DNA from: Glutamicibacter sp. PS | GTDB lineage: Bacteria > Actinomycetota > Actinomycetes > Actinomycetales > Micrococcaceae | DNA: 64,000 nt | Direction of reading: 5' to 3' | Assembly (NCBI GenBank): GCA_031317595.1 | Contig: JANCMB010000001.1 | Coordinates: forward strand, 2,855,610-2,919,609 | Shown: positions 1 through 64,000 of the stretch, piece after piece | How positions within the stretch are numbered: the stretch's first letter is position 1 | Layout: the number at the start of each line of letters is the position of its first letter | Program-made: the position numbers and the translations under genes | Notes under the pieces: generated by a model | What the model was told of the DNA's origin: nothing | The model's database searches: none | What the model saw: only the letters and a program-made list of their open reading frames with translations

Positions 1-1
1 C

Positions 2-115
2 TTAACGTCAAGCACCATCGACGTTGAACCTGCGGGTCTCGTGTTGCTTGCGGTCGGAATACTCTCGCTCGTCGCTCTAAGTATCGCTGAGTCGACGAAA
101 CGACGAGAACTATAG
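2..115 (+). CDS. C-terminal end of a membrane protein (partial, 5' end outside window)
   Basis: The window opens inside a frame of 37 codons that ends at TAG 113-115. It reads as a short polar stretch, one hydrophobic segment (AGLVLLAVGILSLVALSIA) and a charged tail (ESTKRREL). That is the usual shape of a last transmembrane helix with a positive cytoplasmic end. The family cannot be named from this tail, and no start is visible. The frame could be chance, but a 19-residue hydrophobic helix capped by KRR makes a real gene end likely. Confidence 0.45.
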   Translation, partial: LTSSTIDVEPAGLVLLAVGILSLVALSIAESTKRREL

Positions 116-710
116 CGTCACCTGCCATACTTCGGCTGTGTTTCGGCACTTGATTGATGTGTGCCAACGGCTCCGTCCGGCGTCGCACGTCGGTTCGCCT
201 TTGCATGCTTCGATAAAGTAACGGCCACCGCCGCTGACGAAGAAGCAGACCACAGAACGCCCCGCCGATATTTTATGCGACGGGGCGTTCGCGGTCTTAC
301 AGGCAGGCTCATCGGCATCCATACAAGATCCCTCTTACGAACTAGGTCGCCACAGATTTCAGTGCCAGGGTGGACCACCGCAGTTCCCGTGTTCCCTTTC
401 CCACCGCAGGATTCGCCCGTCGGTGCCTTCCGCTTCGGCGTGCTACCCCTCGGACAGGACCTTCCTCACCCAAGAGCGCAAGGCTTCATGAGGTACGGTG
501 ATTTGCACCGCGATCTAGGCGGCCGCCCGGTTTCAGGTTACAGTGACCCCTGCGCCCCCAAGGAACAGCAAAGTGGAATGCTCGCCGGACTCTGGGGCGT
601 TTCGAGTCCGCAATGCCCTCTTTCGTGTAGACCTTTCGAGATAACTGATTTGGCCACCGTCATGCTTGGGACTCTTCATCGTGGCGCAGTACCTTCCATT
701 TACAACTGAA
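116..710. other. Non-coding or unassigned 595-bp stretch
   Basis: I see no convincing gene here. The longest open frame (161-709, plus strand) is 182 codons and proline/arginine rich, with no recognisable motif, no ribosome binding site and no family resemblance. The only clear structure is the hairpin at 255-290. The stretch separates the membrane-protein tail from the 3' end of the minus-strand amidohydrolase, so it may hold transcript ends from both sides. Confidence 0.5.
255..290. terminator. Hairpin, possible transcription terminator
   Basis: GAACGCCCCG (255-264) is exactly complementary to CGGGGCGTTC (281-290), giving a 10-bp stem around a 16-nt loop. No T-run follows on either strand, so it is a weak or factor-assisted terminator candidate for the gene ending at 115. 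Confidence 0.4.
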
Positions 711-2177
711 CTAGTGCACCGGGAAGCTCGGCGGGAACAGCTCACTGGTGGGCCGGCGCTTATAGTCGCTGTTGCTGAATGCGGCCATGTATTTGTCGAG
801 AAAGGCCTGGGCGCGCTGCTGGTAATCGCTGGTGTCCACGGTAACGATCTGCTTGTCCTCGACGATGGTGCGCCCGGCGACGACCACCCGGGTGATGTCG
901 CGGCCGTCGCAATTCATGATGAGCGTGCGGATCGGGTCGGCATGCGGCCCGATGTGGGAACCGTTGAGGTCCAGCACGAAATAGTCGGCCTGTGCACCGG
1001 GTGCCAGCCGGCCCAGGTCCTCGCGGCCCAGCGCCTCGGCCGGCTCCAGGGTGGCGGCGCGGAAGAGGTCCCGTCCCTGCGCGCTGGTGAGCGAACCGGT
1101 ATGCGCCTTGGTCATACCCATCGCCAAGTCCATCGCGCGAATCATGTTCGGCGGGGCGGAGTCGGTGCCCAGCACCACCCGCACTCCCTGCTCGCGATAG
1201 GAGTCGAAGTCTTCAAGACAAACACCGTAGTGCGCGGTAGGAATCGGGCAAAAAATCACCGATGCTCCCGAGGTGGCGAGTAGCGCAAGATCGTCGCCCT
1301 GACCAAACTCTTCGGGCATATGCCGATTTCCGGGCACCGTCCAGGCGTGCGGTATAAAAGTTCTTTCGTTCAGGAAGCCCAGCGAATCCAAGTACGGTAG
1401 CGGGCGCATTCCGGTGCGTTCCATGATGATCTGCACTTCGAACAGCCCCTGCGCCGCGTGCAAACGTACCGGAACACCTAATTCGTCAGCGGCCTGACGG
1501 GTAAGTTTGAGCGTTTGTTCGGTTTGGGTTTCGATGCGGGCCGGCAGCAGGGCGGTGCGGATCAGCCCGTCGGCGGTGTTTTCATAGTCCCGGCAGAAGG
1601 CGATCGCCTGCTCCAGTCCATCCAGGCCCTTGACCTCGTCCTCGTGCAGCAGCGGGCCGGTGCCATCGGTGTAGGGCACATGGGTGCGGTAGCTGGGCCC
1701 GAGGTAGGCGCGCAGTCCCAGCTCCTCGACGGCCCGTGCCATCTGGGCCATGTCCGCATAGTCCTCGCACCACGGCTTATAGGTCTCCGCGGCAATGGGC
1801 ATGATCGTCGTGATGCCGTTGCGCACCAGCTGGCTGATGGCGAAGCGGCGGCGGAAGGCCTCCTCTTCCTCGGTGAAGACCGCCCCGTGGTTGTGCAGAT
1901 AGTCCTCGGACCAGGCAAGGCCGCGGCGTAGGTCCCCGCCGGTGAAGGAGTCGAAGATCGCGTGGTCGATATCCGAGAGGGCATTCAGGTCGATGAATCC
2001 CGGCGAGACGATGGCGTTGCCGGCCTCCACCTCCACATCTACGCGTCCGGTGTAGCCGCGCCCCACGAAAAGCACGGTGCCATCTTCATGCACCAGCTCG
2101 CCCTGCGGCCAGATGCAGTGGTCGCCGTCCTGGTATCCGATGACAAATGCCGCGCGGACGCGGGTTACCTGGCCCAT
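711..2177 (-). CDS. Amidohydrolase-superfamily protein lacking the HxH metal motif
   Basis: 488 residues, resembling the chlorohydrolase/cytosine-deaminase branch of the amidohydrolase superfamily (COG0402-like). The start has a good ribosome site (AAGGAG, 7 nt before ATG). The PGFID turn that normally leads into a metal-binding HxH reads PGFIDLNALSDIDH (59-72), so both histidines are missing. Later metal/catalytic positions look present: His240 (VRLHAAQ), His277 (FIPHAW) and Asp339 (LGTDSAPPN). Homologues with a DLxALxD turn exist by memory, so this may be a subfamily with altered metal binding rather than a damaged enzyme. Substrate unknown; cyclic or exocyclic C-N bond hydrolysis is expected. 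A TTTGGTATACC-type operator lies 83 bp upstream. Confidence 0.8.
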   Translation of the reverse strand: MGQVTRVRAAFVIGYQDGDHCIWPQGELVHEDGTVLFVGRGYTGRVDVEVEAGNAIVSPGFIDLNALSDIDHAIFDSFTGGDLRRGLAWSEDYLHNHGAVFTEEEEAFRRRFAISQLVRNGITTIMPIAAETYKPWCEDYADMAQMARAVEELGLRAYLGPSYRTHVPYTDGTGPLLHEDEVKGLDGLEQAIAFCRDYENTADGLIRTALLPARIETQTEQTLKLTRQAADELGVPVRLHAAQGLFEVQIIMERTGMRPLPYLDSLGFLNERTFIPHAWTVPGNRHMPEEFGQGDDLALLATSGASVIFCPIPTAHYGVCLEDFDSYREQGVRVVLGTDSAPPNMIRAMDLAMGMTKAHTGSLTSAQGRDLFRAATLEPAEALGREDLGRLAPGAQADYFVLDLNGSHIGPHADPIRTLIMNCDGRDITRVVVAGRTIVEDKQIVTVDTSDYQQRAQAFLDKYMAAFSNSDYKRRPTSELFPPSFPVH

Positions 2178-2259
2178 TCACTACTCCTTGGATTGCCTCA
2201 TAGCGCGGGGTAGGCGATGCACCCCGCTTCGTGGTCCAGCTTACTCAAAGCTCGCACAG

Positions 2260-2273
2260 TTTGGTATACCGAA
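2260..2273. promoter_or_regulatory. TTTGGTATACC-type GntR operator candidate
   Basis: TTTGGTATACCGAA is a near-perfect palindrome 83 bp upstream of the amidohydrolase start at 2177. It matches the sites at 35846-35859, 37731-37744 and 37806-37819, which surround a FadR-type GntR regulator gene. It is therefore likely bound by that regulator or a paralogue. Confidence 0.5.
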
Positions 2274-2288
2274 TATCCGTGGGTGAAT

Positions 2289-3263
2289 TTAGACCCATCC
2301 CCTGCCGGCGACCTCCACCCCCAGCTGAAAACGCGTGGTGACGCCGGCCTTGCCCATCAGCAGCTGCAACCGACGCTGAACTGTGCGCAGGCTCATTCCC
2401 AGCTGCCCAGCGATCGCCTTGTCAGTCAGCCCGGCGCGCAATAGGACAAGCAGGTGCTGGTCCACCTCGTCCAGTTCCGAGCGCTGGGGTCGCTGATCGG
2501 CGGGCAGGTAGGTCGGTTGAGCCCGCTGCCAGGTGGCTTCGAAGAGCGCGCACATCGCATCGAGGAGCCCGCTAGGGCGCAGCAGTAGTGCCCCGACCTC
2601 GTCATGTGCGGCCGATTCACTCTGCAGCGGCAACAGGGCCAGTTCGCCGTCGGCAATCACCATGCGCACGGGCAGCGAGTCTGCGACGCGAACCTCCTCG
2701 CCACTGGCGGCCGTGGCGGCAACCCGCTGAGCGTACCCCGGCCGGTTAAAGGCCTTGGACTCGATGATGACACGGTAGTTGGTTCCACGGGCCAGCGCCG
2801 CCGCCTCGTCAATATTCGCTTCCGCATCCACAACCAGCACATCCGGCTTGACCATGGCCCACACCGACCGCTTCGCGCCGCGCTGCAATTGCGCGAAATG
2901 CTGGGCGACGGCCTGCGGGCCGTGCACCACATCGATCACATCCAGGTTGACTCGTCCCGTTGCGGCCTCCCGGAAGAGCTCCGTCAGCGTGCACAATTCA
3001 AGTTCGGCTTTGCGGATGTCCTGCTGCCGCTCGGCGATGAGCGAGCCCAGCGCCAGCTCGGGCGGCGAGGCGATGAAGTGGTCGCGCGTGGCCACCGAGC
3101 GAGCGACCAGGCCCTGCGATTCGAGGGAATCGAGGGTCAGGCGAAGTTCGCCGAGATCAACGCGCAACCCCTCGGCCAACTGCGTGGCGGTGCCCGAAGG
3201 CATCGCCACCAACTGCCGGTAGACGCGTTCCTGCAGTTCAGTAAGTCCCAACACATCTAGCAT
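2289..3263 (-). CDS. TrmB/LuxR-type transcriptional regulator
   Basis: 324 residues. The N-terminal part (about 1-60) reads as a winged helix of the TrmB type (LTELQERVYRQLVAMP, then AEGLRVDLGELRLTLDSLESQGLV). The C-terminal 65 residues form a LuxR-type helix-turn-helix (LLRAGLTDKAIAGQLGMSL, then RTVQRRLQLLMGKAGV). No receiver domain is present. AAGG sits 8 nt before the ATG. It is divergent from the subtilase gene at 3404; paired TrmB-LuxR regulators and secreted subtilases are common in actinobacteria, so control of the neighbouring protease is the best guess. The shared gap holds a TGACAC-ATTG-GTGTCA palindrome. The inducing signal is unknown. Confidence 0.8.
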   Translation of the reverse strand: MLDVLGLTELQERVYRQLVAMPSGTATQLAEGLRVDLGELRLTLDSLESQGLVARSVATRDHFIASPPELALGSLIAERQQDIRKAELELCTLTELFREAATGRVNLDVIDVVHGPQAVAQHFAQLQRGAKRSVWAMVKPDVLVVDAEANIDEAAALARGTNYRVIIESKAFNRPGYAQRVAATAASGEEVRVADSLPVRMVIADGELALLPLQSESAAHDEVGALLLRPSGLLDAMCALFEATWQRAQPTYLPADQRPQRSELDEVDQHLLVLLRAGLTDKAIAGQLGMSLRTVQRRLQLLMGKAGVTTRFQLGVEVAGRGWV

Positions 3264-3353
3264 TTTTGCACCTTTGCGACATCGATTTATGGACGAGTGA
3301 TTGGCAGAAAGTAGTCATGACGTATATCCGCCATTGTGATTGGATTTCAAGTT

Positions 3354-3369
3354 TGACACATTGGTGTCA
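3354..3369. promoter_or_regulatory. Palindromic operator over a -35-like element, between regulator and subtilase
   Basis: TGACAC (3354-3359), ATTG, GTGTCA (3364-3369) is a perfect 6-bp inverted repeat. It overlaps a TTGACA hexamer at 3353-3358 that could be the subtilase -35 box. A second palindrome, GTCATGAC, lies at 3314-3321. Both are in the 140-bp divergent gap and are candidate sites for the regulator at 2289-3263. Confidence 0.4.
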
Positions 3370-3403
3370 TCAGCACGACCATCTCATTTCCCGAAAGGTC
3401 ACC

Positions 3404-6400
3404 ATGTCCAGAATCAAGAGATCCGCGGCGGGCGTTGCCGCACTGGCCCTCGGCGCAAGCCTCTTCGGCCTGTCGGCGCCCGCCGCGACGGCGGGCCCGC
3501 AAGATCCCGACAACACCATCGTCGGCCAGAACGAAGCGGGCAAGCCACAGGCCGTCACCCTCATCAACGGCGACACGATCTTGGTCAGCACCACCGCCGA
3601 AGGACACCCGAGCGCAATCCTGCCCGGCGGACGCGACTACTTTACGCGCATTGTCAACGAAGACCTCTACGTGGTCCCGGCCGATGCCCAGACGCTCATA
3701 GCCTCCGGTCAGCTGGACGTCGAGCTGTTCAACGTCACCGGGCTCATCCGACAGGGATACGCCGATGCCGAGTCCGAGACCCTTCCCCTGATCATGCAGG
3801 GCACCACTTCTACCTTCGCGCGCACCACTGGGCTCGACGTCGTTGCCACCCTCGAGTCCATCGACGCTACCGCCATGTCTCTAACCAAGGAAACGGCAGC
3901 GCAGAGCTACGCCCAGCTCCTAGGCCCACAGGCGTTGAGCACCAAGGCCGTCAAGAAAATCTGGCTGGATGCCCGGTTGGCCCCCAACGAGGTGGCGCTC
4001 GACCCGGCCACCGGCGTCGCGCAAAGCGGCGCGCCGGACGCCTGGGACCTAGGATTCACCGGCGACGGTACCAAGGTGGCGGTACTGGACACCGGTTACG
4101 ATTCCGGACATCCTGACCTCACCGACCAGGTCGCCGCCGCCAAGGACTTCACCGGTGAGGGCATTGAAGACCGGCAAGGACACGGCACCCATGTTGCCTC
4201 AACCATCGCCGGCTCCGGTGCCGCCGACCCCACCAAAGCCGGCATGGCGCCGGACTCCGACCTGCTGATCGGCAAGGTCCTGGGCGCCTACGGCGGCCAG
4301 ACCTCGTGGATCATCGAGGGCATGGAATGGGCCGTTGCGCAGGAAGCCGACGTGGTCAACATGAGTCTGGGCTCTACCGAGCCCACCGACTGCACCGATC
4401 CGATGGCGCTAGCCAGCGAAAAACTCTCCGCACAAAGCAAGACCCTGTTCGTGGTGGCGGCCGGAAACTCCGGACTGCGTGAAACGGTCAGCTCCCCAGG
4501 CTGCGCCGAGGGCGTGCTAACCGTGGGAGCCGTGGACGCGCAGGGCGACCCCGCGGACTTCTCCAGCCGCGGTGCCACGCTGGGCGAGCACAGGGTCAAA
4601 CCGGATCTGGCTGCACCCGGTGTCAATATCCTCGGTGCCAAGGTGGGCGGCGGGGATACAGACCCCTACCAAAGCATGTCCGGCACTTCCATGGCCTCCC
4701 CGCATGTGGCTGGGGCCGCGGCCCTGTTGCGCCAGGCCCACCCGGACTACACCGCACAGCAACTCAAGTCCGCGCTGGCTTCCTCGGTCAAGGATGACGC
4801 CGAGGGCGGCGTCTACACCTCCGGCAGCGGCGAGCTTTGGGCGGCCGGAGCGATCACTACCCACCTGATGAGCGACGTCAGCGTGGAGCTGGGCGCCTTC
4901 GACTGGCCTCACGACAAGTCTCAGCGCGCCACCGAGAAGGTCACCTACACCAATACCTCGAATGAACCGTTGAAACTGAAGCTGAAGCTCGAGGACCTCA
5001 CCGGTGCCGACGGGAAGGCTGTGCCCGGAAATCTCATTAAGCTAGGGGCGCGGCAGGTCACGGTTCCGGCCAACGGGACGGCCACCGTAGAGGTCACCGC
5101 TAGTGGAGACGCGAAGAAGCTTCGTGCCGATGCCTACGGCGAAATCGGGGCCCGCATCGTCGCCACCACGGTGGGCGATGAGCAACTGCAGGCGGTCACC
5201 GCGGTCGGATTCTGGCTCGAACCCAAAACCGTCGAAGTGACCTTCAAGGCCATCGATCGCACCGGCGCACCAGCCACGGCCGGCTACCTGGATCTGACCG
5301 ATATGCATCAGCCCTCGCGCAGTGCCCACTACTTCTCCGGCGAAGACCTCACACTGCGCGTGCGCGCCGGGGACTATGTTGTCTCCTCGTTCATCGGCAG
5401 CTCCGGCGAACCGGGCCAGCGCTCCTACGCGTATGTTGGTGATCCGGAGATGTCCCTGGACGAAGACACCACGGTGGTGCTTGACGCGCGCAAGACTTCC
5501 CGCGTCGAAGTTTCCGGCGATCGACCCATGGAGATCCGCTCCGGTTCGCTGTCCGTCGACCGCGGTTGGGATGATCAATGGCGCGTCGCGAATTCCTTCT
5601 ACGCAGGTTCGGTGACCGAGCTCTACGTTGCTCCCACCGAAAAGGTCAAGAACGGCACATTCCAGTTCGGAACCTACCTGCGCGCCTACGACCCGGCCGA
5701 GACCACCGAGGCCAGCTCCTACGTATACAACCTCGCCTTCACGCAGGATGGAAAGGTCTCCAAGGACCAGAGCCACGACGTACCGGATGAGCGCCTCGGC
5801 GCCGTCAAGGAACACTGGTTCGCGCAGGGAGCGAAACCTTGGAATGCCCAGGATTGGACGCGCGTTATTCCTGAGGAAGCGGGCGGCACCCCGTTCTACA
5901 CCTCGGCCAGTTCGGCGCTCAGCGCTCCTCAAGAGCGCACTGCCTACTACACCGCGGACCTGCAGTGGCAGCAGATTGCCCAGTCCGGCCAGCTCCATGA
6001 GTTCCCCGAGGTCTGGCTCGACCCGGTCCGCCGTTATGTCGCGGGTAGCAGCACCGCGGTGGACTGGTTGAAGTTGCCGACCCACACGGCCATGGCCGTC
6101 ACGGCCGACGGCACGCCGAGCCGCATCGCCGAGCGTCAGGGAAATCTCGTTGGCTTCAGCTTCCCGCAGTGGAAGGACTCCGAGCCCGGCCGTCTGGGCC
6201 TGGGCGGCCTGGCCGACGTCGGGAATCTGGCCATCTATGAAAACGACGAGTTGATTGCCAAGCATGCGTTTCCTGCAGGCGTTGCGGAAGTCAGCGATGC
6301 GTCGCGGTTGACCGCGGTGGTCGACCAGCGCCGATTCCGCCGCAGCGGCTACTGGGATCTTGGCCTGCGCACGCGCACCGCATTCAGCTTCGATTCGCAG

Positions 6401-6784
6401 GCCCCCTCCGGTGATGAGCTCGTGCCGCTGCCCATCGCTCTGCCTCTTGTGGTCGCGGAGGTTGACGACTTCAATCGCGCCCCGGCGGAGGAAGACTTCC
6501 CCGTCATGGTGTCCTTGCAGGGGCAGGACGGCTACGATCCCGGAGGCATCACCTCGATGACGGCGCGCGTGAGCTTCGAGAAACTGGAAGCTGCCGGAGA
6601 AAAGCCCGTCGATGATATCGAGTGGAGCGAGGCCAAGGTCGTCGAGGAAGACGGCCAGTGGAAGGTCCTGCTCGACAACTCCAAGGCCGTGAATGGCGTT
6701 GTGACGCTGCGCCTGAATATTGAAGATGCCCAGGGCACCTCGATCGATCAGACCATCGAACACCTCTACGGTGTGAACAAGTAA
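3404..6784 (+). CDS. Secreted subtilisin-like serine peptidase (S8 family)
   Basis: 1126 residues from ATG 3404, chosen because a Sec signal peptide starts there (MSRIKRSAAGVAALALGASL, cleavage probably near ATAGPQ) and GAAAGG precedes it. A pro-region of roughly 170 residues follows. The catalytic triad is intact: Asp229 (AVLDTGYDSGHPDL), His260 (RQGHGTHVAS) and Ser429 (GTSMASPHVAG). About 600 residues follow the protease domain and look like beta-rich accessory domains; no LPXTG motif or hydrophobic anchor is visible, so the enzyme is probably released. It would degrade extracellular protein to peptides. Divergent from the TrmB/LuxR regulator and closed by a hairpin at 6801-6830. An in-frame upstream extension to 3266 exists but would bury the signal peptide. 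Confidence 0.9.
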   Translation: MSRIKRSAAGVAALALGASLFGLSAPAATAGPQDPDNTIVGQNEAGKPQAVTLINGDTILVSTTAEGHPSAILPGGRDYFTRIVNEDLYVVPADAQTLIASGQLDVELFNVTGLIRQGYADAESETLPLIMQGTTSTFARTTGLDVVATLESIDATAMSLTKETAAQSYAQLLGPQALSTKAVKKIWLDARLAPNEVALDPATGVAQSGAPDAWDLGFTGDGTKVAVLDTGYDSGHPDLTDQVAAAKDFTGEGIEDRQGHGTHVASTIAGSGAADPTKAGMAPDSDLLIGKVLGAYGGQTSWIIEGMEWAVAQEADVVNMSLGSTEPTDCTDPMALASEKLSAQSKTLFVVAAGNSGLRETVSSPGCAEGVLTVGAVDAQGDPADFSSRGATLGEHRVKPDLAAPGVNILGAKVGGGDTDPYQSMSGTSMASPHVAGAAALLRQAHPDYTAQQLKSALASSVKDDAEGGVYTSGSGELWAAGAITTHLMSDVSVELGAFDWPHDKSQRATEKVTYTNTSNEPLKLKLKLEDLTGADGKAVPGNLIKLGARQVTVPANGTATVEVTASGDAKKLRADAYGEIGARIVATTVGDEQLQAVTAVGFWLEPKTVEVTFKAIDRTGAPATAGYLDLTDMHQPSRSAHYFSGEDLTLRVRAGDYVVSSFIGSSGEPGQRSYAYVGDPEMSLDEDTTVVLDARKTSRVEVSGDRPMEIRSGSLSVDRGWDDQWRVANSFYAGSVTELYVAPTEKVKNGTFQFGTYLRAYDPAETTEASSYVYNLAFTQDGKVSKDQSHDVPDERLGAVKEHWFAQGAKPWNAQDWTRVIPEEAGGTPFYTSASSALSAPQERTAYYTADLQWQQIAQSGQLHEFPEVWLDPVRRYVAGSSTAVDWLKLPTHTAMAVTADGTPSRIAERQGNLVGFSFPQWKDSEPGRLGLGGLADVGNLAIYENDELIAKHAFPAGVAEVSDASRLTAVVDQRRFRRSGYWDLGLRTRTAFSFDSQAPSGDELVPLPIALPLVVAEVDDFNRAPAEEDFPVMVSLQGQDGYDPGGITSMTARVSFEKLEAAGEKPVDDIEWSEAKVVEEDGQWKVLLDNSKAVNGVVTLRLNIEDAQGTSIDQTIEHLYGVNK

Positions 6785-6800
6785 CCGCCACGGCACGAGC

Positions 6801-6830
6801 GGGGGTCGGATTCTTCGGAGTCCGACCCCT
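6801..6830 (+). terminator. Hairpin terminator after the first subtilase
   Basis: GGGGTCGGA (6802-6810) pairs with TCCGACCCC (6821-6829) around a 10-nt loop, 17 nt after the subtilase stop. The downstream sequence GCCGTTTGCC has only a short T-run. Confidence 0.6.
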
Positions 6831-6856
6831 GCCGTTTGCCGCGCAGTTGTGCAAGG

Positions 6857-7405
6857 ATGGCCCCGAAACCCAAGGACAAGGAGGAGCAGGTGTACGAGGG
6901 GCTGCCGGCGGAACTCGCCGCGGCGATCCGGCGCGGGTATGCCCAGCGTGATCGCCATCGCATGGAACCTACCATCGACTTCTTCCGGCAACTGCTGGCG
7001 CGGTATCCGGAGCACGCGGTTGTCCGCTATGAACTGGCGGGCGCCTACGATACCGCAGGTCAGGAGGAGCGGGCCTGCGAACTCTACGAGGAAGCACTGG
7101 ATCAGGGACTGAGCGGAGAACCTTTGCGTCGCTGCCTGTGCCAGTATGCGAGCACGTTGCGCTGGCTCGGAGAACTCGAGGCCTCACGCAAGGTGTTGGA
7201 CCGGGCTCACTCCGCATTCCCCGATTCCGAGGGCGTCAAGGTCTTCTCGGCGCTGACCCACCTGGAGTCCAACAAGCCCGACGCGGCCGTGGGTGAACTA
7301 CTCGAGGTCATCACCGCGCACGCTGAAGCCACCGACCTCGGCCGGTGGAATGATGGCCTGGCCAATCTGGGACGTTGGCTACGGGCGGGCCGGCCCGAGG
7401 ACTGA
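6857..7405 (+). CDS. Tetratricopeptide-repeat protein
   Basis: 182 residues from ATG 6857 (AAGG lies immediately upstream; a TTG at 6836 would add seven residues). After a charged start (MAPKPKDKEEQVYEGLPAEL) the chain is helical, with TPR-like repeats: RQLLARYPEHAVVRYELAGA, then DTAGQEERACELYEEALDQG, then ASTLRWLGELEASRKVLDRA and EGVKVFSALTHLESNKPDAA. It is soluble, with no signal or membrane segment. TPR proteins of this size usually act as protein-binding adaptors; the partner is unknown. It lies convergent with the YjiH-type gene and may be read through weakly from the subtilase. Confidence 0.75.
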   Translation: MAPKPKDKEEQVYEGLPAELAAAIRRGYAQRDRHRMEPTIDFFRQLLARYPEHAVVRYELAGAYDTAGQEERACELYEEALDQGLSGEPLRRCLCQYASTLRWLGELEASRKVLDRAHSAFPDSEGVKVFSALTHLESNKPDAAVGELLEVITAHAEATDLGRWNDGLANLGRWLRAGRPED

Positions 7406-7422
7406 ACCCCGGGCCGAGCGAA

Positions 7423-8745
7423 TTACAGAATCAACGAGACCAATGGGGTCGCGATCAGGATGGTCAGTGCCACGCGCTGGAACCAGATGACCACCATATG
7501 CCACAGCTTCAGCGGAATGCTCGTCGCCAAGATGCAGGGCACCAGCGCGGAAAAGAAGATGATCGCCGACACGCAGACGATGCCGACCACCATGCGTAGT
7601 TCGAGAGACTCGTGCCCCGCAACCAAGGTCGCGGGAAGGAACATTTCGGCGATCCCGGTCGCCGAGGCCTTGCCCGCCATCAATGGATCATCCAAGCCGA
7701 CCACCCAGGCGAAGGGTGCGAAGAGGTAGCCAAGCCAGGTGAAGACCTGGGTGAAGCGGGCCAGCACCAAGCCAAGCAAGCCGATGGACAAGATCGAGGG
7801 CAGGATCGCCATCGCCATCTTCAACCCATCCAGGACGTTCTCGCCGATATTGCGGCCAAGTCCCGGGGCACGTTTTAGCGCGGCCATGGCCTCGTCGACG
7901 GCCACTACGAACCGATTGCCGTGCACCTTTTCCTCGGGCAGGTGCTTCACCCCTAGATAAGTGGTGTCTGGGATCCGAGACAAGGGTGGAATGCGCACGG
8001 AAATCGCGGTCACGGCGAAGGTGACCACCAAGGCCAACCAGAAGTAGGTTCCCCAATAGGGCATCAGGTCCAGGGCCTTGGCCACGATCACCATGAAACT
8101 CGCAGATACGGTGGAGAACCCGGTGGCGATAATGGCCGCTTCGCGCCCGGTATAGCGACCACCTCGATACATTCGGTCGGTAAGCAACAGACCCAGCGAG
8201 TAACTGCCCACGAAGGATGCGACGGCGTCGACCGCCGAGCGCCCCGGAGTGCGCCACAACGGTTTCATGATCGGCTGACAGAACACGCCGATGAATTCCA
8301 TCAGGCCGTAGCTGACCAGCATGGCCAGGAAAATCGCACCGATCGGGACGATCAGCCCCACGGGCACCACAAGGGAGTTCAGCAGGAACGGACCCATGTC
8401 CTTCTGCAGTAGCCATGCCGGTCCCCACCCGAAGGTCAGCGCGACACCCACCACCAGGCCCACGATATTCGCCAAGGCGAAGAAAGCACGCATAGGCGAC
8501 TTCTTCCACGCGCCATTGGCGAAGGGCAACACCGTACCGGCCGCCAACAGAGCCAGAATGTAATACGGGACCGCGGTTCCGGCCACAGTGCGCACCCAAG
8601 TGACTAGGTGATCAAGCAGGATCGTACTTTTCTCGTTGATGGTCACCGGCACGAAGAACACAGCGATGCCGATCGCGCTGTATAGGACAAAGCGCAGTAC
8701 ATCCCACGGTTTGGTGGGCTCTCTGGTTTCGAGTGCGTTCGACAT
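7423..8745 (-). CDS. YjiH-family membrane protein (nucleoside-recognition/Gate domain)
   Basis: 440 residues, highly hydrophobic, with about ten likely membrane segments. It resembles the YjiH family, whose members carry a nucleoside-recognition 'Gate' domain (ASFVGSYSLGLLLTDRMYRG, then REAAIIATGFSTVSASFMVI). In E. coli yjiH lies beside the isoaspartyl dipeptidase gene, and a transport role is suspected but not proven. A purine-rich GAAGGGAAG precedes the ATG. No enzyme of a pathway is adjacent here, so the substrate cannot be guessed. Confidence 0.75.
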   Translation of the reverse strand: MSNALETREPTKPWDVLRFVLYSAIGIAVFFVPVTINEKSTILLDHLVTWVRTVAGTAVPYYILALLAAGTVLPFANGAWKKSPMRAFFALANIVGLVVGVALTFGWGPAWLLQKDMGPFLLNSLVVPVGLIVPIGAIFLAMLVSYGLMEFIGVFCQPIMKPLWRTPGRSAVDAVASFVGSYSLGLLLTDRMYRGGRYTGREAAIIATGFSTVSASFMVIVAKALDLMPYWGTYFWLALVVTFAVTAISVRIPPLSRIPDTTYLGVKHLPEEKVHGNRFVVAVDEAMAALKRAPGLGRNIGENVLDGLKMAMAILPSILSIGLLGLVLARFTQVFTWLGYLFAPFAWVVGLDDPLMAGKASATGIAEMFLPATLVAGHESLELRMVVGIVCVSAIIFFSALVPCILATSIPLKLWHMVVIWFQRVALTILIATPLVSLIL

Positions 8746-9599
8746 GTTGGGCTTCCCTTCGGGCGATATTCCTAGACCAATGGAACCGGAAGATCATCGA
8801 CGAATGTGAGCCCGATCGCGCCAGATGTCCGGAATATCGGATTTCCCAAGCCGGCACCGACTTCCCACAGGCACGGAGCGCAACTCGAAGAACGCCGCAT
8901 GGCTCAAATAACGGCGTTCATGCGAGCGTCAGCGCGGATACGTTTCGTGAACGAGAATTGGGCGCCTATCAACACCGGCACAAGGCACCCCTTCCCGTCA
9001 TATGGGGAGGTGGCTATCTCGCCCACGGCCCCGACACCGTCGATGTTGAGGCTTCTGAAGACCACGTCTCTTGGCCCAGCGCGACATGACATACCGAACC
9101 TCGAAGAGCCAATAGGCGCGCCTAGGGGCGCATTGAACGAAAGAGCCATGGACCAATTGGCAACGTCCGTCCGGCGCGGCCCCAAGACCACAACGGATTA
9201 CTAAACAAATTTGCCAATTAGCCGCGGGCCTTAGTTGGACGATGACGCGCACTAGATTTCCGAGGTGCATTGAATGCAGCTAGCAACCTCGGGGTTCAGT
9301 CAGGGAGGCTTTATCGCAGAAGATGATTCACGTTTACCGCAGTCAAGATACATATGAAAATTTCACACAAGCTGAACTCCAATTAGATCACCGTTCATTT
9401 TCAAAACCCGCGATCCCGTCGGGTCGTGGTCGCAGAAATATGTGAAACACCTTTTTAGTACATGCATCAATATAAAAGATTTATTTGAGAAGTTCTTCCC
9501 TTCGGGATATCGGAGCGGTTAGGCTCCATGTCGGCACACACCAAATCGATTGATCATCGACTTTTGTGCGCCCAAAATCATCCAGCAAGGAGAACATCT
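8746..9599. other. 854-bp gap between two divergent genes; no gene seen
   Basis: The left half is ordinary high-GC sequence without a credible frame. It has one hairpin, GAACGCCG (8890-8897) with CGGCGTTC (8912-8919). From about 9340 to 9490 the sequence becomes AT-rich (for example TATAAAAG near 9472) and probably holds the promoter of the second subtilase. A small inverted repeat, GGAGC/GCTCC, lies near 9512-9528. The size suggests a lost gene or a long control region. Confidence 0.45.
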
Positions 9600-11555
9600 A
9601 TGGTACGTTTTTCTACTCCTCTGAGGAGATCGTTGGCTGCTTCTGCAGCGGTCATGATCGGCTTGGCCGGCTTCGGCGCTGGCGCATTGCCAGCGTCCGC
9701 GCTTCCCGTGGCACCCTTGACAGAAAAGTCCACACCGGCGCCAAGTAGCGACGCCAAGGTCATGCTCGGCTCGGTGCAACCCGGAGAGTCATATGACCAA
9801 TTCATCGTCAGCTACAAGGCCTCGGCCAAGGAGACTGGCAAGTCGGGTCGCGCCAAGGCGTGGGGCAAGGCAGCCAAGGAAGCTGGGGTTTCCGTCAAGG
9901 AGTTGCGCGCGATGGCAACCGGCGGGTTTGTGGTCAAGGCCAGCAAGAACCTCAAAGGCGACGACGCCGAAGCGTTTATGGCTGAAATCGCCAAGTCAGG
10001 CCTCGTTGAGTCCGTCGAACCAGATGCCTTGATGAAGATTTCCATGACCCCGAATGACTCACGCTATGGCGAGCAATGGCATTACAGCGGAACCAACGGC
10101 ATGCGCTTGCCCTCAGCCTGGGACATCTCCACTGGCTCGGGTAGCGTTGTTGCCGTCTTGGACACCGGGATCACCTCGCATTCGGACTTGAATGCCAATG
10201 TCATCTCCGGATACGACTTCGTTTCTAATTCATCCTCGGCCCGTGATGGCAACGGCCGCGACGCAAACCCCCAAGATGAAGGTGACTGGTACGCGGCCGG
10301 CGAATGCGGCGACAACAGTTCAGGGAAGTCTTCCTGGCACGGCACCCACGTGGCTGGCACCGTCGCCGCGGTCACTGGTAATACCAAGGGCGTTGCCGGA
10401 GTTGCGCCGAATGCCAGGCTTCAACCGGTTCGCGTTCTTGCCAAGTGCGGAGGGACCCTGTCTGATATTGCAGATGCCATCGTCTGGGCCTCGGGTGGTT
10501 CTGTACCGGGCATCCCTGCCAACCAGACCCCAGCCGACGCCATTAATATGTCCCTCGGCGGCGGAGGCGCCTGCGGCGTCACCTATCAGGCAGCCATCGA
10601 TGCCGCCGTATCGCGTGGGACCTCTGTAGTTGTCGCGGCCGGCAACGAAAGCCAAGACGCCTCGAACTCGCGTCCGGCAAACTGCAACAATGTCATTACC
10701 GTGGCCGCCAGCAACCCCTCTGGCGCGCCATCCTACTACACGAACTACGGCTCGGCCGTTGACGTGACCGCGCCCGGTGGCGACACGCGCTACACCGGTC
10801 AGGGGGTGCTCTCCACCATCAACACTGGCAGCACCACCCCGTCGTCCGAGGGCTACGCCTTCTACCAAGGCACCTCGATGGCCACTCCGCACGTAGCCGG
10901 CATGGTGGCGTTGATGAAGTCGCAAAAATCTTCTCTGACGCCAGCGCAAGTTGAGACCGCTTTGAAGAACGGTACCCGCCCCATGCCCGGTGGTTGCAAC
11001 ATTGGTTGTGGTACCGGTCTGGTTGACGCGACAAAGATCATGTCTGCACTCTCAGGTTCCACCCCGGATCCGGAACCGACGCCAGACCCGGAGCCAAGCG
11101 GCAACCTAGTGAAGAATCCAGGGTTCGAGGACGGCTCAACGAACTGGAGCTCTAATCGCTCCGACACCTTCGAGAGTGGTTCAGCCGCCCGCTCCGGTAG
11201 CGGCTTTGCCGGGCTCAACGGTTGGGGTAGCTCAAACACCTATACGCTGGAGCAGCAGCTGAGCATTCCGTCCAATGCTTCCAGTGCACAGCTGGAGTTC
11301 TACCTGCGTGTGCTCACCAATGAATCCACGTCGTATACCGCCTACGACAAACTGTCCGCCCAGATTCTCGACGGATCCAAAACCTACAATGTGGGCACCT
11401 GGTCGAATTTGGATGCCAGCTCGTCGTACGAGAAAAAGAGCATCAGCCTTGATGATTTCCGTGGCAAGACCGTCACGCTGCGCTTCTACGGTGCAGAAGA
11501 CAGCTCACTGGCGACTGTATTCCGCATCGATGACGTATCGGTGACCGCCGGGTAG
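9600..11555 (+). CDS. Secreted subtilisin-like peptidase with C-terminal jelly-roll domain
   Basis: 651 residues from ATG 9600. AAGGAG (9587-9592) is well placed and a signal peptide begins there (MVRFSTPLRRSLAASAAVMI...). A propeptide of about 120 residues resembles inhibitor I9 (YDQFIVSYKASAKE... VESVEPDALM). The triad is intact: Asp188 (AVLDTGITSHSDL), His247 (SWHGTHVAGT) and Ser426 (GTSMATPHVAG). A linker (STPDPEPTPDPEPSG) leads to about 145 residues starting NLVKNPGFEDGSTNW, typical of beta-sandwich carbohydrate- or substrate-binding modules on secreted enzymes. An extracellular protease with substrate targeting is the likely role. It is a different subtype from the one at 3404. Single-gene unit ended by a strong terminator. 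Confidence 0.92.
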   Translation: MVRFSTPLRRSLAASAAVMIGLAGFGAGALPASALPVAPLTEKSTPAPSSDAKVMLGSVQPGESYDQFIVSYKASAKETGKSGRAKAWGKAAKEAGVSVKELRAMATGGFVVKASKNLKGDDAEAFMAEIAKSGLVESVEPDALMKISMTPNDSRYGEQWHYSGTNGMRLPSAWDISTGSGSVVAVLDTGITSHSDLNANVISGYDFVSNSSSARDGNGRDANPQDEGDWYAAGECGDNSSGKSSWHGTHVAGTVAAVTGNTKGVAGVAPNARLQPVRVLAKCGGTLSDIADAIVWASGGSVPGIPANQTPADAINMSLGGGGACGVTYQAAIDAAVSRGTSVVVAAGNESQDASNSRPANCNNVITVAASNPSGAPSYYTNYGSAVDVTAPGGDTRYTGQGVLSTINTGSTTPSSEGYAFYQGTSMATPHVAGMVALMKSQKSSLTPAQVETALKNGTRPMPGGCNIGCGTGLVDATKIMSALSGSTPDPEPTPDPEPSGNLVKNPGFEDGSTNWSSNRSDTFESGSAARSGSGFAGLNGWGSSNTYTLEQQLSIPSNASSAQLEFYLRVLTNESTSYTAYDKLSAQILDGSKTYNVGTWSNLDASSSYEKKSISLDDFRGKTVTLRFYGAEDSSLATVFRIDDVSVTAG

Positions 11556-11577
11556 TCCCGTATTTCATCGAACGCCA

Positions 11578-11620
11578 CCTAGGCAGAGGGAAAAGGCTTG
11601 CGTCTTGCCCTCTGCCTAGG
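11578..11620 (+). terminator. Strong rho-independent terminator after the second subtilase
   Basis: CCTAGGCAGAGGG (11578-11590) pairs perfectly with CCCTCTGCCTAGG (11608-11620), a 13-bp stem with a 17-nt loop, followed by TTTCTCC. It lies 23 nt after the stop. Confidence 0.8.
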
Positions 11621-11832
11621 TTTCTCCGTTCCACCCTCGAAATTTTCGACGTCAGGTTCACGCCAAGGCCCAGCGACCGTCTCTCCCCGGTCGCTGAAGA
11701 GGGTTGGCTTATGGAACGAGGCTCGGTCCCGGTGCGTTCCGACGAAGCTACCGACGTTCCAACTCTCGGCGTACCGTTGCTGGTTACCGACCGACGGGTG
11801 TGCAGCAAATTCGGTACCCGCGCGGAGGGAAG

Positions 11833-12906
11833 TTAGCCCACGGCGCCACTTGCATATTGCGTGCGTGGCCTGCGCTCAAACACGGCGGCCGCTGCGATTC
11901 CGAGAATCACGCCCAGCAGGTTACCGATGGCGCAGTCCCACATCACCTGGTCACCGAGCATCGGGTTAGCCAGCTGCAACATCAGAATGATTACTGGCGT
12001 AAAGAAGCTCAAGGCCAAGCCGTAATTGCGAACCATATAGGCCTCAGTCGGGAAAATCAGCGCGAGGATCACGAATCCCAACATCAGCTCGCTTGGCTGC
12101 AGGTAGTAGATTCCCAGAAGCACACCCATGCCGACCAGCGTTCCTGCGATCCGGTGCGCACCGCGCTTCAGCCGTCCCCGAGCACTGCCTGCGGCCAACG
12201 GCACTACCGCCCCGACCATGATCCACTGCAGATGCTCCACCTGCAGGGTGATGCCCACGGTCCCCGCCACAAGGACCACGGCCAGATACGTGCCTGCACG
12301 GCGCAGGACGTTAGGCCAAGGAAAGGCTATCGTTTCGACTCCGCGTTCTGTCGACGGTCCAAACTTGGCCGCCTGACCCAGCAAAATGCTGACTAACGCG
12401 GTAACCACGAACGTTGCCAACCCGTCTACGGCTGGATGTTCTCCGACCGGGAGTGTTCCCAAGGCACAAAAGGCGAAAAGCGGAAAGAAGGCGCCGCCGG
12501 GCTTGAGACCGTGTCGATCCGCGACCACCGAGCTGAAGGCAGCCCAGAGCATTCCTCCAGCCAAGAGAGACCACCCATGCAACCCAAAGGGTGCCAGCAT
12601 GATGCCGCAAATACCAGCGCAGAGCATCATGATGGCGCCATGCACCTGATTCTTGAAGCGCTGTAGCCGACGTGGGTCACGCCCATACATTCCGACAACC
12701 GAGCCGAAAACTGCATAAACAAGAAGATCTGTGCGGCCAACAACTAAAAGCGCCGCCCCTGGAACGGCCAGTCCGAGACCAACGCGCAGGGCAGGTCGGA
12801 TTTCCGGGATGTGGGCGATCAGAAACAATTGCCAGTTTGCCAAGGCCGCCAGCCTCGATCTGATCGACGAGCGTTCACGCGTAGTGCGCAACTGATCACC
12901 AGCCAT
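11833..12906 (-). CDS. FUSC-family (aromatic acid exporter-like) inner membrane protein
   Basis: 357 residues with several hydrophobic segments and the FUSC pattern: a first membrane half starting RPALRVGLGLAVPGAALLVV, a positively charged stretch (GRDPRRLQRFKNQVHG), then a second half (LQWIMVGAVVPLAAGSARGR, TLVGMGVLLGIYYLQPS). FUSC proteins such as AaeB and MdtO export aromatic acids or similar toxic compounds, usually with partners not seen here. The start codon ATG 12906 overlaps the TGA of a small upstream frame (TGATG), suggesting coupling. A LysR-type box lies upstream and the LysR gene at 13110 is the obvious regulator. Confidence 0.8.
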   Translation of the reverse strand: MAGDQLRTTRERSSIRSRLAALANWQLFLIAHIPEIRPALRVGLGLAVPGAALLVVGRTDLLVYAVFGSVVGMYGRDPRRLQRFKNQVHGAIMMLCAGICGIMLAPFGLHGWSLLAGGMLWAAFSSVVADRHGLKPGGAFFPLFAFCALGTLPVGEHPAVDGLATFVVTALVSILLGQAAKFGPSTERGVETIAFPWPNVLRRAGTYLAVVLVAGTVGITLQVEHLQWIMVGAVVPLAAGSARGRLKRGAHRIAGTLVGMGVLLGIYYLQPSELMLGFVILALIFPTEAYMVRNYGLALSFFTPVIILMLQLANPMLGDQVMWDCAIGNLLGVILGIAAAAVFERRPRTQYASGAVG

Positions 12907-12992
12907 CAGCGGACCACCCGAACCAACGAGGTGCCAAACCGCAAGCGCACACCCCGCAACATCACCCGTAGCACCGTGCTGCGTTCTTCCAC
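12906..12992 (-). CDS. Small upstream frame coupled to the FUSC gene (28 aa)
   Basis: GTG 12992 is preceded by GGGGGAGAAAAC, a strong ribosome site, and opens a 28-codon frame starting MEERSTVLRVMLRGVRLRFG. It ends in TGA overlapping the FUSC start (TGATG). The chain is arginine rich, like the cytoplasmic start of some FUSC proteins, so it may be a leader peptide, a real small protein, or the old N-terminus cut off by a stop. The FUSC gene itself has no good ribosome site, which supports translational coupling. Confidence 0.35.
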   Translation of the reverse strand: MEERSTVLRVMLRGVRLRFGTSLVRVVR

Positions 12993-13068
12993 GTTTTCTC
13001 CCCCGTAAGACTTGGCGCCGCTCATTCCTATGTGAATCCGGCCCTGCTACTAGGGTTGACGAGTCTGG

Positions 13069-13081
13069 TTGATTAGATCAA
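13069..13081. promoter_or_regulatory. LysR-type T-N11-A box upstream of the FUSC gene
   Basis: TTGATTAGATCAA has perfect 5-bp arms (TTGAT/ATCAA) and the T-N11-A form of LysR operators. It lies 77 bp before the small frame at 12992 and just past the LysR gene's 3' end, so it would control the FUSC unit. Confidence 0.45.
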
Positions 13082-13109
13082 ACAATTAGTACCGATGACT
13101 CAATAGAAG

Positions 13110-14027
13110 CTACTTATCATGCCTACTAGACGCTGGTTCAGTCGTCGGAAAGGTATCGAAAATGACTTTGGTTAACGCCTGCGACATGAGCGTTTGAGGG
13201 TTGCCGTCTTCCATGACAATAGAGATTTGCGACGTGACGACGGGGTCATCAAGTTTGGTGATCATGATTTCCGGCAATTGGCCCAAGGGCGGCAGCCACT
13301 GCTTCGGAACGATGCTCGCCCAATGCCCCGTAGCGACGTGCGCCAGCAAGGTCACAATCGAATCGCATTCAATGCGTGGCGAGACGCTCAGACCTTCTTG
13401 AGCCAGCCTCTGCTCAAGGACTTGACGACCGCGCAATGAAGAATCCAACAAGCACAGCGGCAGCTCCAACGCCTTCTGCCAGGTAGCGCCCCCCAGGCAA
13501 TCGAGCATGTCCACTGACGTAAGCAGGACATGCTCCTCCGAATACAACCGGTAGACCAGCAAACCCGCTAGGTCTTCTGGTTCAGCGTAGATCAGGCCAG
13601 CGTCCAGCTCGTAGTTCCGAATCCGCCGAAGAATATCCGCGGAGTGCAAACCCGCCTGCACGTTGACAGTGACATCTGGATGCGTGCGGGCAAACTTATC
13701 CGTCAGGATAGCGACGGTCGACGAGGCCGCCGGAACGGTACCCACTCGTAGCGTTCCCCTCAGACCCTCTTGGAGTACGGAGATCTCCTGTTTTAACGAC
13801 TCCTGATCCTTGAGCAGTTTCCGCGCCCACTTCAACACCGCCTCGCCTTCGACGGTGAATCCCTGAAATGCGTGCCCCCGACGGACCAAGGGGGTGCCGA
13901 GTTCCTTTTCCAGCTTGCGAATCCCTTCGGACAGTGCCGGTTGGGACACCGAGCATTCGTCGGCGGCGTGGGCGAAATGCCGTTCATTGGCCAACGCTAC
14001 GAGGTACTCCAGCTGTCTAAGCATCAT
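13110..14027 (-). CDS. LysR-family transcriptional regulator
   Basis: 305 residues. The N-terminal winged helix-turn-helix is canonical (LRQLEYLVALANERHFAHAA, then SVSQPALSEGIRKLEKELGT), followed by the two-lobed effector domain (GTLRVGTVPAASSTVAILTD). It is encoded upstream of, and on the same strand as, the FUSC exporter, with a T-N11-A box between them. This recalls LysR regulators that sense aromatic acids and induce FUSC efflux (AaeR with AaeAB), though there the genes are divergent. Two adjacent ATGs (14027, 14024) are possible starts. The effector is inferred only. Confidence 0.85.
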   Translation of the reverse strand: MMLRQLEYLVALANERHFAHAADECSVSQPALSEGIRKLEKELGTPLVRRGHAFQGFTVEGEAVLKWARKLLKDQESLKQEISVLQEGLRGTLRVGTVPAASSTVAILTDKFARTHPDVTVNVQAGLHSADILRRIRNYELDAGLIYAEPEDLAGLLVYRLYSEEHVLLTSVDMLDCLGGATWQKALELPLCLLDSSLRGRQVLEQRLAQEGLSVSPRIECDSIVTLLAHVATGHWASIVPKQWLPPLGQLPEIMITKLDDPVVTSQISIVMEDGNPQTLMSQALTKVIFDTFPTTEPASSRHDK

Positions 14028-14166
14028 GGGTCTATTGCATCATCCCCCGAAGCCGCAAGAGGCACACAAGGCCTACCTCGAGCCTCCGCGCCCAAACTCG
14101 AGTCGTCCACGCGGATGAGAGGCCACGTCATACCGGCTCAAGCTCGAACTTGCCTATCATTGGACA

Positions 14167-14718
14167 ATGCGCACCGGGTCCGAAACCACCTGCTTGATCG
14201 TTATCCGCGGAAACTCTGGCAGCGGCAAGAGTTCGCTCGCGGCAGCACTGCGCATAGCAAACGACCGGCCCACCGCGATCCTCGGTCAAGATGTGCTGCG
14301 CCGCCAGATCCTGCACGTAGCAGAACGCCAGGGCAACGCGGCGATCGGCTATCTAGATCTCTCGGCTCGCTACGCGTTGGACCTCGGGATGGACGTCGTC
14401 ATCGAGGGCATCCTCTACGCAGACATCTACGGGGACATGTTGGCGCAGCTGGCCGCGGATCATCGGGGCCCTAGCCTTTTCTACCGTTATGAGATGGGTT
14501 TCGAGGAAACGCTACGACGCCACAATACCAAGCTGTGCTCCCACGAGTTCGGCGAGCCCGAGATGCGCTCATGGTGGCGCGGACGCGACCCGCTGCCCCA
14601 TGTCGCCGAGACCGCTCTCGGTGAAGACGTGGAGCTCGGCGAAGCGGTGGCCCGCGTCCTCGCCGATACCAGAAGCCGCCCTACGCCCGAACTTCCGCAG
14701 GCACCACCGTCACACTAG
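14167..14718 (+). CDS. P-loop kinase of the AAA_33/zeta-like group
   Basis: 183 residues. Walker A is GNSGSGKS (15-22). GQDVLRRQIL resembles the LID/acceptor part of small-molecule kinases, and DVVIEGILYADIY resembles the Walker-B strand of zeta-toxin and chloramphenicol-kinase relatives. A cytosolic phosphotransferase is expected; the acceptor is unknown. No antitoxin gene is next to it, so a toxin role is not supported. TATCAT at 14155-14160 lies six bases before the ATG, so the mRNA may be leaderless. Followed at short distance by the SRPBCC gene on the same strand. Confidence 0.75.
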   Translation: MRTGSETTCLIVIRGNSGSGKSSLAAALRIANDRPTAILGQDVLRRQILHVAERQGNAAIGYLDLSARYALDLGMDVVIEGILYADIYGDMLAQLAADHRGPSLFYRYEMGFEETLRRHNTKLCSHEFGEPEMRSWWRGRDPLPHVAETALGEDVELGEAVARVLADTRSRPTPELPQAPPSH

Positions 14719-14773
14719 GCCATCTGTGCACAAGTCGGCCAACAAGATGGACCCCGCTGCTACGATGCCAAAC

Positions 14774-15202
14774 ATGGTGAAATTTCCGGTGATCACAGCG
14801 ACCTCTCTAGTAGCTCCCCAGCATTTTCATGCTCGGTGGTGTGACGTGGAAACCCACCCCGAGTGGGCGCCGGGCATGGAATACATTCGGCTCGAGGGAC
14901 CACTGCGGCCAGGGGTCCGCGGAGTAATGAAGACTCGCGGCGGCGATGAAACACCGATGATGGTCAGCGATATCGTCCCGGGACTCGCCTTCCAAGATAC
15001 GGTGTTCTTCGACGGTGGTTCGTTGACGGTCTGCCACGAGTCTCATGCGGAAGATGGGGGAAGTCGGCTCGAACTTCATGCCAGCATCGACGGACCAAAT
15101 TCCGAGAAGCTCGCTTCGGCTATGGCCGGGCTGGAAGATGTGCTTGCCTCAGATCTCGCCGGGCTCGTCGCACTAGTCGAACGCGAGCAGTCGGCCCACT
15201 AG
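14774..15202 (+). CDS. SRPBCC (START/polyketide-cyclase-like) domain protein
   Basis: 142 residues from ATG 14774 (in-frame ATGs at 14765 and 14747 add up to nine residues; none has a clear ribosome site). The pattern fits SRPBCC folds: an opening strand with VAPQHFHARWCDVETHPEWA, then a beta-rich centre and a long C-terminal helix (SEKLASAMAGLEDVLASDLA). These proteins bind hydrophobic ligands or act as cyclases. Function here is unknown. It probably shares a transcript with the kinase, 56 bp upstream. Confidence 0.7.
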   Translation: MVKFPVITATSLVAPQHFHARWCDVETHPEWAPGMEYIRLEGPLRPGVRGVMKTRGGDETPMMVSDIVPGLAFQDTVFFDGGSLTVCHESHAEDGGSRLELHASIDGPNSEKLASAMAGLEDVLASDLAGLVALVEREQSAH

Positions 15203-15271
15203 GCGCTGTCTTGGTGGAGACAAGCCCGCATACAGGGTTGCCCCTGCTCGGTGCTCCACGAGGCGCGATCC

Positions 15272-16312
15272 TTAGTAAAGCGTGCCCATTGCCTGGCGCA
15301 CCTCAGCTAGCGTCTGTTCGGCTTCGTCATTGGCACGTTGCGCCCCACGCCGAAGGATCTGCGACACCAACTCCGGTTGCGCAGCGAACTCTGCCCGCCG
15401 CGCGCGGTGTTCCCGTAGGAAATCGTTCACGGCATCCGTGACCAGCCGTTTGAGCGCGCCGCTTCCGGAAGCGCCCACCTCTTCGGCTATCTGCAATTCC
15501 TCGCGTCCCAGACAGAGTGCGGCGGTGCTCAGTAGAGCCGAAACACCCGGTCGTCGTTCCGGATCGAAGCTCACGTGCCGTTGAGAATCGGTGCGCACTG
15601 CTCGGATGAGGTCGGCCGTCTCATCGGCGCTCATCCCTAGAGCAATCGCGTTTCCGTAGCTCTTGGACATCTTGCGCCCATCGAGTCCGGGCACGTGTGG
15701 CGCGGCGGTCAGTAGCGCGTCCGGTTCCGGGAAGAGTGCACCGTAGCGGTCGTTAAACCTGCGGGCAATGGTACGGGTCATTTCAACGTGCGGGAGGTTG
15801 TCCTTACCCACGGGCACCACATTGGCCTTGCAGAAAAGAATGTCTGCGGCCTGGTGCACGGGATAGGTCAAGAGCAGTCCCGACATGGCTCGACCCGAAG
15901 ATTCGCGTTCGGCCTTCACGGTGGGATTGCGGTGTAGTTCGGCTTCTGAAATGAGTGAGAGGAAGGGAAGCATCAGTTGGTTCAGCGCTGGAACCGCTGA
16001 GTGCGTGAAGATTGTCGTTGTCTCCGGATCCAGACCCGCCGCCAAATAATCCAAGACCGCGCTGTGCACATTCCGGCGCACAGCGCCCATGGAATCTCGG
16101 TCGGTAATCACCTGGTAGTCGGCGAGGATGATGAAGGTTTCCACCCCCGCTTGTTGTAGCCGCAGGCGTTCGACGATGCTACCAAAGTAGTGGCCCAGAT
16201 GGAGGGCGCCGGTGGGGCGTTCGCCACTCAGCACCCGGTATTCCTGTGGCGCCTGAGTGATGTGACGAGACAGTTGGTCGGAACGTTCTTGAGCGGACAG
16301 GAAAGTTTGCAT
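15272..16312 (-). CDS. trpS: Tryptophan--tRNA ligase
   Basis: 346 residues from ATG 16312 (CGGAG five bases upstream); a longer start at 16339 would add nine residues. It charges tRNA-Trp with tryptophan. Class I motifs are intact: GALHLGHYFGS (HIGH-type, 35-45) and GRKMSKS (212-218). Length matches bacterial TrpRS. The gene stands behind a full Trp attenuator (leader peptide 16420-16455, terminator 16365-16399), so expression should rise when charged tRNA-Trp falls. Trp attenuation of trpS is known in some actinobacteria, where a regulated second TrpRS can exist. Whether this is the only trpS cannot be told from the window. Confidence 0.95.
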   Translation of the reverse strand: MQTFLSAQERSDQLSRHITQAPQEYRVLSGERPTGALHLGHYFGSIVERLRLQQAGVETFIILADYQVITDRDSMGAVRRNVHSAVLDYLAAGLDPETTTIFTHSAVPALNQLMLPFLSLISEAELHRNPTVKAERESSGRAMSGLLLTYPVHQAADILFCKANVVPVGKDNLPHVEMTRTIARRFNDRYGALFPEPDALLTAAPHVPGLDGRKMSKSYGNAIALGMSADETADLIRAVRTDSQRHVSFDPERRPGVSALLSTAALCLGREELQIAEEVGASGSGALKRLVTDAVNDFLREHRARRAEFAAQPELVSQILRRGAQRANDEAEQTLAEVRQAMGTLY

Positions 16313-16364
16313 GATTTCTCCGTGCGATAGGGCGCCCACGGGCCCGCACGGTCGTCATGCGACC

Positions 16365-16399
16365 ATAAAAAATCCACGAACCGGCGGGCAGCTCGTGGA
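16365..16399 (-). terminator. Attenuator terminator of trpS
   Basis: On the minus strand TCCACGA (16399-16393) pairs with TCGTGGA (16379-16373) and is followed directly by six T's (complement of 16372-16367). It lies about 50 nt before the trpS ATG, so it must be bypassed for trpS to be transcribed. Confidence 0.85.
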
Positions 16400-16412
16400 C
16401 ATGACTGAACCG

Positions 16413-16430
16413 GGCTGCGTTAGCGCAGCC
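16413..16430 (-). promoter_or_regulatory. Hairpin 1 of the Trp attenuator
   Basis: GGCTGCG and CGCAGCC pair around CTAA; the hairpin begins at the last Trp codon and spans the leader stop. Its 3' arm contains GCAGC, which can instead pair with GCTGC (complement of 16388-16392) inside the terminator hairpin. A ribosome stalled at the Trp codons would cover the 5' arm, favour this alternative pairing and allow read-through. Confidence 0.7.
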
Positions 16431-16455
16431 ACCACCAATTGAGGTTTAGGTTCAT
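16420..16455 (-). CDS. trpL: Trp leader peptide (MNLNLNWWWLR)
   Basis: An 11-residue frame, ATG 16455 to TAA 16420, has three consecutive Trp codons (16437-16429) near its end. Hairpin 1 and the terminator follow at the spacing expected for ribosome-mediated attenuation. Trp is the rarest residue, so a WWW run directly before a terminator and a Trp-tRNA ligase gene is very unlikely to be chance. The ATG overlaps the TGA of the small membrane-protein gene upstream (ATGA), which suggests that ribosomes reach it by coupling. Confidence 0.9.
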   Translation of the reverse strand: MNLNLNWWWLR

Positions 16456-16652
16456 GGTTCTACCTTATCGCGTGTTTCGCGTTGCAGGTCGCGTTCTATG
16501 GTCTCCTCGCGCCGCTCCGCCCGAGATGTGTAGGTGAGCACGCGATACAACACGACAACAAGGGCGATGACCGTCAGTGCGGGCAGCACGAAGATGAATA
16601 CAACTTCGTACGCATTAGGCGTCATGATATTCACCGGATCAACTCTTCTCAT
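16452..16652 (-). CDS. Small single-pass membrane protein
   Basis: 66 residues from ATG 16652 (a later ATG at 16625 gives 57). One hydrophobic helix (VVFIFVLPALTVIALVVVLY) is followed by a charged tail (SRAERREETIERDLQRETRD). I do not recognise the family. Its stop overlaps the start of the Trp leader peptide, so it is the first gene of the trpL-trpS transcript unless another promoter lies inside it. The layout raises the question whether it shares a role with TrpRS or only supplies the promoter. Confidence 0.6.
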   Translation of the reverse strand: MRRVDPVNIMTPNAYEVVFIFVLPALTVIALVVVLYRVLTYTSRAERREETIERDLQRETRDKVEP

Positions 16653-16738
16653 CGAATCTTCACGTAACGGTAGGCGGCTAACACCCGCATGTTGTGCTGG
16701 AATTTTCTCTATTAGGCTAACATTTTCGGGTCGGACGG

Positions 16739-16762
16739 GCCCTCCTCCTAAAGGAGGAGGGC
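16739..16762 (-). terminator. Hairpin between ddl and the small membrane-protein gene
   Basis: GCCCTCCTCCT (16739-16749) pairs with AGGAGGAGGGC (16752-16762) with almost no loop beyond TAAA, 15 nt after the ddl stop. It probably ends the vanY-alr-ddl transcript; no T-run is present. Confidence 0.5.
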
Positions 16763-16776
16763 GAAGCTTTCCTGCC

Positions 16777-17733
16777 CTAGGGTCGCAATGCCGCGCGGAC
16801 CATGGATTGCACCAGATCTGCGTACTCGATGCCCGCCGCAGCGAACATCTGTGGCACTTGGGAGTGTGCAGTCATGCCGGGCATCGTATTCACTTCGATG
16901 AGCACCGGGCCCCGCGTGGTGAGAAAGAAGTCCATCCGTGCCACGCCCGCGCAGCCTAACTTGCGATACAGGGCCTTTGCCGCGTCGCTGAGCGACTGGG
17001 CCTCTGCAGGTGTCAGCGCCGCCGGCACGCTGAACGAGGCGGTCCCGTCGTATTTGGTCGCGGTATCGAACAGCCCTTGCGCATGGATTTCAAGGGCCGG
17101 AGGCGTAAATAGTTCACCGTCGGGTTCTTGTAGGACCGCGACGTCAATTTCTCGCCCGCGCACCACGCGTTCGATGATGATGCGCTCGTCGAACTGCGCA
17201 GCGGTTGCTAAGGCATTGCGTAGTTCTTCAGGGGTGGAAGCAAGCGACACACCATAGCTGGATCCGCCCGAGGCAGGCTTGACGATCACCTCTCCCTCGA
17301 AACGCACCCGATCGCGCTCGGCGGTGGAGACCAGCTCTCCGTGGGCGGTGGCGATCCCCAAACTTTGCGCCACGAGCTTGGTAGTCCACTTATCCATACC
17401 GAGTGCTCCGGCGCGCAGACCCGAGCCCACCACCGGAATGCCGGTCAGTGCACAGAGCGCTGCCAGTGTCCCGTCTTCACCCAGTGGCCCATGTACCGCC
17501 GGAAAGACCACCTCAGCCTGATCGAAGAAGCGCAGGGCGGAGGCTACCGAGGCGGCAACGGTGTCGCCGAGCGGCTCCCCATCTTTGCTCCAGCGTCCAT
17601 CGAGGTCGATCGTCAACGCGATCACGGTATATCCCCGGGAGCTCAATGCCTTTCCGATGGATGCGGCGGTGGCCAGCGATACATTGTGCTCGGCGTTTTG
17701 GCCGCCACCGATAACGAGAATGTGGGTAGTCAT
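16777..17733 (-). CDS. ddl: D-alanine--D-alanine ligase family protein
   Basis: 318 residues from ATG 17733 (AGGAG ten bases upstream). It joins two D-Ala with ATP. Visible ATP-grasp features are GGGQNAEHNVSLATA (N-terminal substrate loop, with QNAEHN instead of the common SxEREV or SxEHEV), KPASGGSSYGVSLA (ATP loop) and EVNTMPGMT (Mg site). The omega-loop region FDTATKY keeps the Lys-Tyr pair seen in D-Ala-D-Ala and D-Ala-D-Ser ligases and lacks the D-Ala-D-Lac loop, so D-lactate use is not expected. Third gene of vanY-alr-ddl, overlapping alr by ATGA. A housekeeping ddl is probably elsewhere. Confidence 0.88.
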   Translation of the reverse strand: MTTHILVIGGGQNAEHNVSLATAASIGKALSSRGYTVIALTIDLDGRWSKDGEPLGDTVAASVASALRFFDQAEVVFPAVHGPLGEDGTLAALCALTGIPVVGSGLRAGALGMDKWTTKLVAQSLGIATAHGELVSTAERDRVRFEGEVIVKPASGGSSYGVSLASTPEELRNALATAAQFDERIIIERVVRGREIDVAVLQEPDGELFTPPALEIHAQGLFDTATKYDGTASFSVPAALTPAEAQSLSDAAKALYRKLGCAGVARMDFFLTTRGPVLIEVNTMPGMTAHSQVPQMFAAAGIEYADLVQSMVRAALRP

Positions 17734-18833
17734 TGAACGCTCCTGATAACACGTGATCCGATAGTGCAAATTATGGTGTGGGAGATGCTCTGCGCCCAGT
17801 TGGCCCAGTCGGCCAGAGTGGGTGCCCCGCTGGCCGCTGCACCGAAGATGGTGGCCCTGGTGCCGCGCGCATAGCGGTGGGGCCCGGTGTCGATAATGAT
17901 TTGGTCCATGCTGACCCGGCCCACCACCCTGTGCCGACGGCCGGCGATCTGCACGCTGGCATCGGTAGAGATCTCGCGTGGGATGCCGTCGGCGTAGCCC
18001 AACGGTAAGACACTCAGGTACCCGTCATGGGTGCTGCGGTACATGCCGCCGTAGCCCACACTGGTACCTTCCGAAGCCCAGACGCTATGCACCACCGGTG
18101 CGGTCAGCCGGGCAACAGCGGCAAGATCAGTGCGCCCAGAGGGGTCGATCCCGGCCAGTCCGGCGCCGAATCTCACCATATCGAAATGGGTACTTGGGTC
18201 GGTGAGGGTGGCCGCGGTGGCCGCTAGATGCAGCTTAAGCCGCCCCAGCCCTAAGACGCTGGCCCGCGCTTTCGCGGCAGACATGGCCCGTACGGCTTGA
18301 TCATTAAGTTCCGGTTCGGCACGATCTGCCTGCGCCAAATGTCCCATTAGCCCACCGACCCGGATCTTGTTTTGGCGCTGGGCCCGGGCGGCCGACTCGA
18401 AGAGCGCCTGCCAATCCAAGGGCGAGGCTCCCTCCCGGCACATACCCACATCGAGGTGCAGATGCACGGTGACCGGTGCGGCCGAGTGTTGCCGCAGGAG
18501 CGCATTGAGCTCTTCGAGCGAACCGATTGCCACCGCGATTTGGTGCTCCGCGGCCGCCGTAGCGTCAACGCCGGAGGCATTGAGCCATGTCAGTATTGGC
18601 GCACGCACACCGGCCTCGCGCAGTGCCACAGCTTCGACCAAATCCGTGGTCCCAAGCTGTGTGGCACCACCATCAAGTGCGGCGCGAGCCAAAGTGAGTG
18701 TGCCCAAACCGTAGCCGTTGGCCTTGACTACCGCCATCACTTCGGCGGCGCTCCGGCTGCGGGCGATGGCAATATTCTGCGCAATCGCCCGAGGGTCAAT
18801 CCAGAGGGTGGGTCGATGCAGGTCCCCGTTCAC
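17730..18833 (-). CDS. alr: Alanine racemase
   Basis: 367 residues, PLP fold type III. Lys37 in VVKANGYGLG is the PLP-binding lysine and Tyr261 in SVGYGGMYRS the second catalytic base; the phosphate-binding and C-terminal beta domain (LPLGYADGIPR, GRVSMDQIIIDTG) are all present. It makes D-Ala for the ligase that follows. Its start overlaps the vanY stop and its stop overlaps the ddl start, so the three genes are translationally coupled. A racemase dedicated to D-Ala or D-Ser is a usual partner in Van-type sets; the substrate preference cannot be read from sequence. Confidence 0.92.
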   Translation of the reverse strand: MNGDLHRPTLWIDPRAIAQNIAIARSRSAAEVMAVVKANGYGLGTLTLARAALDGGATQLGTTDLVEAVALREAGVRAPILTWLNASGVDATAAAEHQIAVAIGSLEELNALLRQHSAAPVTVHLHLDVGMCREGASPLDWQALFESAARAQRQNKIRVGGLMGHLAQADRAEPELNDQAVRAMSAAKARASVLGLGRLKLHLAATAATLTDPSTHFDMVRFGAGLAGIDPSGRTDLAAVARLTAPVVHSVWASEGTSVGYGGMYRSTHDGYLSVLPLGYADGIPREISTDASVQIAGRRHRVVGRVSMDQIIIDTGPHRYARGTRATIFGAAASGAPTLADWANWAQSISHTIICTIGSRVIRSVQ

Positions 18834-19489
18834 GACTGCATCCGCGGGTCTTCGGTGGGGTCCTTATACATTTCCGGGCAGCCGGTTTCGCTGGCCTCGG
18901 AGCGGTATTCAAAATGCCACGACTCGTTGGCGTAAATCTGGCAGAGACCATAGTGTGCCCCATACCGGGAGAGCCAGTCGCGGGCGTCGGCTTGCCCCAC
19001 GTCGACCGCGTCGCCGGAAACGTGGGCGGAAGTTTCGGCGGTGGCGACCCAGCGGGCCGCCTCTGCCGCGGAACCATGATTGGCTTCGGCCTGCTGTAGC
19101 AATTGACGTTGCAGAGCCGGCGAGCGCCAGCCGCTATTGATGTAGATGGTGATCCCGCGCTTTTGCGCATCACTCGCGGCCGCACTCAATGCTTGGCGCA
19201 GTTCCGAGTCGAGCTTGCGAACCCCGGCGGTATCCGAGTGCACCGTGGTGCCTTTGGGAATATCTCCCCCGTCCTCGCCCACTCCACCAGAGAACGGTTT
19301 CGTGACGGCCTTGGTCACGTGGCTAAAGGAGTCGGAGAGCCAGGCGGCGGGGCGCAAGTTGCCGGTGTCGAGGACCATGGCCGGGAGCATGGCAGCGAGC
19401 ATCACGAGCAGAGCCACCACTCCGCGTGCTGCCAGTGCCGTCAGGCGCTTCTCGCCCGGTGTGTGCTTGGAGTTCTCATCGTTGCTCAT
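18830..19489 (-). CDS. vanY: VanY-type D-alanyl-D-alanine carboxypeptidase (M15B)
   Basis: 219 residues from ATG 19489 (GTG 19495 is an alternative; neither has a strong ribosome site). A short cytosolic start is followed by one membrane anchor (GVVALLVMLAAMLPAMVL) and an outside domain. Zinc and catalytic motifs of peptidase M15 are complete: SAHVSGDAVDVG (SxHxxGxAxD) and the WHFEY near the C-terminus. VanY removes the terminal D-Ala from peptidoglycan stem peptides. First gene of the vanY-alr-ddl operon; the sequence 40-93 bp upstream is almost the same as the promoter of the two-component system at 26590. Confidence 0.9.
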   Translation of the reverse strand: MSNDENSKHTPGEKRLTALAARGVVALLVMLAAMLPAMVLDTGNLRPAAWLSDSFSHVTKAVTKPFSGGVGEDGGDIPKGTTVHSDTAGVRKLDSELRQALSAAASDAQKRGITIYINSGWRSPALQRQLLQQAEANHGSAAEAARWVATAETSAHVSGDAVDVGQADARDWLSRYGAHYGLCQIYANESWHFEYRSEASETGCPEMYKDPTEDPRMQS

Positions 19490-19528
19490 GAGCACTAGTC
19501 AACGCGGAGGGATGTTGCCAGAGCGTAT

Positions 19529-19582
19529 CTACTTCTCAATACATTTTCGATATGTGCACGCATGTAGCCTCATATGATGCGC
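19529..19582. promoter_or_regulatory. Repeat A: operator/promoter sequence beside vanY
   Basis: The core 19536-19567 matches 26549-26580 at 27 of 32 positions (shared blocks TCAATACATT, CGATATGTGC, CGC, GTAG). The match continues more weakly to 40 of 54 over 19529-19582 and keeps the spacing to an ATGCGC. The imperfect dyad ATACAT-n5-ATATGT suggests a response-regulator site. On the plus strand it also has a -10-like TAGCCT and an ATG (19577) placed exactly as in the two-component promoter, but no gene follows. Confidence 0.7.
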
Positions 19583-19630
19583 ACGCCCGTGGCGGCAGTT
19601 CTACACCGCCGTGTATACCCATTAACAATG

Positions 19631-19668
19631 CCGAGTGGCCCAGACCGTTCCCGGTCTGGGCCACTCGG
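19631..19668. terminator. Long perfect hairpin, terminator of the amine operon
   Basis: A 17-bp perfect stem (19631-19647 with 19652-19668) closes on TTCC. It lies 22 nt past the stop of the SDR gene on the minus strand. Confidence 0.8.
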
Positions 19669-19689
19669 CAGGTTCGCCGGCGCTACCGC

Positions 19690-20490
19690 TTAGAGCGGGG
19701 TCACGTAGGCACCGGCGATACCGCCGTCGACCAGGAACTGGCTGGCGGTGATGAAGGAGGAATCATCCGAGGCGAGGAAGGCCACGGCGGCGGCCAGCTC
19801 ATCTGGTTCCGCGAATCGTCCCAGCGGAACATGGACCAGGCGCCGGGCGGCTCGTTCGGGGTCCTTGGCGAACAGCTCCTTGAGCAACGGAGTGTTCACC
19901 GGGCCTGGGCATAGTGCGTTCACGCGGATGCCCTGCCGGGCGAATTCCACACCCAGCTCTCGGCTCATGGACAGAACGCCACCTTTGGAGGCCGAGTAGC
20001 TGATCTGGCTGGTGGCCGCGCCCATCACCGCGACGAAGGACGCGGTATTGATGATCGAGCCGCGGCCCTGTTCTTGCATATAGGGCAGTACATACTTGCA
20101 GCAGTAGTACACGCTGGTCAGGTTGACCTCTTGCACCTTGCGCCAGGCCTCGATCCCGGTTTCCAAGATGGAGGCGTCGTCCGCCGGAGAGATTCCCGCG
20201 TTATTGAAGGCGATATCCACCGAGCCATAGGTCTCTTTCGTGGTTGCGAACAGGTTCTTTACATCCTCTTCGTTGGTGACGTCGGTGCGGATGAAGGCGC
20301 CACCAATTTGCTCGGCGACCTGTTGGCCGGCCTCGTCCGCGCAGATATCGGCGATCACCACGGTGGCGCCCTCATGGGCCAGGCGTTTGGCGGTGGCTAG
20401 GCCAATACCCGAGGCGCCGCCGGTGATGGTCGCTACACGGCCGGCCAGTCGATTGGTGACCAGTCCGTTGTAGGGTGCGGTTTCGCTCAT
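19690..20490 (-). CDS. Short-chain dehydrogenase/reductase (SDR)
   Basis: 266 residues, classical SDR: TGGASGIGLAT (NAD(P)-binding), NNAG in the fourth strand, a conserved Ser in the NTAS region, the YSASK active site, and a C-terminal FLVDGG. The acidic residue at the end of beta-2 (VVIADICADE) favours NAD(H). Last gene of the permease-ligase-hydrolase-aldehyde dehydrogenase-SDR operon. In the gamma-glutamyl-ethanolamide route an alcohol must be oxidised to an aldehyde, and this enzyme is the only candidate in the operon. Assignment to that step is inference. Confidence 0.85.
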   Translation of the reverse strand: MSETAPYNGLVTNRLAGRVATITGGASGIGLATAKRLAHEGATVVIADICADEAGQQVAEQIGGAFIRTDVTNEEDVKNLFATTKETYGSVDIAFNNAGISPADDASILETGIEAWRKVQEVNLTSVYYCCKYVLPYMQEQGRGSIINTASFVAVMGAATSQISYSASKGGVLSMSRELGVEFARQGIRVNALCPGPVNTPLLKELFAKDPERAARRLVHVPLGRFAEPDELAAAVAFLASDDSSFITASQFLVDGGIAGAYVTPL

Positions 20491-20526
20491 GAGATTTCTC
20501 CTTAGGTTTTGGGTTGTGCTGCGTGC

Positions 20527-21903
20527 TTAGTCGTCGGTACCGATGAAAACGTTCTTGACCTCGGTGAAGGAATCCAATGCGTCGGGGCCGAGTTCGCGCC
20601 CGAGTCCAGATTTTTTGAAGCCACCAAAGGGCGTGGAGTACCGCACTGAGGAGTGCGAGTTCACCGAGAGGTTCCCGGCCTCCACGCCGCGCGAGACGCG
20701 CAGGGCCCGGCCCACGTCACGAGTCCAGATCGAGCCGGACAGTCCATAGTCGGTGTCATTGGCCAGCGCGACGGCCTCGGCTTCGTCCTCGAAAGGCACC
20801 ACGGCGACAACGGGGCCGAAAACTTCTTCGCGCAGGATGCGGTCCGCTCGATCGCGCGGCAGCACCACGGTGGGCGGGAACCAGAAGCCCTCGCCGCCCG
20901 GTGCCTCACCCTGAAAGGCGATGTCGGCGCGCTGCCCCTGCTCACCTTCGAGGAAGGACGCCACGGTTTCACGTTGCCTTGCCGAAATCAGCGGGCCCAT
21001 AACCGTGTCCTCATGCAGCGGATCCCCCACCCGAACCTGGCGAACAGACTCTTCGAACTTCTCCATGAACGTCTCGAAAACGCTGCGCTGAACCAGAATC
21101 CGCGAACGCGCGCAACAGTCCTGTCCGGCGTTGTCGAAGACTCCGCCCGGCGCCTGGGCCGCGGCCCGTTCCAGATCCGCATCGGCGAAAATGATGTTCG
21201 CGGATTTGCCGCCAAGTTCCAGGGTGACGCGTTTGAGTTGCTCGGCACAGCCACGCATGATGCCCTGGCCAACCTGGGTGGAGCCGGTAAAGACCACTTT
21301 GCGCACCGCCGGATGAGTCACGAAACGCGCTCCGACGGTCGAACCCTTACCCGGCAGGATCGTCAGCACGCCCTCGGGGATGCCGGCTTCCAGCGCGAGC
21401 TCTCCGAGACGCAGCGCAGTCAGCGGGGTCAGCTCGGCCGGTTTGAGCACTACCGTGTTGCCCGCAGCGAGCGCTGGGGCGAATCCCCAGGCGGCAATCG
21501 GCATCGGGAAGTTCCACGGAACGATTACCCCGACGACCCCTAAAGGTTCGTGGAAGGTGATATTCACGCCGCCGGCCACCGGAATCTGTTTGCCGAAGTT
21601 CCGTTCTGGCGCGGCGGCATAGTAGTTCAGCACGTCCCGCACGTTGCCGGCCTCCCAGCGCGCGTTACCCAGGGTGTGCCCGGCGTTGGCGACTTCGAGC
21701 AGGGCCAACTCTTCAATCTCGTGGTCCACGATGGCAGCAAAACGGCGCAAGAGCAAGGCCCGGTCCGCCGGGGCCGTATGGCGCCAGGATTCGTAGGCGG
21801 CCGCGGCACGGGCGATGGCTCGGTCCGTCTGCTCTAGGTCGGCCAGGGCGACGTCGCGGATCGGCTGTGCGGTTGCGGGGTTGATGACGGTATAGCTGCT
21901 CAC
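20527..21903 (-). CDS. NAD(P)-dependent aldehyde dehydrogenase
   Basis: 458 residues, full ALDH fold. Catalytic Cys263 lies in DNAGQDCCARSR and the general base Glu229 in LELGGKS; the oxyanion Asn is in VPWNFP and the C-terminal EVFGPVVAV motif is present. Length is slightly short for the family but no motif is lost. Its start overlaps the stop of the gamma-glutamyl hydrolase gene by ATGA. In context it should oxidise a gamma-glutamylated aldehyde, by analogy with PuuC in putrescine breakdown or the aldehyde step in ethanolamine breakdown. Confidence 0.9.
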   Translation of the reverse strand: MSSYTVINPATAQPIRDVALADLEQTDRAIARAAAAYESWRHTAPADRALLLRRFAAIVDHEIEELALLEVANAGHTLGNARWEAGNVRDVLNYYAAAPERNFGKQIPVAGGVNITFHEPLGVVGVIVPWNFPMPIAAWGFAPALAAGNTVVLKPAELTPLTALRLGELALEAGIPEGVLTILPGKGSTVGARFVTHPAVRKVVFTGSTQVGQGIMRGCAEQLKRVTLELGGKSANIIFADADLERAAAQAPGGVFDNAGQDCCARSRILVQRSVFETFMEKFEESVRQVRVGDPLHEDTVMGPLISARQRETVASFLEGEQGQRADIAFQGEAPGGEGFWFPPTVVLPRDRADRILREEVFGPVVAVVPFEDEAEAVALANDTDYGLSGSIWTRDVGRALRVSRGVEAGNLSVNSHSSVRYSTPFGGFKKSGLGRELGPDALDSFTEVKNVFIGTDD

Positions 21904-22667
21904 AGTTGACCCTGCCTTTCTCGGTGTTGTGTGGTGCGTGCATAGCTGCGGGCGGCCTCGACGAACCCGGCAAAAAGCCGCAGGTCCTCGAGATTCTCCT
22001 CGGGATGAAACTGGGTGCCCAGCACCCAGCCGGGGGCCTGTGGCATCTCAATCACTTCGGCGGTGCCATCGGCCGCGCGCGCCGTGACCTGCAGACCCTC
22101 GGCCACGTTCTCCAAGCTCTGATGGTGGTAGCAGGGTGCCGTGGCCTGCTTCCCGAGCAGGGTTTCGGCCAGCGAGCCACGCACCGTGGTGAAGTCCACG
22201 CTGCCAAACACCCCCGGGGCCGGCTGGTAGCGTGCCGCGGCATCCGGAATCAGGTCCGGCAGATGCTGGTTCAAGGTGCCGCCACGTTCCACATTCAGGA
22301 TCTGCGCGCCACGGCATATCGCGAACAACGGCAGTGCCCTCTCCAATGCGGTAGCGGTCAGCGCCATATCGTGGGCGTCGCGTTCGGGCTGCGCGGCCGT
22401 GGTGGGGTGCGCTTCGCGCTGGTAGTTCGCCGGGTCAACATCGACGCCGCCAATCACGATCAGCCCATCGAGCAGATCGAGCACCGTGGTGTCGGTACCC
22501 ACTGGTGGCAGCAACAACGGGGTGCCGCCCACGGCCACGACTGCTTGGACATATTTGCCCGGCACAATTGCTGCCTGTGACTGCCAGACGCCCCAGGAGG
22601 CCTCCTGCCAGTAGGTCGTCAACCCGATGCGCGGACGATACTCGTCGCTAAGGGGGTTTAATTTCAC
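21900..22667 (-). CDS. Gamma-glutamyl-gamma-aminobutyrate hydrolase-family (PuuD-like) protein
   Basis: 255 residues, class I glutamine-amidotransferase fold of peptidase family C26. The nucleophile is Cys118 (FAICRGAQILN) and the His-Glu pair is in GTQFHPEEN; GGVDVDP is the family's early motif. It cleaves the gamma-glutamyl amide and releases glutamate plus the oxidised amine product. Second last step of a gamma-glutamylation pathway, coded just after the ligase. The exact acyl partner (GABA-like or glycine-like) is unknown. Confidence 0.9.
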   Translation of the reverse strand: MKLNPLSDEYRPRIGLTTYWQEASWGVWQSQAAIVPGKYVQAVVAVGGTPLLLPPVGTDTTVLDLLDGLIVIGGVDVDPANYQREAHPTTAAQPERDAHDMALTATALERALPLFAICRGAQILNVERGGTLNQHLPDLIPDAAARYQPAPGVFGSVDFTTVRGSLAETLLGKQATAPCYHHQSLENVAEGLQVTARAADGTAEVIEMPQAPGWVLGTQFHPEENLEDLRLFAGFVEAARSYARTTQHRERQGQL

Positions 22668-22700
22668 CGTCGTCTCGATCCCTTCGATCGTTCTCGCTTG

Positions 22701-24098
22701 CTAGTGCCGCTCGAATCCGCGGCGCACTTCCCAGTCCGTGACCGCGGCGTTGAACTGTTCCAGTTCAATGTCGGCGTAGTGGGTGTAGTGCTTCACGACC
22801 TCTTCGCCAAATACCTCAAGGGCGATCTTTGAGTTGGCGAAGAGCTCTCTTGCCTCGGCCATGGTGTGCGGCACATGCTCTGCATCCGAGGCGTAGGCAT
22901 TGCCCTCGATCATCTCCGGCAGCTCTAGTTCGTGCTTCATTCCGTACAGCCCACCGGCGAGCATGGCGGCCATTGCCAGATAGGGGTTAGCGTCGGCTCC
23001 GGGCAGACGGTTCTCCATGCGCGCCCCATGCCCTTCGCCGACCAGCCGTACCGAGCAGGTTCGGTTATCCAAGCCCCAAGCCACCGCGGTGGGTGCGAAG
23101 GAGCCCTTGGCGAAGCGCTTATAGGAGTTGATATTCGGGGCGTAGAAGAGCGTGAACTCGCGCATCGTGGCCAGCACGCCGGCAATGAAATGGTTGTAAA
23201 GCTTGGTGCGCTTCCCCGTGGCAGGGTCCCAAAACGCCAAGGAGCCATCCAATCCGCGGAGCGACATGTGAATATGGCAGCTCGAACCTTCGCGCTCGTT
23301 AGGCTTGGCCATGAAGGTGATCGACTGCCCGCGCTGGGCGGCCATATGTTTTGCCGAGAGCTTGTAGAACGTGTGGTTGTCCGCCGTGGTGATCACATCG
23401 TCATAGCGGAAGGCGATCTCGTGCTGGCCGAAGTTGCATTCGCCCTTGGCCGATTCGACGATCATCCCCGCCTCGTACATGGCGTTGCGGATATCGCGGA
23501 GTAGCGGTTCCACGCGCATCGATCCGAGGATCGAGTAGTCAACGTTGTATTGGTTGGCCGGGGTCAGATCTTTGAAGTTGCGTAGCGTGGCGTCCTCGTA
23601 GGAGTCCGTATACATCACGAATTCCAGTTCGGTGCCGGCTAATGCCACCAGTCCCAGCTCATTGGCCTTATCTTGCTGGGCCCGTAGCAAGGAACGCGGC
23701 GAAACCGGCACCGGGCGGCCATCGGTGGTGGCGATGTCGGCTTGGATGATCGCAGTCTTCTCCAGGTAGGGCACCCGGCGGATGGTCTGATAGTCCAGAA
23801 CAAACTCCATATCGCCGTATCCGGTTTCCCAGCTGGTCAGCTTGTATCCATCGACGGTGTTCATGTCCGTGTCCACCGCGAGCAGGTAATTACAGGCCTC
23901 AGTGCCGTGGCTGAGCACGGTATCGAGGAAGAATTGACCGTGAATGATCTTTCCCTGGAGGCGTCCCTGCATATCGGTGAAGGCGAGAACGACCGAATCG
24001 ATCACCCCGGCTTCGATGTCTTTGCTCAGTTGCTCGACCGATAGCATCCGGGAGTTCTTCACGGTGCTCTGCTTGTTCTGTGTGTCCTGAGTGGTCAT
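22701..24098 (-). CDS. Glutamine-synthetase-like gamma-glutamyl-amine ligase (GlnA3/GlnA4/PuuA type)
   Basis: 465 residues. GS motifs are present: an ATP/Glu region GTELEFVMY, KGECNFGQHEI, SSCHIHMSL, the NSYKRF-to-APTAVAW stretch with NRTCSVR, and ENRLPGADANPYLA. Unlike housekeeping GS it ends in WEVRRGFERH and lacks the adenylylation-loop tyrosine signature that I would expect. Such proteins join glutamate to polyamines or ethanolamine. The neighbour is an ethanolamine-type permease, so gamma-glutamylethanolamide synthesis, as described for GlnA4 of Streptomyces coelicolor, is the best fit; polyamines are the alternative. Confidence 0.88.
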   Translation of the reverse strand: MTTQDTQNKQSTVKNSRMLSVEQLSKDIEAGVIDSVVLAFTDMQGRLQGKIIHGQFFLDTVLSHGTEACNYLLAVDTDMNTVDGYKLTSWETGYGDMEFVLDYQTIRRVPYLEKTAIIQADIATTDGRPVPVSPRSLLRAQQDKANELGLVALAGTELEFVMYTDSYEDATLRNFKDLTPANQYNVDYSILGSMRVEPLLRDIRNAMYEAGMIVESAKGECNFGQHEIAFRYDDVITTADNHTFYKLSAKHMAAQRGQSITFMAKPNEREGSSCHIHMSLRGLDGSLAFWDPATGKRTKLYNHFIAGVLATMREFTLFYAPNINSYKRFAKGSFAPTAVAWGLDNRTCSVRLVGEGHGARMENRLPGADANPYLAMAAMLAGGLYGMKHELELPEMIEGNAYASDAEHVPHTMAEARELFANSKIALEVFGEEVVKHYTHYADIELEQFNAAVTDWEVRRGFERH

Positions 24099-24152
24099 GT
24101 GAAGTCCTGTTCCTAAGTCTCGTGGGTATCCGCTGGTGAAGTGTGTTGCCGC

Positions 24153-25589
24153 CTAGTTCAGTTGCTCCTCCTCGTGCCCTAGGAGAGCGAACTCCTCCTC
24201 CGGAGCGTTGGCGACGAGGTGGTGTCGGCTATAGAACCAGAAGTAGGCCAGCGCGGCGAGGAATACGAGGGCGGTAATACCTGCGGCGAGGACGTCGACC
24301 ACGAAGGTGGCGATCAAAGCAACCACGGCCAATACCAGCGCGATCCCCGTGGTGATCGTGCCGCCCGGTGTCAGGTATCCGCGTTCTAGGTTTGGTTCCT
24401 TGATCCGCAGCACGATGTGGCTGAGGTTCAAAAGTACGTAGGAGACCGTGGCTCCGAATACGGCGATATTGATTAGCAGGCCACCGTTGCCGGTGAATGC
24501 CGCGAGCAGGAAGCCAATGGTGCCGGGAACTAAGAGGGCGACCCATGGCGTGTGGCGGCCCGAGGTCAGCGAAAGCACCCGCGGCAGATAGCCGGCGCGC
24601 GATAGCGCAAAGAGCTGGCGTGAGTAGGCGAAGACGATGGAGAAGAAGCTGGCGATCAGCCCAGCAAGGCCGGCGTAGTTCACGAAGTTCGCAAGCATCG
24701 ATCCCTCACCGAGCCCGGCCCGCAAAGCTTCGGGAAGCGGCGACTCGGAATCGCTCATCGCTTGGGCGCCAGCGACGCCTGGAACTAGGACGAGCATCAA
24801 GGCGCCAAACACCAGCAGGATCATCATGGCGGTGATAATGCCCTTGGGCATGTCACGCTTCGGATCGCTCGATTCCTCCGCAGCCAACGGCACGCCCTCC
24901 ACCGCCAGGAAGAACCAGATACCAAAGACCAGGGCCCCTAGGGCACCGGAGATGCCGAAGGGCAAAAAGGCGCTGGATCCGGCCGAGCCGTCGGGCACGA
25001 TATCGAAGAGGTTTGCCGCATCGAAATGCGGGAGCAAGCCGATGACGGTCACAATCAACGCGAGGACGGCAATGGCGGTAATGCCAAACATCACCTTGAG
25101 CGCCTCGCCAACACCCCACAGGTGAATACCGACAAAGACGACGTACGTCACCAGATAAACCGGCCAGGAATTTGTCATTCCGAAGAGCCCGAGCGCCTCG
25201 ATGTAGCCACCGATGAATGTGGCGATGGCGGCCGGTGCCACGGCGTACTCGATCAGCACCGCCATGCCGGTGGCGAACCCACCCAGTGGCCCGAGTGCCC
25301 GTCGGGCGAAGCCATAGCCGGCACCCGACGTGGGCAGGGTGGAGGAAAGCTCGGCCAGACCGAAGACCATGCAGGTGTACATGACACCCATCAGCAGAAA
25401 GGCGATCAGTAGCCCGCCCCATCCGCCGACCCCTAGCCCTAGGTTCCATCCGGAGAAATCGCCGGAGATCACGTAGGCAACTCCGAGCCCGGCGAGCAGA
25501 ATCCAGCCGGCGACGCCCCGGCGTAGTTGGCGGTGCTTCAAGTAGTCTTTGTCGACTGCGGCGTAGTCGATATGTGAGTTCTTTGCCAT
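24153..25589 (-). CDS. APC-family permease, ethanolamine-permease type
   Basis: 478 residues with about 12 membrane helices. The start (VAYVISGDFSGWNLGLGVGG, followed by WGGLLIA) is the signature stretch I associate with ethanolamine permeases (Eat/EutH-unrelated APC group). PTSGAGYGFARRALGP and AAEESSDPKRDMPKG are APC family motifs. AGAGGAAC precedes the ATG. First gene of the amine operon, divergent from the FadR-type regulator at 25765, with a palindrome between. It would import the amine that the downstream ligase uses. Confidence 0.85.
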   Translation of the reverse strand: MAKNSHIDYAAVDKDYLKHRQLRRGVAGWILLAGLGVAYVISGDFSGWNLGLGVGGWGGLLIAFLLMGVMYTCMVFGLAELSSTLPTSGAGYGFARRALGPLGGFATGMAVLIEYAVAPAAIATFIGGYIEALGLFGMTNSWPVYLVTYVVFVGIHLWGVGEALKVMFGITAIAVLALIVTVIGLLPHFDAANLFDIVPDGSAGSSAFLPFGISGALGALVFGIWFFLAVEGVPLAAEESSDPKRDMPKGIITAMMILLVFGALMLVLVPGVAGAQAMSDSESPLPEALRAGLGEGSMLANFVNYAGLAGLIASFFSIVFAYSRQLFALSRAGYLPRVLSLTSGRHTPWVALLVPGTIGFLLAAFTGNGGLLINIAVFGATVSYVLLNLSHIVLRIKEPNLERGYLTPGGTITTGIALVLAVVALIATFVVDVLAAGITALVFLAALAYFWFYSRHHLVANAPEEEFALLGHEEEQLN

Positions 25590-25624
25590 GGATGTTCCTC
25601 TGTCCTACAGAGATCGAATCTATT

Positions 25625-25640
25625 GGACTGAAATCAGTCC
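25625..25640. promoter_or_regulatory. Palindromic operator between permease and FadR-type regulator
   Basis: GGACTGAAATCAGTCC has 7-bp arms (GGACTGA/TCAGTCC) with two central bases. It lies 36 bp before the permease start in the divergent gap and is the likely site of the neighbouring GntR/FadR regulator. Confidence 0.5.
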
Positions 25641-25764
25641 TTTGTTCCGGAATAACTGTGTCCTGCATCACTAGCTAGTGTCAATAGTTCTAGAGAAAAC
25701 TCTTGCTCAAAAGTCTGAGAGCTGACCATTACATATCGGTTTTAGCTGTGGCAAGCTAGAGACT

Positions 25765-26490
25765 ATGACGGAGAACGAGCCAGTTGAGCCCAATAGAGGC
25801 CTGCAGTTTCTGGGACAAGTCCGTAAGGGCAACGTCTTTGAGGAGACCGTGGGGCAGCTACTGCGCTCGATGCGCTTGGGCGTCTTCCCACCCGGGGAAA
25901 AACTCCCTGCGGAACGAGACCTCGCCGAATCGCTGGGAGTTTCTCGTGCCACCTTGCGCGATGCCTTGGCCGAGTTGCAATCAGCCGGTTTCTTGAGCAT
26001 CCAACGAGGCCGGTACGGCGGTGCTGTCGTGAGCGCAAGCCCCAAAACCGGAGCCGAGCCATTACGCCAAACCGATCGTCCGCGCGTTGAAGACGTGCTG
26101 GTCTACCGCTCCGTAGTGGAGCCTGCCGCTGCGGGCCTCGCGGCGGCAGCCCCGCTGAGCGCCGAACAACGTCAACGACTCATGGCGGCACTCGCCTCCT
26201 TGGACTCCGCCGAGAAAGAGACCTACCGGCCACTGGACGCGCGCCTGCACATTATGATTGCCGACCTCTCGGGTTCGGCACTGCTCGCCAAGGCTGTGGC
26301 CGAGGCTCGCGACGCCACGAGCGAGCTGCTGAATCGCATCCCGTTCTTAGAGCCGAATATCGAGCATTCCAGAGAACAACATTCGCGCATCGTTGCAGCC
26401 ATCATGGCCGGTCAGCCCGATGAAGCCAGAGCACTTATGCACGAGCATCTGGAAGGAACCGCTGCGCTGCTTCGTGGGTTCCTTGACTAA
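25765..26490 (+). CDS. FadR-type GntR regulator of the amine operon
   Basis: 241 residues. Winged helix at 20-85 (GVFPPGEKLPAERDLAESLG, VSRATLRDALAELQSAGFLS) and a C-terminal all-helical FCD domain with metal-ligand-like residues (RLHIMIADLSG, HSREQHSRIVAAI). Encoded divergently from the permease operon, so it most likely represses it until the amine or a gamma-glutamyl product is bound. Its 3' end is followed within 52 bp by Repeat B and the two-component genes. Confidence 0.85.
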   Translation: MTENEPVEPNRGLQFLGQVRKGNVFEETVGQLLRSMRLGVFPPGEKLPAERDLAESLGVSRATLRDALAELQSAGFLSIQRGRYGGAVVSASPKTGAEPLRQTDRPRVEDVLVYRSVVEPAAAGLAAAAPLSAEQRQRLMAALASLDSAEKETYRPLDARLHIMIADLSGSALLAKAVAEARDATSELLNRIPFLEPNIEHSREQHSRIVAAIMAGQPDEARALMHEHLEGTAALLRGFLD

Positions 26491-26541
26491 AGAAAACTAC
26501 CGTCAAACGATGTCCGAGCACGCCATGGTCCCGTGCGCAGG

Positions 26542-26595
26542 CTAGTTTTCAATACATTCACGATATGTGCGCGCTCGTAGGATGGGAGCATGCGC
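26542..26595 (+). promoter_or_regulatory. Repeat B: promoter/operator of the VanRS-like genes
   Basis: Direct-repeat partner of 19529-19582 (see core 26549-26580). TAGGAT (26578-26583) is a good -10 box, six bases before the ATG at 26590, so the mRNA would be leaderless and the repeat would cover the -35 region. That is a position typical for an activator such as an OmpR-type regulator. Confidence 0.65.
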
Positions 26596-27279
26596 GTACT
26601 GATCGTCGAGGACGAACCTCTAATGGCCGAAGGAATCCGTGACGGACTGCGGTTGGAAGCCATCGCCGCCGATATTGCCGGTGATGGCCACAGTGCCCTA
26701 GAGCTACTAGCGGCGAACTCCTACGACATCGCAATCCTCGACCGTGACATCCCCGGCCCCACAGGCGACGATGTTGCCCGGCAGATCGTGGCATCCGGCA
26801 CCGGGCTGCCGATTCTGATGCTCACCGCGGCAGACCGCATCGATGAAAAGGCCAGTGGGTTCGAGCTTGGGGCCGATGACTACCTGACCAAGCCCTTCGA
26901 CTTACAGGAGCTGGTGATGCGGCTACGGGCGTTAAATCGACGTCGCGCCCATCATCGACCTCCGGTACGTGAATTGGCCGGCGTGAAATTAGACCCCTTC
27001 CGCCGCGAGGTATACCGCAACGGGCGCTACATCGCCCTGACACGGAAACAATTCGCGGTACTTGAGGTGCTACTCGCCGCCGAAGGAGGTGTGGTCAGCG
27101 CCGAAGAGTTGCTCGAACGAGCCTGGGACGAAAACGCGGACCCCTTTACGAATGCGGTACGCATCACCGTCTCGGCACTCCGTAAACGACTGGGTGAACC
27201 ATGGGTCATTGGCACCGTTCCCGGAGCAGGCTATCGGATCGTAGATCGGCCAGATGAGGAGACTAGCGATGATGCGTAG
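26590..27279 (+). CDS. OmpR-family response regulator, VanR-like
   Basis: 229 residues. Receiver domain with acidic pocket (VEDE), phospho-acceptor Asp51 (ILDRDIPG), Thr (MLTAADR) and Lys (LTKPFD), followed by a winged-helix OmpR domain (LTRKQFAVLEVLLAAEGGVV, TNAVRITVSALRKRLG). This is the subgroup that contains VanR. The gene overlaps the kinase gene by 11 bp. The same DNA sequence stands before it and before vanY-alr-ddl, which points to control of D-Ala metabolism and to autoregulation. Confidence 0.9.
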   Translation: MRVLIVEDEPLMAEGIRDGLRLEAIAADIAGDGHSALELLAANSYDIAILDRDIPGPTGDDVARQIVASGTGLPILMLTAADRIDEKASGFELGADDYLTKPFDLQELVMRLRALNRRRAHHRPPVRELAGVKLDPFRREVYRNGRYIALTRKQFAVLEVLLAAEGGVVSAEELLERAWDENADPFTNAVRITVSALRKRLGEPWVIGTVPGAGYRIVDRPDEETSDDA

Positions 27280-28363
27280 ATCCCGCGGGCTGAGTATCTC
27301 GCTGAAATTCACGCTCGGCTACTTCCTCTTCCTCGCCTTCGGCGGCGCCCTGCTACTCGTCGTAATCTGGCTGTTCCTGCTGCGCTATGTACCCGACGGA
27401 AATCTCGGCCTGATCAGTGGACACATCCCGAACCGGTCGGATTTGTGGCGGGCCTTTAGCCCGCATGCCGCCCGGGCGTTGATCTTCCTACTTCTGATTG
27501 CTCTGATCGGCGGGTGGTTGATCGCGCGCACCATGCTCGCGCCGCTGAAACGGATCACGGCGGTAACCGATGCGGTGGCCAAGGGCGACCTCTCGCGGCG
27601 CATCAACCTGCCGGGGCGAAGCAATGAACTGAGCAAACTGGCCGATGCCTTCGACGGAATGCTCGATCAACTACAGGCTCATGTCGATGAACAGCGACGC
27701 TTCGCGGCCAATGCGTCCCACGAACTGCGCACCCCCTTGGCGATCACCCAAACCTTGCTTTCCGTGGCCCAACAACAATCGGAACCACCCAGCCGGGAAT
27801 TGCTTGAGAAACTCGGCGTGCTCAACACTCGGGCCATCGACCTCACCGAATCACTGCTCCTGTTGGCCCGTGCCGACGCCCGGGCCTTCGAACGCGAAGA
27901 ACTTGACCTCTCGCTCTTGGCCGAAGAGGCCACCGAGACAATGTTGCCGCTGATCGAGGAACGCAACATCTCTCTCGACTTCGACTCACAACCGGCGCCG
28001 ACCTACGGCAATTTTGCTCTGTTGCTCCAGCTGGTCAGTACCTTGCTGCACAATGCGATCGTGCACAATGGCGGCCCCGACCCGCACATTTGGATACGCA
28101 CCAGCATCAACGGAGACTCGGTAACCCTCTGCGTGGAAAACACCGGCGCGCCGGTTCCCGCCGGAACATTGCGGACCCTGCTCGAACCGTTCCAACGCGG
28201 GGCGGCACGTCGGCACGATACCGAGCGGGCCGGGGTCGGTCTTGGTCTAGCGATCGCGCAAAGTATCACGCGGGCACACGCCGGTAAGCTCGAACTGACT
28301 GCGCGTGACACCGGTGGACTCCGCGCCACGGTCACCCTACCGAGGGGCGCGCGGACGGCCTAA
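27269..28363 (+). CDS. Sensor histidine kinase, VanS-like
   Basis: 364 residues from ATG 27269 (GAGGAG upstream). Two membrane helices (about 14-39 and 69-87) flank a very short external loop of about 30 residues. A HAMP domain follows, then the H-box with His151 (FAANASHELRTPLA), an N-box (LLHNAIVHNGG) and a G-box (GVGLGLAIAQSI). The small loop implies sensing inside or next to the membrane, as for VanS-type kinases. Partner of the regulator at 26590. The ligand (glycopeptide, lipid II or other wall stress) is unknown. Confidence 0.9.
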   Translation: MMRRSRGLSISLKFTLGYFLFLAFGGALLLVVIWLFLLRYVPDGNLGLISGHIPNRSDLWRAFSPHAARALIFLLLIALIGGWLIARTMLAPLKRITAVTDAVAKGDLSRRINLPGRSNELSKLADAFDGMLDQLQAHVDEQRRFAANASHELRTPLAITQTLLSVAQQQSEPPSRELLEKLGVLNTRAIDLTESLLLLARADARAFEREELDLSLLAEEATETMLPLIEERNISLDFDSQPAPTYGNFALLLQLVSTLLHNAIVHNGGPDPHIWIRTSINGDSVTLCVENTGAPVPAGTLRTLLEPFQRGAARRHDTERAGVGLGLAIAQSITRAHAGKLELTARDTGGLRATVTLPRGARTA

Positions 28364-28647
28364 CTGCCGGGGAGCTCCACGATCTCGTAATCGCGTCGAA
28401 TTCCCGCGGTGGCCTGACCCCAAGTACTGGCTGTGGTGCGCGCCTGATGCGCGTCGAAGGACGCACGATCGCTAAAGAGCTCGTTGACTTCCCACACCAG
28501 TTCGCTAGCCGTAGGAACGACCTCGAATTTCAGGCAGCCCGGTTCGTCATGGGTCAGCCGCTGATGCAGTGGAAGATTCCGGCGCACGATATCCGCCTCG
28601 TGCGCATCGGAGCAGTGCAGTGTCCCGATGAGTTTGATCTGTGCCAT
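28360..28647 (-). CDS. Antibiotic-biosynthesis-monooxygenase (ABM) fold protein
   Basis: 95 residues from ATG 28647 (GGGAGG upstream). Small ferredoxin-like fold: an opening strand with a polar helix (IKLIGTLHCSDAHEADIVRR), EPGCLKFEVVPTA, then WEVNELFSDRASFDAHQA, typical of YgiN-like quinol monooxygenases. Soluble, probably a dimer. The substrate cannot be guessed. It converges on the histidine-kinase gene and the two stop codons overlap by four bases. Confidence 0.7.
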   Translation of the reverse strand: MAQIKLIGTLHCSDAHEADIVRRNLPLHQRLTHDEPGCLKFEVVPTASELVWEVNELFSDRASFDAHQARTTASTWGQATAGIRRDYEIVELPGS

Positions 28648-28681
28648 GGAGCCTCCCGGAGAGTGTACGGGCATCATAGCA

Positions 28682-28722
28682 ACGGCCGGTGGCGTACGCT
28701 CGCACCGCACGCCACCGGCCGT
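28682..28722 (-). terminator. Terminator of the ABC/amidohydrolase operon
   Basis: ACGGCCGGTGGCGT (28682-28695) and ACGCCACCGGCCGT (28709-28722) form a perfect 14-bp stem with a 13-nt loop, 20 bp past the amidohydrolase stop. Confidence 0.75.
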
Positions 28723-28741
28723 AAGTTCGTAGGGGCTACTG

Positions 28742-29965
28742 CTAGTAGCTTTCCTGCACCGAGAGGACCTTTAAGCCGTCGGCCACAACCCGGCCGTCGT
28801 GAATGACGGTGCGGTCCGTGCCGCGGTCCATCACGGTTGAGGCGATAGTTTCGCCGTCCACCAGTACCAAATCGGCGCAGTCGCCCACGGCCACGCCGGG
28901 ACGATCCGCGACCGAAGCCAGACGCGGAACCTCGTGGCTCATGATCGAGGCACCGCCAATGGTGGCCACCGCAAGGGCGTGCTCGATCAATTCGTCCTTG
29001 CGGAACCCGTTAACGAAGGCCAGCTGCCAAGTGCGATCCAAGAGGTCGCAGTTGCCATAGGGGCTCCAGTAGTCGCGCTGCCCATCTTCGCCAAGTCCGA
29101 AACGGACTCCGGCCTCGGTCAACTGCACCAGTGGCAGGTGATTCGAGGTACTCGGTGCCACCGAGGTCAGCGAGATATCCAGCTCGGCGAAGGTGTCGAT
29201 CAGGCGGCGGGTGGTGGCCTCGTTGACGCTACCTAACTCGTAGGCATGAGAGAGGTTGACCTTGCCCTGCATGCCCAAGGCACGGGTGCGTTCGGCGATA
29301 AGGTCGGCGGAGAAGACTCCCTGCGTTCCATGCTCGTGCAGGTGAATATCGACCTCTACCTGGTACTTTTCCGCCAGCCCGAAGACCACATCGAGGTGGC
29401 GAACCGGGTCACGATCCAGTTCGCAGGGGTCGATGCCACCCATCACGTCCGCGCCGGCCTTCAGCGCATCCTCGAGGTACTTTTCGGTGCCCGGCTCAAG
29501 CAGGATTCCGGCCTGCGGGAAAACCATCACCTGCACCTCGGCCTCGTTCGCGAACTTCTCCTTCGCCGCGATAACTGCCTCGTACTTCTCCAGCTTGGTG
29601 TCCACATCCACCTGGGCAAAGGAGCGTACCCGGGTGGTGCCGCGCGCGATCATCCGCTCGAGGGTTCCGGCCACACGCTCGGTGAGTCCGATCTCCGCGT
29701 CTCGCCAGTTCTCACGATCGTTGCTCATCATCCCCCAGACGCCGGGACGGCCGGTGTGCTCCCGGAAGGGCAATCCGATGCGAGTGGAATCGAGGTGTAC
29801 GTGAACATCGGAGAATGAGGGGATCAGAATTCGTCCGCGCCCGTCGACGTCGGCGTCCTCAAGGGACCGGTTCGGGTCGTGGGCGGTGATGGAGGCGATC
29901 TTCCCGTTCTCAATCAGGATGTCGCTGGGTTCACCGGCCCAGGGGCGGGCATTGCTGATGAGCAC
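28742..29965 (-). CDS. Amidohydrolase, cytosine-deaminase-like
   Basis: 407 residues. Metal ligands are intact: SDVHVHLDS (HxH), HLHEHG, LSHAY and the Asp in GEDGQRDYWSPYG. The WSPYG motif is that of the cytosine/isoguanine deaminase branch. It should hydrolyse a C-N bond in a cyclic or amidine-like compound brought in by the ABC transporter that is encoded upstream in the same operon. The true substrate is not certain; cytosine itself is unlikely because it needs no peptide-type ABC importer. Confidence 0.82.
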   Translation of the reverse strand: MLISNARPWAGEPSDILIENGKIASITAHDPNRSLEDADVDGRGRILIPSFSDVHVHLDSTRIGLPFREHTGRPGVWGMMSNDRENWRDAEIGLTERVAGTLERMIARGTTRVRSFAQVDVDTKLEKYEAVIAAKEKFANEAEVQVMVFPQAGILLEPGTEKYLEDALKAGADVMGGIDPCELDRDPVRHLDVVFGLAEKYQVEVDIHLHEHGTQGVFSADLIAERTRALGMQGKVNLSHAYELGSVNEATTRRLIDTFAELDISLTSVAPSTSNHLPLVQLTEAGVRFGLGEDGQRDYWSPYGNCDLLDRTWQLAFVNGFRKDELIEHALAVATIGGASIMSHEVPRLASVADRPGVAVGDCADLVLVDGETIASTVMDRGTDRTVIHDGRVVADGLKVLSVQESY

Positions 29966-30004
29966 TGTGTAGTTCCTTCCTACGCTGTGGTGGTGTTTTC
30001 GAGG

Positions 30005-31003
30005 TTAGCGGTGGGCGGCGACCGCTGCCAGCGGAGCGCTGGGGAAATGGCAGGCGACCTCACCGGTCGGCACCTGGTCGGCGCATCGTGCGCGGTCGGT
30101 TTCGGGCAATAGGGCATAGGCCGGGCAACGGGTACGGAAGACACAGCCAGAGGGTGGATTGCTGGGACTAGGCAGGTCCCCACCGAGCCTGATGCGTTCG
30201 GTCAACGCCGCATCCAATTCCACGCTAGGCACGGCGGAGAGCAACGCGCGAGTGTAGGGGTGTTGCGGGTCAGCAAAGATTTGCTCGTTGCTCCCCTGTT
30301 CCATGATCTTGCCCAAATACATCACCGCGACCTCATCGGCCATGTGTTTAACCACGGCCAAGTCATGGGCGATGAAAATATAGGAGATCCCGGTGTCGCG
30401 CTGAATGTCCTTGAGCAGGTTGACCACCTGAGCTTGTACCGAGACATCGAGTGCGGACACCGGTTCGTCGCAGATCACCACGTCTGGATCCAACGCCAGG
30501 GCGCGGGCGATGCCGATCCGCTGACGCTGACCTCCGGAGAACTCGTGCGGAAACCGGTTCGCATGCTCCGGGCGCAGCCCGACCCGGTCCATCAGGTCGC
30601 GCACCTTGGCCTTCACTCCGCCGGGAGGCTTGATGCCTTGCTCTATGAGCGGGGCGGCAATCGCCGCGCCGATTGAGGCACGCGGGTTGAGCGAGGAAGC
30701 GGGATTCTGAAAAACCATCTGAACCCGACGCCGAAAGGCGTTCAATTCCTTGCCTTTGAAGGTGGAGATCTCCTCACCGTCGAGTTTGATGCTGCCGCTG
30801 GTTGGATCCAGCAAGCGCATCAGCACCTTACCGGTGGTGGATTTGCCGCAACCAGACTCACCGACCAAACCTAAGGTGGTGCCACGCTGCAGGGTGAAGC
30901 TCACCGAATCCACGGCCTTGACCGCTCCCACGGTACGCCCGAAAGCGCCCTTGATTGGGAAGTGTTTACGTAGCTCGCTTACTTCGAGTAGTGGTGTGTT
31001 CAT
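30005..31003 (-). CDS. Dipeptide/oligopeptide-type ABC transporter ATPase (DppF-like)
   Basis: 332 residues from ATG 31003. Walker A GESGCGKST, signature LSGGQ variant EFSGGQRQRIGIARALALDP, Walker B DVVICDEP, and the C-terminal iron-sulfur-like cysteine tail of the Dpp family (SGCVFRTRCPAY, a Cys-x5-Cys motif seen in Opp/Dpp ATPases). Its start overlaps the upstream ATPase stop (ATGA). It powers import with the partner at 31000-32007. Confidence 0.92.
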   Translation of the reverse strand: MNTPLLEVSELRKHFPIKGAFGRTVGAVKAVDSVSFTLQRGTTLGLVGESGCGKSTTGKVLMRLLDPTSGSIKLDGEEISTFKGKELNAFRRRVQMVFQNPASSLNPRASIGAAIAAPLIEQGIKPPGGVKAKVRDLMDRVGLRPEHANRFPHEFSGGQRQRIGIARALALDPDVVICDEPVSALDVSVQAQVVNLLKDIQRDTGISYIFIAHDLAVVKHMADEVAVMYLGKIMEQGSNEQIFADPQHPYTRALLSAVPSVELDAALTERIRLGGDLPSPSNPPSGCVFRTRCPAYALLPETDRARCADQVPTGEVACHFPSAPLAAVAAHR

Positions 31004-32007
31004 GCCCCCACCTTGATTGTTTTGGGAAGTAGGCTCATTTCGTGTCCGTGGCACCGTGCCGCGTGTTCACCGGTGACCAGCAGTTGCGGGCGTTCGTTCT
31101 GGCAACGGTTATCTGGCACGAGTGCCGCGAATTCACAACGATCGGCGAAGATACACCCGGAGGGTAGATCCAGTAGCGCTGGCGGTGAACCCGGGATCGG
31201 GGTGAGCCGGTCGTCTTCTCCGGATAGGTGCGGCATCGAGGCCATCAGACCGCGGGTGTAGGGGTGCGAGGGAGCGGTGAAGATTTCGCGCACGCTGGCC
31301 TGCTCGACGCACTGTCCGCCATACATCACCACGACCCGCTGGCAGAGCTGGGCCACCACGCCCAGGTCGTGGGTCACGAAAATGACCGCAGAATTCGTTT
31401 CCGCCTGAAGCTCGGAAATCAGGTCGAGAATCTGGGCCTGAACGGTCACGTCCAGCGCGGTCGTCGGTTCATCGGCGATCAGTAGTTCCGGTTCACAAAC
31501 CAGAGCCATGGCAATCATCGCGCGCTGGCGCATGCCGCCGGAAAATTCGTGTGGGTAATTATCGACTCGCTTCTTCGGATCGGGGATCCCCACGCGGGCG
31601 AGCATGTCGATGGCCACCTGTTTCGCGGCCTTACGGGACACCTTGTTGTGCACCCGATAGGCCTCGGCGATCTGTGAACCGACGGTATAGAAGGGGTGCA
31701 TCGCCGAGAGCGGGTCTTGGAAGATCATGCCGATCTTCTTGCCGCGGAAGGTGCGCATTCGGTCTTCGCTCAGGGCCAGCAGGTCGGTCCCCTCGAAAGT
31801 GATCTCACCGGAAATCTTGGCTCTGGTCTCCTTGAACAGCCCCATGATCGCTTGGCTGGTCACCGATTTTCCCGAACCGGATTCTCCCACGAGGCCCACG
31901 GTTTCGCCGCGGTGTAACTGTAGATCCATGCCGTTCAGGGCGGCGACCATGCCGTCGTCGGTGGGGAACTGCACCGACAGATTCTTCACACTAAGCATTG
32001 GTTCCAT
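31000..32007 (-). CDS. Dipeptide/oligopeptide-type ABC transporter ATPase (DppD-like)
   Basis: 335 residues. Walker A GESGSGKS, signature [20 protein letters not shown], Walker [10 protein letters not shown], and the C-terminal Cys-containing tail ([14 protein letters not shown]). Starts just 2 bp after the permease stop, so it is co-translated. Pairs with DppF-like ATPase. Opp/Dpp systems import di- and oligopeptides, but actinobacterial paralogues also take opines, nickel complexes and other amides. Confidence 0.92.
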
Positions 32008-32009
32008 GA

Positions 32010-33011
32010 TTAGTTCACCCGCACTCGAGGATCGATGAAGGCGTAGGAGACGTCCACGATCACGTTGAAAAGAATGATGAAGAAGGCCGCGAGCATCGTG
32101 ATGGCCATGGTCACCGGCAGATCCCCGCTGGTAGCCGCACGCACCGCGGTGAAGCCCAGGCCCGGAACCGAGAAGATCTGCTCGGTGAGCACCGCTCCCC
32201 CGAGCATCGCTCCGAGGTCCAGTCCGAGCATGGTCACGATCGGTGTGATGCCCGCGCGCACACCGTGTTTGAACACGATGGTGCCGCGGCTCAATCCCTT
32301 GGCTCGCGCGGTGCGCATGAAGTCCTCGGAGAAGGTCTCGATCATATTGTTGCGGGTAATACGCACGTACTGGGCGGAGAAGAGCACCGCCAAAGCGATC
32401 CAGGCCAGCAGGTAATTGGTGGTCCAGCCGAAAAATCCGGCCTCACCGAAGGGCGATCTGATCGCGTTGGTGGTGAAGGGCAGCCAACCTAGGGTGCCGA
32501 CAAACACCAGCAAGAGCACCAGGCCAGTGACAGGGATCGGCAGGGACACTCCGAAGGACGCGGCCCCCACGATGAGCCGGTCGGCCAGTTTCCCCTTCCG
32601 CAGGGCCGCGAAGAGCCCCATACCCACACCCACCACGGTCCACAGCACCACCGCACCGACGGTGAGCGACACCGTGTAGGGCAGTGCGTTCGCGATCATG
32701 TCCGTGACATTCTCGTTGGTCTGGAAGCTCTTGCCTAGGCAGGGCCACGCGCACACCTGCTCGGCTCCCGGTGCCCCGAGCATGCGGGGGCCGACAAGGC
32801 CGGAGAGGAACGCCAGGTACTGTACGAAGAAGGGCTTATCCAGACCCAGTGCGATGCGCGCCTGTTCGACGCGCTCCGGGGTGCATTCCTGACCGCAGGA
32901 TGCTGCGGCCGGGTCCGCCGGACCGAACTGGAAAAGGGTAAAGGTAATGAAGCTGACGACGAGCAACAAGATGAGCATCGCGCCGAGCCTGCGGAAGAGG
33001 AAACCGATCAT
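32010..33011 (-). CDS. ABC transporter permease (DppB-like)
   Basis: 333 residues, six predicted membrane helices. The N-terminal MIGFLFRRLGAMLILLLVVS is typical of DppB, and the EAA loop is visible (ARAKGLSRGTIVFKHGVRAG). EQIFSVPGLG is the family's C-terminal motif. It partners the DppC-like permease at 34790. Encoded directly after the binding protein gene, with weak ribosome site. Confidence 0.9.
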   Translation of the reverse strand: MIGFLFRRLGAMLILLLVVSFITFTLFQFGPADPAAASCGQECTPERVEQARIALGLDKPFFVQYLAFLSGLVGPRMLGAPGAEQVCAWPCLGKSFQTNENVTDMIANALPYTVSLTVGAVVLWTVVGVGMGLFAALRKGKLADRLIVGAASFGVSLPIPVTGLVLLLVFVGTLGWLPFTTNAIRSPFGEAGFFGWTTNYLLAWIALAVLFSAQYVRITRNNMIETFSEDFMRTARAKGLSRGTIVFKHGVRAGITPIVTMLGLDLGAMLGGAVLTEQIFSVPGLGFTAVRAATSGDLPVTMAITMLAAFFIILFNVIVDVSYAFIDPRVRVN

Positions 33012-33021
33012 GATGGTGGCC

Positions 33022-34737
33022 CTACTGTTCGACGCCCACGGTGTTCAGGTCAATCGCACCGAAGAAGTAGCCGACCTGGGCGTTGCGGATATTCGAGCCG
33101 ACCACCGAGTTGGTGTAGCTGTGAATGGTCGGGATCAGCGGGTAGGTGGCCATGACCTCGTTGTACACGTCGGACCACTGGGCACCGAGCTCTTCGGCCG
33201 TGCCGGTGGCACCGCGCAGCTCGTACATGCGCTTGGAGAGTTCCTCGTCGTAGAAACGCGGAATGTTGCTGAACCCATAGGTTTTGCCATCCAGCGATGG
33301 GCCGAGGTTCGGGTCGACGGTCATGCGAGCCGAGGAGGAGTCGGCGCCACCGCACCAACCGGCGCGAGCAATATCCGGCATCCCGTCACCGGCCAGGGTG
33401 GTGTAGTAGTTGGCCGCGGGAATCGGGCGTAGCTCCAAGGTGATGCCTAGTTCCTTGAGGTTCTGCTGCAGCACGGTGCCAATGTTCTTATAGCGTTCGG
33501 TTGAGTTGGCGTAACCGTAGACCAGTTCCTTGGGCACGTCCTTGCCCTCCAGCAACGCCTTGGCTTCGTCGAGCTTCGGCTTACCGGTCGGGTCCAGATC
33601 CGAGACCTGCTCGGTTAGGCCCACCATCTTCTCGGTGAGCTGGCTGTTGACCAGCTGGCCAAAGCGGGCACCGCCGTACTGCACCTGGATGGCGCTCCGG
33701 TCGATCGACAGGGCGATGGCCTTGCGGATCTCGGGATCGCTGATGGTTTCGGTGTTCAGGTTCAACGTGTCAATGCACCCGAGGAAGCCACCGGCGGTGC
33801 GTGCGGAAATCTTCTCGTCGTTCAGGCTTGCCGCGTCCGAGGCCTGCAGCGCACCGTTGGAGTCCAAGGTGATCGCATTCGGGTCTGCGTCGGAGATCAG
33901 CTTCTGCGAAATAGTGGACTGTGAGGTCGACAGCGAGAAGCGGAATTCGTCGGGCAGGGCCGGGCGGTTCGGGTCGGTGGCCGGATCCCACTGATCGTTA
34001 CGTTCGAGCACCAGTTCGCGGCCACGGTCGTAGCTCTTGATCTTGTACGGGCCCGAGGAGACCGGGTGGTTGGTGTAGTCCTGCTTGGTGTCCTTGGCTT
34101 CAGGCACGGGGGCGGTATTCGAGCGGGAAACCAAGGCCGGGAATTCGGCGAAGGGCTGCTTGAGGTGGAAGATGATCGTCTTCTCATCCGGGGTTTCGAT
34201 GGCCTTGAAGTCGCCACCCTTATAGGGGCCCTTGTAGTCATCGTGACTCAATGCGGAGTTCAACTCCTGCGGGGCCTGCGTGTAAACGTCGCGAGCATAG
34301 GTGCGCTCGACCCCGTATTTAACGTCCTGTGCGGTAATCGGCGAACCATCTTCGTATTTCAGCCCGTCTTTGAGGGTGAAAGTCCAGGTCAAACCGTCCT
34401 CGGATACCTGGCCGGTGTCGGTGGCCAGATCCGGCACGATCTCCGGCGGCTGACCGGCGGTCTCCTTGGCCATGGTCAACGTGCGGTAGTACAGCTGACC
34501 CACGTTGGCGGTCTGCACGTAGTTCGAGTTACCCGGGTCCAGGGTGGCGAAGTCCGAGGACATCAATACGTTGACGGTGCCGCCCTTTTCGGAGAAACCC
34601 TGCTCGACGATCACCGGGGCGTAGGGGTCGCCCTGTCCGGCGGACGGAGCCTTGGCTGCTCCTCCGCCGCCGCAGGCGGTCAGGCCGAACGCGACCACGG
34701 CGGCCGCGGCCAGCATTTTTGTTGCTCGCATCTTCAT
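33022..34737 (-). CDS. ABC transporter substrate-binding lipoprotein (SBP family 5)
   Basis: 571 residues. Lipoprotein signal MKMRATKMLAAAAVVAFGLT with lipobox LTAC and Cys22. The SBP_bac_5 fold is shown by DGLTWTFTLKDGLKYEDGSP, AIALSIDRSA and the Tyr-rich closing motifs. It captures the ligand outside and gives it to the DppBC permeases. Family 5 binds peptides, opines and amide-like molecules. The operon context (amidohydrolase downstream) suggests that the ligand is an N-acyl, N-carbamoyl or cyclic amide compound. Confidence 0.92.
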   Translation of the reverse strand: MKMRATKMLAAAAVVAFGLTACGGGGAAKAPSAGQGDPYAPVIVEQGFSEKGGTVNVLMSSDFATLDPGNSNYVQTANVGQLYYRTLTMAKETAGQPPEIVPDLATDTGQVSEDGLTWTFTLKDGLKYEDGSPITAQDVKYGVERTYARDVYTQAPQELNSALSHDDYKGPYKGGDFKAIETPDEKTIIFHLKQPFAEFPALVSRSNTAPVPEAKDTKQDYTNHPVSSGPYKIKSYDRGRELVLERNDQWDPATDPNRPALPDEFRFSLSTSQSTISQKLISDADPNAITLDSNGALQASDAASLNDEKISARTAGGFLGCIDTLNLNTETISDPEIRKAIALSIDRSAIQVQYGGARFGQLVNSQLTEKMVGLTEQVSDLDPTGKPKLDEAKALLEGKDVPKELVYGYANSTERYKNIGTVLQQNLKELGITLELRPIPAANYYTTLAGDGMPDIARAGWCGGADSSSARMTVDPNLGPSLDGKTYGFSNIPRFYDEELSKRMYELRGATGTAEELGAQWSDVYNEVMATYPLIPTIHSYTNSVVGSNIRNAQVGYFFGAIDLNTVGVEQ

Positions 34738-34789
34738 TGAGAATCCTCCTTGGACATGTGCGAGGTGATAACTCAGGCGGCGCGGCGCG

Positions 34790-35779
34790 CTACCGTGAGG
34801 ACTTGGGGTCGAGGGCGTCGCGCAGGGCGTCTCCGAGCAGGTTGAAGGCGAGCACCGTGATGATCAAGGCGATGCTGGGCACCGCCAAGAACCAGGGGTC
34901 GCTGAGGTACCAGTTTCCGGCCTGCGCGGCGTTGAGCATCTGTCCCCAGGAAGGGGTTGGGTCCTTGACGCCCACGCCGAGGAAGGACAGGGCCGCCTCG
35001 GCGGTGATATTCGTCGGGATCATCATTGTGGCGTACACCAGCACCACGCCGGTGACGTTGGGGATCACCTGTTTGAAAATCATGGAGCGGTGCGAGGTCC
35101 CGTAGGACTGGGCCGCATCGATGAACTCCTGCTGGCGAATGGTCAGCACCTGGCCGCGTACGACGCGGGCCAAGTAGGCCCAGCCGAAGAAACCGAGCAC
35201 GATCACCAGTGAGGCGATCGGGACAAAGGATCCGCTTCCCAGCGCGGTACCGGCCAAACGGGACTGCAGGATCGGGGCGATCGAAAGCACCAGTAGCAGG
35301 TGCGGGAAGGCTAGGAAGAGGTCCATGATGCGGCTGATGACCATATCGACCTTGCCGCCGAAATAGCCGGCCGCGGCCCCGAGGATCGTGCCCAGCACCA
35401 CCGATACCAGCGTGGCCAGCAGTGCGATGACCAGCGAGACACGTGCCCCGTAGGCCAGGCGGGCGAAGAGGTCACGGCCCAAGCCCGGCTCGACGCCGAG
35501 CCAGTGTTCGGCGCTCGGATACATGTACTGCGGCAGTGGCAGGCCCGGGGTGTAGAAGTTATCCAGCACTTCGGGCGTGGTGTTGGTGGTGTTTGGGTCT
35601 TGCCCCTCAATGGCCACGAGCACCGGAGCCAAGATGGCGAAGAGCACCATGCCCACCACGACGGCCAGACTGGCCATGGCGATCCGGCTCCGTCGGATGC
35701 GCATCCACGCGGTGGCCAACAGGGAACGTCCCGTAGCCACGGGCTTGGCCGTGGTCGGCGTTGAGGCCGTGGCGGTCAT
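34790..35779 (-). CDS. ABC transporter permease (DppC-like)
   Basis: 329 residues. Six helices after an N-terminal cytoplasmic start (RSLLATAWMRIRRSRIAMAS). EAA loop AAQSYGTSHRSMIFKQVIPN and LSFLGVGVKDPTPSWG, a DppC signature. First gene of the ABC operon. The 240 bp upstream holds GntR-type operators, one perfect (TTTGGAATACCAAA at 35846). Confidence 0.9.
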   Translation of the reverse strand: MTATASTPTTAKPVATGRSLLATAWMRIRRSRIAMASLAVVVGMVLFAILAPVLVAIEGQDPNTTNTTPEVLDNFYTPGLPLPQYMYPSAEHWLGVEPGLGRDLFARLAYGARVSLVIALLATLVSVVLGTILGAAAGYFGGKVDMVISRIMDLFLAFPHLLLVLSIAPILQSRLAGTALGSGSFVPIASLVIVLGFFGWAYLARVVRGQVLTIRQQEFIDAAQSYGTSHRSMIFKQVIPNVTGVVLVYATMMIPTNITAEAALSFLGVGVKDPTPSWGQMLNAAQAGNWYLSDPWFLAVPSIALIITVLAFNLLGDALRDALDPKSSR

Positions 35780-35825
35780 ATCCCATCCCCTTAGACGATG
35801 TGAGTGATCTAGCTAACACGGAAAC

Positions 35826-35859
35826 CGTATACCAAAAGCGAATCATTTGGAATACCAAA
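35826..35859. promoter_or_regulatory. Pair of TTTGGTATACC-type sites before the ABC operon
   Basis: TTTGGAATACCAAA (35846-35859) is a palindrome with one central mismatch, identical in reverse to the site at 37731-37744. A half-site GTATACCAAA (35827-35836) lies 23 bp away centre to centre. The region is 47-80 bp upstream of the DppC-like start at 35779, where a repressor would block the promoter. Confidence 0.6.
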
Positions 35860-36019
35860 ATCAAAAATAGACGCAGACGTTTCCCCCTGCAGCGTCGCGT
35901 CGCGACCGCGATGGAAGCATTCGGTCACGCTCAAGCGAATACACTAAGGACGAAAAACCGCCAGCCAACTAGGTCGAATGGGTGAGCATTGGGTATCGAA
36001 TAACCAATGGGTACACCAC

Positions 36020-36679
36020 TTACGAAAGATTTGCGGCACTCGGGTCAGCCGTCAATCGGGCCATGCTACGCTTGCTTGTCGCCAAATGATGGGATACCAA
36101 TAGTGCGACACGGTCCTCATCGCGCACGGAAATCGCTTCCAGCAGCTCCTGGTGCTCGCGCCCAATCGCCTGAAGGTCGTCATGCTGCACCAGCAGCCAT
36201 CGCATGCGAGCTGACAGCACCCCATGCAACTCCAGTAACAGATCATTGCCGGCAAGCTGATTGACGCATTCGTGAAACTCAGCACCGGCACGGCGGGCCG
36301 CCGCCCCATCACCAGTCTGTGCCGCAGCCAGCTCCGCCTGCACGATCTCACGCAAACGCTCTAGACCCTCGCGGGTATGCCGTCGAGCGGCAAGCCTGAA
36401 GGTCATCGATTCTAAGCCCACGCGCACCTCCTGAAGGTCCGCGATATCGGTCGCCGTAAACTCACGAACCACGGCCCAGGAGCGCGGGCGCAACCGCACC
36501 ATGCCCTCGGTTTCCAGGGTTTTGATCGCATCGCGCACCGGCAGGCGGCTAACCCCTAGGTCAAGCGCGAGATCGCGCTCGACCAGCTTGCTCCCCGGAG
36601 GGCGCGCACCATCGATAATTTCGGTGCGAATCTTCTCTGCAATCCGTACCGATTCGGGCTCGAAACCGCCGGTGGCCAT
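36020..36679 (-). CDS. FadR-type GntR regulator
   Basis: 219 residues from ATG 36679, chosen because GAGG lies upstream and the paralogue at 48876 begins alike (EPESVR). Winged helix with LVERDLALDLGVSRLPVRDA as recognition region, FCD effector domain after residue 90. It follows the cyclodeaminase-like gene by 13 bp, so the two form one transcript. The TTTGGTATACC-type sites beside both its operon and the ABC operon make it the likely common repressor. Confidence 0.88.
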   Translation of the reverse strand: MATGGFEPESVRIAEKIRTEIIDGARPPGSKLVERDLALDLGVSRLPVRDAIKTLETEGMVRLRPRSWAVVREFTATDIADLQEVRVGLESMTFRLAARRHTREGLERLREIVQAELAAAQTGDGAAARRAGAEFHECVNQLAGNDLLLELHGVLSARMRWLLVQHDDLQAIGREHQELLEAISVRDEDRVALLVSHHLATSKRSMARLTADPSAANLS

Positions 36680-36692
36680 CACAGTTGCCTCA

Positions 36693-37679
36693 TTACAGCG
36701 AGAGGTCCACGGACTGGCCGAGCCCCTGCTCCAACGCACGGTCATAGGCTAAGCGGCCAATGGCCAGATCCAGTGCGCCGATGCCGACGGAGTTGAACAG
36801 CGTGATCTCCCGCGCATCGCGGCGCCCGACAATCTCGCCGGCGGCAACCTGCCCCAACTCCCCCACGATGGCTTGCTCAGTAATGGCTCCTTCGGCGAGC
36901 GCCAACAGATAGTCGCCGGATTTTGCCTGCGCGGTGCCCCAATGATCAACGAACACTCGGGCGCGAGCCATACCCTCTGCATCAACTTCGCGCTCAGTCG
37001 GCCGCGGGCGGGCACCGACCGCATTGATGTGTTGCCCCGGCCGGAACCACTCGCCCTGCACGATCGGATCCACCGATGGGGTCAGCGTGCACAGCACATC
37101 GCAGGCCGCCACCACCTCTTTGGCCGTGGCCATGGGCACGACATCTAGGCCGTGGTGGGCGACGGCGGCGGCGAATTCGGTCACACGTTGCTCGGTGCGC
37201 GACCAGACAACGATCTTCTCAAACCGGCGCACGCAGAGCATGGCTTCAACGTGCGCCACCGCGAGAGCGCCGGCACCAATCAGGCCGAGGACGGCACTGT
37301 CGGGACACGAAAGATATTTGGTGGCCACGGCGGTGGCGGCGGCGGTGCGAATGCGCGTAGGAACCTTGCCATCTAGGATGGCCAGCGGATCGCCGGTAAT
37401 GTGATCGGCCAGCATGATCAGGGAGCGCTGCGAGGGTAGTCCGCGCTGAGCATTGGAAGGGATGTCGGCCAATAGCTTGACGCTGGCTAGGGCGGGTTCG
37501 GCCGCCACGCTGGGCATCACGATAAAGCTCGAGTCCGCGCTCGGAACCCCCATAGCTGACGGCGTAGGTTGGGCCGCCGTGCCTCGCGCCAAATCGGCAA
37601 AAATCCTGTCGACGGCCTGAACCGTAGAAGGCATATCGAGCACGGCCTGTAGCGCCGAGGCATTGAGCATGAGGGTCAT
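36693..37679 (-). CDS. Ornithine-cyclodeaminase/mu-crystallin family protein
   Basis: 328 residues. NAD(P)-binding loop GLIGAGALAVAHVEA and the family motif ATKYLSCPDS; TLTPSVDPIVQGEW and AVGARPRPTEREVD are also typical. Members act as ornithine cyclodeaminases, ketimine or opine-like reductases, and alanine dehydrogenases; the substrate is not told by sequence. It is encoded with the GntR regulator, next to a peptide-type ABC operon, which suggests handling of an imported amino-acid conjugate or opine. Confidence 0.85.
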   Translation of the reverse strand: MTLMLNASALQAVLDMPSTVQAVDRIFADLARGTAAQPTPSAMGVPSADSSFIVMPSVAAEPALASVKLLADIPSNAQRGLPSQRSLIMLADHITGDPLAILDGKVPTRIRTAAATAVATKYLSCPDSAVLGLIGAGALAVAHVEAMLCVRRFEKIVVWSRTEQRVTEFAAAVAHHGLDVVPMATAKEVVAACDVLCTLTPSVDPIVQGEWFRPGQHINAVGARPRPTEREVDAEGMARARVFVDHWGTAQAKSGDYLLALAEGAITEQAIVGELGQVAAGEIVGRRDAREITLFNSVGIGALDLAIGRLAYDRALEQGLGQSVDLSL

Positions 37680-37730
37680 CGGTGACTTCTTTCAAACAAT
37701 GTGATGTTTCCTAGCTCACACTGTAGCTTA

Positions 37731-37744
37731 TTTGGTATTCCAAA
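37731..37744. promoter_or_regulatory. TTTGGTATTCCAAA operator before the cyclodeaminase-GntR operon
   Basis: TTTGGTATTCCAAA is a palindrome with one central mismatch pair, and it is the exact reverse complement of the site at 35846-35859. It lies 52 bp upstream of the start at 37679, where it could give autoregulation. Confidence 0.65.
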
Positions 37745-37805
37745 AGGTAGGGAGCTCCTGCAATATTCGCTCACAATTGCTCACACGCCCGGAATTTCGT
37801 CACCC

Positions 37806-37819
37806 ATGGGTATACCAAA
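37806..37819. promoter_or_regulatory. Second TTTGGTATACC-type site upstream of the cyclodeaminase operon
   Basis: ATGGGTATACCAAA keeps the TATACCAAA half and the palindromic core GGTATACC, 75 bp from the site at 37731. It may allow looping or belong to a neighbouring promoter. Confidence 0.45.
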
Positions 37820-37832
37820 CGAGATGGTGGCA

Positions 37833-37873
37833 GAAAAATGGCCCCGTCACACGCTTCGTTGCGTGACGGGGCC
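37833..37873 (-). terminator. Rho-independent terminator of the MHS-amidase operon
   Basis: GGCCCCGTCAC (37840-37850) pairs with GTGACGGGGCC (37863-37873); on the minus strand the stem is followed by CATTTTTCTG. It lies 13 bp past the amidase stop. Confidence 0.85.
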
Positions 37874-37885
37874 AAGCACAGACCG

Positions 37886-39328
37886 TTAGTGGCCGACGGT
37901 AAAGGTTCCGAAGGCCTCCTCGAGCCAACCGGCGACTTCGATAACTTGCAGATCCTCATATGGGCGCCCGACCACCTGCACACCTACCGGCAAGCCGTCT
38001 GCGCTGTAACCGCAGGGCACAACGACCACCGGGAAACCGAGAATACTAATCGCACGGCAGCTTGAGCCCAGCTCGGTCCACGGTATCTTTACCCCCTCGA
38101 TCTCAAACTCCGTCTGCCGCGGATCCACCGCCGGGACACTGGCTACCGGGAGCAATAGAATCTGGAACTCATCGAGGAACTGCAGCATCTGCGACCAGAT
38201 CTCATCGCGAGCATCAAGCGCCTGCCGATACTCGGCCACCGAATAATCTGGCGCACCCAAAATGGAGCTACGCATCGGCTCACTCACTTGCTCCTCGCGC
38301 CCCCGCGCTAATTCACGCACCTCGGGCATCCCCGCGGTAGTGCGCAAGCGGATAAAGGTCTCTGCGGCACGCTCGAGGACCGCCGGACGCCGCCGGACGG
38401 TTCTCAGACCACGCTCGGCGAGGGCCTCGGCCGCCCGTCGCACCACCTTCACTACGTCGGCGCGTACCGGGAAACTACCCTCCCCATCGCACCAGGCGAT
38501 CGCAGAAGGTTGATCGTGCGCCGGGCGAGGTGTCACCGGGATCGCGTTCGGGTCACTACCGTCCGGGCCGGCGAGCACCTGCAAGAGCATGGCATGGTCC
38601 GCCACCGAGCGCGCTAACCAGCCCACCGAGGAGAGCCGATGCAGGACCGACATGGAGTTTGGAGCCGGGAAGGAATCCGGACGCGGAACAAAGGGCAGCA
38701 TTCCGGTCTGCGGGATCAAGCCAACCGTGGGTCGCATACTGGTAAGCCCCGTGCAGTGCGCGGGCCAGCGGATGGAGCCGCCGAAGTCGGTGCCGAGACC
38801 GAACGCCGCCATCCCTGCGGCAACCGCCGCACTGTCGCCACCGGATGAACCGCCCGAGGTGAGTTCGCGATTCCAAGGGTTCCAGGTGTCACCGAAGACA
38901 GGGTTGCTCGAATGGGTTGGCACGGCCAGCTCCGAACAGTTCGCCTTGCCCACCACAATCGCCCCCGCATCGAGCAGGCGCTGGACGGCAGTGGCCGAGG
39001 CGTGCGGATGGTAGTCCTTCAGCAACGTGCTACCCGCGGTGGCACGCATGCCGGCCACCGACAGGGTGTCTTTGACCGTAAAGGGAACACCGTGCAGGGC
39101 TCCACGCCACTGCCCACGGGCCGCCGCAGCGTCGGCGGCTCGTGCTTGCTCCATGGCCAGCGGGTTGAGCGTGACCACCGCGTTCAGCGCCGGATTCTCT
39201 CGGTCGAGAACCTTCAGGTGTCGCGCCATGCATTCTTCGGCGCTGAGCTCACCCGCGCGGATCCGTCGAGCCCATTCGGTGGCCGGGACGCCCAATGTGG
39301 TGCTGATGTCGTCGGTGAGGTGACTCAT
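37886..39328 (-). CDS. Amidase-signature-family amidohydrolase
   Basis: 480 residues. The Lys-Ser-Ser triad of amidase-signature enzymes is complete: Lys in GVPFTVKDTLS, cis-Ser in TSGGSSGGDSAA, nucleophile Ser in GTDFGGSIRWPA. It hydrolyses a carboxamide to acid and ammonia in the cytosol. AAGGAG precedes the ATG. Second gene after the MHS transporter (broken by a stop codon), in a unit preceded by paired GGATCC operators shared with the hydantoinase operon. Candidates include a half-amidase or ureidomalonase-like role; none is proven. Confidence 0.88.
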   Translation of the reverse strand: MSHLTDDISTTLGVPATEWARRIRAGELSAEECMARHLKVLDRENPALNAVVTLNPLAMEQARAADAAAARGQWRGALHGVPFTVKDTLSVAGMRATAGSTLLKDYHPHASATAVQRLLDAGAIVVGKANCSELAVPTHSSNPVFGDTWNPWNRELTSGGSSGGDSAAVAAGMAAFGLGTDFGGSIRWPAHCTGLTSMRPTVGLIPQTGMLPFVPRPDSFPAPNSMSVLHRLSSVGWLARSVADHAMLLQVLAGPDGSDPNAIPVTPRPAHDQPSAIAWCDGEGSFPVRADVVKVVRRAAEALAERGLRTVRRRPAVLERAAETFIRLRTTAGMPEVRELARGREEQVSEPMRSSILGAPDYSVAEYRQALDARDEIWSQMLQFLDEFQILLLPVASVPAVDPRQTEFEIEGVKIPWTELGSSCRAISILGFPVVVVPCGYSADGLPVGVQVVGRPYEDLQVIEVAGWLEEAFGTFTVGH

Positions 39329-39357
39329 GGCTTTCCTGCTCCTTGTGGGACGAAGAT

Positions 39358-40725
39358 TTATCGCGTGTGCGGGTCGCTGGCGCTACCGGCGTCCGTCATT
39401 GCGATCTTGCTAGTTTCCTTGGCGAGGTAGACGCACAGCACCATCAGCCCCAACGCCAAGGATAGGTACCCGGCCACCGTGAATCCGGTCTGCGTCAGCA
39501 CGATCAACTGCATGGCGATCATTGGGGCGAAGCCGCCACCGAAAACACCGGCCATCTGGAAGCCCACGGCCGACCCGGTGTATCGGACCTTAGTGGCAAA
39601 AAGCTCCGGAATGAAGGAAGCGATCGGCGCATACATGGCCGCCACGATCACCAAGCCGATGGCCGGCGCGATCAGCACCAAGAATGGAATGCGCGAATCG
39701 AGCATCGCGAAGAAGATAAAGCTATAGGCAATGCCCGCCACGGCGCCGCCGATCATCACCGGGCGCCGACCCAACTTATCGCACAGCGACCCAAAGAACG
39801 GTAGCGCGATCATTTGAGCGACCGCCGAAATCGTGGAGGCGGCCAGCGCCAGTGACTTGCTCAACCCGAGATGCTCGGTACCGTAGACCAAGATAAACAT
39901 CGCGAAGATGTAGAAGGCGATGTCGCTACCGATGCGCGAGCCGATCGCCAGGGCCAGTTCCTTTTTGTAGTGCTTGAGCACGTGTAACAGCGGGGCCTTG
40001 ACCTCGCTGGCGCGCTGCGCTTCCTCCTTGGCCTCGGCTTGGGCAAATACCGGGGATTCAGCTAACTTCACGCGAATGTACAAACCGATGGCCACCAGTG
40101 CGAAACTCACCAGGAACGGGATGCGCCAACCCCAGCTGAGAAACTGCTCCTCGGTGGTCACGGCCGTGATCAGCGCGAAGACGCCGGTGGCCAACAGCAG
40201 CCCGGTCGGGGCGGCGGTCTGCACCATAGATCCGAAGAAGCCGCGTCGCCCCGAGGTGTCCGACTCGGTCACCATCAGCGCAGCGCCGCCCCATTCTCCA
40301 CCAAGGCCCAAGCCCTGCACGAAGCGCATCAGCACCAACAGAACCGGTGCAGCCACGCCGATCGCCGCGTAGGTTGGCAACAGGCCTACGGCCGCGCTGG
40401 CCAGGCCCATCATCAGCAAGGTTGCCACCAAGACGTTCTTGCGCCCGATCTTGTCTCCGTAGTGGCCGAAGAGTGCAGCTCCAAGAGGGCGGACCACGTA
40501 ACCCACGGCTTAGGTGGCCAGGGCCAGCAATAGTGCGGTGGCCGGTTCGGAATCCGGGAAGAAGAGCACCGGAAACACGATCGCCGCGGCGGTGCCGTAG
40601 GCGAAGAAGTCATAGTACTCGAGCGTGGTGCCTACGAAACTCGCGGCAACAACGCGCTTCATCGAGTTGTCGCCAGCGGACGTGCTTCCCTTGGTGGAAC
40701 GCTGAACGGATGATGTGCTGGGCAT
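39358..40725 (-). pseudogene. MHS-type MFS transporter broken by one in-frame stop
   Basis: The reading frame from ATG 40725 (AGGAGG upstream) gives MFS start VAASFVGTTLEYYDFFAYGT, then TAA at 40512-40510, and continues in the same frame as AVGYVVRPLGAALFGHYGDK, IGRKNVLVATL, to the proper end at 39358. Without the stop, 454 codons of a metabolite:H+ symporter (shikimate/proline-betaine type) remain intact. The stop sits in the loop before the second helix where homologues have an aromatic residue. One base change (TAC/TAT to TAA) explains it. No other decay is seen, so it is recent or a sequence error. Neighbour of the amidase. Confidence 0.85.
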
Positions 40726-41066
40726 GTGCCCTCCTGAAACTGCGGGTGGATGGCGTCAGCAACGCGGTCGACGCCGCGAGGCTTTACGCCGGGCCACCGG
40801 TGAAGATGGACTGAGATCGTCTCTGCGAGGAGAGTGGCCGACCCGGGATCCACCGGCGCCGGAATTTGGGATCCCGTTTGTGGATCCCAAATAAATCATT
40901 ACGTGACACAGATCACCTGGCAATGCATGTTTGGGCTGTAATTTCAGCCAAACACCGCGGCTTTCCGGGGACCGGATCAGTCGCGCAACTTATCCGACCT
41001 CATCGAGTCAGAGATCGACGACTCAGCAGGACCCAGTGCGTACATCGGGCAACGGCATCACCGATC
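40726..41066. other. 341-bp gap before the MHS transporter, with operators
   Basis: Holds the paired GGATCC operators at 40865-40891, which end 140 bp before the MHS start. The rest, toward the CPBP gene end, shows no frame with family resemblance. Confidence 0.5.
40865..40891. promoter_or_regulatory. Paired GGGATCCC operators before the MHS-amidase unit
   Basis: TTTGGGATCC (40865-40874) and GGATCCCAAA (40882-40891) form a perfect 10-bp inverted repeat. Each carries a GGATCC core, and the two core centres are 13 bp apart. The same pair with the same 13-bp spacing stands at 47126-47150. Confidence 0.7.
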
Positions 41067-41894
41067 TCAGCGTCGGTGACCAGAACGGAATCTCGTCACC
41101 GCCGGCTCCACGAATGAAACCGCAATGATGACGCAGGTGAACGGAACGGCACCCAAAGCGAGCATGGCGTGCAGCTCGCTTCCGTTGAAGATGAGGACCT
41201 CATGGGTCAGGACCAATTGGGCACCGCTTTGAAAGGCGGCATGGATCCCGATGCTCGTCCAGACGCTCCCGGTGACCTGCCTCAGGTAGCCGAAGACTAC
41301 GCCCATGGTGATGAACAGGGAAAAATCCAAGAGATCAACCCCGCCACGCAGCACGAACGCGAGCCCCGCAAAAAGGGCCGCCTGGATGGAGATCACCCAC
41401 CACCCGTGCAGGCGTTCCCCCAAGACCGCCATCACATAGCCGCGAAAGACCAGCTCCTCGGGGATCGCTTCCGAGAGCAGGACGGCGACACCTACTAGGG
41501 CCACGGTGCCCCACAACTGACCAGCCGAAGCCTGAACTTCCAAAGACTGACCGAGCAAGGTCAGCAACGCGAAAACCGAGGTCGCCGGAACGACCCAGAG
41601 CAACGCGCCGTACAGCACAGCGCGCCCCCGGCATAGACCGATGTCGAATGCAGCTTCCGAGCAGGTTTTCCGTTCCACGAACCGGGCCACCACGAGGATC
41701 CCGGCCATCAGGTAGACGCTCAGCAACGATCCAGCAAGAATTCGCACGCCGAGGGTGGAGTGCGAAGACGGATCGCTTGGCATCGGTAGAAGCATGACTA
41801 AATAAAGTCCGCCGGCCATCATGCCCGCAATCCCGAGGATTCTGACCGGAAGGCTCCACGTTGGCAGCAATCGGTTCGCGCTCGGGTGCGCCAT
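41067..41894 (-). CDS. CPBP-family (CAAX-protease-like) membrane protein
   Basis: 275 residues, about eight membrane helices. Motif 1 is clear (PEELVFRGYVMAVLGE, EExxxR type). Motif 2, normally FxxxH, reads LFAGLAFVL, so its His is absent; the last motif (GIHAAFQ) keeps a His. AGGAGG is present before the ATG. CPBP proteins are intramembrane peptidases or bacteriocin-immunity-like; the missing His may mean altered activity. No clear partner nearby. Confidence 0.78.
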   Translation of the reverse strand: MAHPSANRLLPTWSLPVRILGIAGMMAGGLYLVMLLPMPSDPSSHSTLGVRILAGSLLSVYLMAGILVVARFVERKTCSEAAFDIGLCRGRAVLYGALLWVVPATSVFALLTLLGQSLEVQASAGQLWGTVALVGVAVLLSEAIPEELVFRGYVMAVLGERLHGWWVISIQAALFAGLAFVLRGGVDLLDFSLFITMGVVFGYLRQVTGSVWTSIGIHAAFQSGAQLVLTHEVLIFNGSELHAMLALGAVPFTCVIIAVSFVEPAVTRFRSGHRR

Positions 41895-42047
41895 TGGCGT
41901 TGCCTCCTACTGGGTGCACCAGGAGTATAGCGGTGAGTGCTCCCGCGGTGCCGGTCTTAGTCGTACTGCCCGTCATTCGATCCTAGAACGCGCCGCGAGT
42001 CGGCGCTCCCAACTCGGCCGGCCCGCCCAAGAGCACTCACCCCGGGG

Positions 42048-42815
42048 TTATCCGGCCAGAAGCCGCCCCCAACGTGGTTCCAGCGGCGCTCCTCCAGCCA
42101 ACATCAGGGCATGCCAGAGCGTCACGGCCACCGAGTCGAGCACCGGCAGCCCGCTTTCGGCTTCCAACTGCTCCACTGCTGGTGCCCCATAAAGGTTGGT
42201 GCACAGGAAGATCAACGCATCGGGATCCATAGCAAGCAACTGTCGCGAACCCTCGAGTAGGTCTCGCGGCTGGACCCGGGCGAAGGATTCGTTGTCGCTC
42301 AGATCGAAGTGACGGCTACCGGTGACCTGCACTCCGCAACTGGCATAGCTCGAGGCGATCTGCAGGTTCACATCCGGAGTGTAGGGCGTGAGCAGACCGA
42401 TGCGCTGTAGCTCGAAGCGGTCGAAGGCTTCGAGGTAGGCCAGTGTGCTGGTGGTGGCCGGAATGCCGGTGGCCTCGGTGATACAGGCCGCGATCTTCCG
42501 GTCGTGTTCGGCGCCCAGCCACGATCCGCTAGTCCCATTCCACGCGATGACGTCCACATCGGCGGTGGCCAACAGCTCGGCGGCGGCCTGCATGCCGGAC
42601 ACGTCGAATTGTTGATCCGAGTCTGCATCCAAGGCGATCCGGGTGACCGGGATGCGGGTGCTGTGCACCGTCACGTCGTCCCGGTCCCCGAGGATCCGAT
42701 AGGTCTGCGGCTCTAAGCAGGTGTTCGAGGAGGGAACGATCATACCCAGCCTCAGCGGGCGGGTGGCCAAGGTATCGGCCGTCAGAGCGATCGATTCGGT
42801 CAGGTTCTTCAGCAT
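42048..42815 (-). CDS. Asp/Glu-racemase superfamily protein, arylmalonate-decarboxylase/maleate-isomerase-like
   Basis: 255 residues. GMIVPSSNTCLEP is the typical start of maleate isomerases and AMDases. The first catalytic Cys position reads NGTSGSW, with Gly where isomerases and racemases have Cys; the second Cys is present (FLCTNLYG). This Gly/Cys arrangement is that of arylmalonate decarboxylase (Gly74/Cys188 in Bordetella), so decarboxylation of a malonate-like acid is more likely than racemisation. The C-terminal RWGRLLA also recalls AMDase. Last gene of the hydantoinase operon; AAGGAG before the ATG. Confidence 0.8.
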   Translation of the reverse strand: MLKNLTESIALTADTLATRPLRLGMIVPSSNTCLEPQTYRILGDRDDVTVHSTRIPVTRIALDADSDQQFDVSGMQAAAELLATADVDVIAWNGTSGSWLGAEHDRKIAACITEATGIPATTSTLAYLEAFDRFELQRIGLLTPYTPDVNLQIASSYASCGVQVTGSRHFDLSDNESFARVQPRDLLEGSRQLLAMDPDALIFLCTNLYGAPAVEQLEAESGLPVLDSVAVTLWHALMLAGGAPLEPRWGRLLAG

Positions 42816-42828
42816 GGCGGCTCCTTAA

Positions 42829-44262
42829 CTAGTGGGCGGTCAGTGCAGCGGAATGCGGCTGGCCGAGTGGTGGCCAGTTCACCGCTTCGGAGTAGCGTGC
42901 CTGTGGTAAGAGGCGTCCCACCGCGCCGGGGTCGGTGAAACCTTCGGCATCGAGCACGACGGTGCCGCCGCTGAGCACGGTTTCGGGCCAGCCGCGCAGT
43001 TCCATCCCTTCGAAGGGTGAGAAGTCGGTGCCCATACGCAACGCAGTCCCATCCACCGCACGCATCTTGGCGGGGTCGATGAGCACCAGGTCGGCGTCGA
43101 AACCCGGAGCGATGCTGCCCTTGCCGACCAGCCCGTTGAGTCGGGCCGGGGCGGTGGCGAAGACCGAGACGAACTTCTCCAGTCCGCTCAGGTCCTCGCC
43201 AACCATATGGGTGTAGGTCACCGGTAGCCGAGTTTCCACCCCGGGTAGGCCATGGGGCATCATCCGCAGATCGTCCAGACGCTCGCGCTTCTGGCTCAGG
43301 TTATAGGCCGAATGGTCGGAGGCGACCGTGTCGATGGCCCCATCGGTGAGGCGCTGGCGCAGCGCGAGCATCGTGGCCTTATCCCGCATGGGCGGGCAGC
43401 AGGCATAGAACTCGGGCAGCTCGCCGGCGTAGACCTCGTCGTTCAGTGCCACGTAGTGTGGGCAGGTTTCCGAATGGATCGGCAGGCCACGCTCGCGGGC
43501 GGCGCTGACTAGATCCACGGCACCCGGCGTGGACTGGTGCACAAAGTAGACCGCGGCACCGGTGTATTCGGCCATATCCAGCACCTCGCGCACGCTGGCT
43601 TCCTCGGCCAGCTCCGGACGGGTGGCCGGGAGATGCTCGATACCGATCTGCCCAGCCTCTGCGTGCCGGCTGGTACAGTCCACGATCATCGGGTCATGTT
43701 CGGCGTGCACATAGGCCAGCCCGTCGATCCGAGCCATTTCGCGCAGCACCTTGATCATGGTATCCCCGTCGGCCATGGTGGTGCCCCGGTTGGTGGTGTA
43801 GAGCTTGACCGAGCGGATGCCGCGATCGACCAGTGCGTCGAGCTGGGCCGGAACCGTCTCGTCCCATTCAATCACCGAGGCATGCAAGGCCACATCGCAG
43901 CGTGCCTGGTCGAGCAGCGAGAGTTTGTACTCGGCGGCTTCGAGTAGGCTTTGGCTGGCGTCGGCAGGTATGCCGAAGTCTAGGACCGTGGTGGTGCCTC
44001 CGGCCAGCGCTGCGGAGGTGGTCGTGGCGTAATCATCCACGGTGTCGTAGCGCCCGGTGCGCTGGGCGATATGGCAGTGCCCGTCCACGCCACCGGGAAT
44101 CACGAGCTTGCCGCTGGCGTCGATCATGCGCTCGGCCGCGGGCACCGGTTCGCTGGCATCGATGACGCGCTCGATGAGTCCGCCACGGATGAGTACATGC
44201 GCGTGGCGCCGCCCGTCGGCGTTAACCACGAGCCCGTGGGCGATGACCACTGAGTCTTTCAT
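42829..44262 (-). CDS. Hydantoinase/dihydropyrimidinase-family cyclic amidohydrolase
   Basis: 477 residues. Binuclear metal ligands: VDGHCHI, the likely carboxylated Lys in VKLYTTNRG, YVHAEHD, the His near ETCPHY, and Asp in VASDHSAY. Matches D-hydantoinases, allantoinases and cyclic-imide hydrolases. It opens a cyclic ureide or imide ring. Overlaps the racemase-like gene by ATGA, so it is translated with it. The specific substrate is unknown; hydantoin, dihydropyrimidine, cyclic imide or barbiturate-like rings are all possible. Confidence 0.88.
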   Translation of the reverse strand: MKDSVVIAHGLVVNADGRRHAHVLIRGGLIERVIDASEPVPAAERMIDASGKLVIPGGVDGHCHIAQRTGRYDTVDDYATTTSAALAGGTTTVLDFGIPADASQSLLEAAEYKLSLLDQARCDVALHASVIEWDETVPAQLDALVDRGIRSVKLYTTNRGTTMADGDTMIKVLREMARIDGLAYVHAEHDPMIVDCTSRHAEAGQIGIEHLPATRPELAEEASVREVLDMAEYTGAAVYFVHQSTPGAVDLVSAARERGLPIHSETCPHYVALNDEVYAGELPEFYACCPPMRDKATMLALRQRLTDGAIDTVASDHSAYNLSQKRERLDDLRMMPHGLPGVETRLPVTYTHMVGEDLSGLEKFVSVFATAPARLNGLVGKGSIAPGFDADLVLIDPAKMRAVDGTALRMGTDFSPFEGMELRGWPETVLSGGTVVLDAEGFTDPGAVGRLLPQARYSEAVNWPPLGQPHSAALTAH

Positions 44263-45026
44263 GCCTTTACCTTTTCCGCTGCGCCCTGTCGGGCAGCTAG
44301 TTGTGCGTCGAGGGCCGCGGAGAGCCCGCGACGTTCCTTGCGTGGGGGCGGCCCGTAGGATCCGGCACGGTGCGTTCCACTCTTCAAAGCCACGATGGCC
44401 TCGGTGAGTTTCACCCCGGCGGAGATGCCATCCACCACGGGTACCGGGATCTGCTCGGAGACCTCACGGGCCAGGCCGGCCAGCGGTGCCCCGGCCAGGA
44501 TGATCACATCGGCCCCGTCGTGCTCCACGGCGTGGCGTGAGAGCTCCACCAGCTTGTCGCCGAAGTCTTGTTGCACGGTGCCGATGCCGCCGAGCGGGTC
44601 GCTCAACGAGTGGATCGAAGCGAGCCGTGAACCGTAACCATAGGCTTCCACGGTGTCGCGATACCAGGCGGTGATCCGCGCGGAGATCGCGATGATCGAG
44701 AAGCGGCTACCTTGCAATGCGGCGGCCGCCAAAGCCGCCTCGGTCATGCCGATCACCGGCACCTGACACAGTTCTTTGAGGGCAGGCATCCCCGGGTCGC
44801 CGAACGCGGCAACCAGTACCGCATCGTGGCCCGGGTTCTCGGCGATCGTCTCGGCCACCGCGGGTGCGGCGATCAATGACTCGAGCCGGGTTTCGATATA
44901 TTGCATGCCGGTGGCGGCGGTCCGTATGCTCAGCTCGGTGTCGGCCGCGGCGCTACGTTGCGCTTCGGCGGCGATCAGCGCGCTGACGTCGTCGGAGATA
45001 TTGGGGTTGATCACTAGTAATTTCAT
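44259..45026 (-). CDS. Hydantoin-racemase-like protein without the two catalytic cysteines
   Basis: 255 residues. The fold signature is present (LLVINPNISDDVSALIAAEA; VAAFGDPGMPALKE; IILAGAPLAGLAREV). Hydantoin racemases have Cys in both catalytic segments (CFGDPG and a second Cys near LGCAG), but here they read AAFGDPG and ILAGAPLAG, with no Cys in either segment. The enzyme may therefore not racemise, or may use another chemistry, or bind only. It follows the GntR gene (ATGA overlap) and precedes the hydantoinase. Confidence 0.8.
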   Translation of the reverse strand: MKLLVINPNISDDVSALIAAEAQRSAAADTELSIRTAATGMQYIETRLESLIAAPAVAETIAENPGHDAVLVAAFGDPGMPALKELCQVPVIGMTEAALAAAALQGSRFSIIAISARITAWYRDTVEAYGYGSRLASIHSLSDPLGGIGTVQQDFGDKLVELSRHAVEHDGADVIILAGAPLAGLAREVSEQIPVPVVDGISAGVKLTEAIVALKSGTHRAGSYGPPPRKERRGLSAALDAQLAARQGAAEKVKA

Positions 45027-45691
45027 TGGTGTCCTGAGGTGACGGTGGCGTGCAGTTCGGGAAACTGCGCACGGTATTTGGCGATGTGACGGGCCGATTC
45101 GGCGGCGGCGGTATCCGGATCGCCGCTCGCAATGGCCGCTAGGAGCCGTCGGTGTTCGCCGATCAGCTCGGCGAGGTCGTCCACGTGCCGGAAGAGCCAG
45201 TGCAGGCGTCCGGTCAGTGGAGCCAGTGCGGCTCGCAGCAGGTCGTTGTCGGCGATGTCGATGACGCGGTCGTGAAACTCGTTGTTCGTGCGTTGGGCCT
45301 TGTCGCGGCGGCCGGCCGCGAGGAGCGCATCGGCCGCGTCCAGTAGTTCGGAGAGATCCTCGAGCTGCGTAGCGGTGGCACGTTCGGCCGCCAACCGACA
45401 GGCGAGCACCTCCAGCGCCCCGCGCAAGTCGAACAAGTCTCGCACGTCTTTTTCGGTGAGTGAGGCGACCAGCGATCCGCGGGTGGCCTTTTCGACCACC
45501 AGACCTTCTTGGCGCAACATGCGTAACGCTTCGCGCACCGGCAGGCGAGACACACTGAACTCCTCGGCCAGATCGCGTTCGATCAGCCGGGTGCCCGGTG
45601 CGTAGTAGCCATCGAAAATGCGTTGACGGATGGTGTCACGCACCTGTTCGCGTAGTGGTGCAGCCTTAGGGGTTCGCGGATCGCCGGTCAT
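45023..45691 (-). CDS. FadR-type GntR regulator of the hydantoinase operon
   Basis: 222 residues. Winged helix LIERDLAEEFSVSRLPVREA, FCD domain after about residue 90 (NEFHDRVIDIADNDLLRAAL). Second gene of the MFS-GntR-racemase-hydantoinase operon, so it is autoregulated. The paired GGGATCCC site upstream of the operon (47126-47150) and the one before the MHS-amidase unit (40865-40891) are its probable targets. Confidence 0.85.
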   Translation of the reverse strand: MTGDPRTPKAAPLREQVRDTIRQRIFDGYYAPGTRLIERDLAEEFSVSRLPVREALRMLRQEGLVVEKATRGSLVASLTEKDVRDLFDLRGALEVLACRLAAERATATQLEDLSELLDAADALLAAGRRDKAQRTNNEFHDRVIDIADNDLLRAALAPLTGRLHWLFRHVDDLAELIGEHRRLLAAIASGDPDTAAAESARHIAKYRAQFPELHATVTSGHQ

Positions 45692-45708
45692 GGGTTTGTC
45701 TTTTCTTC

Positions 45709-47037
45709 TTAGATGGCCAGTCGCTTGGAGTAGTCGAGGGTGATCACGGAGATCCCCATGATCAGGGCCGACCCGACAAAGTAGAGCAATGCCCAGGTGT
45801 AGCCGCCGGTGGCACCCACGATCAGGCCCACCGCAATGGGAGTGAGGAAACCGGCAATATTGCCGCTGAAGTTCATCGCGCCACCGAGCACGCCGGCGTT
45901 AGCGCGTCCTCCCAGCGTGGCCGGAACAGCCCAGAACAGACCTACCCAGCGCAGGAAGAAGAGCACGATCGACAGCATGATGACCGCGGTAATCGGGTCC
46001 GGGATCACGGTGGTGCCCACCAAGCCGAGGGTCACCATAACCGCCGAAAGGCCCAGCAGGGTGCGCATAACCTTATTGGTGCCAAAGCCCTTAGTCTGCA
46101 GGGTGTCGGCCAAGCGTCCGCCGATAATTTCCCCCACAAATCCGGCACCGAAAATCACAAAGGTGGACCAGCCGATTTCCTTTAGGTCGAAGCCCTTGGA
46201 TTCTGAAAGATACAGCGGCCCCCAGGTAAGCAGGCCGTAAAAGACACCGTTGAAGCCAAACCAGCCGAAGCACATGGACCAGAAGGAACGGTACTTCAGA
46301 TAGTTGCGTAGTTTGCCTTTGCCGTTGCTGCCGGCGTTGGCCTCGTCTTCCTCGCGGTGCGCAGCCTCAATATAGTCGGCTTCTGCCTCGCTCATGGCTG
46401 GGTGGTTGCGGGGATTATCGCGTACGTACCACCACACGGCCCATCCCAACAGCACGGTGGCCGCACCGGCGATGATAAAGGCCCAGCGCCAGGAACCGGT
46501 CAAGGCGATCAGGCCGGCGATGGCGATACCGCCAAGGCCCGCACCCAGTGGCGCACCGGCATCGAGAATGGTGGCGCCACGGCCACGTTCCTTCGCTGGC
46601 ATCCACAGGGCGTTGAGCTTACCGCCGGCCGGCATCACTCCGGCTTCGGTCACACCGATCCCCATACGGGCGATGAACATGGACAAAAAGCCACCCGAGA
46701 GGCCGGATGCCGCGGTGGCCGCTCCCCACCCCACGCAGGAGGCGGTGAGCATTTTGCGTGGGCCGAAGCGGTCGATCAACCAGCCGACCGGCACCTGCAT
46801 CGCCGCATAAGTCCAGAAGAAGGCCGAGAGCAAGAGCCCGAGCAGTTCCGGCGGCAGGTTGAATTCTTCCTGAATCATCGGCAGAGCGACCGAAATCGAA
46901 CCACGGTCGATGTAGTTCACGGTGACCAGAATCAGCAGCAGAATAAATAGTTTCCAGCGCACGTTGGTGACTTTGGCGCTCGAATCGGTACGTGGCGCGT
47001 CCTTGAGTGGTGGAGAAGTTTGTTGGTTCGTAGACAT
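45709..47037 (-). CDS. MFS transporter, anion:cation symporter type
   Basis: 442 residues from ATG 47037 (GAGGA upstream), 12 helices. VNYIDRGSISVALPMIQEEF near the N-terminus and the loop-2 motif GWLIDRFGPRK are typical of ACS-family transporters for organic anions such as glucarate, phthalate or ureides. First gene of the hydantoinase operon, behind two GGGATCCC palindromes. It should import the ring compound or its acid product. A longer frame upstream is not supported. Confidence 0.88.
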   Translation of the reverse strand: MSTNQQTSPPLKDAPRTDSSAKVTNVRWKLFILLLILVTVNYIDRGSISVALPMIQEEFNLPPELLGLLLSAFFWTYAAMQVPVGWLIDRFGPRKMLTASCVGWGAATAASGLSGGFLSMFIARMGIGVTEAGVMPAGGKLNALWMPAKERGRGATILDAGAPLGAGLGGIAIAGLIALTGSWRWAFIIAGAATVLLGWAVWWYVRDNPRNHPAMSEAEADYIEAAHREEDEANAGSNGKGKLRNYLKYRSFWSMCFGWFGFNGVFYGLLTWGPLYLSESKGFDLKEIGWSTFVIFGAGFVGEIIGGRLADTLQTKGFGTNKVMRTLLGLSAVMVTLGLVGTTVIPDPITAVIMLSIVLFFLRWVGLFWAVPATLGGRANAGVLGGAMNFSGNIAGFLTPIAVGLIVGATGGYTWALLYFVGSALIMGISVITLDYSKRLAI

Positions 47038-47125
47038 ATAAAGTCCTCGTCGAAGCTGCGGTGTACGGTGGCGGCAGTCGACGGGGCGCGCTTCCCATCG
47101 TGGTGCCCTCGCTCGACACCCTGCC

Positions 47126-47150
47126 TTGGGATCCCAAATTGGGATCCCAT
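47126..47150. promoter_or_regulatory. Tandem TTGGGATCCCAA operators before the MFS-hydantoinase operon
   Basis: TTGGGATCCCAA (47126-47137) is a perfect 12-bp palindrome. TTGGGATCCCAT (47139-47150) is the second. Their centres are 13 bp apart, as at 40865-40891. A weaker TTTGGG...CCCAAA pair lies near 47189-47212. Confidence 0.7.
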
Positions 47151-47225
47151 TTAAGACTAAATGTGAGCCATGCCACCAACAAGAGAACTTTGGGCTTCTT
47201 TTGCATCCCAAAACCGCACGAAGAA

Positions 47226-47260
47226 GGGGCCACAGGTGCGCTGTAGCGCACTTGCGACCC
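47226..47260 (-). terminator. Hairpin after the amino acid permease gene
   Basis: GTGCGCT (47236-47242) pairs with AGCGCAC (47245-47251), extended by GGGG/CCCC at the ends (47226-47229, 47258-47261). It lies about 25 bp past the permease stop on the minus strand. Confidence 0.5.
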
Positions 47261-47283
47261 CAACGAACCTTAGCTGACTTGGA

Positions 47284-48735
47284 CTACTGCCGACCGTCCA
47301 CCGCTTCAACCTGGTGTGGCAATTCGAGCTCGTCATCGGGCTGTTCATCGAATTCATCGTTGTCGGGCGCTTGCTTGCCGCGCACGAAGAACCAGTAACA
47401 AGCGCCAAGAGCCAGCACCCAGACCGCGCCGGTAATTAGCGCGCTACGGGTATCGGGCACCACGCCGATCATAACGATCACGAAGATCATGAAGGCCACA
47501 GCTAGGTAGCTACCCAGCGGCCAGAACGGAATCTGAAAACCCGCAGACTTCAGGCCCTTGCGGGCAATGTCGCGTTTCATCCCAATATGCGAGAGCAGAA
47601 TCATCAGCCAGACCACAACGGTGGCGAAGGTGGCCAGGGCGGCGATGAGGAAGAAGATCTGATCCTCGAACCAGACATTGAGCACTACACCGATCAGCAA
47701 CGCCACAATCATCGACAGCGAGGTCACCCACGGCACACCATTGGCGGTGGTTTTGGTAAAGACCATGGGCGCCTGCCCCTGCTTGGCCATACCGTGAATC
47801 ATGCGTCCGGCACCGAAGATATCGGCGTTGATGGCCGAAAGCGCTGCGGTGATCACGATAAAGTTCAGCACGTGAGCCGCCGAGGACAGTCCGATACTCG
47901 AGAAGATCGAAACGAAGGGGCTTTCCTCGCCGTTAATGGTGTTCCACGGCTGAATGGACATGATGACACCGAGGGTCAGTACGTAAAAGAGCAGAATTCG
48001 GATCGGAACTGAATTGATAGCCTTCGGAATCACCTTACGCGGGTTCTGCGCCTCACCCGCGGTAATGCCGATGACTTCGGTACCACCAAAGGCGAACATC
48101 ACGATGGTGAACGACATGAGCATGCCCATGACGCCATTGGGCATAAACCCATCATGTGAGAAAAGATTCGAAATACCCGCGGCACCTTCGGACTGGTTGC
48201 CCAAACCAAAGACGATTACGGCGATACCACCGGCGATCATGGCGATGATCGCCACGACCTTGATGAGCGAGAACCAGAATTCCAGCTCGCCGAATACCTT
48301 CACGGAGAGCAAATTGACCGCGGCGATAAAGAAGACCACCGCTAGGATCCAGATCCAACGCTCGACATTGGGGAACCAGAAACCCATGTAGACGCCGAAG
48401 GCCGTGACATCGGCCAGTGCGACAACGAACATTTCGAAGGTATAGGTCCAGCCCGTCACGAACCCGGCGAAGCGTCCCACATAGCGGGTGGCGTAGGAGC
48501 CGAAGGACCCGGAGATCGGATTGCGCACCGCCATTTCACCGAGGGCACGCATCACCATGAACACCACGGCACCGCCGATGACGTAGGCCAGCAACACCGC
48601 CGGACCTGCCATTTGGATGGCACCGGCCGAACCGTAGAACAGCCCGGTGCCGATGGCCGAGCCAAGCGCGATGAACCGGATATGCCGGGTACTTAGTCCT
48701 CTTTTGAGGCTCTGGGCGGGTTGGCTGGTTCTCAC
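47284..48735 (-). CDS. APC-family amino acid permease (AAT/GABA-permease type)
   Basis: 483 residues, 12 helices, from GTG 48735 (AAGGAG four bases upstream). [20 protein letters not shown], then [20 protein letters not shown] and [20 protein letters not shown] are classical for proton-coupled amino acid transporters (ProY, AroP, GABA permease). The acidic tail ([17 protein letters not shown]) is unusually negative. It follows the GntR gene at 48876 on the same strand by about 140 bp and is probably under its control. The preferred amino acid cannot be read. Confidence 0.88.
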
Positions 48736-48875
48736 GATACTCCTTGGAACTGCGGACTCTTGCTCACGACCCACAAGGGCCACGCCCTCTATGTAATCGC
48801 GCTCACAAGTCCGTCGTATCGCAGAATTGACACCGGCCGTCCGGAATCCCGGACTACCCGATTGATATTCAAGAG

Positions 48876-49556
48876 TTAGTGAATATCCGCCTCGGTCGTC
48901 GCGCCATCCTCGCGGGCTCGCTTATCGGCGAGGCTACCGCGGCTGGTGTCGAGATGCTGTTCGACCAACCGCTTGACTCGTTCAACATCGCGTTCCGCGA
49001 TGGCCTCGAAAAGTAATTCATGCTCGTGGGCCATAGTCTGCAGATCGTCGTGTTGCGCCAAAAGCCAACGCATTCGCGGAGCCAACGAACTTTGCAATTC
49101 CAAGAGCAAATCGTTGCCCGCCAATTTGATAACAACTTCATGAAAGCTCGCCCCGGCACGTCGCGCCATGGTGTAATCTTGGCTCGCCGCGGCGACCAGT
49201 TCACGGTCGAGCACCTCGCGAAGCTCCGCGAGCCCCTCCCGAGTATGGCGTTGCGCGGCCAACGTAAAGGTCATGGACTCGAGCGCCCCACGCACTTCAT
49301 GCAGATCGGCCACATCCGAGGCCGAGAACTCGCGGACCGTGGCCCAAGTGCGCGGACGTGGTGTCACCAATCCTTCGGACACCAACACCCGCAAAGCATC
49401 GCGGATGGGCAAGCGGCTGACCCCGAGTTCTTCGGCGAGATCGCGCTCCACTAGACGGCTACCTGGCTTGCGCACACCATCGATAATCTCGTTCCGAATT
49501 TGCTCGATGACACGCACCGATTCCGGTTCGAAGTCCTTACCTGCCAAGCCATTCAC
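48876..49556 (-). CDS. FadR-type GntR regulator, paralogue of the one at 36020
   Basis: 226 residues from GTG 49556 (TTG 49547 would match the paralogue's start better). [20 protein letters not shown], then [20 protein letters not shown] and [20 protein letters not shown] closely follow the protein at 36020-36679, in both DNA-binding and effector domains. The near-identical recognition helix suggests a similar operator. It is upstream of the amino acid permease and presumably controls it; no TTTGGTATACC site is visible in the adjoining gap, so the link is inference. Confidence 0.85.
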
Positions 49557-49649
49557 CTGCTTTACGCCGTCAACTGTCCGTTGTTAATTGTTGCTTAAAA
49601 GTCGTCATTTAAGGGGAAACGCGAAAGAACTCGTTCACAATTCCTTAGC

Positions 49650-51011
49650 CTACGCCTCGAGAGCGGGACGCGGTTTCACACGGACCCAGGCGGCGGCCCG
49701 ATCACTCGTGATACCAATCAACGCCACGCACTGTAGGGTCGCCATGGTCAGCGTCCCATCCAATCGAATACTGACCCCGGGCGAAAAGTAGTCCAACGCG
49801 GTCACTAAGACACCGGCAGCGAGGGTTGCCATCAACACAAAACGAGCCCGGTGACGGCGCTTGAACATCAGACGAACCAGTTCAATTTGGAAGGCCAACA
49901 GCAACACGAAAAAGCCGATGATAATGGCCACCCAAGTGGTCATCTGCCAATCATCAATGGGTTCCTCGATGAACCCCACCGGATCGGTCACCGCGGAAAT
50001 CGCCGTAATGAGGGTGATGGCCACGGCCAATAGGCCACCGGCAACCATACCCAGCGGCGCCTTGGTCAGCGCCTCGTGCGAATGGCGGATCTGCACCTCT
50101 TCGTCCTCAGGCAAGGGCTCCGCGGCAACTTGGCTGACATCGACAATTGGCAGGTTGCCGTCGGTGATAAAGCGATCGCCGCCGCCGTTACGGCTGTGGT
50201 AACCGGTGGTGAAATTCTCCAACACGCTGACCGTCAATTCGGGAGTGTGCTCGGTCATAGAGCTGATGACGTGATCGCGTTCGATATCTGTATTCTCGTC
50301 GATCCGGTGCGTGATCTGCATGGTGAACAATGACAGACCGACGTTCGAATCGAAAGTACCGGCACCTAGCCAATCCACGTCCGTGCCGCCGGGCAAGAGC
50401 CATCCTTGCGGGGTGTGCCAAAACCTCACGTGATGGCGCTTTTTGGGATTACCCTCCACCTCTTGCTGATAGGCCACATTTTGTGGGCGACCGAAGAGCA
50501 TCAGCGGTGACACCGGGGCGGTGGGATAACTGCGCCGGAAGATCGTGGAAATTACGATCTTCAACGCCGAGCTCAGCGTGACGTCCTCCGCGCGATGCCA
50601 CCCGGCCTGGCGCATGGCCTGGTCAAGCTGCGCTAAGGAGCCGTTGACGGCTAAGTTGATCGGGTCTCCGAGCAAGCCATCGGCGGTTCGCGAACGTCCG
50701 AAGAAGTAATCCGGGACGTAAAGGTCCGAGAGCATTCGGTGAATCCGGGGCAGCGCCAGATAAGCCAAAATGGCCCAGACGGGGATGAAAAGTAGCGGCC
50801 CGAGAACATGCTTGAATCCTTGGGTGGAGACCACCACGGCCAACCAGAGGGCCGCCACGGTTGCGAAGAGAAAGAAGATCCGGTCGACGAGCGTCGAGTG
50901 CGAGACCGGCTGTTGCATGCTCAACGCCCAGCGGCGCACCGAGGCCCGGCTTGCATCAAATTTCGCGTCGTCTTTCACCCGGTCTATGGCGGCTCGCCAA
51001 TCCCACGGCAT
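49650..51011 (-). CDS. Membrane protein with LssY C-terminal domain
   Basis: 453 residues. Two N-terminal helices (IFFLFATVAALWLAVVVS; LLFIPVWAILAYLAL), a central soluble part, and three to four C-terminal helices. The middle (PDYFFGRSRTADGLLGDPIN, WHRAEDVTLSSALK, RFWHTPQGW) fits the LssY_C domain known from Legionella LssY and DedA/PAP2-type fusions. Its function is not established. No enzyme domain is attached, and neighbours give no hint. AAAGGA is present before the ATG. Confidence 0.7.
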   Translation of the reverse strand: MPWDWRAAIDRVKDDAKFDASRASVRRWALSMQQPVSHSTLVDRIFFLFATVAALWLAVVVSTQGFKHVLGPLLFIPVWAILAYLALPRIHRMLSDLYVPDYFFGRSRTADGLLGDPINLAVNGSLAQLDQAMRQAGWHRAEDVTLSSALKIVISTIFRRSYPTAPVSPLMLFGRPQNVAYQQEVEGNPKKRHHVRFWHTPQGWLLPGGTDVDWLGAGTFDSNVGLSLFTMQITHRIDENTDIERDHVISSMTEHTPELTVSVLENFTTGYHSRNGGGDRFITDGNLPIVDVSQVAAEPLPEDEEVQIRHSHEALTKAPLGMVAGGLLAVAITLITAISAVTDPVGFIEEPIDDWQMTTWVAIIIGFFVLLLAFQIELVRLMFKRRHRARFVLMATLAAGVLVTALDYFSPGVSIRLDGTLTMATLQCVALIGITSDRAAAWVRVKPRPALEA

Positions 51012-51113
51012 CGTCCCGGTCGTCCTTTCGGTGGCTAATGTGCGGGCTTAGCGCCCCGTCTTCATTATGGCCGCCCCCGGGCACAGCGCGACGTCATCGT
51101 GGGGATGACTTTT

Positions 51114-51485
51114 CTAACCTGAGATGCGTAACCGCCCCGAACGTGCCATCCACAACTCAAAGGGCCAAGTAAGGAACGGGAGCGTGGAGACCGCGCAGCC
51201 GAGAAGCAAGACCCAGATTTTCCAGCGGAATACCACCGCTGCGGCGAGCGCGGAGGCCAAGAAGAGCAGCCAGGTGATTCCGTGGGCCCAACCAAATATC
51301 GTCACGCCGAGGGCATTGCCGTTGATCACGTATTTAAACAGCAAGGAAGTGAGCATGCCGACCCAAGTGAGGCATTCGAGCAACGCAATCCCCCGAAAGG
51401 CGCCGGCGACCCAGCGCTGTTGCACCGCGGTGCCACGGGCCGGGAGCGTGCTCCGCGTGGAGGTCATTTCCTGAGTCAGTGACAC
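51114..51485 (-). CDS. DUF3817-family membrane protein
   Basis: 123 residues from GTG 51485 (AAGGAC seven bases upstream); ATG 51467 is possible. Three helices: FRGIALLECLTWVGMLTSLL, VTIFGWAHGITWLLFLASAL and WVLLLGCAVSTLPFLTWPFE. This matches the small DUF3817 (YdzA-like) family, common in actinobacteria and of unknown function. Possibly in a unit with the LssY_C gene. Confidence 0.75.
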   Translation of the reverse strand: MSLTQEMTSTRSTLPARGTAVQQRWVAGAFRGIALLECLTWVGMLTSLLFKYVINGNALGVTIFGWAHGITWLLFLASALAAAVVFRWKIWVLLLGCAVSTLPFLTWPFELWMARSGRLRISG

Positions 51486-51634
51486 GTGGGGTCCTTGTGC
51501 TGTCTTGGTCGATAGTTAACCCCACCAGAATATCGAGGTAGCGCGGGCCGAGGGGCAGTTGGTAAGGCAGCTAACATTCTGCGCTGCCCAGTTCCCAAGT
51601 CGCGCTACGTAAAGCTACTCTTCCGTAGTTTTGA

Positions 51635-51655
51635 TATTGCAACTCATTCGCAATA
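51635..51655. promoter_or_regulatory. Fur/Zur-like palindrome before the metallophore-type operon
   Basis: TATTGC (51635-51640) and GCAATA (51650-51655) are perfect 6-bp arms around AACTCATTC. The core (AA-TCATT, dyad centre at 51645) resembles actinobacterial Zur/Fur boxes (TGAAAATCATTTTCA-type). It lies eight bp before the first start (51664), where a repressor would block transcription. Confidence 0.5.
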
Positions 51656-51663
51656 AGGTTTAG

Positions 51664-52422
51664 ATGCCCCTCCGAACATTGCGAGCCACCATGAAATCAC
51701 CCGCCGTAGAATTCGACACCCTGCACCTGAGTGTTGGCCATACCGAACTGCTTAAGAGCCTTAGCTTCCGCATTGAGGAAGGCGAACGCGTCGCGCTCAT
51801 TGGCCGTTCCGGTTCCGGTAAATCGCTCTGCGCCGGGCTAATGCACGGTGCCACCGGCCCGGCGCAACGGAAGCGCGGCTCCGTGCGTCTCTTCGGACAA
51901 GAACTACGTTTCAGTGCACGCGAAGACCGGACGGCTCTCACCCGCGTCAGCAGCATGTCTCAGGACTCCTTCACCGCGCTTAACCCGCTGGTGCGCGTGG
52001 GTCGGCAGCTCGCCAAGGCCTTGGGCGCGCCGAGCGGCAATGACCCACAGGTCCTGAAGTTGCTCGAACAGGTCGGTTTCGAAGATCCAAGCTCGGTGGC
52101 ACGTTGCTACTCCGGAACGCTCTCCGGCGGGCAACGACAACGCATCTGCCTCGCAATGGCCCTGGCCCAGCGTGCCGATCTGCTCATTCTCGACGAGCCC
52201 ACCACCGCACTGGATCTTGTCACCCAGGCAAGTATCCTGCGACTCATCGATCAGACCGTGACCGAGCTGGGCGCCACGCTGGTCTTCATCACCCACGACC
52301 TGCCCGTTGCGGCACAGCTCTGCGACCGCGCGATCGAATTGCGCCACGGGACGGTGCACACGCAACGTAGCCTGGCCTTGCCCGAAGCAGCGCACCCGCA
52401 CGCACTGGCGGCGAGCGCATGA
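51664..52422 (+). CDS. ABC ATPase (DppD/CntD-like) of the metallophore-type operon
   Basis: 252 residues from ATG 51664 (ATG 51691 is possible). Walker A GRSGSGKSLC, signature SGTLSGGQRQRICLAMALAQ, Walker [13 protein letters not shown]. It lacks the long C-terminal tail of typical DppD, so it is a compact version. First gene of a five-gene unit; its stop overlaps the start of the second ATPase (GAGCGCATGA). Confidence 0.9.
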   Translation: MPLRTLRATMKSPAVEFDTLHLSVGHTELLKSLSFRIEEGERVALIGRSGSGKSLCAGLMHGATGPAQRKRGSVRLFGQELRFSAREDRTALTRVSSMSQDSFTALNPLVRVGRQLAKALGAPSGNDPQVLKLLEQVGFEDPSSVARCYSGTLSGGQRQRICLAMALAQRADLLILDEPTTALDLVTQASILRLIDQTVTELGATLVFITHDLPVAAQLCDRAIELRHGTVHTQRSLALPEAAHPHALAASA

Positions 52423-53192
52423 GCACCTTGCAAGCCCGCGCACTGAATAAGCGTTTTGGCCGCGGTCGGCAGGCACGCCAGGTGCTCACGGATGTGAGTC
52501 TGAACATCGCCCCCGGGGAACGACTTGGGCTCATTGGCCGTTCGGGGGCTGGAAAGACCACGCTGGCGCGCATCTTGCTGGGTCTGTTGCCACCCGATGC
52601 CGGAAGCCTAGAGTTCGATGGGCAGGCGGTGCGGGCCACCGGGCGCCCCACCCTGCACTGGTACCGGCGCGCCGTGCAATATATACCGCAGGATGCCGCG
52701 GCAAGCCTCAGCCCGCGACTGACGGTGGCCAGCGCACTGGCCGAACCGATGAAATACCTCGCCGTGCCCGGAGACCGGAAACTGCAGGCTCGTGCGGCCC
52801 TCGAGGCCGTCCAGCTACCGACGACGGTGCTCGAACGCTATCCGCAGGAGCTTTCGGGCGGCCAGGCACAGCGTGTGGCGATCGCCCGTGCTCTGTGCAC
52901 CGGTGCGCAGCTTCTGCTCGCCGACGAACCGGTCAGCGGCCTCGATCCGGAATTACGTGAGGCAGTGCTCGACTTGTTCGTCCGGCTCGGTGCCGAGCGC
53001 GGCACCGGCATGCTCTTCATCACCCATGACCTGCACGCCTTGGAGCGGCTCTGCGAGCGCACCCTGGTGCTCGATGGTGGCCGCATCGTCGAACAAGGCG
53101 CCACCAGCGACATTCTGCGTAACTCCACCGCCGACTTCCCGCGGCTGTTGCGTGTCTCGGTCCCGGTGCCACGGAGCGCTGCGAGCCGGTGA
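52419..53192 (+). CDS. ABC ATPase (DppF/CntF-like) of the metallophore-type operon
   Basis: 257 residues. Walker A GRSGAGKTTLA, signature ELSGGQAQRVAIARAL, Walker B LLLADEPVSGLD. Overlaps the upstream ATPase by four bases and the MFS gene by GTGA. Together with the first ATPase it forms the engine of the importer whose permease is the fused protein at 55945. Confidence 0.9.
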   Translation: MSTLQARALNKRFGRGRQARQVLTDVSLNIAPGERLGLIGRSGAGKTTLARILLGLLPPDAGSLEFDGQAVRATGRPTLHWYRRAVQYIPQDAAASLSPRLTVASALAEPMKYLAVPGDRKLQARAALEAVQLPTTVLERYPQELSGGQAQRVAIARALCTGAQLLLADEPVSGLDPELREAVLDLFVRLGAERGTGMLFITHDLHALERLCERTLVLDGGRIVEQGATSDILRNSTADFPRLLRVSVPVPRSAASR

Positions 53193-54412
53193 AGACGAGC
53201 TCCACCCTGCGGTTCGCGCTGATCGCCCAGTGCGGATGCAATATCGGTTTCTTCGCGGTCATGCCGCTGCTGGCTCATGTGCTGGCCACCTCGCATGCGC
53301 TGAGCACCAGCGCGATCGCCCTGGTGCTGTCGCTACGGACCTTTAGCCAACAGGGCATGTTCTTGATCGGCGGGATGCTCACCGACCGCTTCGGGGCGCG
53401 AGCCACCCTGGTCTGTGGCTTCTCCTTGCGCATCGTCGGGTTTCTGGCCTTGGGCTTTAGCGGGACGCTGCCCTGGCTGGTGCTCGGTGCACTGTGCACC
53501 GGCATTGGGGCGGCCCTGTTCTCCCCCGCGCTTCAGGTGCTCGTCTCACGGGCCGGAGCCAACTCTGCCCGCGGCACCGCCGGAAGTTTCGCCCTGTTTA
53601 ATATGGTCGGCGAAATCGGCACGGCGCTGGGACCTCTCGTGGCGTTGCTTTTGCTTCCCACCGGTTTCGCACTACTGGCCACCGGCTGCGTGCTGCTTTT
53701 CGCGGTACTTGCGGTCGTCGCTTGGCGCGTGGTCCCGCCGCACCGAACGGCGCCCTCCGGTGTCCGCTCCGGCAGGTCGCGGCCCAGGTTTTCCCGGCGC
53801 TTTCTCGCCTTCACGATCTTCAGCGCCATTAACCTCGTGGGCTATAACCAGCTATATCTCGGGCTGCCGGTGGAGCTGCACCGCATCCAGGCGCCGGGAG
53901 CGAGCATCGCCTGGATCTTCTTGGGGATCTCGCTGCTGTCCGTTGCCTGCCAGTTGCCCTTGGCACGCCTCGGACGCCACCTGGGCCCTGGCCCCACCCT
54001 GCGCACCGGCTTCGGGCTCATGACCCTAGGGTTCGGCACGCTGGCGCTCGCGGCGCTGAGCCCGGTACTCGAACCGTGGAGCTACCTGCCGGTGGGTTGC
54101 ATGGTGCTGTGCTTCATCCTCGGGCACCTATTGGTCGGCCCCACCATTTTGCACCTATGCAGTCAGGGCCCGGAGGCTTCGCGGGGCGCCCGGCTCGGCT
54201 TGCAGGCCAGCGTTTCGGGTGTCGCGGTGTTGCTCACCGGGCTCGTCCTCGGCCCGCTGCTAGAACACGCGACACACAGTGGAGTTCTGGCCGCACTGCC
54301 CTGGGCCCTGCTCGCAGTGCTCGCCCTGCTCAGCGCCGCGGTGATCACCCACACCATACCTCCCGTGGCGGCCTCGGCCACCGCGGAATCCCAGCTTTCA
54401 ACCACTAACTAA
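53189..54412 (+). CDS. MFS exporter (CntE-like position) in the metallophore-type operon
   Basis: 407 residues from GTG 53189, 12 helices. Motif-A region GMLTDRFGARATLV lies after helix 2, and the first helix is QCGCNIGFFAVMPLLAHVLA. An MFS gene inside an Opp-type ABC operon is unusual; in Staphylococcus the exporter CntE of the opine metallophore staphylopine sits with CntABCDF in the same way. If the analogy holds, it exports the metallophore. Sequence alone gives only the MFS family. Confidence 0.82.
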   Translation: MKTSSTLRFALIAQCGCNIGFFAVMPLLAHVLATSHALSTSAIALVLSLRTFSQQGMFLIGGMLTDRFGARATLVCGFSLRIVGFLALGFSGTLPWLVLGALCTGIGAALFSPALQVLVSRAGANSARGTAGSFALFNMVGEIGTALGPLVALLLLPTGFALLATGCVLLFAVLAVVAWRVVPPHRTAPSGVRSGRSRPRFSRRFLAFTIFSAINLVGYNQLYLGLPVELHRIQAPGASIAWIFLGISLLSVACQLPLARLGRHLGPGPTLRTGFGLMTLGFGTLALAALSPVLEPWSYLPVGCMVLCFILGHLLVGPTILHLCSQGPEASRGARLGLQASVSGVAVLLTGLVLGPLLEHATHSGVLAALPWALLAVLALLSAAVITHTIPPVAASATAESQLSTTN

Positions 54413-54427
54413 AGGAGTTGAACCACG

Positions 54428-55948
54428 ATGTTCACCCGCACTCGCACCCGACTAGTCTCCGGCCTCGCGCTGATCGGCCTGATGCCGATGGCACTGACCG
54501 GTTGCTTCTCTTCGTCACAGGCCTCCGCTGAGCAGGAGAGCGAGCAACGCATCTCGCTGGCCATGCTGCAGCCGCCGCGTTCCGGGCTGAGCCCGCTCAG
54601 CGATGATGCCTTTAAACTCTCCCGCTGGAACACCGCTGAAACGCTGACCGTGCTCAACGAGCAGGACGAAGCCGAACCGAAGTTGGCCAGCGCCGTAAAC
54701 CGCGTCGACGAGCACACCTGGTCCTTCACCATCCGTGACGGGGTGAGCTTTCACGACGGCACCGAGCTGACCGCCGAGGTGGCGGCCGCCGCCCTGCAAC
54801 ATGCCGTGGACGCCACCCCGCAGCCACGGATCCTCGACGGGGTGGAGCTGAGCATCCGCACCGACGGTGGCAAGGTGCTCATCACCACCGCGCAGCCCGA
54901 CCCACTACTCTCGCACCGGTTATCCAGCCCGCAACTGTCCATCCTCTCCCCCGCCGCCTACACCGGACAGACTGTGAACCCGGTGGGCACCGGCACCGGC
55001 CCCTATGAACTCGTCGCGTCCAATGGCACCTCCTCGGCCACGCTGAACCGTTTCGAGAAGTACTGGGGCGAGCCGGCCGCCGCGGCCGGACTCGACGTGC
55101 ACTATGTGCCCGACGGAACGGCGCGCGCGGCGGCGTTACGCACCGGCGAGGCAGATATCGTCGAGGCGATCCCGGTGGGCCAGGCCGCGCAGATCGACCC
55201 CTCGCTTATTTTCGAAGTGCCCATGCCGCGCACCAATACGCTCTACTTGAACTCCGAATCCGGTCCCTTCAAGGACCCGGCGGTGCGGGCAGCTGCCCGT
55301 GAAGCCATCGACCGGGCGCGGATCGTCGCCGACGTATACGAGCAGCGCGCCGACCAGGCAGAGGGTCTGCTCGGCCCGGCGCTACCTTGGGTCGCCGCCG
55401 AACGCGAGGCAGCCGCCTATCAGCAGGCACTGAACACGCGACCGGCCGCGGCGAAGGTGGACGGGGTGAAGATCAAGCTGGGTACCTTCACGGACCGGGC
55501 CGAACTTCCCGAGGTGGCCGTGCTCATCGAACAGCAACTCGAGGCCGCCGGCTTCGAGGTCACCCAGGACGTGCGCGAATACCAGTACATCGAGGCCGAT
55601 GCGCTCGAGGGAAAATTCGACGCCTTCATTCTCTCCCGTGCCACCGTGCTGGACTCCGGTGACCCGGTGGCCTACATGTATTCCGACTTCGCCTGCGAGG
55701 GTTCCTTCAACATTTCTCAGCTCTGCGATAAGGACATCGACCGGGCGTTGGCAGAGGCCAGTGCCGCCGCCCCCGGGGCCGAGCGTCGAGCCGCGATCGC
55801 CCGGGCCGAGTCGCTGATTCTGGCCAGCGATGCGGCGATCCCGATGCTCCACGAACGCGTCATTCAGGGTGAGCGGCAGGTACGCGACGCGGTCCGTGAT
55901 CCGCGCGAACGCGCGCTGGTCTCCACCTCCACCGCGATCGAACCATGA
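54428..55948 (+). CDS. ABC substrate-binding lipoprotein (SBP family 5, CntA/NikA-like)
   Basis: 506 residues. Signal MFTRTRTRLVSGLALIGLMP with lipobox LTGC. Family-5 fold (VDEHTWSFTIRDGVSFHDGT; AAREAIDRARIVADV; FDAFILSRATVLDSGDPVAY). AAGGAG is present before the ATG. It binds the ligand for the fused permease. Family-5 SBPs include NikA and CntA, which take metal-chelate complexes, as well as peptide binders. The start is 15 bp after the MFS stop. Confidence 0.9.
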   Translation: MFTRTRTRLVSGLALIGLMPMALTGCFSSSQASAEQESEQRISLAMLQPPRSGLSPLSDDAFKLSRWNTAETLTVLNEQDEAEPKLASAVNRVDEHTWSFTIRDGVSFHDGTELTAEVAAAALQHAVDATPQPRILDGVELSIRTDGGKVLITTAQPDPLLSHRLSSPQLSILSPAAYTGQTVNPVGTGTGPYELVASNGTSSATLNRFEKYWGEPAAAAGLDVHYVPDGTARAAALRTGEADIVEAIPVGQAAQIDPSLIFEVPMPRTNTLYLNSESGPFKDPAVRAAAREAIDRARIVADVYEQRADQAEGLLGPALPWVAAEREAAAYQQALNTRPAAAKVDGVKIKLGTFTDRAELPEVAVLIEQQLEAAGFEVTQDVREYQYIEADALEGKFDAFILSRATVLDSGDPVAYMYSDFACEGSFNISQLCDKDIDRALAEASAAAPGAERRAAIARAESLILASDAAIPMLHERVIQGERQVRDAVRDPRERALVSTSTAIEP

Positions 55949-57708
55949 AAGCGCTGATCGGGTGGGGCTCGCGGGCCCTAGCCTTCTCCGCCACACTGGC
56001 CATCGCCGGGCTACTTCCCTGGTTCTCCTCGGTCTCCGCCGAGCGGGCCATCCTGCGTGCCCGCTACGCCGACCGTGAGGCCACCGATGAGGCCCTCGCC
56101 GCCATCCGCGCCGAGCTGGGGCTGGACCGCGGTCCCTGGCACATCATGATGGACTGGTTCGCCGGCGTTTTGCACGGTGATTTGGGCACCTCGTGGGTTT
56201 CCCATGCCCCGGTGGCCGAGGGTATTTTCGCGGCACTCGCCGTCTCGCTGACACTTATGGGGTTGGCGCTGCTGGTCGCGTTGTGCTGCTGTATTGGGCT
56301 CTGCCTACCGGTGTTGCGCCGTGGCCTGAACGGAACGGTGCGGGCCGGCAGCGGCGCGGCGGCCACCGCACTGACCGCGCTGCCCGAGTTCGTGCTGGCA
56401 ATGCTATTGATGCTGATCTTCGCGATCTGGTTGGGCTGGTTCCCGCCCTTCGGCTGGGAATCTCTGCACCATGCGGTGCTTCCGGCCCTGGCCCTCGGCA
56501 TTCCGGCCGGCGGGTTGATGGGCAAGTTGCTCTCCGATTCGCTGGCGGCCACCCTCGCCGAACGCTGGGTCGCCACCTGGCAGCGGGCCGGCTACCGGCC
56601 GGTGTCCGTGGCCCTAGCGGCGCTACGGCGCGCCACGGCCCCACTGGTGGGACAGCTGGCGCTGGTGGTCATCGGGCTCACCGGCGGAGCCGTCGCGGTG
56701 GAACAGACCTTCGCCATCCCCGGGCTCGGGCGGTTGATGCTCGGAGCGGCCTCGGCGCAGGACGTTCCGGCGCTTCAGGCCAGCCTGCTGGTGTTGCTCC
56801 TGCTTGCCGCGTTGTTGGGCACGGCCGCCGCGCTGGTGCGCTGGCTCATTCTGGGACCGGCCGTCCGCGCGGGCAATGTGCCGATCTCCGGCCTGGCCGG
56901 CGTCTCGACACGACGCGACCTGTTGCTGCCGGGCGGCTGTCTGGCATTGTTGGCCGTCATCGTGCTCTGTGCCCTGCCGCGTGACCCCTTCGCCTCCGCA
57001 CATCCACGGCTGGCCGCGCCGAGCCTGTTGCTTCCCTTCGGGGCGGACGCCTCGGGACGTGACCTGCTGGCACGGGTGGGACACGGTGCCTTGCTCACCT
57101 TGGCACTGGCCCTGCTGGTGGTGGCGATCTGCCTCGTGTTGGGCATTGTGCTGGGCAGCTTCCCGCGGCTGAGCATCGGCCCGTTGGAGGTCGCCAATGC
57201 GGCGCCGCCGATTATCGCCGGGCTGCTGGTGGCCACGATCTTCGGCCCCTCGGTGCCCGGGGCGGTGATCGCGGTCTCCGCGGTGGGTTGGGCCCCGCTG
57301 GCCGCGCACACCTCCGCACTTTTACATGAGTTCTCCGCCCAGGCGCATATTCGCATGTTGCCGTTGCTCGGACTCAATCGCGCACAGATCTATTTCCGGC
57401 ACCTGCTGCCGCAGCTGCTCGGCCCGCTACTGAAGCATGCGCTGTTGCGTTTGCCGGGGCTTGCGCTGACCCTAGCCAGCCTGGGGTATCTGGGACTTGG
57501 CCCGAAGCCGCCGACCGCGGAGCTCGGGCTGATTCTGGCCGAGGGGCTGAACTATCTCGAGCGCGCCCCGTGGGCGGTGGCCGCCCCGGCCGGGGTGTTG
57601 GTCCTACTCTCGATCCTCGCGGTCACCGCCGGCGCGCTGCGCTTACCGCGCCGTAGCCCCAGGACGAGGCGAGGTCATGCGCTCGACGCCGTCACATCGC
57701 ACGGCTAA
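55945..57708 (+). CDS. Fused ABC permease (DppB and DppC domains in one chain)
   Basis: 587 residues. The first half (1-305) is a DppB-type permease with an EAA region (GYRPVSVALAALRRATAPLV) and EQTFAIPGLGR; the second half (about 325-570) is DppC-type (LNRAQIYFRHLLPQLLGPLL, ASLGYLGLGPKPPT). Normally two proteins, here one chain without internal stop or start. The fusion, together with compact ATPases, marks a distinct subgroup. ATGA overlap with the SBP gene. Ends 14 bp before a 20-bp hairpin. Confidence 0.9.
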   Translation: MKALIGWGSRALAFSATLAIAGLLPWFSSVSAERAILRARYADREATDEALAAIRAELGLDRGPWHIMMDWFAGVLHGDLGTSWVSHAPVAEGIFAALAVSLTLMGLALLVALCCCIGLCLPVLRRGLNGTVRAGSGAAATALTALPEFVLAMLLMLIFAIWLGWFPPFGWESLHHAVLPALALGIPAGGLMGKLLSDSLAATLAERWVATWQRAGYRPVSVALAALRRATAPLVGQLALVVIGLTGGAVAVEQTFAIPGLGRLMLGAASAQDVPALQASLLVLLLLAALLGTAAALVRWLILGPAVRAGNVPISGLAGVSTRRDLLLPGGCLALLAVIVLCALPRDPFASAHPRLAAPSLLLPFGADASGRDLLARVGHGALLTLALALLVVAICLVLGIVLGSFPRLSIGPLEVANAAPPIIAGLLVATIFGPSVPGAVIAVSAVGWAPLAAHTSALLHEFSAQAHIRMLPLLGLNRAQIYFRHLLPQLLGPLLKHALLRLPGLALTLASLGYLGLGPKPPTAELGLILAEGLNYLERAPWAVAAPAGVLVLLSILAVTAGALRLPRRSPRTRRGHALDAVTSHG

Positions 57709-57722
57709 CCTCCCGCTTAAAC

Positions 57723-57763
57723 GCAACGTTCCCGCCAGATCGGCGATCTGGCGGGAACGTTGC
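57723..57763. terminator. 20-bp perfect hairpin, bidirectional terminator
   Basis: The arms 57723-57742 and 57744-57763 are perfectly complementary over 20 bp. It separates the plus-strand ABC operon from the minus-strand glycerate kinase gene (ends 57779), and so can stop both. Confidence 0.8.
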
Positions 57764-57778
57764 TGCTGTAGTTCAGGC

Positions 57779-58924
57779 TCAGCTGGCGGTGCGCTTGAGC
57801 GCCAGGTCCGCGCCGATCTGCTCGCCGAGTTTTTCGGCCGCGTCCACCACCAGCTCGGCGGCGCGAGCCATGGCCTCCTCCGGGCTGTCCACCAGATCCA
57901 TGAGGGCGACGGTGGCGCGGAAGCCGGCCTTCTGCAGGGTTTCGGCATCCAGCGTGGTGCGCCCGCAGATGCCGTACACCGGCACCTGGTGCGCGGCGGC
58001 CATCTCGGACACGCCGATGGGGGTTTTGCCCTCTAACGACTGGCTATCGAGACTGCCTTCACCGGTGATCACCGCATCGGCCCCCTGCAGGGCCTGTTCC
58101 AGGCCGGTGAATTCGAGGACGACGTCGATGCCGCGGCGGCGCGTGGCACCGAGCACGGCCATGGCCGCGTACCCCATGCCGCCGGCGGCTCCGGCACCGG
58201 GGTTATTCCGGTAGCTGTTGTCCAACTGCGCCTCGACCTGATCGGCAAAGTGTCCCAGGGCCGCGTCGAGCTGGGCGACCTGCTGTTCGTCGGCACCCTT
58301 CTGCGGGCCGAAGACTTGGGCCGCACCGTTCGCGCCGGTCAGCGGGTTGTCCACGTCGGCGGCAAGGAGCACGGTGGTGTCGCGCAGGCGCGCATCCAGT
58401 TTGGATAGATCAACGGTGGACAGGTGCTCGAGCACCGCGCCGCCACCGGGTAGTTCGTCTCCGGAGGCGTCGCGGAAGCTGGCTCCCAAGGCCTGCAGCA
58501 TGCCGGCGCCGGCGTCGGTGGTGGCCGAGCCGCCGACCCCAAGCACGATCTGGGTGGCCCCGGCGTCCAGCGCATCCTTGATGAGTTCGCCGGTGCCGTA
58601 GCTCGTGGCGGTCAGCGGGGCCTTGCGCCCCTCGGGCAGCACGTCCAGGCCGGAGGCCGCGGCCATTTCGATGACGGCCACGCCGTCCTTGAGCGCGTAG
58701 CTTGCCTGTAGCGGCTGGCCGGTGGGTCCGGTGACGGTGACCTGACGCGGGGCGAAACCGGCGTCCAGGGCCGCGTCGACGGTGCCTTCGCCGCCGTCGG
58801 CTACGGGTACCGCGCTGGTCTGTACGCCGGGGATGGAGCGCTCAAGCCCGGTGGCGACGGCCTGGGCCACCTGCGCGCCGGTCAGGGTGCCCTTGAACTT
58901 GTCCGAGGCAATGACGATCTTCAT
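57779..58924 (-). CDS. glxK: Glycerate kinase (GlxK/GarK family)
   Basis: 381 residues. IASDKFKGTLTGAQVAQAVA is the N-terminal family signature; ADGGEGT, GVGGSATTDAG and ITGEGSLDSQSLEGKTP are the active-site motifs. It phosphorylates D-glycerate to 2- or 3-phosphoglycerate and thus feeds glyoxylate carbon into glycolysis. AAGGAG precedes the ATG. Last gene of the hyi-glxR-gcl-glxK unit; a 13-bp hairpin separates it from gcl. Confidence 0.92.
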   Translation of the reverse strand: MKIVIASDKFKGTLTGAQVAQAVATGLERSIPGVQTSAVPVADGGEGTVDAALDAGFAPRQVTVTGPTGQPLQASYALKDGVAVIEMAAASGLDVLPEGRKAPLTATSYGTGELIKDALDAGATQIVLGVGGSATTDAGAGMLQALGASFRDASGDELPGGGAVLEHLSTVDLSKLDARLRDTTVLLAADVDNPLTGANGAAQVFGPQKGADEQQVAQLDAALGHFADQVEAQLDNSYRNNPGAGAAGGMGYAAMAVLGATRRRGIDVVLEFTGLEQALQGADAVITGEGSLDSQSLEGKTPIGVSEMAAAHQVPVYGICGRTTLDAETLQKAGFRATVALMDLVDSPEEAMARAAELVVDAAEKLGEQIGADLALKRTAS

Positions 58925-58970
58925 CGGCTCTTACGCTCCTTGAGATGCAAAAAAGTTTCGGTAGATGTGA

Positions 58971-59020
58971 ACGCTGCCGCGCCCGCTCCCAGTATTGTCG
59001 GAAACGCGGCGCGGCAGCGT
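58971..59020 (-). terminator. Hairpin between gcl and glxK
   Basis: ACGCTGCCGCGCC (58971-58983) pairs with GGCGCGGCAGCGT (59008-59020), a perfect 13-bp stem; a TTTTTT run (minus strand, near 58957-58952) follows 14 nt later. It could partly terminate or stabilise the upstream mRNA. Confidence 0.55.
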
Positions 59021-59036
59021 GATGTTACGTAACAGG

Positions 59037-60830
<1,794 letters not shown>

Positions 60831-61179
60831 TTGAATCACAAATCCTTTGGGGTGGTACGCCCGCTTCGAGGGGGGCGATGAGGTTCAGTCAGGAGGTAGA
60901 GACCTGGGGCGGGTGGGAAGAGCAAACGGTGAGCATCTGCCGCCGCACCGCTAGTGGCATCACGCAGATGAGTCACCATCGACGACGGAACCGTGAGCGT
61001 GACAGACGCTAGGTGTTAGGAACGAAGGACACCGTCTCCGGTGGTTCAGGGATCACCGGAATAAGGAGAAAGCTAATCTGTCCAGTTGCCGTCGGGTGGG
61101 GCCACGGTGCGGGTGCAGCCGCTTGCCGGTGCACCCGCCCCAGGAATTCTGTAGCCAGTCCCTTGCGGGAGAGGGAAAC
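60831..61179. other. 349-bp gap between glxR and gcl with three hairpins
   Basis: Three inverted repeats: CATCTGC/GCAGATG (60934-60940, 60964-60970; extended by GGTGA/TCACC), TCCGGTG/CACCGGA (61037-61043, 61054-61060) and GCGGGTGCA/TGCACCCGC (61109-61117, 61130-61138). The last is near the glxR stop and may end its transcript. The others fall in the probable gcl leader. I match none to a known riboswitch. Confidence 0.5.
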
Positions 61180-62064
61180 TTACTCGGCCTTGCCGGCGAG
61201 GCGCTGTACGCCGCGGAAGAGACCCGAGTGATCCAGTGCGCCGTCGCCGGAGGCCACGGTCGAGGTGACCAGCTGGGCCACGAGGGCACCGAGCGGGAGC
61301 ACCACGCCAGCTTCGCGGGCGGCGGAGGTCACGATGCCCATATCCTTGTTGTGCAAGGCCAGGCGGAAGCCCGGGGCAAATTCGCGGTCCAGGATCTTCT
61401 GGGCCTTCTGGTCCAAGACCTTGGAGCCGGCCAGACCGCCGCCCAAGACCTTGATCGCCGATGCGGTGTCGACGCCGTAGGCCTCGAGGAACACCACTGC
61501 TTCGGAGAGCGCCTGAATGTTGGCGGCAACGATCAGCTGGTTCGCGGCCTTCACGGTCTGGCCGGAACCTGCCGGGCCGACCAGCACGATGGTCTTACCC
61601 ACGGCGTTGAGTACGTCCTGGGCTGCATCAAAGTCTTCCTGCGCACCGCCGACCATAATCGAGAGCACGCCGTCGATGGCACCGGCTTCGCCACCGGAGA
61701 CCGGTGCGTCCAGCGGGCGCAGGCCTGCGGCGCGGGCCTCTTCGGCCAGGCGGACCGAAACGTCGGGGCGGATCGAGGAGTTGTCGATCCATAGGGCGCC
61801 GGCCTTGGCGTTGGCGAAAACGCCTTCCTCGCCGGTGACCACGGCTTCAACGTCCGGGGAGTCCGGGACCATGGTGATCACGACGTCGGCGTCCTTGACG
61901 GCCTCGGCGACCGAGGAGGCACCCTTGCCGCCGGCGGCGACCAGGTCATCGATGGCCTTCTGGCTGCGGTTGAAACCGGTGACGGTGAAGCCGGCGTTGA
62001 CGAGGTTCTTGGCCATCGGCAGGCCCATGATGCCAAGTCCGATGAATGCAACGTTCTGCGACAT
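61180..62064 (-). CDS. glxR: 2-hydroxy-3-oxopropionate (tartronate semialdehyde) reductase
   Basis: 294 residues. N-terminal Rossmann motif GLGIMGLPMAKNLVNAGF, substrate motif DAPVSGGEAGA, catalytic Lys in KAANQLIVAANI. It reduces tartronate semialdehyde, the Gcl product, to D-glycerate with NAD(P)H. GGAG precedes the ATG. Placed between hyi and gcl in the operon, with 33 bp to hyi. Confidence 0.94.
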   Translation of the reverse strand: MSQNVAFIGLGIMGLPMAKNLVNAGFTVTGFNRSQKAIDDLVAAGGKGASSVAEAVKDADVVITMVPDSPDVEAVVTGEEGVFANAKAGALWIDNSSIRPDVSVRLAEEARAAGLRPLDAPVSGGEAGAIDGVLSIMVGGAQEDFDAAQDVLNAVGKTIVLVGPAGSGQTVKAANQLIVAANIQALSEAVVFLEAYGVDTASAIKVLGGGLAGSKVLDQKAQKILDREFAPGFRLALHNKDMGIVTSAAREAGVVLPLGALVAQLVTSTVASGDGALDHSGLFRGVQRLAGKAE

Positions 62065-62097
62065 GTCTTACTCCAAAAATCTAGGTGGTGCGGGTGC

Positions 62098-62895
62098 TTA
62101 GGCGGTGGCGGAAGTGGAGGTCAACCACTGGAAGGCGGTGGCGGCGTCCTGCTTGTATTCCAGGGCGACCTTGCCGGTGTAGCCCAGTTCGCGGGAGCGG
62201 TTGATCCAGTCGAAGAGTGGTAGCTCGCCGGTGCCCGGTGCGCCGCGGCCCGGAGCGTCGGCGATCTGGATGTGGCCGAAGTCCTTTGCGTGCGCCTCGA
62301 TCACGGCGGCGACATCGTCACCGTTGACGGCCATGTGGTAGAAGTCGGCCAGCAGTGCGATGTTGCTGTTGCCCTCGGCCTTCACGGCGTCGACTACCTT
62401 CAGCGCGTCGGCGGCGGTCTTCAGCGGGTAGGCCTCGGTGCCGGAGACCGGTTCGATCAGCACGGTGCCGCCGATCTTGGCCACACCCTCGGTGGCGACC
62501 AACAGGTTCCTCAGGCCCAGCTCGTCCTGTTCGGCGGCCGAGTAGTCCGGCAGACGATTGCCGTACAGGGCGTTGAAGGAGGTGCAGCCGGTAGCCTCGC
62601 CGATGGCGGCGACCACTGCCACGTTGTCCTTGAATTCGCTGCAGCGTCCCTTCCAGGAGACCAAGCCACGGTCGCCGCCGGGCATATCGCCGGCGAAGAA
62701 GTTCAGACCGTCGAGCTGTACGCCAGCATCCTTCAGCGAGGCGATGAATTCATCGACCTGCTTATCGGTGGGCACGGCCTCGGCGAAGGGCCACCAGAAT
62801 TCCACGCTGTCGAAGCCCGCGGCCTTGGCGGCGGCGGCGCGCTCGAGGATGGGCAGCTCGGTGAGCAGGATTGAGCAGTTCAGAGTGTAGGACAC
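62098..62895 (-). CDS. hyi: Hydroxypyruvate isomerase
   Basis: 265 residues from GTG 62895 (GGAGG seven bases upstream). TIM-barrel xylose-isomerase-like fold; LNCSILLTELPILERAAAAK at the start, GLNFFAGDMPGGDRG, TVLIEPVSGTEAY, LLADFYHMAVNGDD and ADAPGRGAPGTGEL match E. coli Hyi closely. It interconverts hydroxypyruvate and tartronate semialdehyde. First gene of the operon, with an IclR-like palindrome 30 bp upstream, and divergent from the NCS1 permease. Confidence 0.92.
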   Translation of the reverse strand: MSYTLNCSILLTELPILERAAAAKAAGFDSVEFWWPFAEAVPTDKQVDEFIASLKDAGVQLDGLNFFAGDMPGGDRGLVSWKGRCSEFKDNVAVVAAIGEATGCTSFNALYGNRLPDYSAAEQDELGLRNLLVATEGVAKIGGTVLIEPVSGTEAYPLKTAADALKVVDAVKAEGNSNIALLADFYHMAVNGDDVAAVIEAHAKDFGHIQIADAPGRGAPGTGELPLFDWINRSRELGYTGKVALEYKQDAATAFQWLTSTSATA

Positions 62896-62924
62896 TTCGG
62901 TGCCTCCTTCAGGATCGGTCGCTG

Positions 62925-62941
62925 ATTCCACAGAGCGGAAT
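62925..62941. promoter_or_regulatory. IclR/AllR-like palindrome before hyi
   Basis: ATTCC (62925-62929) and GGAAT (62937-62941) flank ACAGAGC; the form TTCCrC-n3-GyGGAA resembles actinobacterial IclR-family operators. Glyoxylate genes in enterics are controlled by AllR of this family. No IclR gene is in the window. Confidence 0.4.
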
Positions 62942-63194
62942 TTATGTTTTGCTTGATGAAAACTCTAGGGGGAGGCGTGGATCACTGTCAAGCAGTAGGC
63001 AGAGAAGTTTCGCAACCCCAAGAGAATCCCCAGCCGGCGGTAACTCGCGACTCGGCGCGTGGGTAACAATTTCCAGCCAGCGAAAAGTTTTTTACCGAAA
63101 GATCTTGCGCGAGTATCTGGTTGACCATTAAGGTTAGTGAACCCAGTGATGTGGCACACATCTCGGAGTTGTAGTACATAGCTCAGGAGCAGCC

Positions 63195-63335
63195 ATGAAC
63201 CAACCACGATCCACCGGATCACCCAAGCGCCTTGCGGGCACCGCCCGCACCCTCGCCTCGCGCAGCGATTTTTACCTCTACAGCAACACCAACGTCGAGT
63301 TCTACGCGCACTTCGGCCAGCCGGTATTCCCGTAG
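63195..63335 (+). CDS. Small open frame (46 aa) before the permease gene
   Basis: ATG 63195 has a good ribosome site (AGGAG) and opens MNQPRSTGSPKRLAGTARTL, continuing with polar residues to TAG. No family is recognised. It lies in the divergent gap between hyi and the NCS1 permease, in the same direction as the permease, 163 bp before its start. It may be a leader peptide, a small protein or chance. Confidence 0.3.
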   Translation: MNQPRSTGSPKRLAGTARTLASRSDFYLYSNTNVEFYAHFGQPVFP

Positions 63336-63498
63336 TTTCCTTAGGTTCCCAGCCCGCGACGACATCATTTCTCTGGGCGCGCTCTGCGCCATCTCTAGAT
63401 ACGTCGCTCCCCCATTCATCGTGGCCGTAGTGCGTCCACTTCACGTCGCGTCGACGTAACCTCGCGCACCGCATGCCACCTTTTCTAAGGAACTCGCA

Positions 63499-64000
63499 AT
63501 GGCGCTGCCCAAAACCAGCCCTACCGATGCTCAGCCAGTGTTGCTGACCACCAACTCTTCCGGCATTGCCCCGGAAAACCCCCACAACTTGAGCGCCTCG
63601 CTCTACAACCAAGATCTGGCCCCGACCACGAGGTCCGGCCGCACCTGGAACGCATACAGCATCTTCACGCTCTGGGCCAATGACGTGCACTCGCTGGGTA
63701 ATTACGCCTTCGCCATCGGACTCTTTGCCTTGGGCATGAGCGGATGGCAGATCCTCTCCGCACTGGGCATCGGCGCCCTACTACTCTTCGTCCTGCTGAA
63801 CCTCTCCGGATTCATGGGCGAAAAGACCGGCGTCCCCTTCCCGGTCATGAGCCGCATCGCCTTCGGCATCAACGGCGCACAGATTCCCGCACTGCTCCGC
63901 GGCGCCGTAGCCATCGCCTGGTTCGGCATCCAGACCTATCTGGCCTCCCAGGTGCTCAGCGTGATGATCATTGCCGTTGCACCGGGCGCCGCGACGCTGC
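63499..64000 (+). CDS. NCS1-family nucleobase/allantoin permease (partial, 3' end outside window)
   Basis: At least 167 residues from ATG 63499 (AAGGA upstream). LYNQDLAPTTRSGRTWNAYS, then FTLWANDVHSLGNYAFAIGL and FALGMSGWQIL are classical for the N-terminus of NCS1 permeases; GEKTGVPFPVMSRIAFGING follows. It imports purine/pyrimidine bases or allantoin with Na+ or H+. With the glyoxylate genes alongside, allantoin is a sensible guess. The rest lies outside the window. Confidence 0.9.
   Translation, partial: MALPKTSPTDAQPVLLTTNSSGIAPENPHNLSASLYNQDLAPTTRSGRTWNAYSIFTLWANDVHSLGNYAFAIGLFALGMSGWQILSALGIGALLLFVLLNLSGFMGEKTGVPFPVMSRIAFGINGAQIPALLRGAVAIAWFGIQTYLASQVLSVMIIAVAPGAATL

Follow-up and report, generated by a model that had tools for sequence, protein, structure and literature searches.

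How the two halves of a van-type gene cluster came to lie on either side of an amine-catabolism operon, with the same short control sequence at both edges of that operon, is the question raised by a locus in Glutamicibacter sp. PS. The stretch analyzed (the window) comprises 64,000 nucleotides of assembly GCA_031317595.1, contig JANCMB010000001.1, positions 2,855,610 to 2,919,609 of the forward strand. The van-type genes in it are as follows, in window coordinates:

16777 to 17769, minus strand: Ddl-type ligase of the left van half (PF07478/PF01820; TIGR01205, 263.5 bits, cut-off 245.65)
17730 to 18833, minus strand: alanine racemase (TIGR00492, 234.5 bits, cut-off 168)
18830 to 19489, minus strand: vanY-like D,D-carboxypeptidase (PF02557, 44.4 bits, cut-off 25)
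26590 to 27279, plus strand: VanR-O-like response regulator (NF033118, 428 bits, below the cut-off of 505)
27254 to 28363, plus strand: VanS-O-like sensor kinase (NF033094, 316.5 bits, below the cut-off of 720)

VanR-O and VanS-O are the best matches of the two-component pair, yet both scores fall under the curated NCBIfam cut-offs. A glycopeptide-resistance operon of the VanO type is expected to carry vanHAX-type genes for D-Ala-D-Lac; none stands beside vanY, where the racemase and the Ddl-type ligase have D-Ala-D-Ala types as their best models. A VanR/VanS-like pair and a VanY-like enzyme, the gene set of the vanRSY triad of Actinobacteria, are both present, and the account of that triad mentions alanine/aspartate racemase and Ddl-like genes as rare co-localized partners (PMC8698665). 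The likeness lies in a VanRS-type pair accompanying vanY; the window differs from the triad as described there in having an unrelated catabolic cassette between vanY and vanRS and a duplicated control sequence. The words "promoter," "intergenic," and "divergent" do not appear in the main text of that paper.

The interval between the repeats, which the initial annotation had described as holding only an amine operon and its regulator, indeed contains just six genes, from a short-chain dehydrogenase (SDR) to a GntR/FCD regulator:

19583 to 26541, no strand assigned: amine cassette with its edges, probably inserted
19629 to 19670, minus strand: hairpin with a 19-bp stem between the SDR gene and vanY, likely the terminator of the amine operon
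19690 to 20490, minus strand: SDR (PF13561)
20527 to 21903, minus strand: aldehyde dehydrogenase (PF00171, 541 bits)
21900 to 22667, minus strand: gamma-glutamyl hydrolase-like amidase (C26; PF07722)
22701 to 24098, minus strand: GlnA4-like gamma-glutamylamide synthetase of the glutamine-synthetase family (PF00120)
24153 to 25589, minus strand: ethanolamine permease (TIGR00908, 499.5 bits, cut-off 381.75)
25765 to 26490, plus strand: GntR/FCD regulator of the cassette (PF00392 and PF07729)

With its permease, glutamine synthetase (GS)-like enzyme, amidotransferase, aldehyde dehydrogenase, SDR, and regulator, the cassette has the gene set of the GlnA4 ethanolamine-utilization cluster of Streptomyces, described as comprising an SDR, an aldehyde dehydrogenase, a GS-like enzyme, a regulator, a permease, and a glutamine amidotransferase (PMC6529630); it differs from that cluster in sitting inside a van cluster. 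The GlnA4-like enzyme scores under all NCBIfam cut-offs and is named from its neighborhood, as in the same paper. The permease model and this neighborhood suggest ethanolamine as the substrate. The fold of positions 19577 to 19700 on the minus strand, which includes the hairpin, has a z score of -5.71.

At the edges of the cassette, positions 19536 to 19567 match 26549 to 26580 at 27 of 32 positions, and 19529 to 19582 match 26542 to 26595 at 40 of 54, in direct orientation at an offset of 7,013 bp; our recount thus returned the figures and orientation first reported for this repeat. The two copies are 74% identical, with a longest identical run of 10 bp, and beyond the 54 bp the identity is 0 to 4 of 10 per 10-bp step, except for one step of 6 at 19509. 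Their parts are as follows:

19490 to 19582, no strand assigned: copy 1, apparently the complete old vanY-vanR divergent intergenic region plus the first two codons of vanR
19533 to 19554, plus strand: box in copy 1, a putative VanR operator of two half-sites 11 bp apart
19565 to 19570, plus strand: vanR-type -10 element TAGCCT, read from the sequence, weak or vestigial, 6 nt before the ATG at 19577
26542 to 26595, plus strand: copy 2, with box, vanR promoter, and first two codons, the vanY half missing
26546 to 26567, plus strand: box in copy 2, a putative VanR operator
26578 to 26583, plus strand: vanR -10 element TAGGAT, read from the sequence, 6 nt before the ATG

To place these elements, we compared 106 other vanR loci, a sample left unthinned for relatedness, drawn from records of Actinomycetota and a few Chloroflexota-type MAGs. 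In 84 of them a box (at least 14 of 22 positions) lies 20 to 26 nt upstream of vanR, and the distance from the end of the box to the start codon is 21 to 25 nt in 84 of the 85 boxed loci. Column counts over the 85 loci resolve the box into two half-sites 11 bp apart. In operators of OmpR/PhoB-type regulators, a pair of direct half-sites spaced by roughly one helical turn precedes the promoter, and the putative box has this spacing. All 48 loci with a divergent vanY have the box, and 47 of the 48 have exactly one (at least 15 of 22) within 250 bp upstream of vanR. The repeat is the core of the vanY-vanR gap and, on these sequence patterns, probably the operator of VanR. A strict exact box pattern, which fails on both copies in the window and on most van loci of the family, matched 6 of 395 family genomes, once at a van locus and in five genomes of one genus without a listed VanR match; this pattern does not by itself tie the box to VanR across the family. 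Our searches of an open-access library gave no published account of this box.

The two copies retain complementary halves of the control region, the vanY side in copy 1 and the vanR side in copy 2. The left half of copy 1 has a profile score of 31.0 (0 of 5000 shuffles as good) and its box one of 12.5 (0 of 5000; median of the loci, 32.2), and its right part scores -2.7 (28 of 5000; median of the loci, 19.3). From the vanY ATG to ATGCGC copy 1 measures 87 nt, equal to the same-genus locus L028 and to L128 and L093; in six loci chosen for measurement out of the 48 divergent ones, the gap between the vanY ATG and the vanR start is 86 to 88 nt, with 87 in L028. To the right of copy 1, an alignment for vanR remnants was no better than shuffles (411 of 1000 as good). 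In copy 2, the box (21.1) and the right part (19.2) are each matched by 0 of 5000 shuffles, and the left half scores -36.6, with 387 of 5000 as good. We also looked for a decayed vanY half in the sequence preceding copy 2 and rejected it, since shuffles aligned as well in 527 of 1000 cases with the left half of copy 1, in 206 of 1000 with a consensus, and in 78 of 300 when the mean of 50 left halves served as the reference. The vanR mRNA from copy 2 is predicted to be leaderless. The initial annotation took the sequence beside vanY for a copy of the vanR promoter; a vanR-type -10 element and ATGCGC are present there, but that copy appears to be the complete old intergenic region, and the partial copy is the one beside vanR.

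Gene order in relatives, the comparison proposed with the first reading of this locus, recovered the unsplit arrangement of vanY-alr-ddl divergent from the two-component genes. A divergent vanY-like gene is adjacent to vanR (within 800 bp) in 48 of the 106 loci, from many families and including the same-genus genome G008, and, within the family sample, in 10 of the 12 nearest vanR loci (L028 to L039). The order ddl-alr-vanY|vanRS is unbroken in G059, G128, and one acidimicrobial MAG. The window VanR groups with same-genus L028 (support 99/90), and its VanY falls in a four-row clade holding L028 (98/94), so that the two halves appear to be parts of one cluster.

The cassette, for its part, stands alone in other genomes with no van genes nearby, and G059 and G128 have both an intact van cluster and the cassette, at separate places. 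Of the 14 cassette loci that ranked next, 12 were retrieved, without G255 and G375, which lie close to contig ends or on small contigs; 11 of the 12 have the identical six genes in the identical order, and the 12th, L175, has no permease match. As a potential refutation, it had been suggested that relatives might all carry the same block; among 30 loci, the one in the window is the only one where vanR adjoins the cassette GntR gene. In searches of the 395 family genomes, with up to seven candidates scored per genome, 8 had both VanR and GntR matches, which are adjacent on one contig only in the window genome. The named scan of relatives covered the best 80 of 571. Same-genus G007 is without the island at this site. 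No single empty site can be named for the cassette, as its immediate surroundings vary among four genomes of the genus.

These unsplit relatives and stand-alone cassettes support the view, put forward in the initial annotation, that a divergent vanY/vanRS pair was split by the catabolic block. We consider it quite probable that the cassette was inserted between divergent vanY and vanRS while the core of the gap was duplicated. That the split order is instead ancestral and the cassette was lost in other lineages is very improbable: nothing beyond the window itself speaks for it, and against it stand the 48 unsplit loci and the occurrence of the cassette alone elsewhere. It is scarcely credible that the repeat is a chance likeness between promoter pieces. 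Three direct pairs in the 64-kb window reach 27 of 32, the van pair counted, so this similarity alone is not rare; it is the box motif that sets the pair above chance. CAATACATTNNCGATATGTGC with up to three mismatches occurs twice in the window and in 0 of 100 shuffles, CRATAYRNNNNCGATATG without mismatch occurs twice in the 3.4-Mb genome, at the two copies, the box recurs across vanR loci, and a box profile built from the other loci fits both copies (in each case 0 of 5000 shuffles do as well). Recurrence of the repeat at many other loci, which the initial annotation had named as refuting its reading, was not seen, the box pattern being absent elsewhere in this genome.

A rather unlikely, but weightier, alternative is that no pair was split and that two ready-made modules, operator-vanY-alr-ddl and operator-vanRS, came separately to flank the cassette. 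The box precedes vanR in 36 of 58 loci without a divergent vanY; by eye, the vanY half is missing in L035, L073, L075, and L113 and kept in L067 and L083. At least two boxes are present in 18 of 91 van loci, and in L067 vanHAX carries its own full-length copy of the control region, making two, so a cluster may hold two operators without any such insertion. Nor do the VanY and VanR trees fully agree: the nearest row to the window in the VanY tree, L038 (99/79), lies far off on a long branch in the VanR tree, and across the two trees 21 and 23 of 46 inner branches are open. Against separate modules, copy 1 retains a vanR-type -10 element and ATGCGC at the unsplit spacing of 87 nt, neither of which a vanY-only module would need, and VanY and VanR are both near same-genus G008. 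Further, the two boxes have in common the letters AATACAT, which are found in none of the 84 others (the letters singled out for this unusual box are CAATACATT), which suggests that one copy likely derives from the other. They are mutual best matches at 27 of 32 among 85 boxes, the best others reaching 23 and 26; the match of copy 2 to L085 (26 of 32) is nearly as close as that to copy 1. These letters could also follow the specificity of VanR itself. Compared with 48 relatives, the window VanR has no rare residue in its putative recognition helix, but it does have rare ones at positions 208 and 213, close to the DNA-binding wing.

Under the preferred reading of insertion with duplication, a six-gene cassette would have entered the short shared vanY-vanRS intergenic region, and duplication of its core would have left each half with its own VanR-controlled promoter. 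Phosphorylated VanR would bind both boxes, with copy 1 driving vanY-alr-ddl leftwards and copy 2 driving a leaderless vanRS mRNA rightwards. The cassette would remain under its own GntR regulator, and the strong terminator would keep its transcription off vanY. The 14 differences in 54 positions indicate that the event is old or that the copies are not simple duplicates. The second copy may stem from a long target duplication or from tandem duplication followed by loss. Ku-dependent end joining as a source of a long target duplication is not favored, as a search that found Ku in Bacillus subtilis gave no match for a Ku gene in this genome, although other pathways may have been at work; the six cassette proteins have no transposase or integrase Pfam domain, and no insertion machinery is thus identified. 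Recombination between the copies would on paper restore the divergent layout but is expected to be very rare, given their 74% identity and longest run of 10 bp.

Under duplication-degeneration-complementation of regulatory regions, a once-shared control region is present in two copies that retain different halves. The two copies in the window resemble this; the difference is that the functions divided here would be transcription in either direction from a single bidirectional bacterial promoter. Tentatively, and with somewhat less than even confidence, we propose that a bidirectional operator was split into two one-way operators, that the insertion survived as the box was copied along, and that one divergent unit, permease operon|GntR, became nested inside another, vanY|vanRS. 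Read-through from GntR into vanRS would then be possible, as the stretch separating them shows no conspicuous terminator-like fold. If this history is true, the locus offers a concrete case of an insertion that broke a cluster with one shared regulatory site while control of both halves was kept. For VanRS-O-like regulators, the comparison also yields a testable box that is present in 84 of the 106 vanR loci.

The amine-catabolism cassette of the window is bracketed by two direct repeats, which as first proposed match at 27 of 32 and 40 of 54 positions in direct orientation with an offset of 7013; identity beyond the 54-bp match of both copies is low. The features are as follows:

left of copy 1, vanY-like carboxypeptidase, alanine racemase and Ddl-type ligase (vanY-alr-ddl)
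19529-19582, copy 1, beside vanY (22-nt core, or box, 19533-19554)
19583-26541, cassette of six genes: minus strand, SDR, aldehyde dehydrogenase, C26 hydrolase, glutamine-synthetase-like enzyme and ethanolamine permease; plus strand, GntR/FCD regulator
26542-26595, copy 2, beside vanR (box 26546-26567)
right of copy 2, VanR-O-like response regulator and VanS-O-like kinase (vanRS)

The window's VanR and VanS are labeled VanO-like only, because they score under the curated cutoffs of the VanO models. The racemase and ligase (16777-18833) next to VanY are reminiscent of D-Ala-D-Ser schemes. For the ligase, however, the best-scoring models are D-Ala-D-Ala types, a putative specificity, and the top solved-structure match is 3lwb, a D-alanine--D-alanine ligase. 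A TrpRS-like gene (15272-16339) adjoins the van genes.

Similarity of this size is by itself ordinary in 64 kb (three direct pairs, the repeat pair included); what is exceptional is the motif. With at most three mismatches, the motif has two matches in the window versus none in 100 shuffles, and a looser pattern, matched exactly, occurs twice in the 3.4-Mb genome, both times in these copies, so the repeat is not scattered over other loci.

Searches with VanR gave a match at 1e-60 in 26 of 395 family genomes, and from a scan of named genomes the best 80 of 571 relatives were taken. The comparison set holds 106 vanR loci (the window's own excluded, close relatives included without thinning). In 48 of these, a vanY-like gene is divergent within 800 bp of the vanR start, and all 48 have the box (at least 14/22) 20 to 26 nt upstream of vanR. 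No divergent vanY was detected within that distance in the remaining 58, although some of these have a vanY that is codirectional with vanR. The box precedes vanR in 36 of the 58. The suggested undivided gene order was recovered, with ddl-alr-vanY directly divergent from vanRS in the compared genomes G059 and G128 and in one acidimicrobial MAG. The same-genus genome G008 has an unsplit vanY-vanR pair without alr and ddl alongside. Its gap from the vanY ATG to the vanR start is 87 nt (86 to 88 nt in six chosen loci). In the window, 87 nt likewise separate the ATG of vanY from copy 1's orphan ATGCGC.

Alignment of 85 loci revealed the core as TTTTCGATAYGCCGRCGATATG, with two half-sites 11 bp apart, ending 21 to 25 nt upstream of the vanR start in 84 of them. 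The vanY-facing side of the consensus has conserved CGTATG and GTTGCC, and the box reads as a putative VanR operator for both directions. In copy 2, a -10-like TAGGAT lies six bases upstream of the vanR ATG, a position that predicts a leaderless vanR mRNA. Five genomes of family genus g7 without a listed VanR match (L223-L227) have a box-like CCATATGCTGRCGATATG in one place each. In Streptomyces speibonae (L067, 6130-8950), one control region is present in two full-length copies, one for a vanHAX-like operon and one for vanR. The two share an orientation and are 2.65 kb apart, separated by other coding sequence.

Scored against profiles built from the 48 divergent loci, with 5000 shuffles, the copies are unequal. 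The vanY half of copy 1 scores 31.0 (0/5000 shuffles; loci median, 45.8), its box 12.5 (median, 32.2), and its weak vanR half -2.7 (28/5000; median, 19.3; range, -17.6 to 32.3). Copy 2 has a better box (21.1 versus 12.5) and an ordinary vanR half (19.2), and its vanY half is absent by profile (-36.6; 387/5000). Half by half, then, copy 1 looks like the whole old intergenic region with its vanR side fading, whereas only the vanR side seems to be represented in copy 2. The initial annotation had a vanR promoter copy left beside vanY; copy 1 does keep a weak vanR half, but it also has the vanY half, and the partial copy is copy 2. Each copy is the other's best match (27/32), the runner-up reaching 23 for copy 1 and 26 for copy 2, and both have AATACAT, present in none of 84 other boxes. 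These letters are more simply explained by common descent, but co-adaptation to the window's VanR is possible. Residues 208 and 213 of this VanR, close to the wing, are rare among 48 relatives; its putative recognition helix, placed as in the OmpR/PhoB fold, has no residues rare among them.

The cassette GntR regulator was found in 84 of the 395 family genomes at 1e-25, and 11 of 12 cassette loci fetched have the identical six genes in order and orientation; the other, L175, is without a permease match. Relatives do not all carry the block at this place, as GntR and vanR are neighbors in just 1 of 30 GntR loci, that of the window. Eight of 395 genomes have both VanR and GntR matches. Among the seven besides the window's, the two are more than 600 kb apart in G016 and G059 and on different contigs in five, where, the contigs being short, a neighborhood is still conceivable. 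Immediate flanks differ among four same-genus genomes, two of which have galactonate-type genes in common on opposite cassette sides (labels by eye). In the same-genus loci L164-L167, a hairpin right after the SDR gene is similar in form and different in sequence (by eye), and the surroundings include DNA methyltransferase-like or galactonate-type genes (labels by eye). From these differing hairpins and neighbors, the same-genus cassette seems to roam within a variable region. Its gene content is that of the Streptomyces GlnA4 ethanolamine cluster, as given in the pertinent sections of PMC6529630. In Leucobacter zeae (L075, 10001-19796), a rearranged GlnA4-type amine set of GntR, SDR, aldehyde dehydrogenase, hydrolase, GS-like enzyme and permease (at 40%) lies about 0.9 kb downstream of vanRS; this is a second, different meeting of van and amine systems.

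In the proposed arrangement, copy 1 would be a VanR-responsive promoter for vanY-alr-ddl and copy 2 one for vanRS. The cassette is transcribed outward both ways, the operon toward vanY and the regulator gene toward vanR. A 19-bp hairpin ahead of vanY (fold z, -5.71) is a likely terminator. For the 69 nt from GntR to copy 2, the fold is no stronger than in shuffled sequence (z, 0.38), and because no fold stands out there, some GntR transcripts could possibly run on into vanRS. A 54-bp target duplication would give the second copy as observed, and so would tandem duplication of the cassette plus promoter followed by loss; the cassette proteins showed no transposase domain, and a search of the genome for Ku gave no match. 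PMC8698665 already describes the vanRSY triad and its rare racemase and Ddl neighbors. Searches of the open-access literature, with passages of PMC9739842 and PMC8329863, gave no description of an actinobacterial VanR box or of a shared divergent operator duplicated in connection with an insertion.

In the VanR tree, the window groups with G008 (99/90), and in the VanY tree, it falls in a four-row clade holding G008 (98/94), with L038 as the nearest row, many inner branches of both trees being weak. On balance, this fits van halves that are one cluster and traveled together. A relative lacking the block at this site is the same-genus G007, where TrpRS and a small monooxygenase-like gene are followed by two small ORFs and then an amidohydrolase with transporter genes, an array interrupted by neither van genes nor the cassette. 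About 12 kb of the window (about 16457-28360) is missing there, which places the cassette inside a larger accessory stretch; G007 encodes a more diverged VanR and VanY at another place. The cassette in G005, G011, G015 and G016 and the van pair in G008 all lie some 40 to 82 kb from a homologue of the window gene at 11833-12906. Cassette and van pair may therefore belong to one variable neighborhood, which, if true, would make local rearrangement easier.
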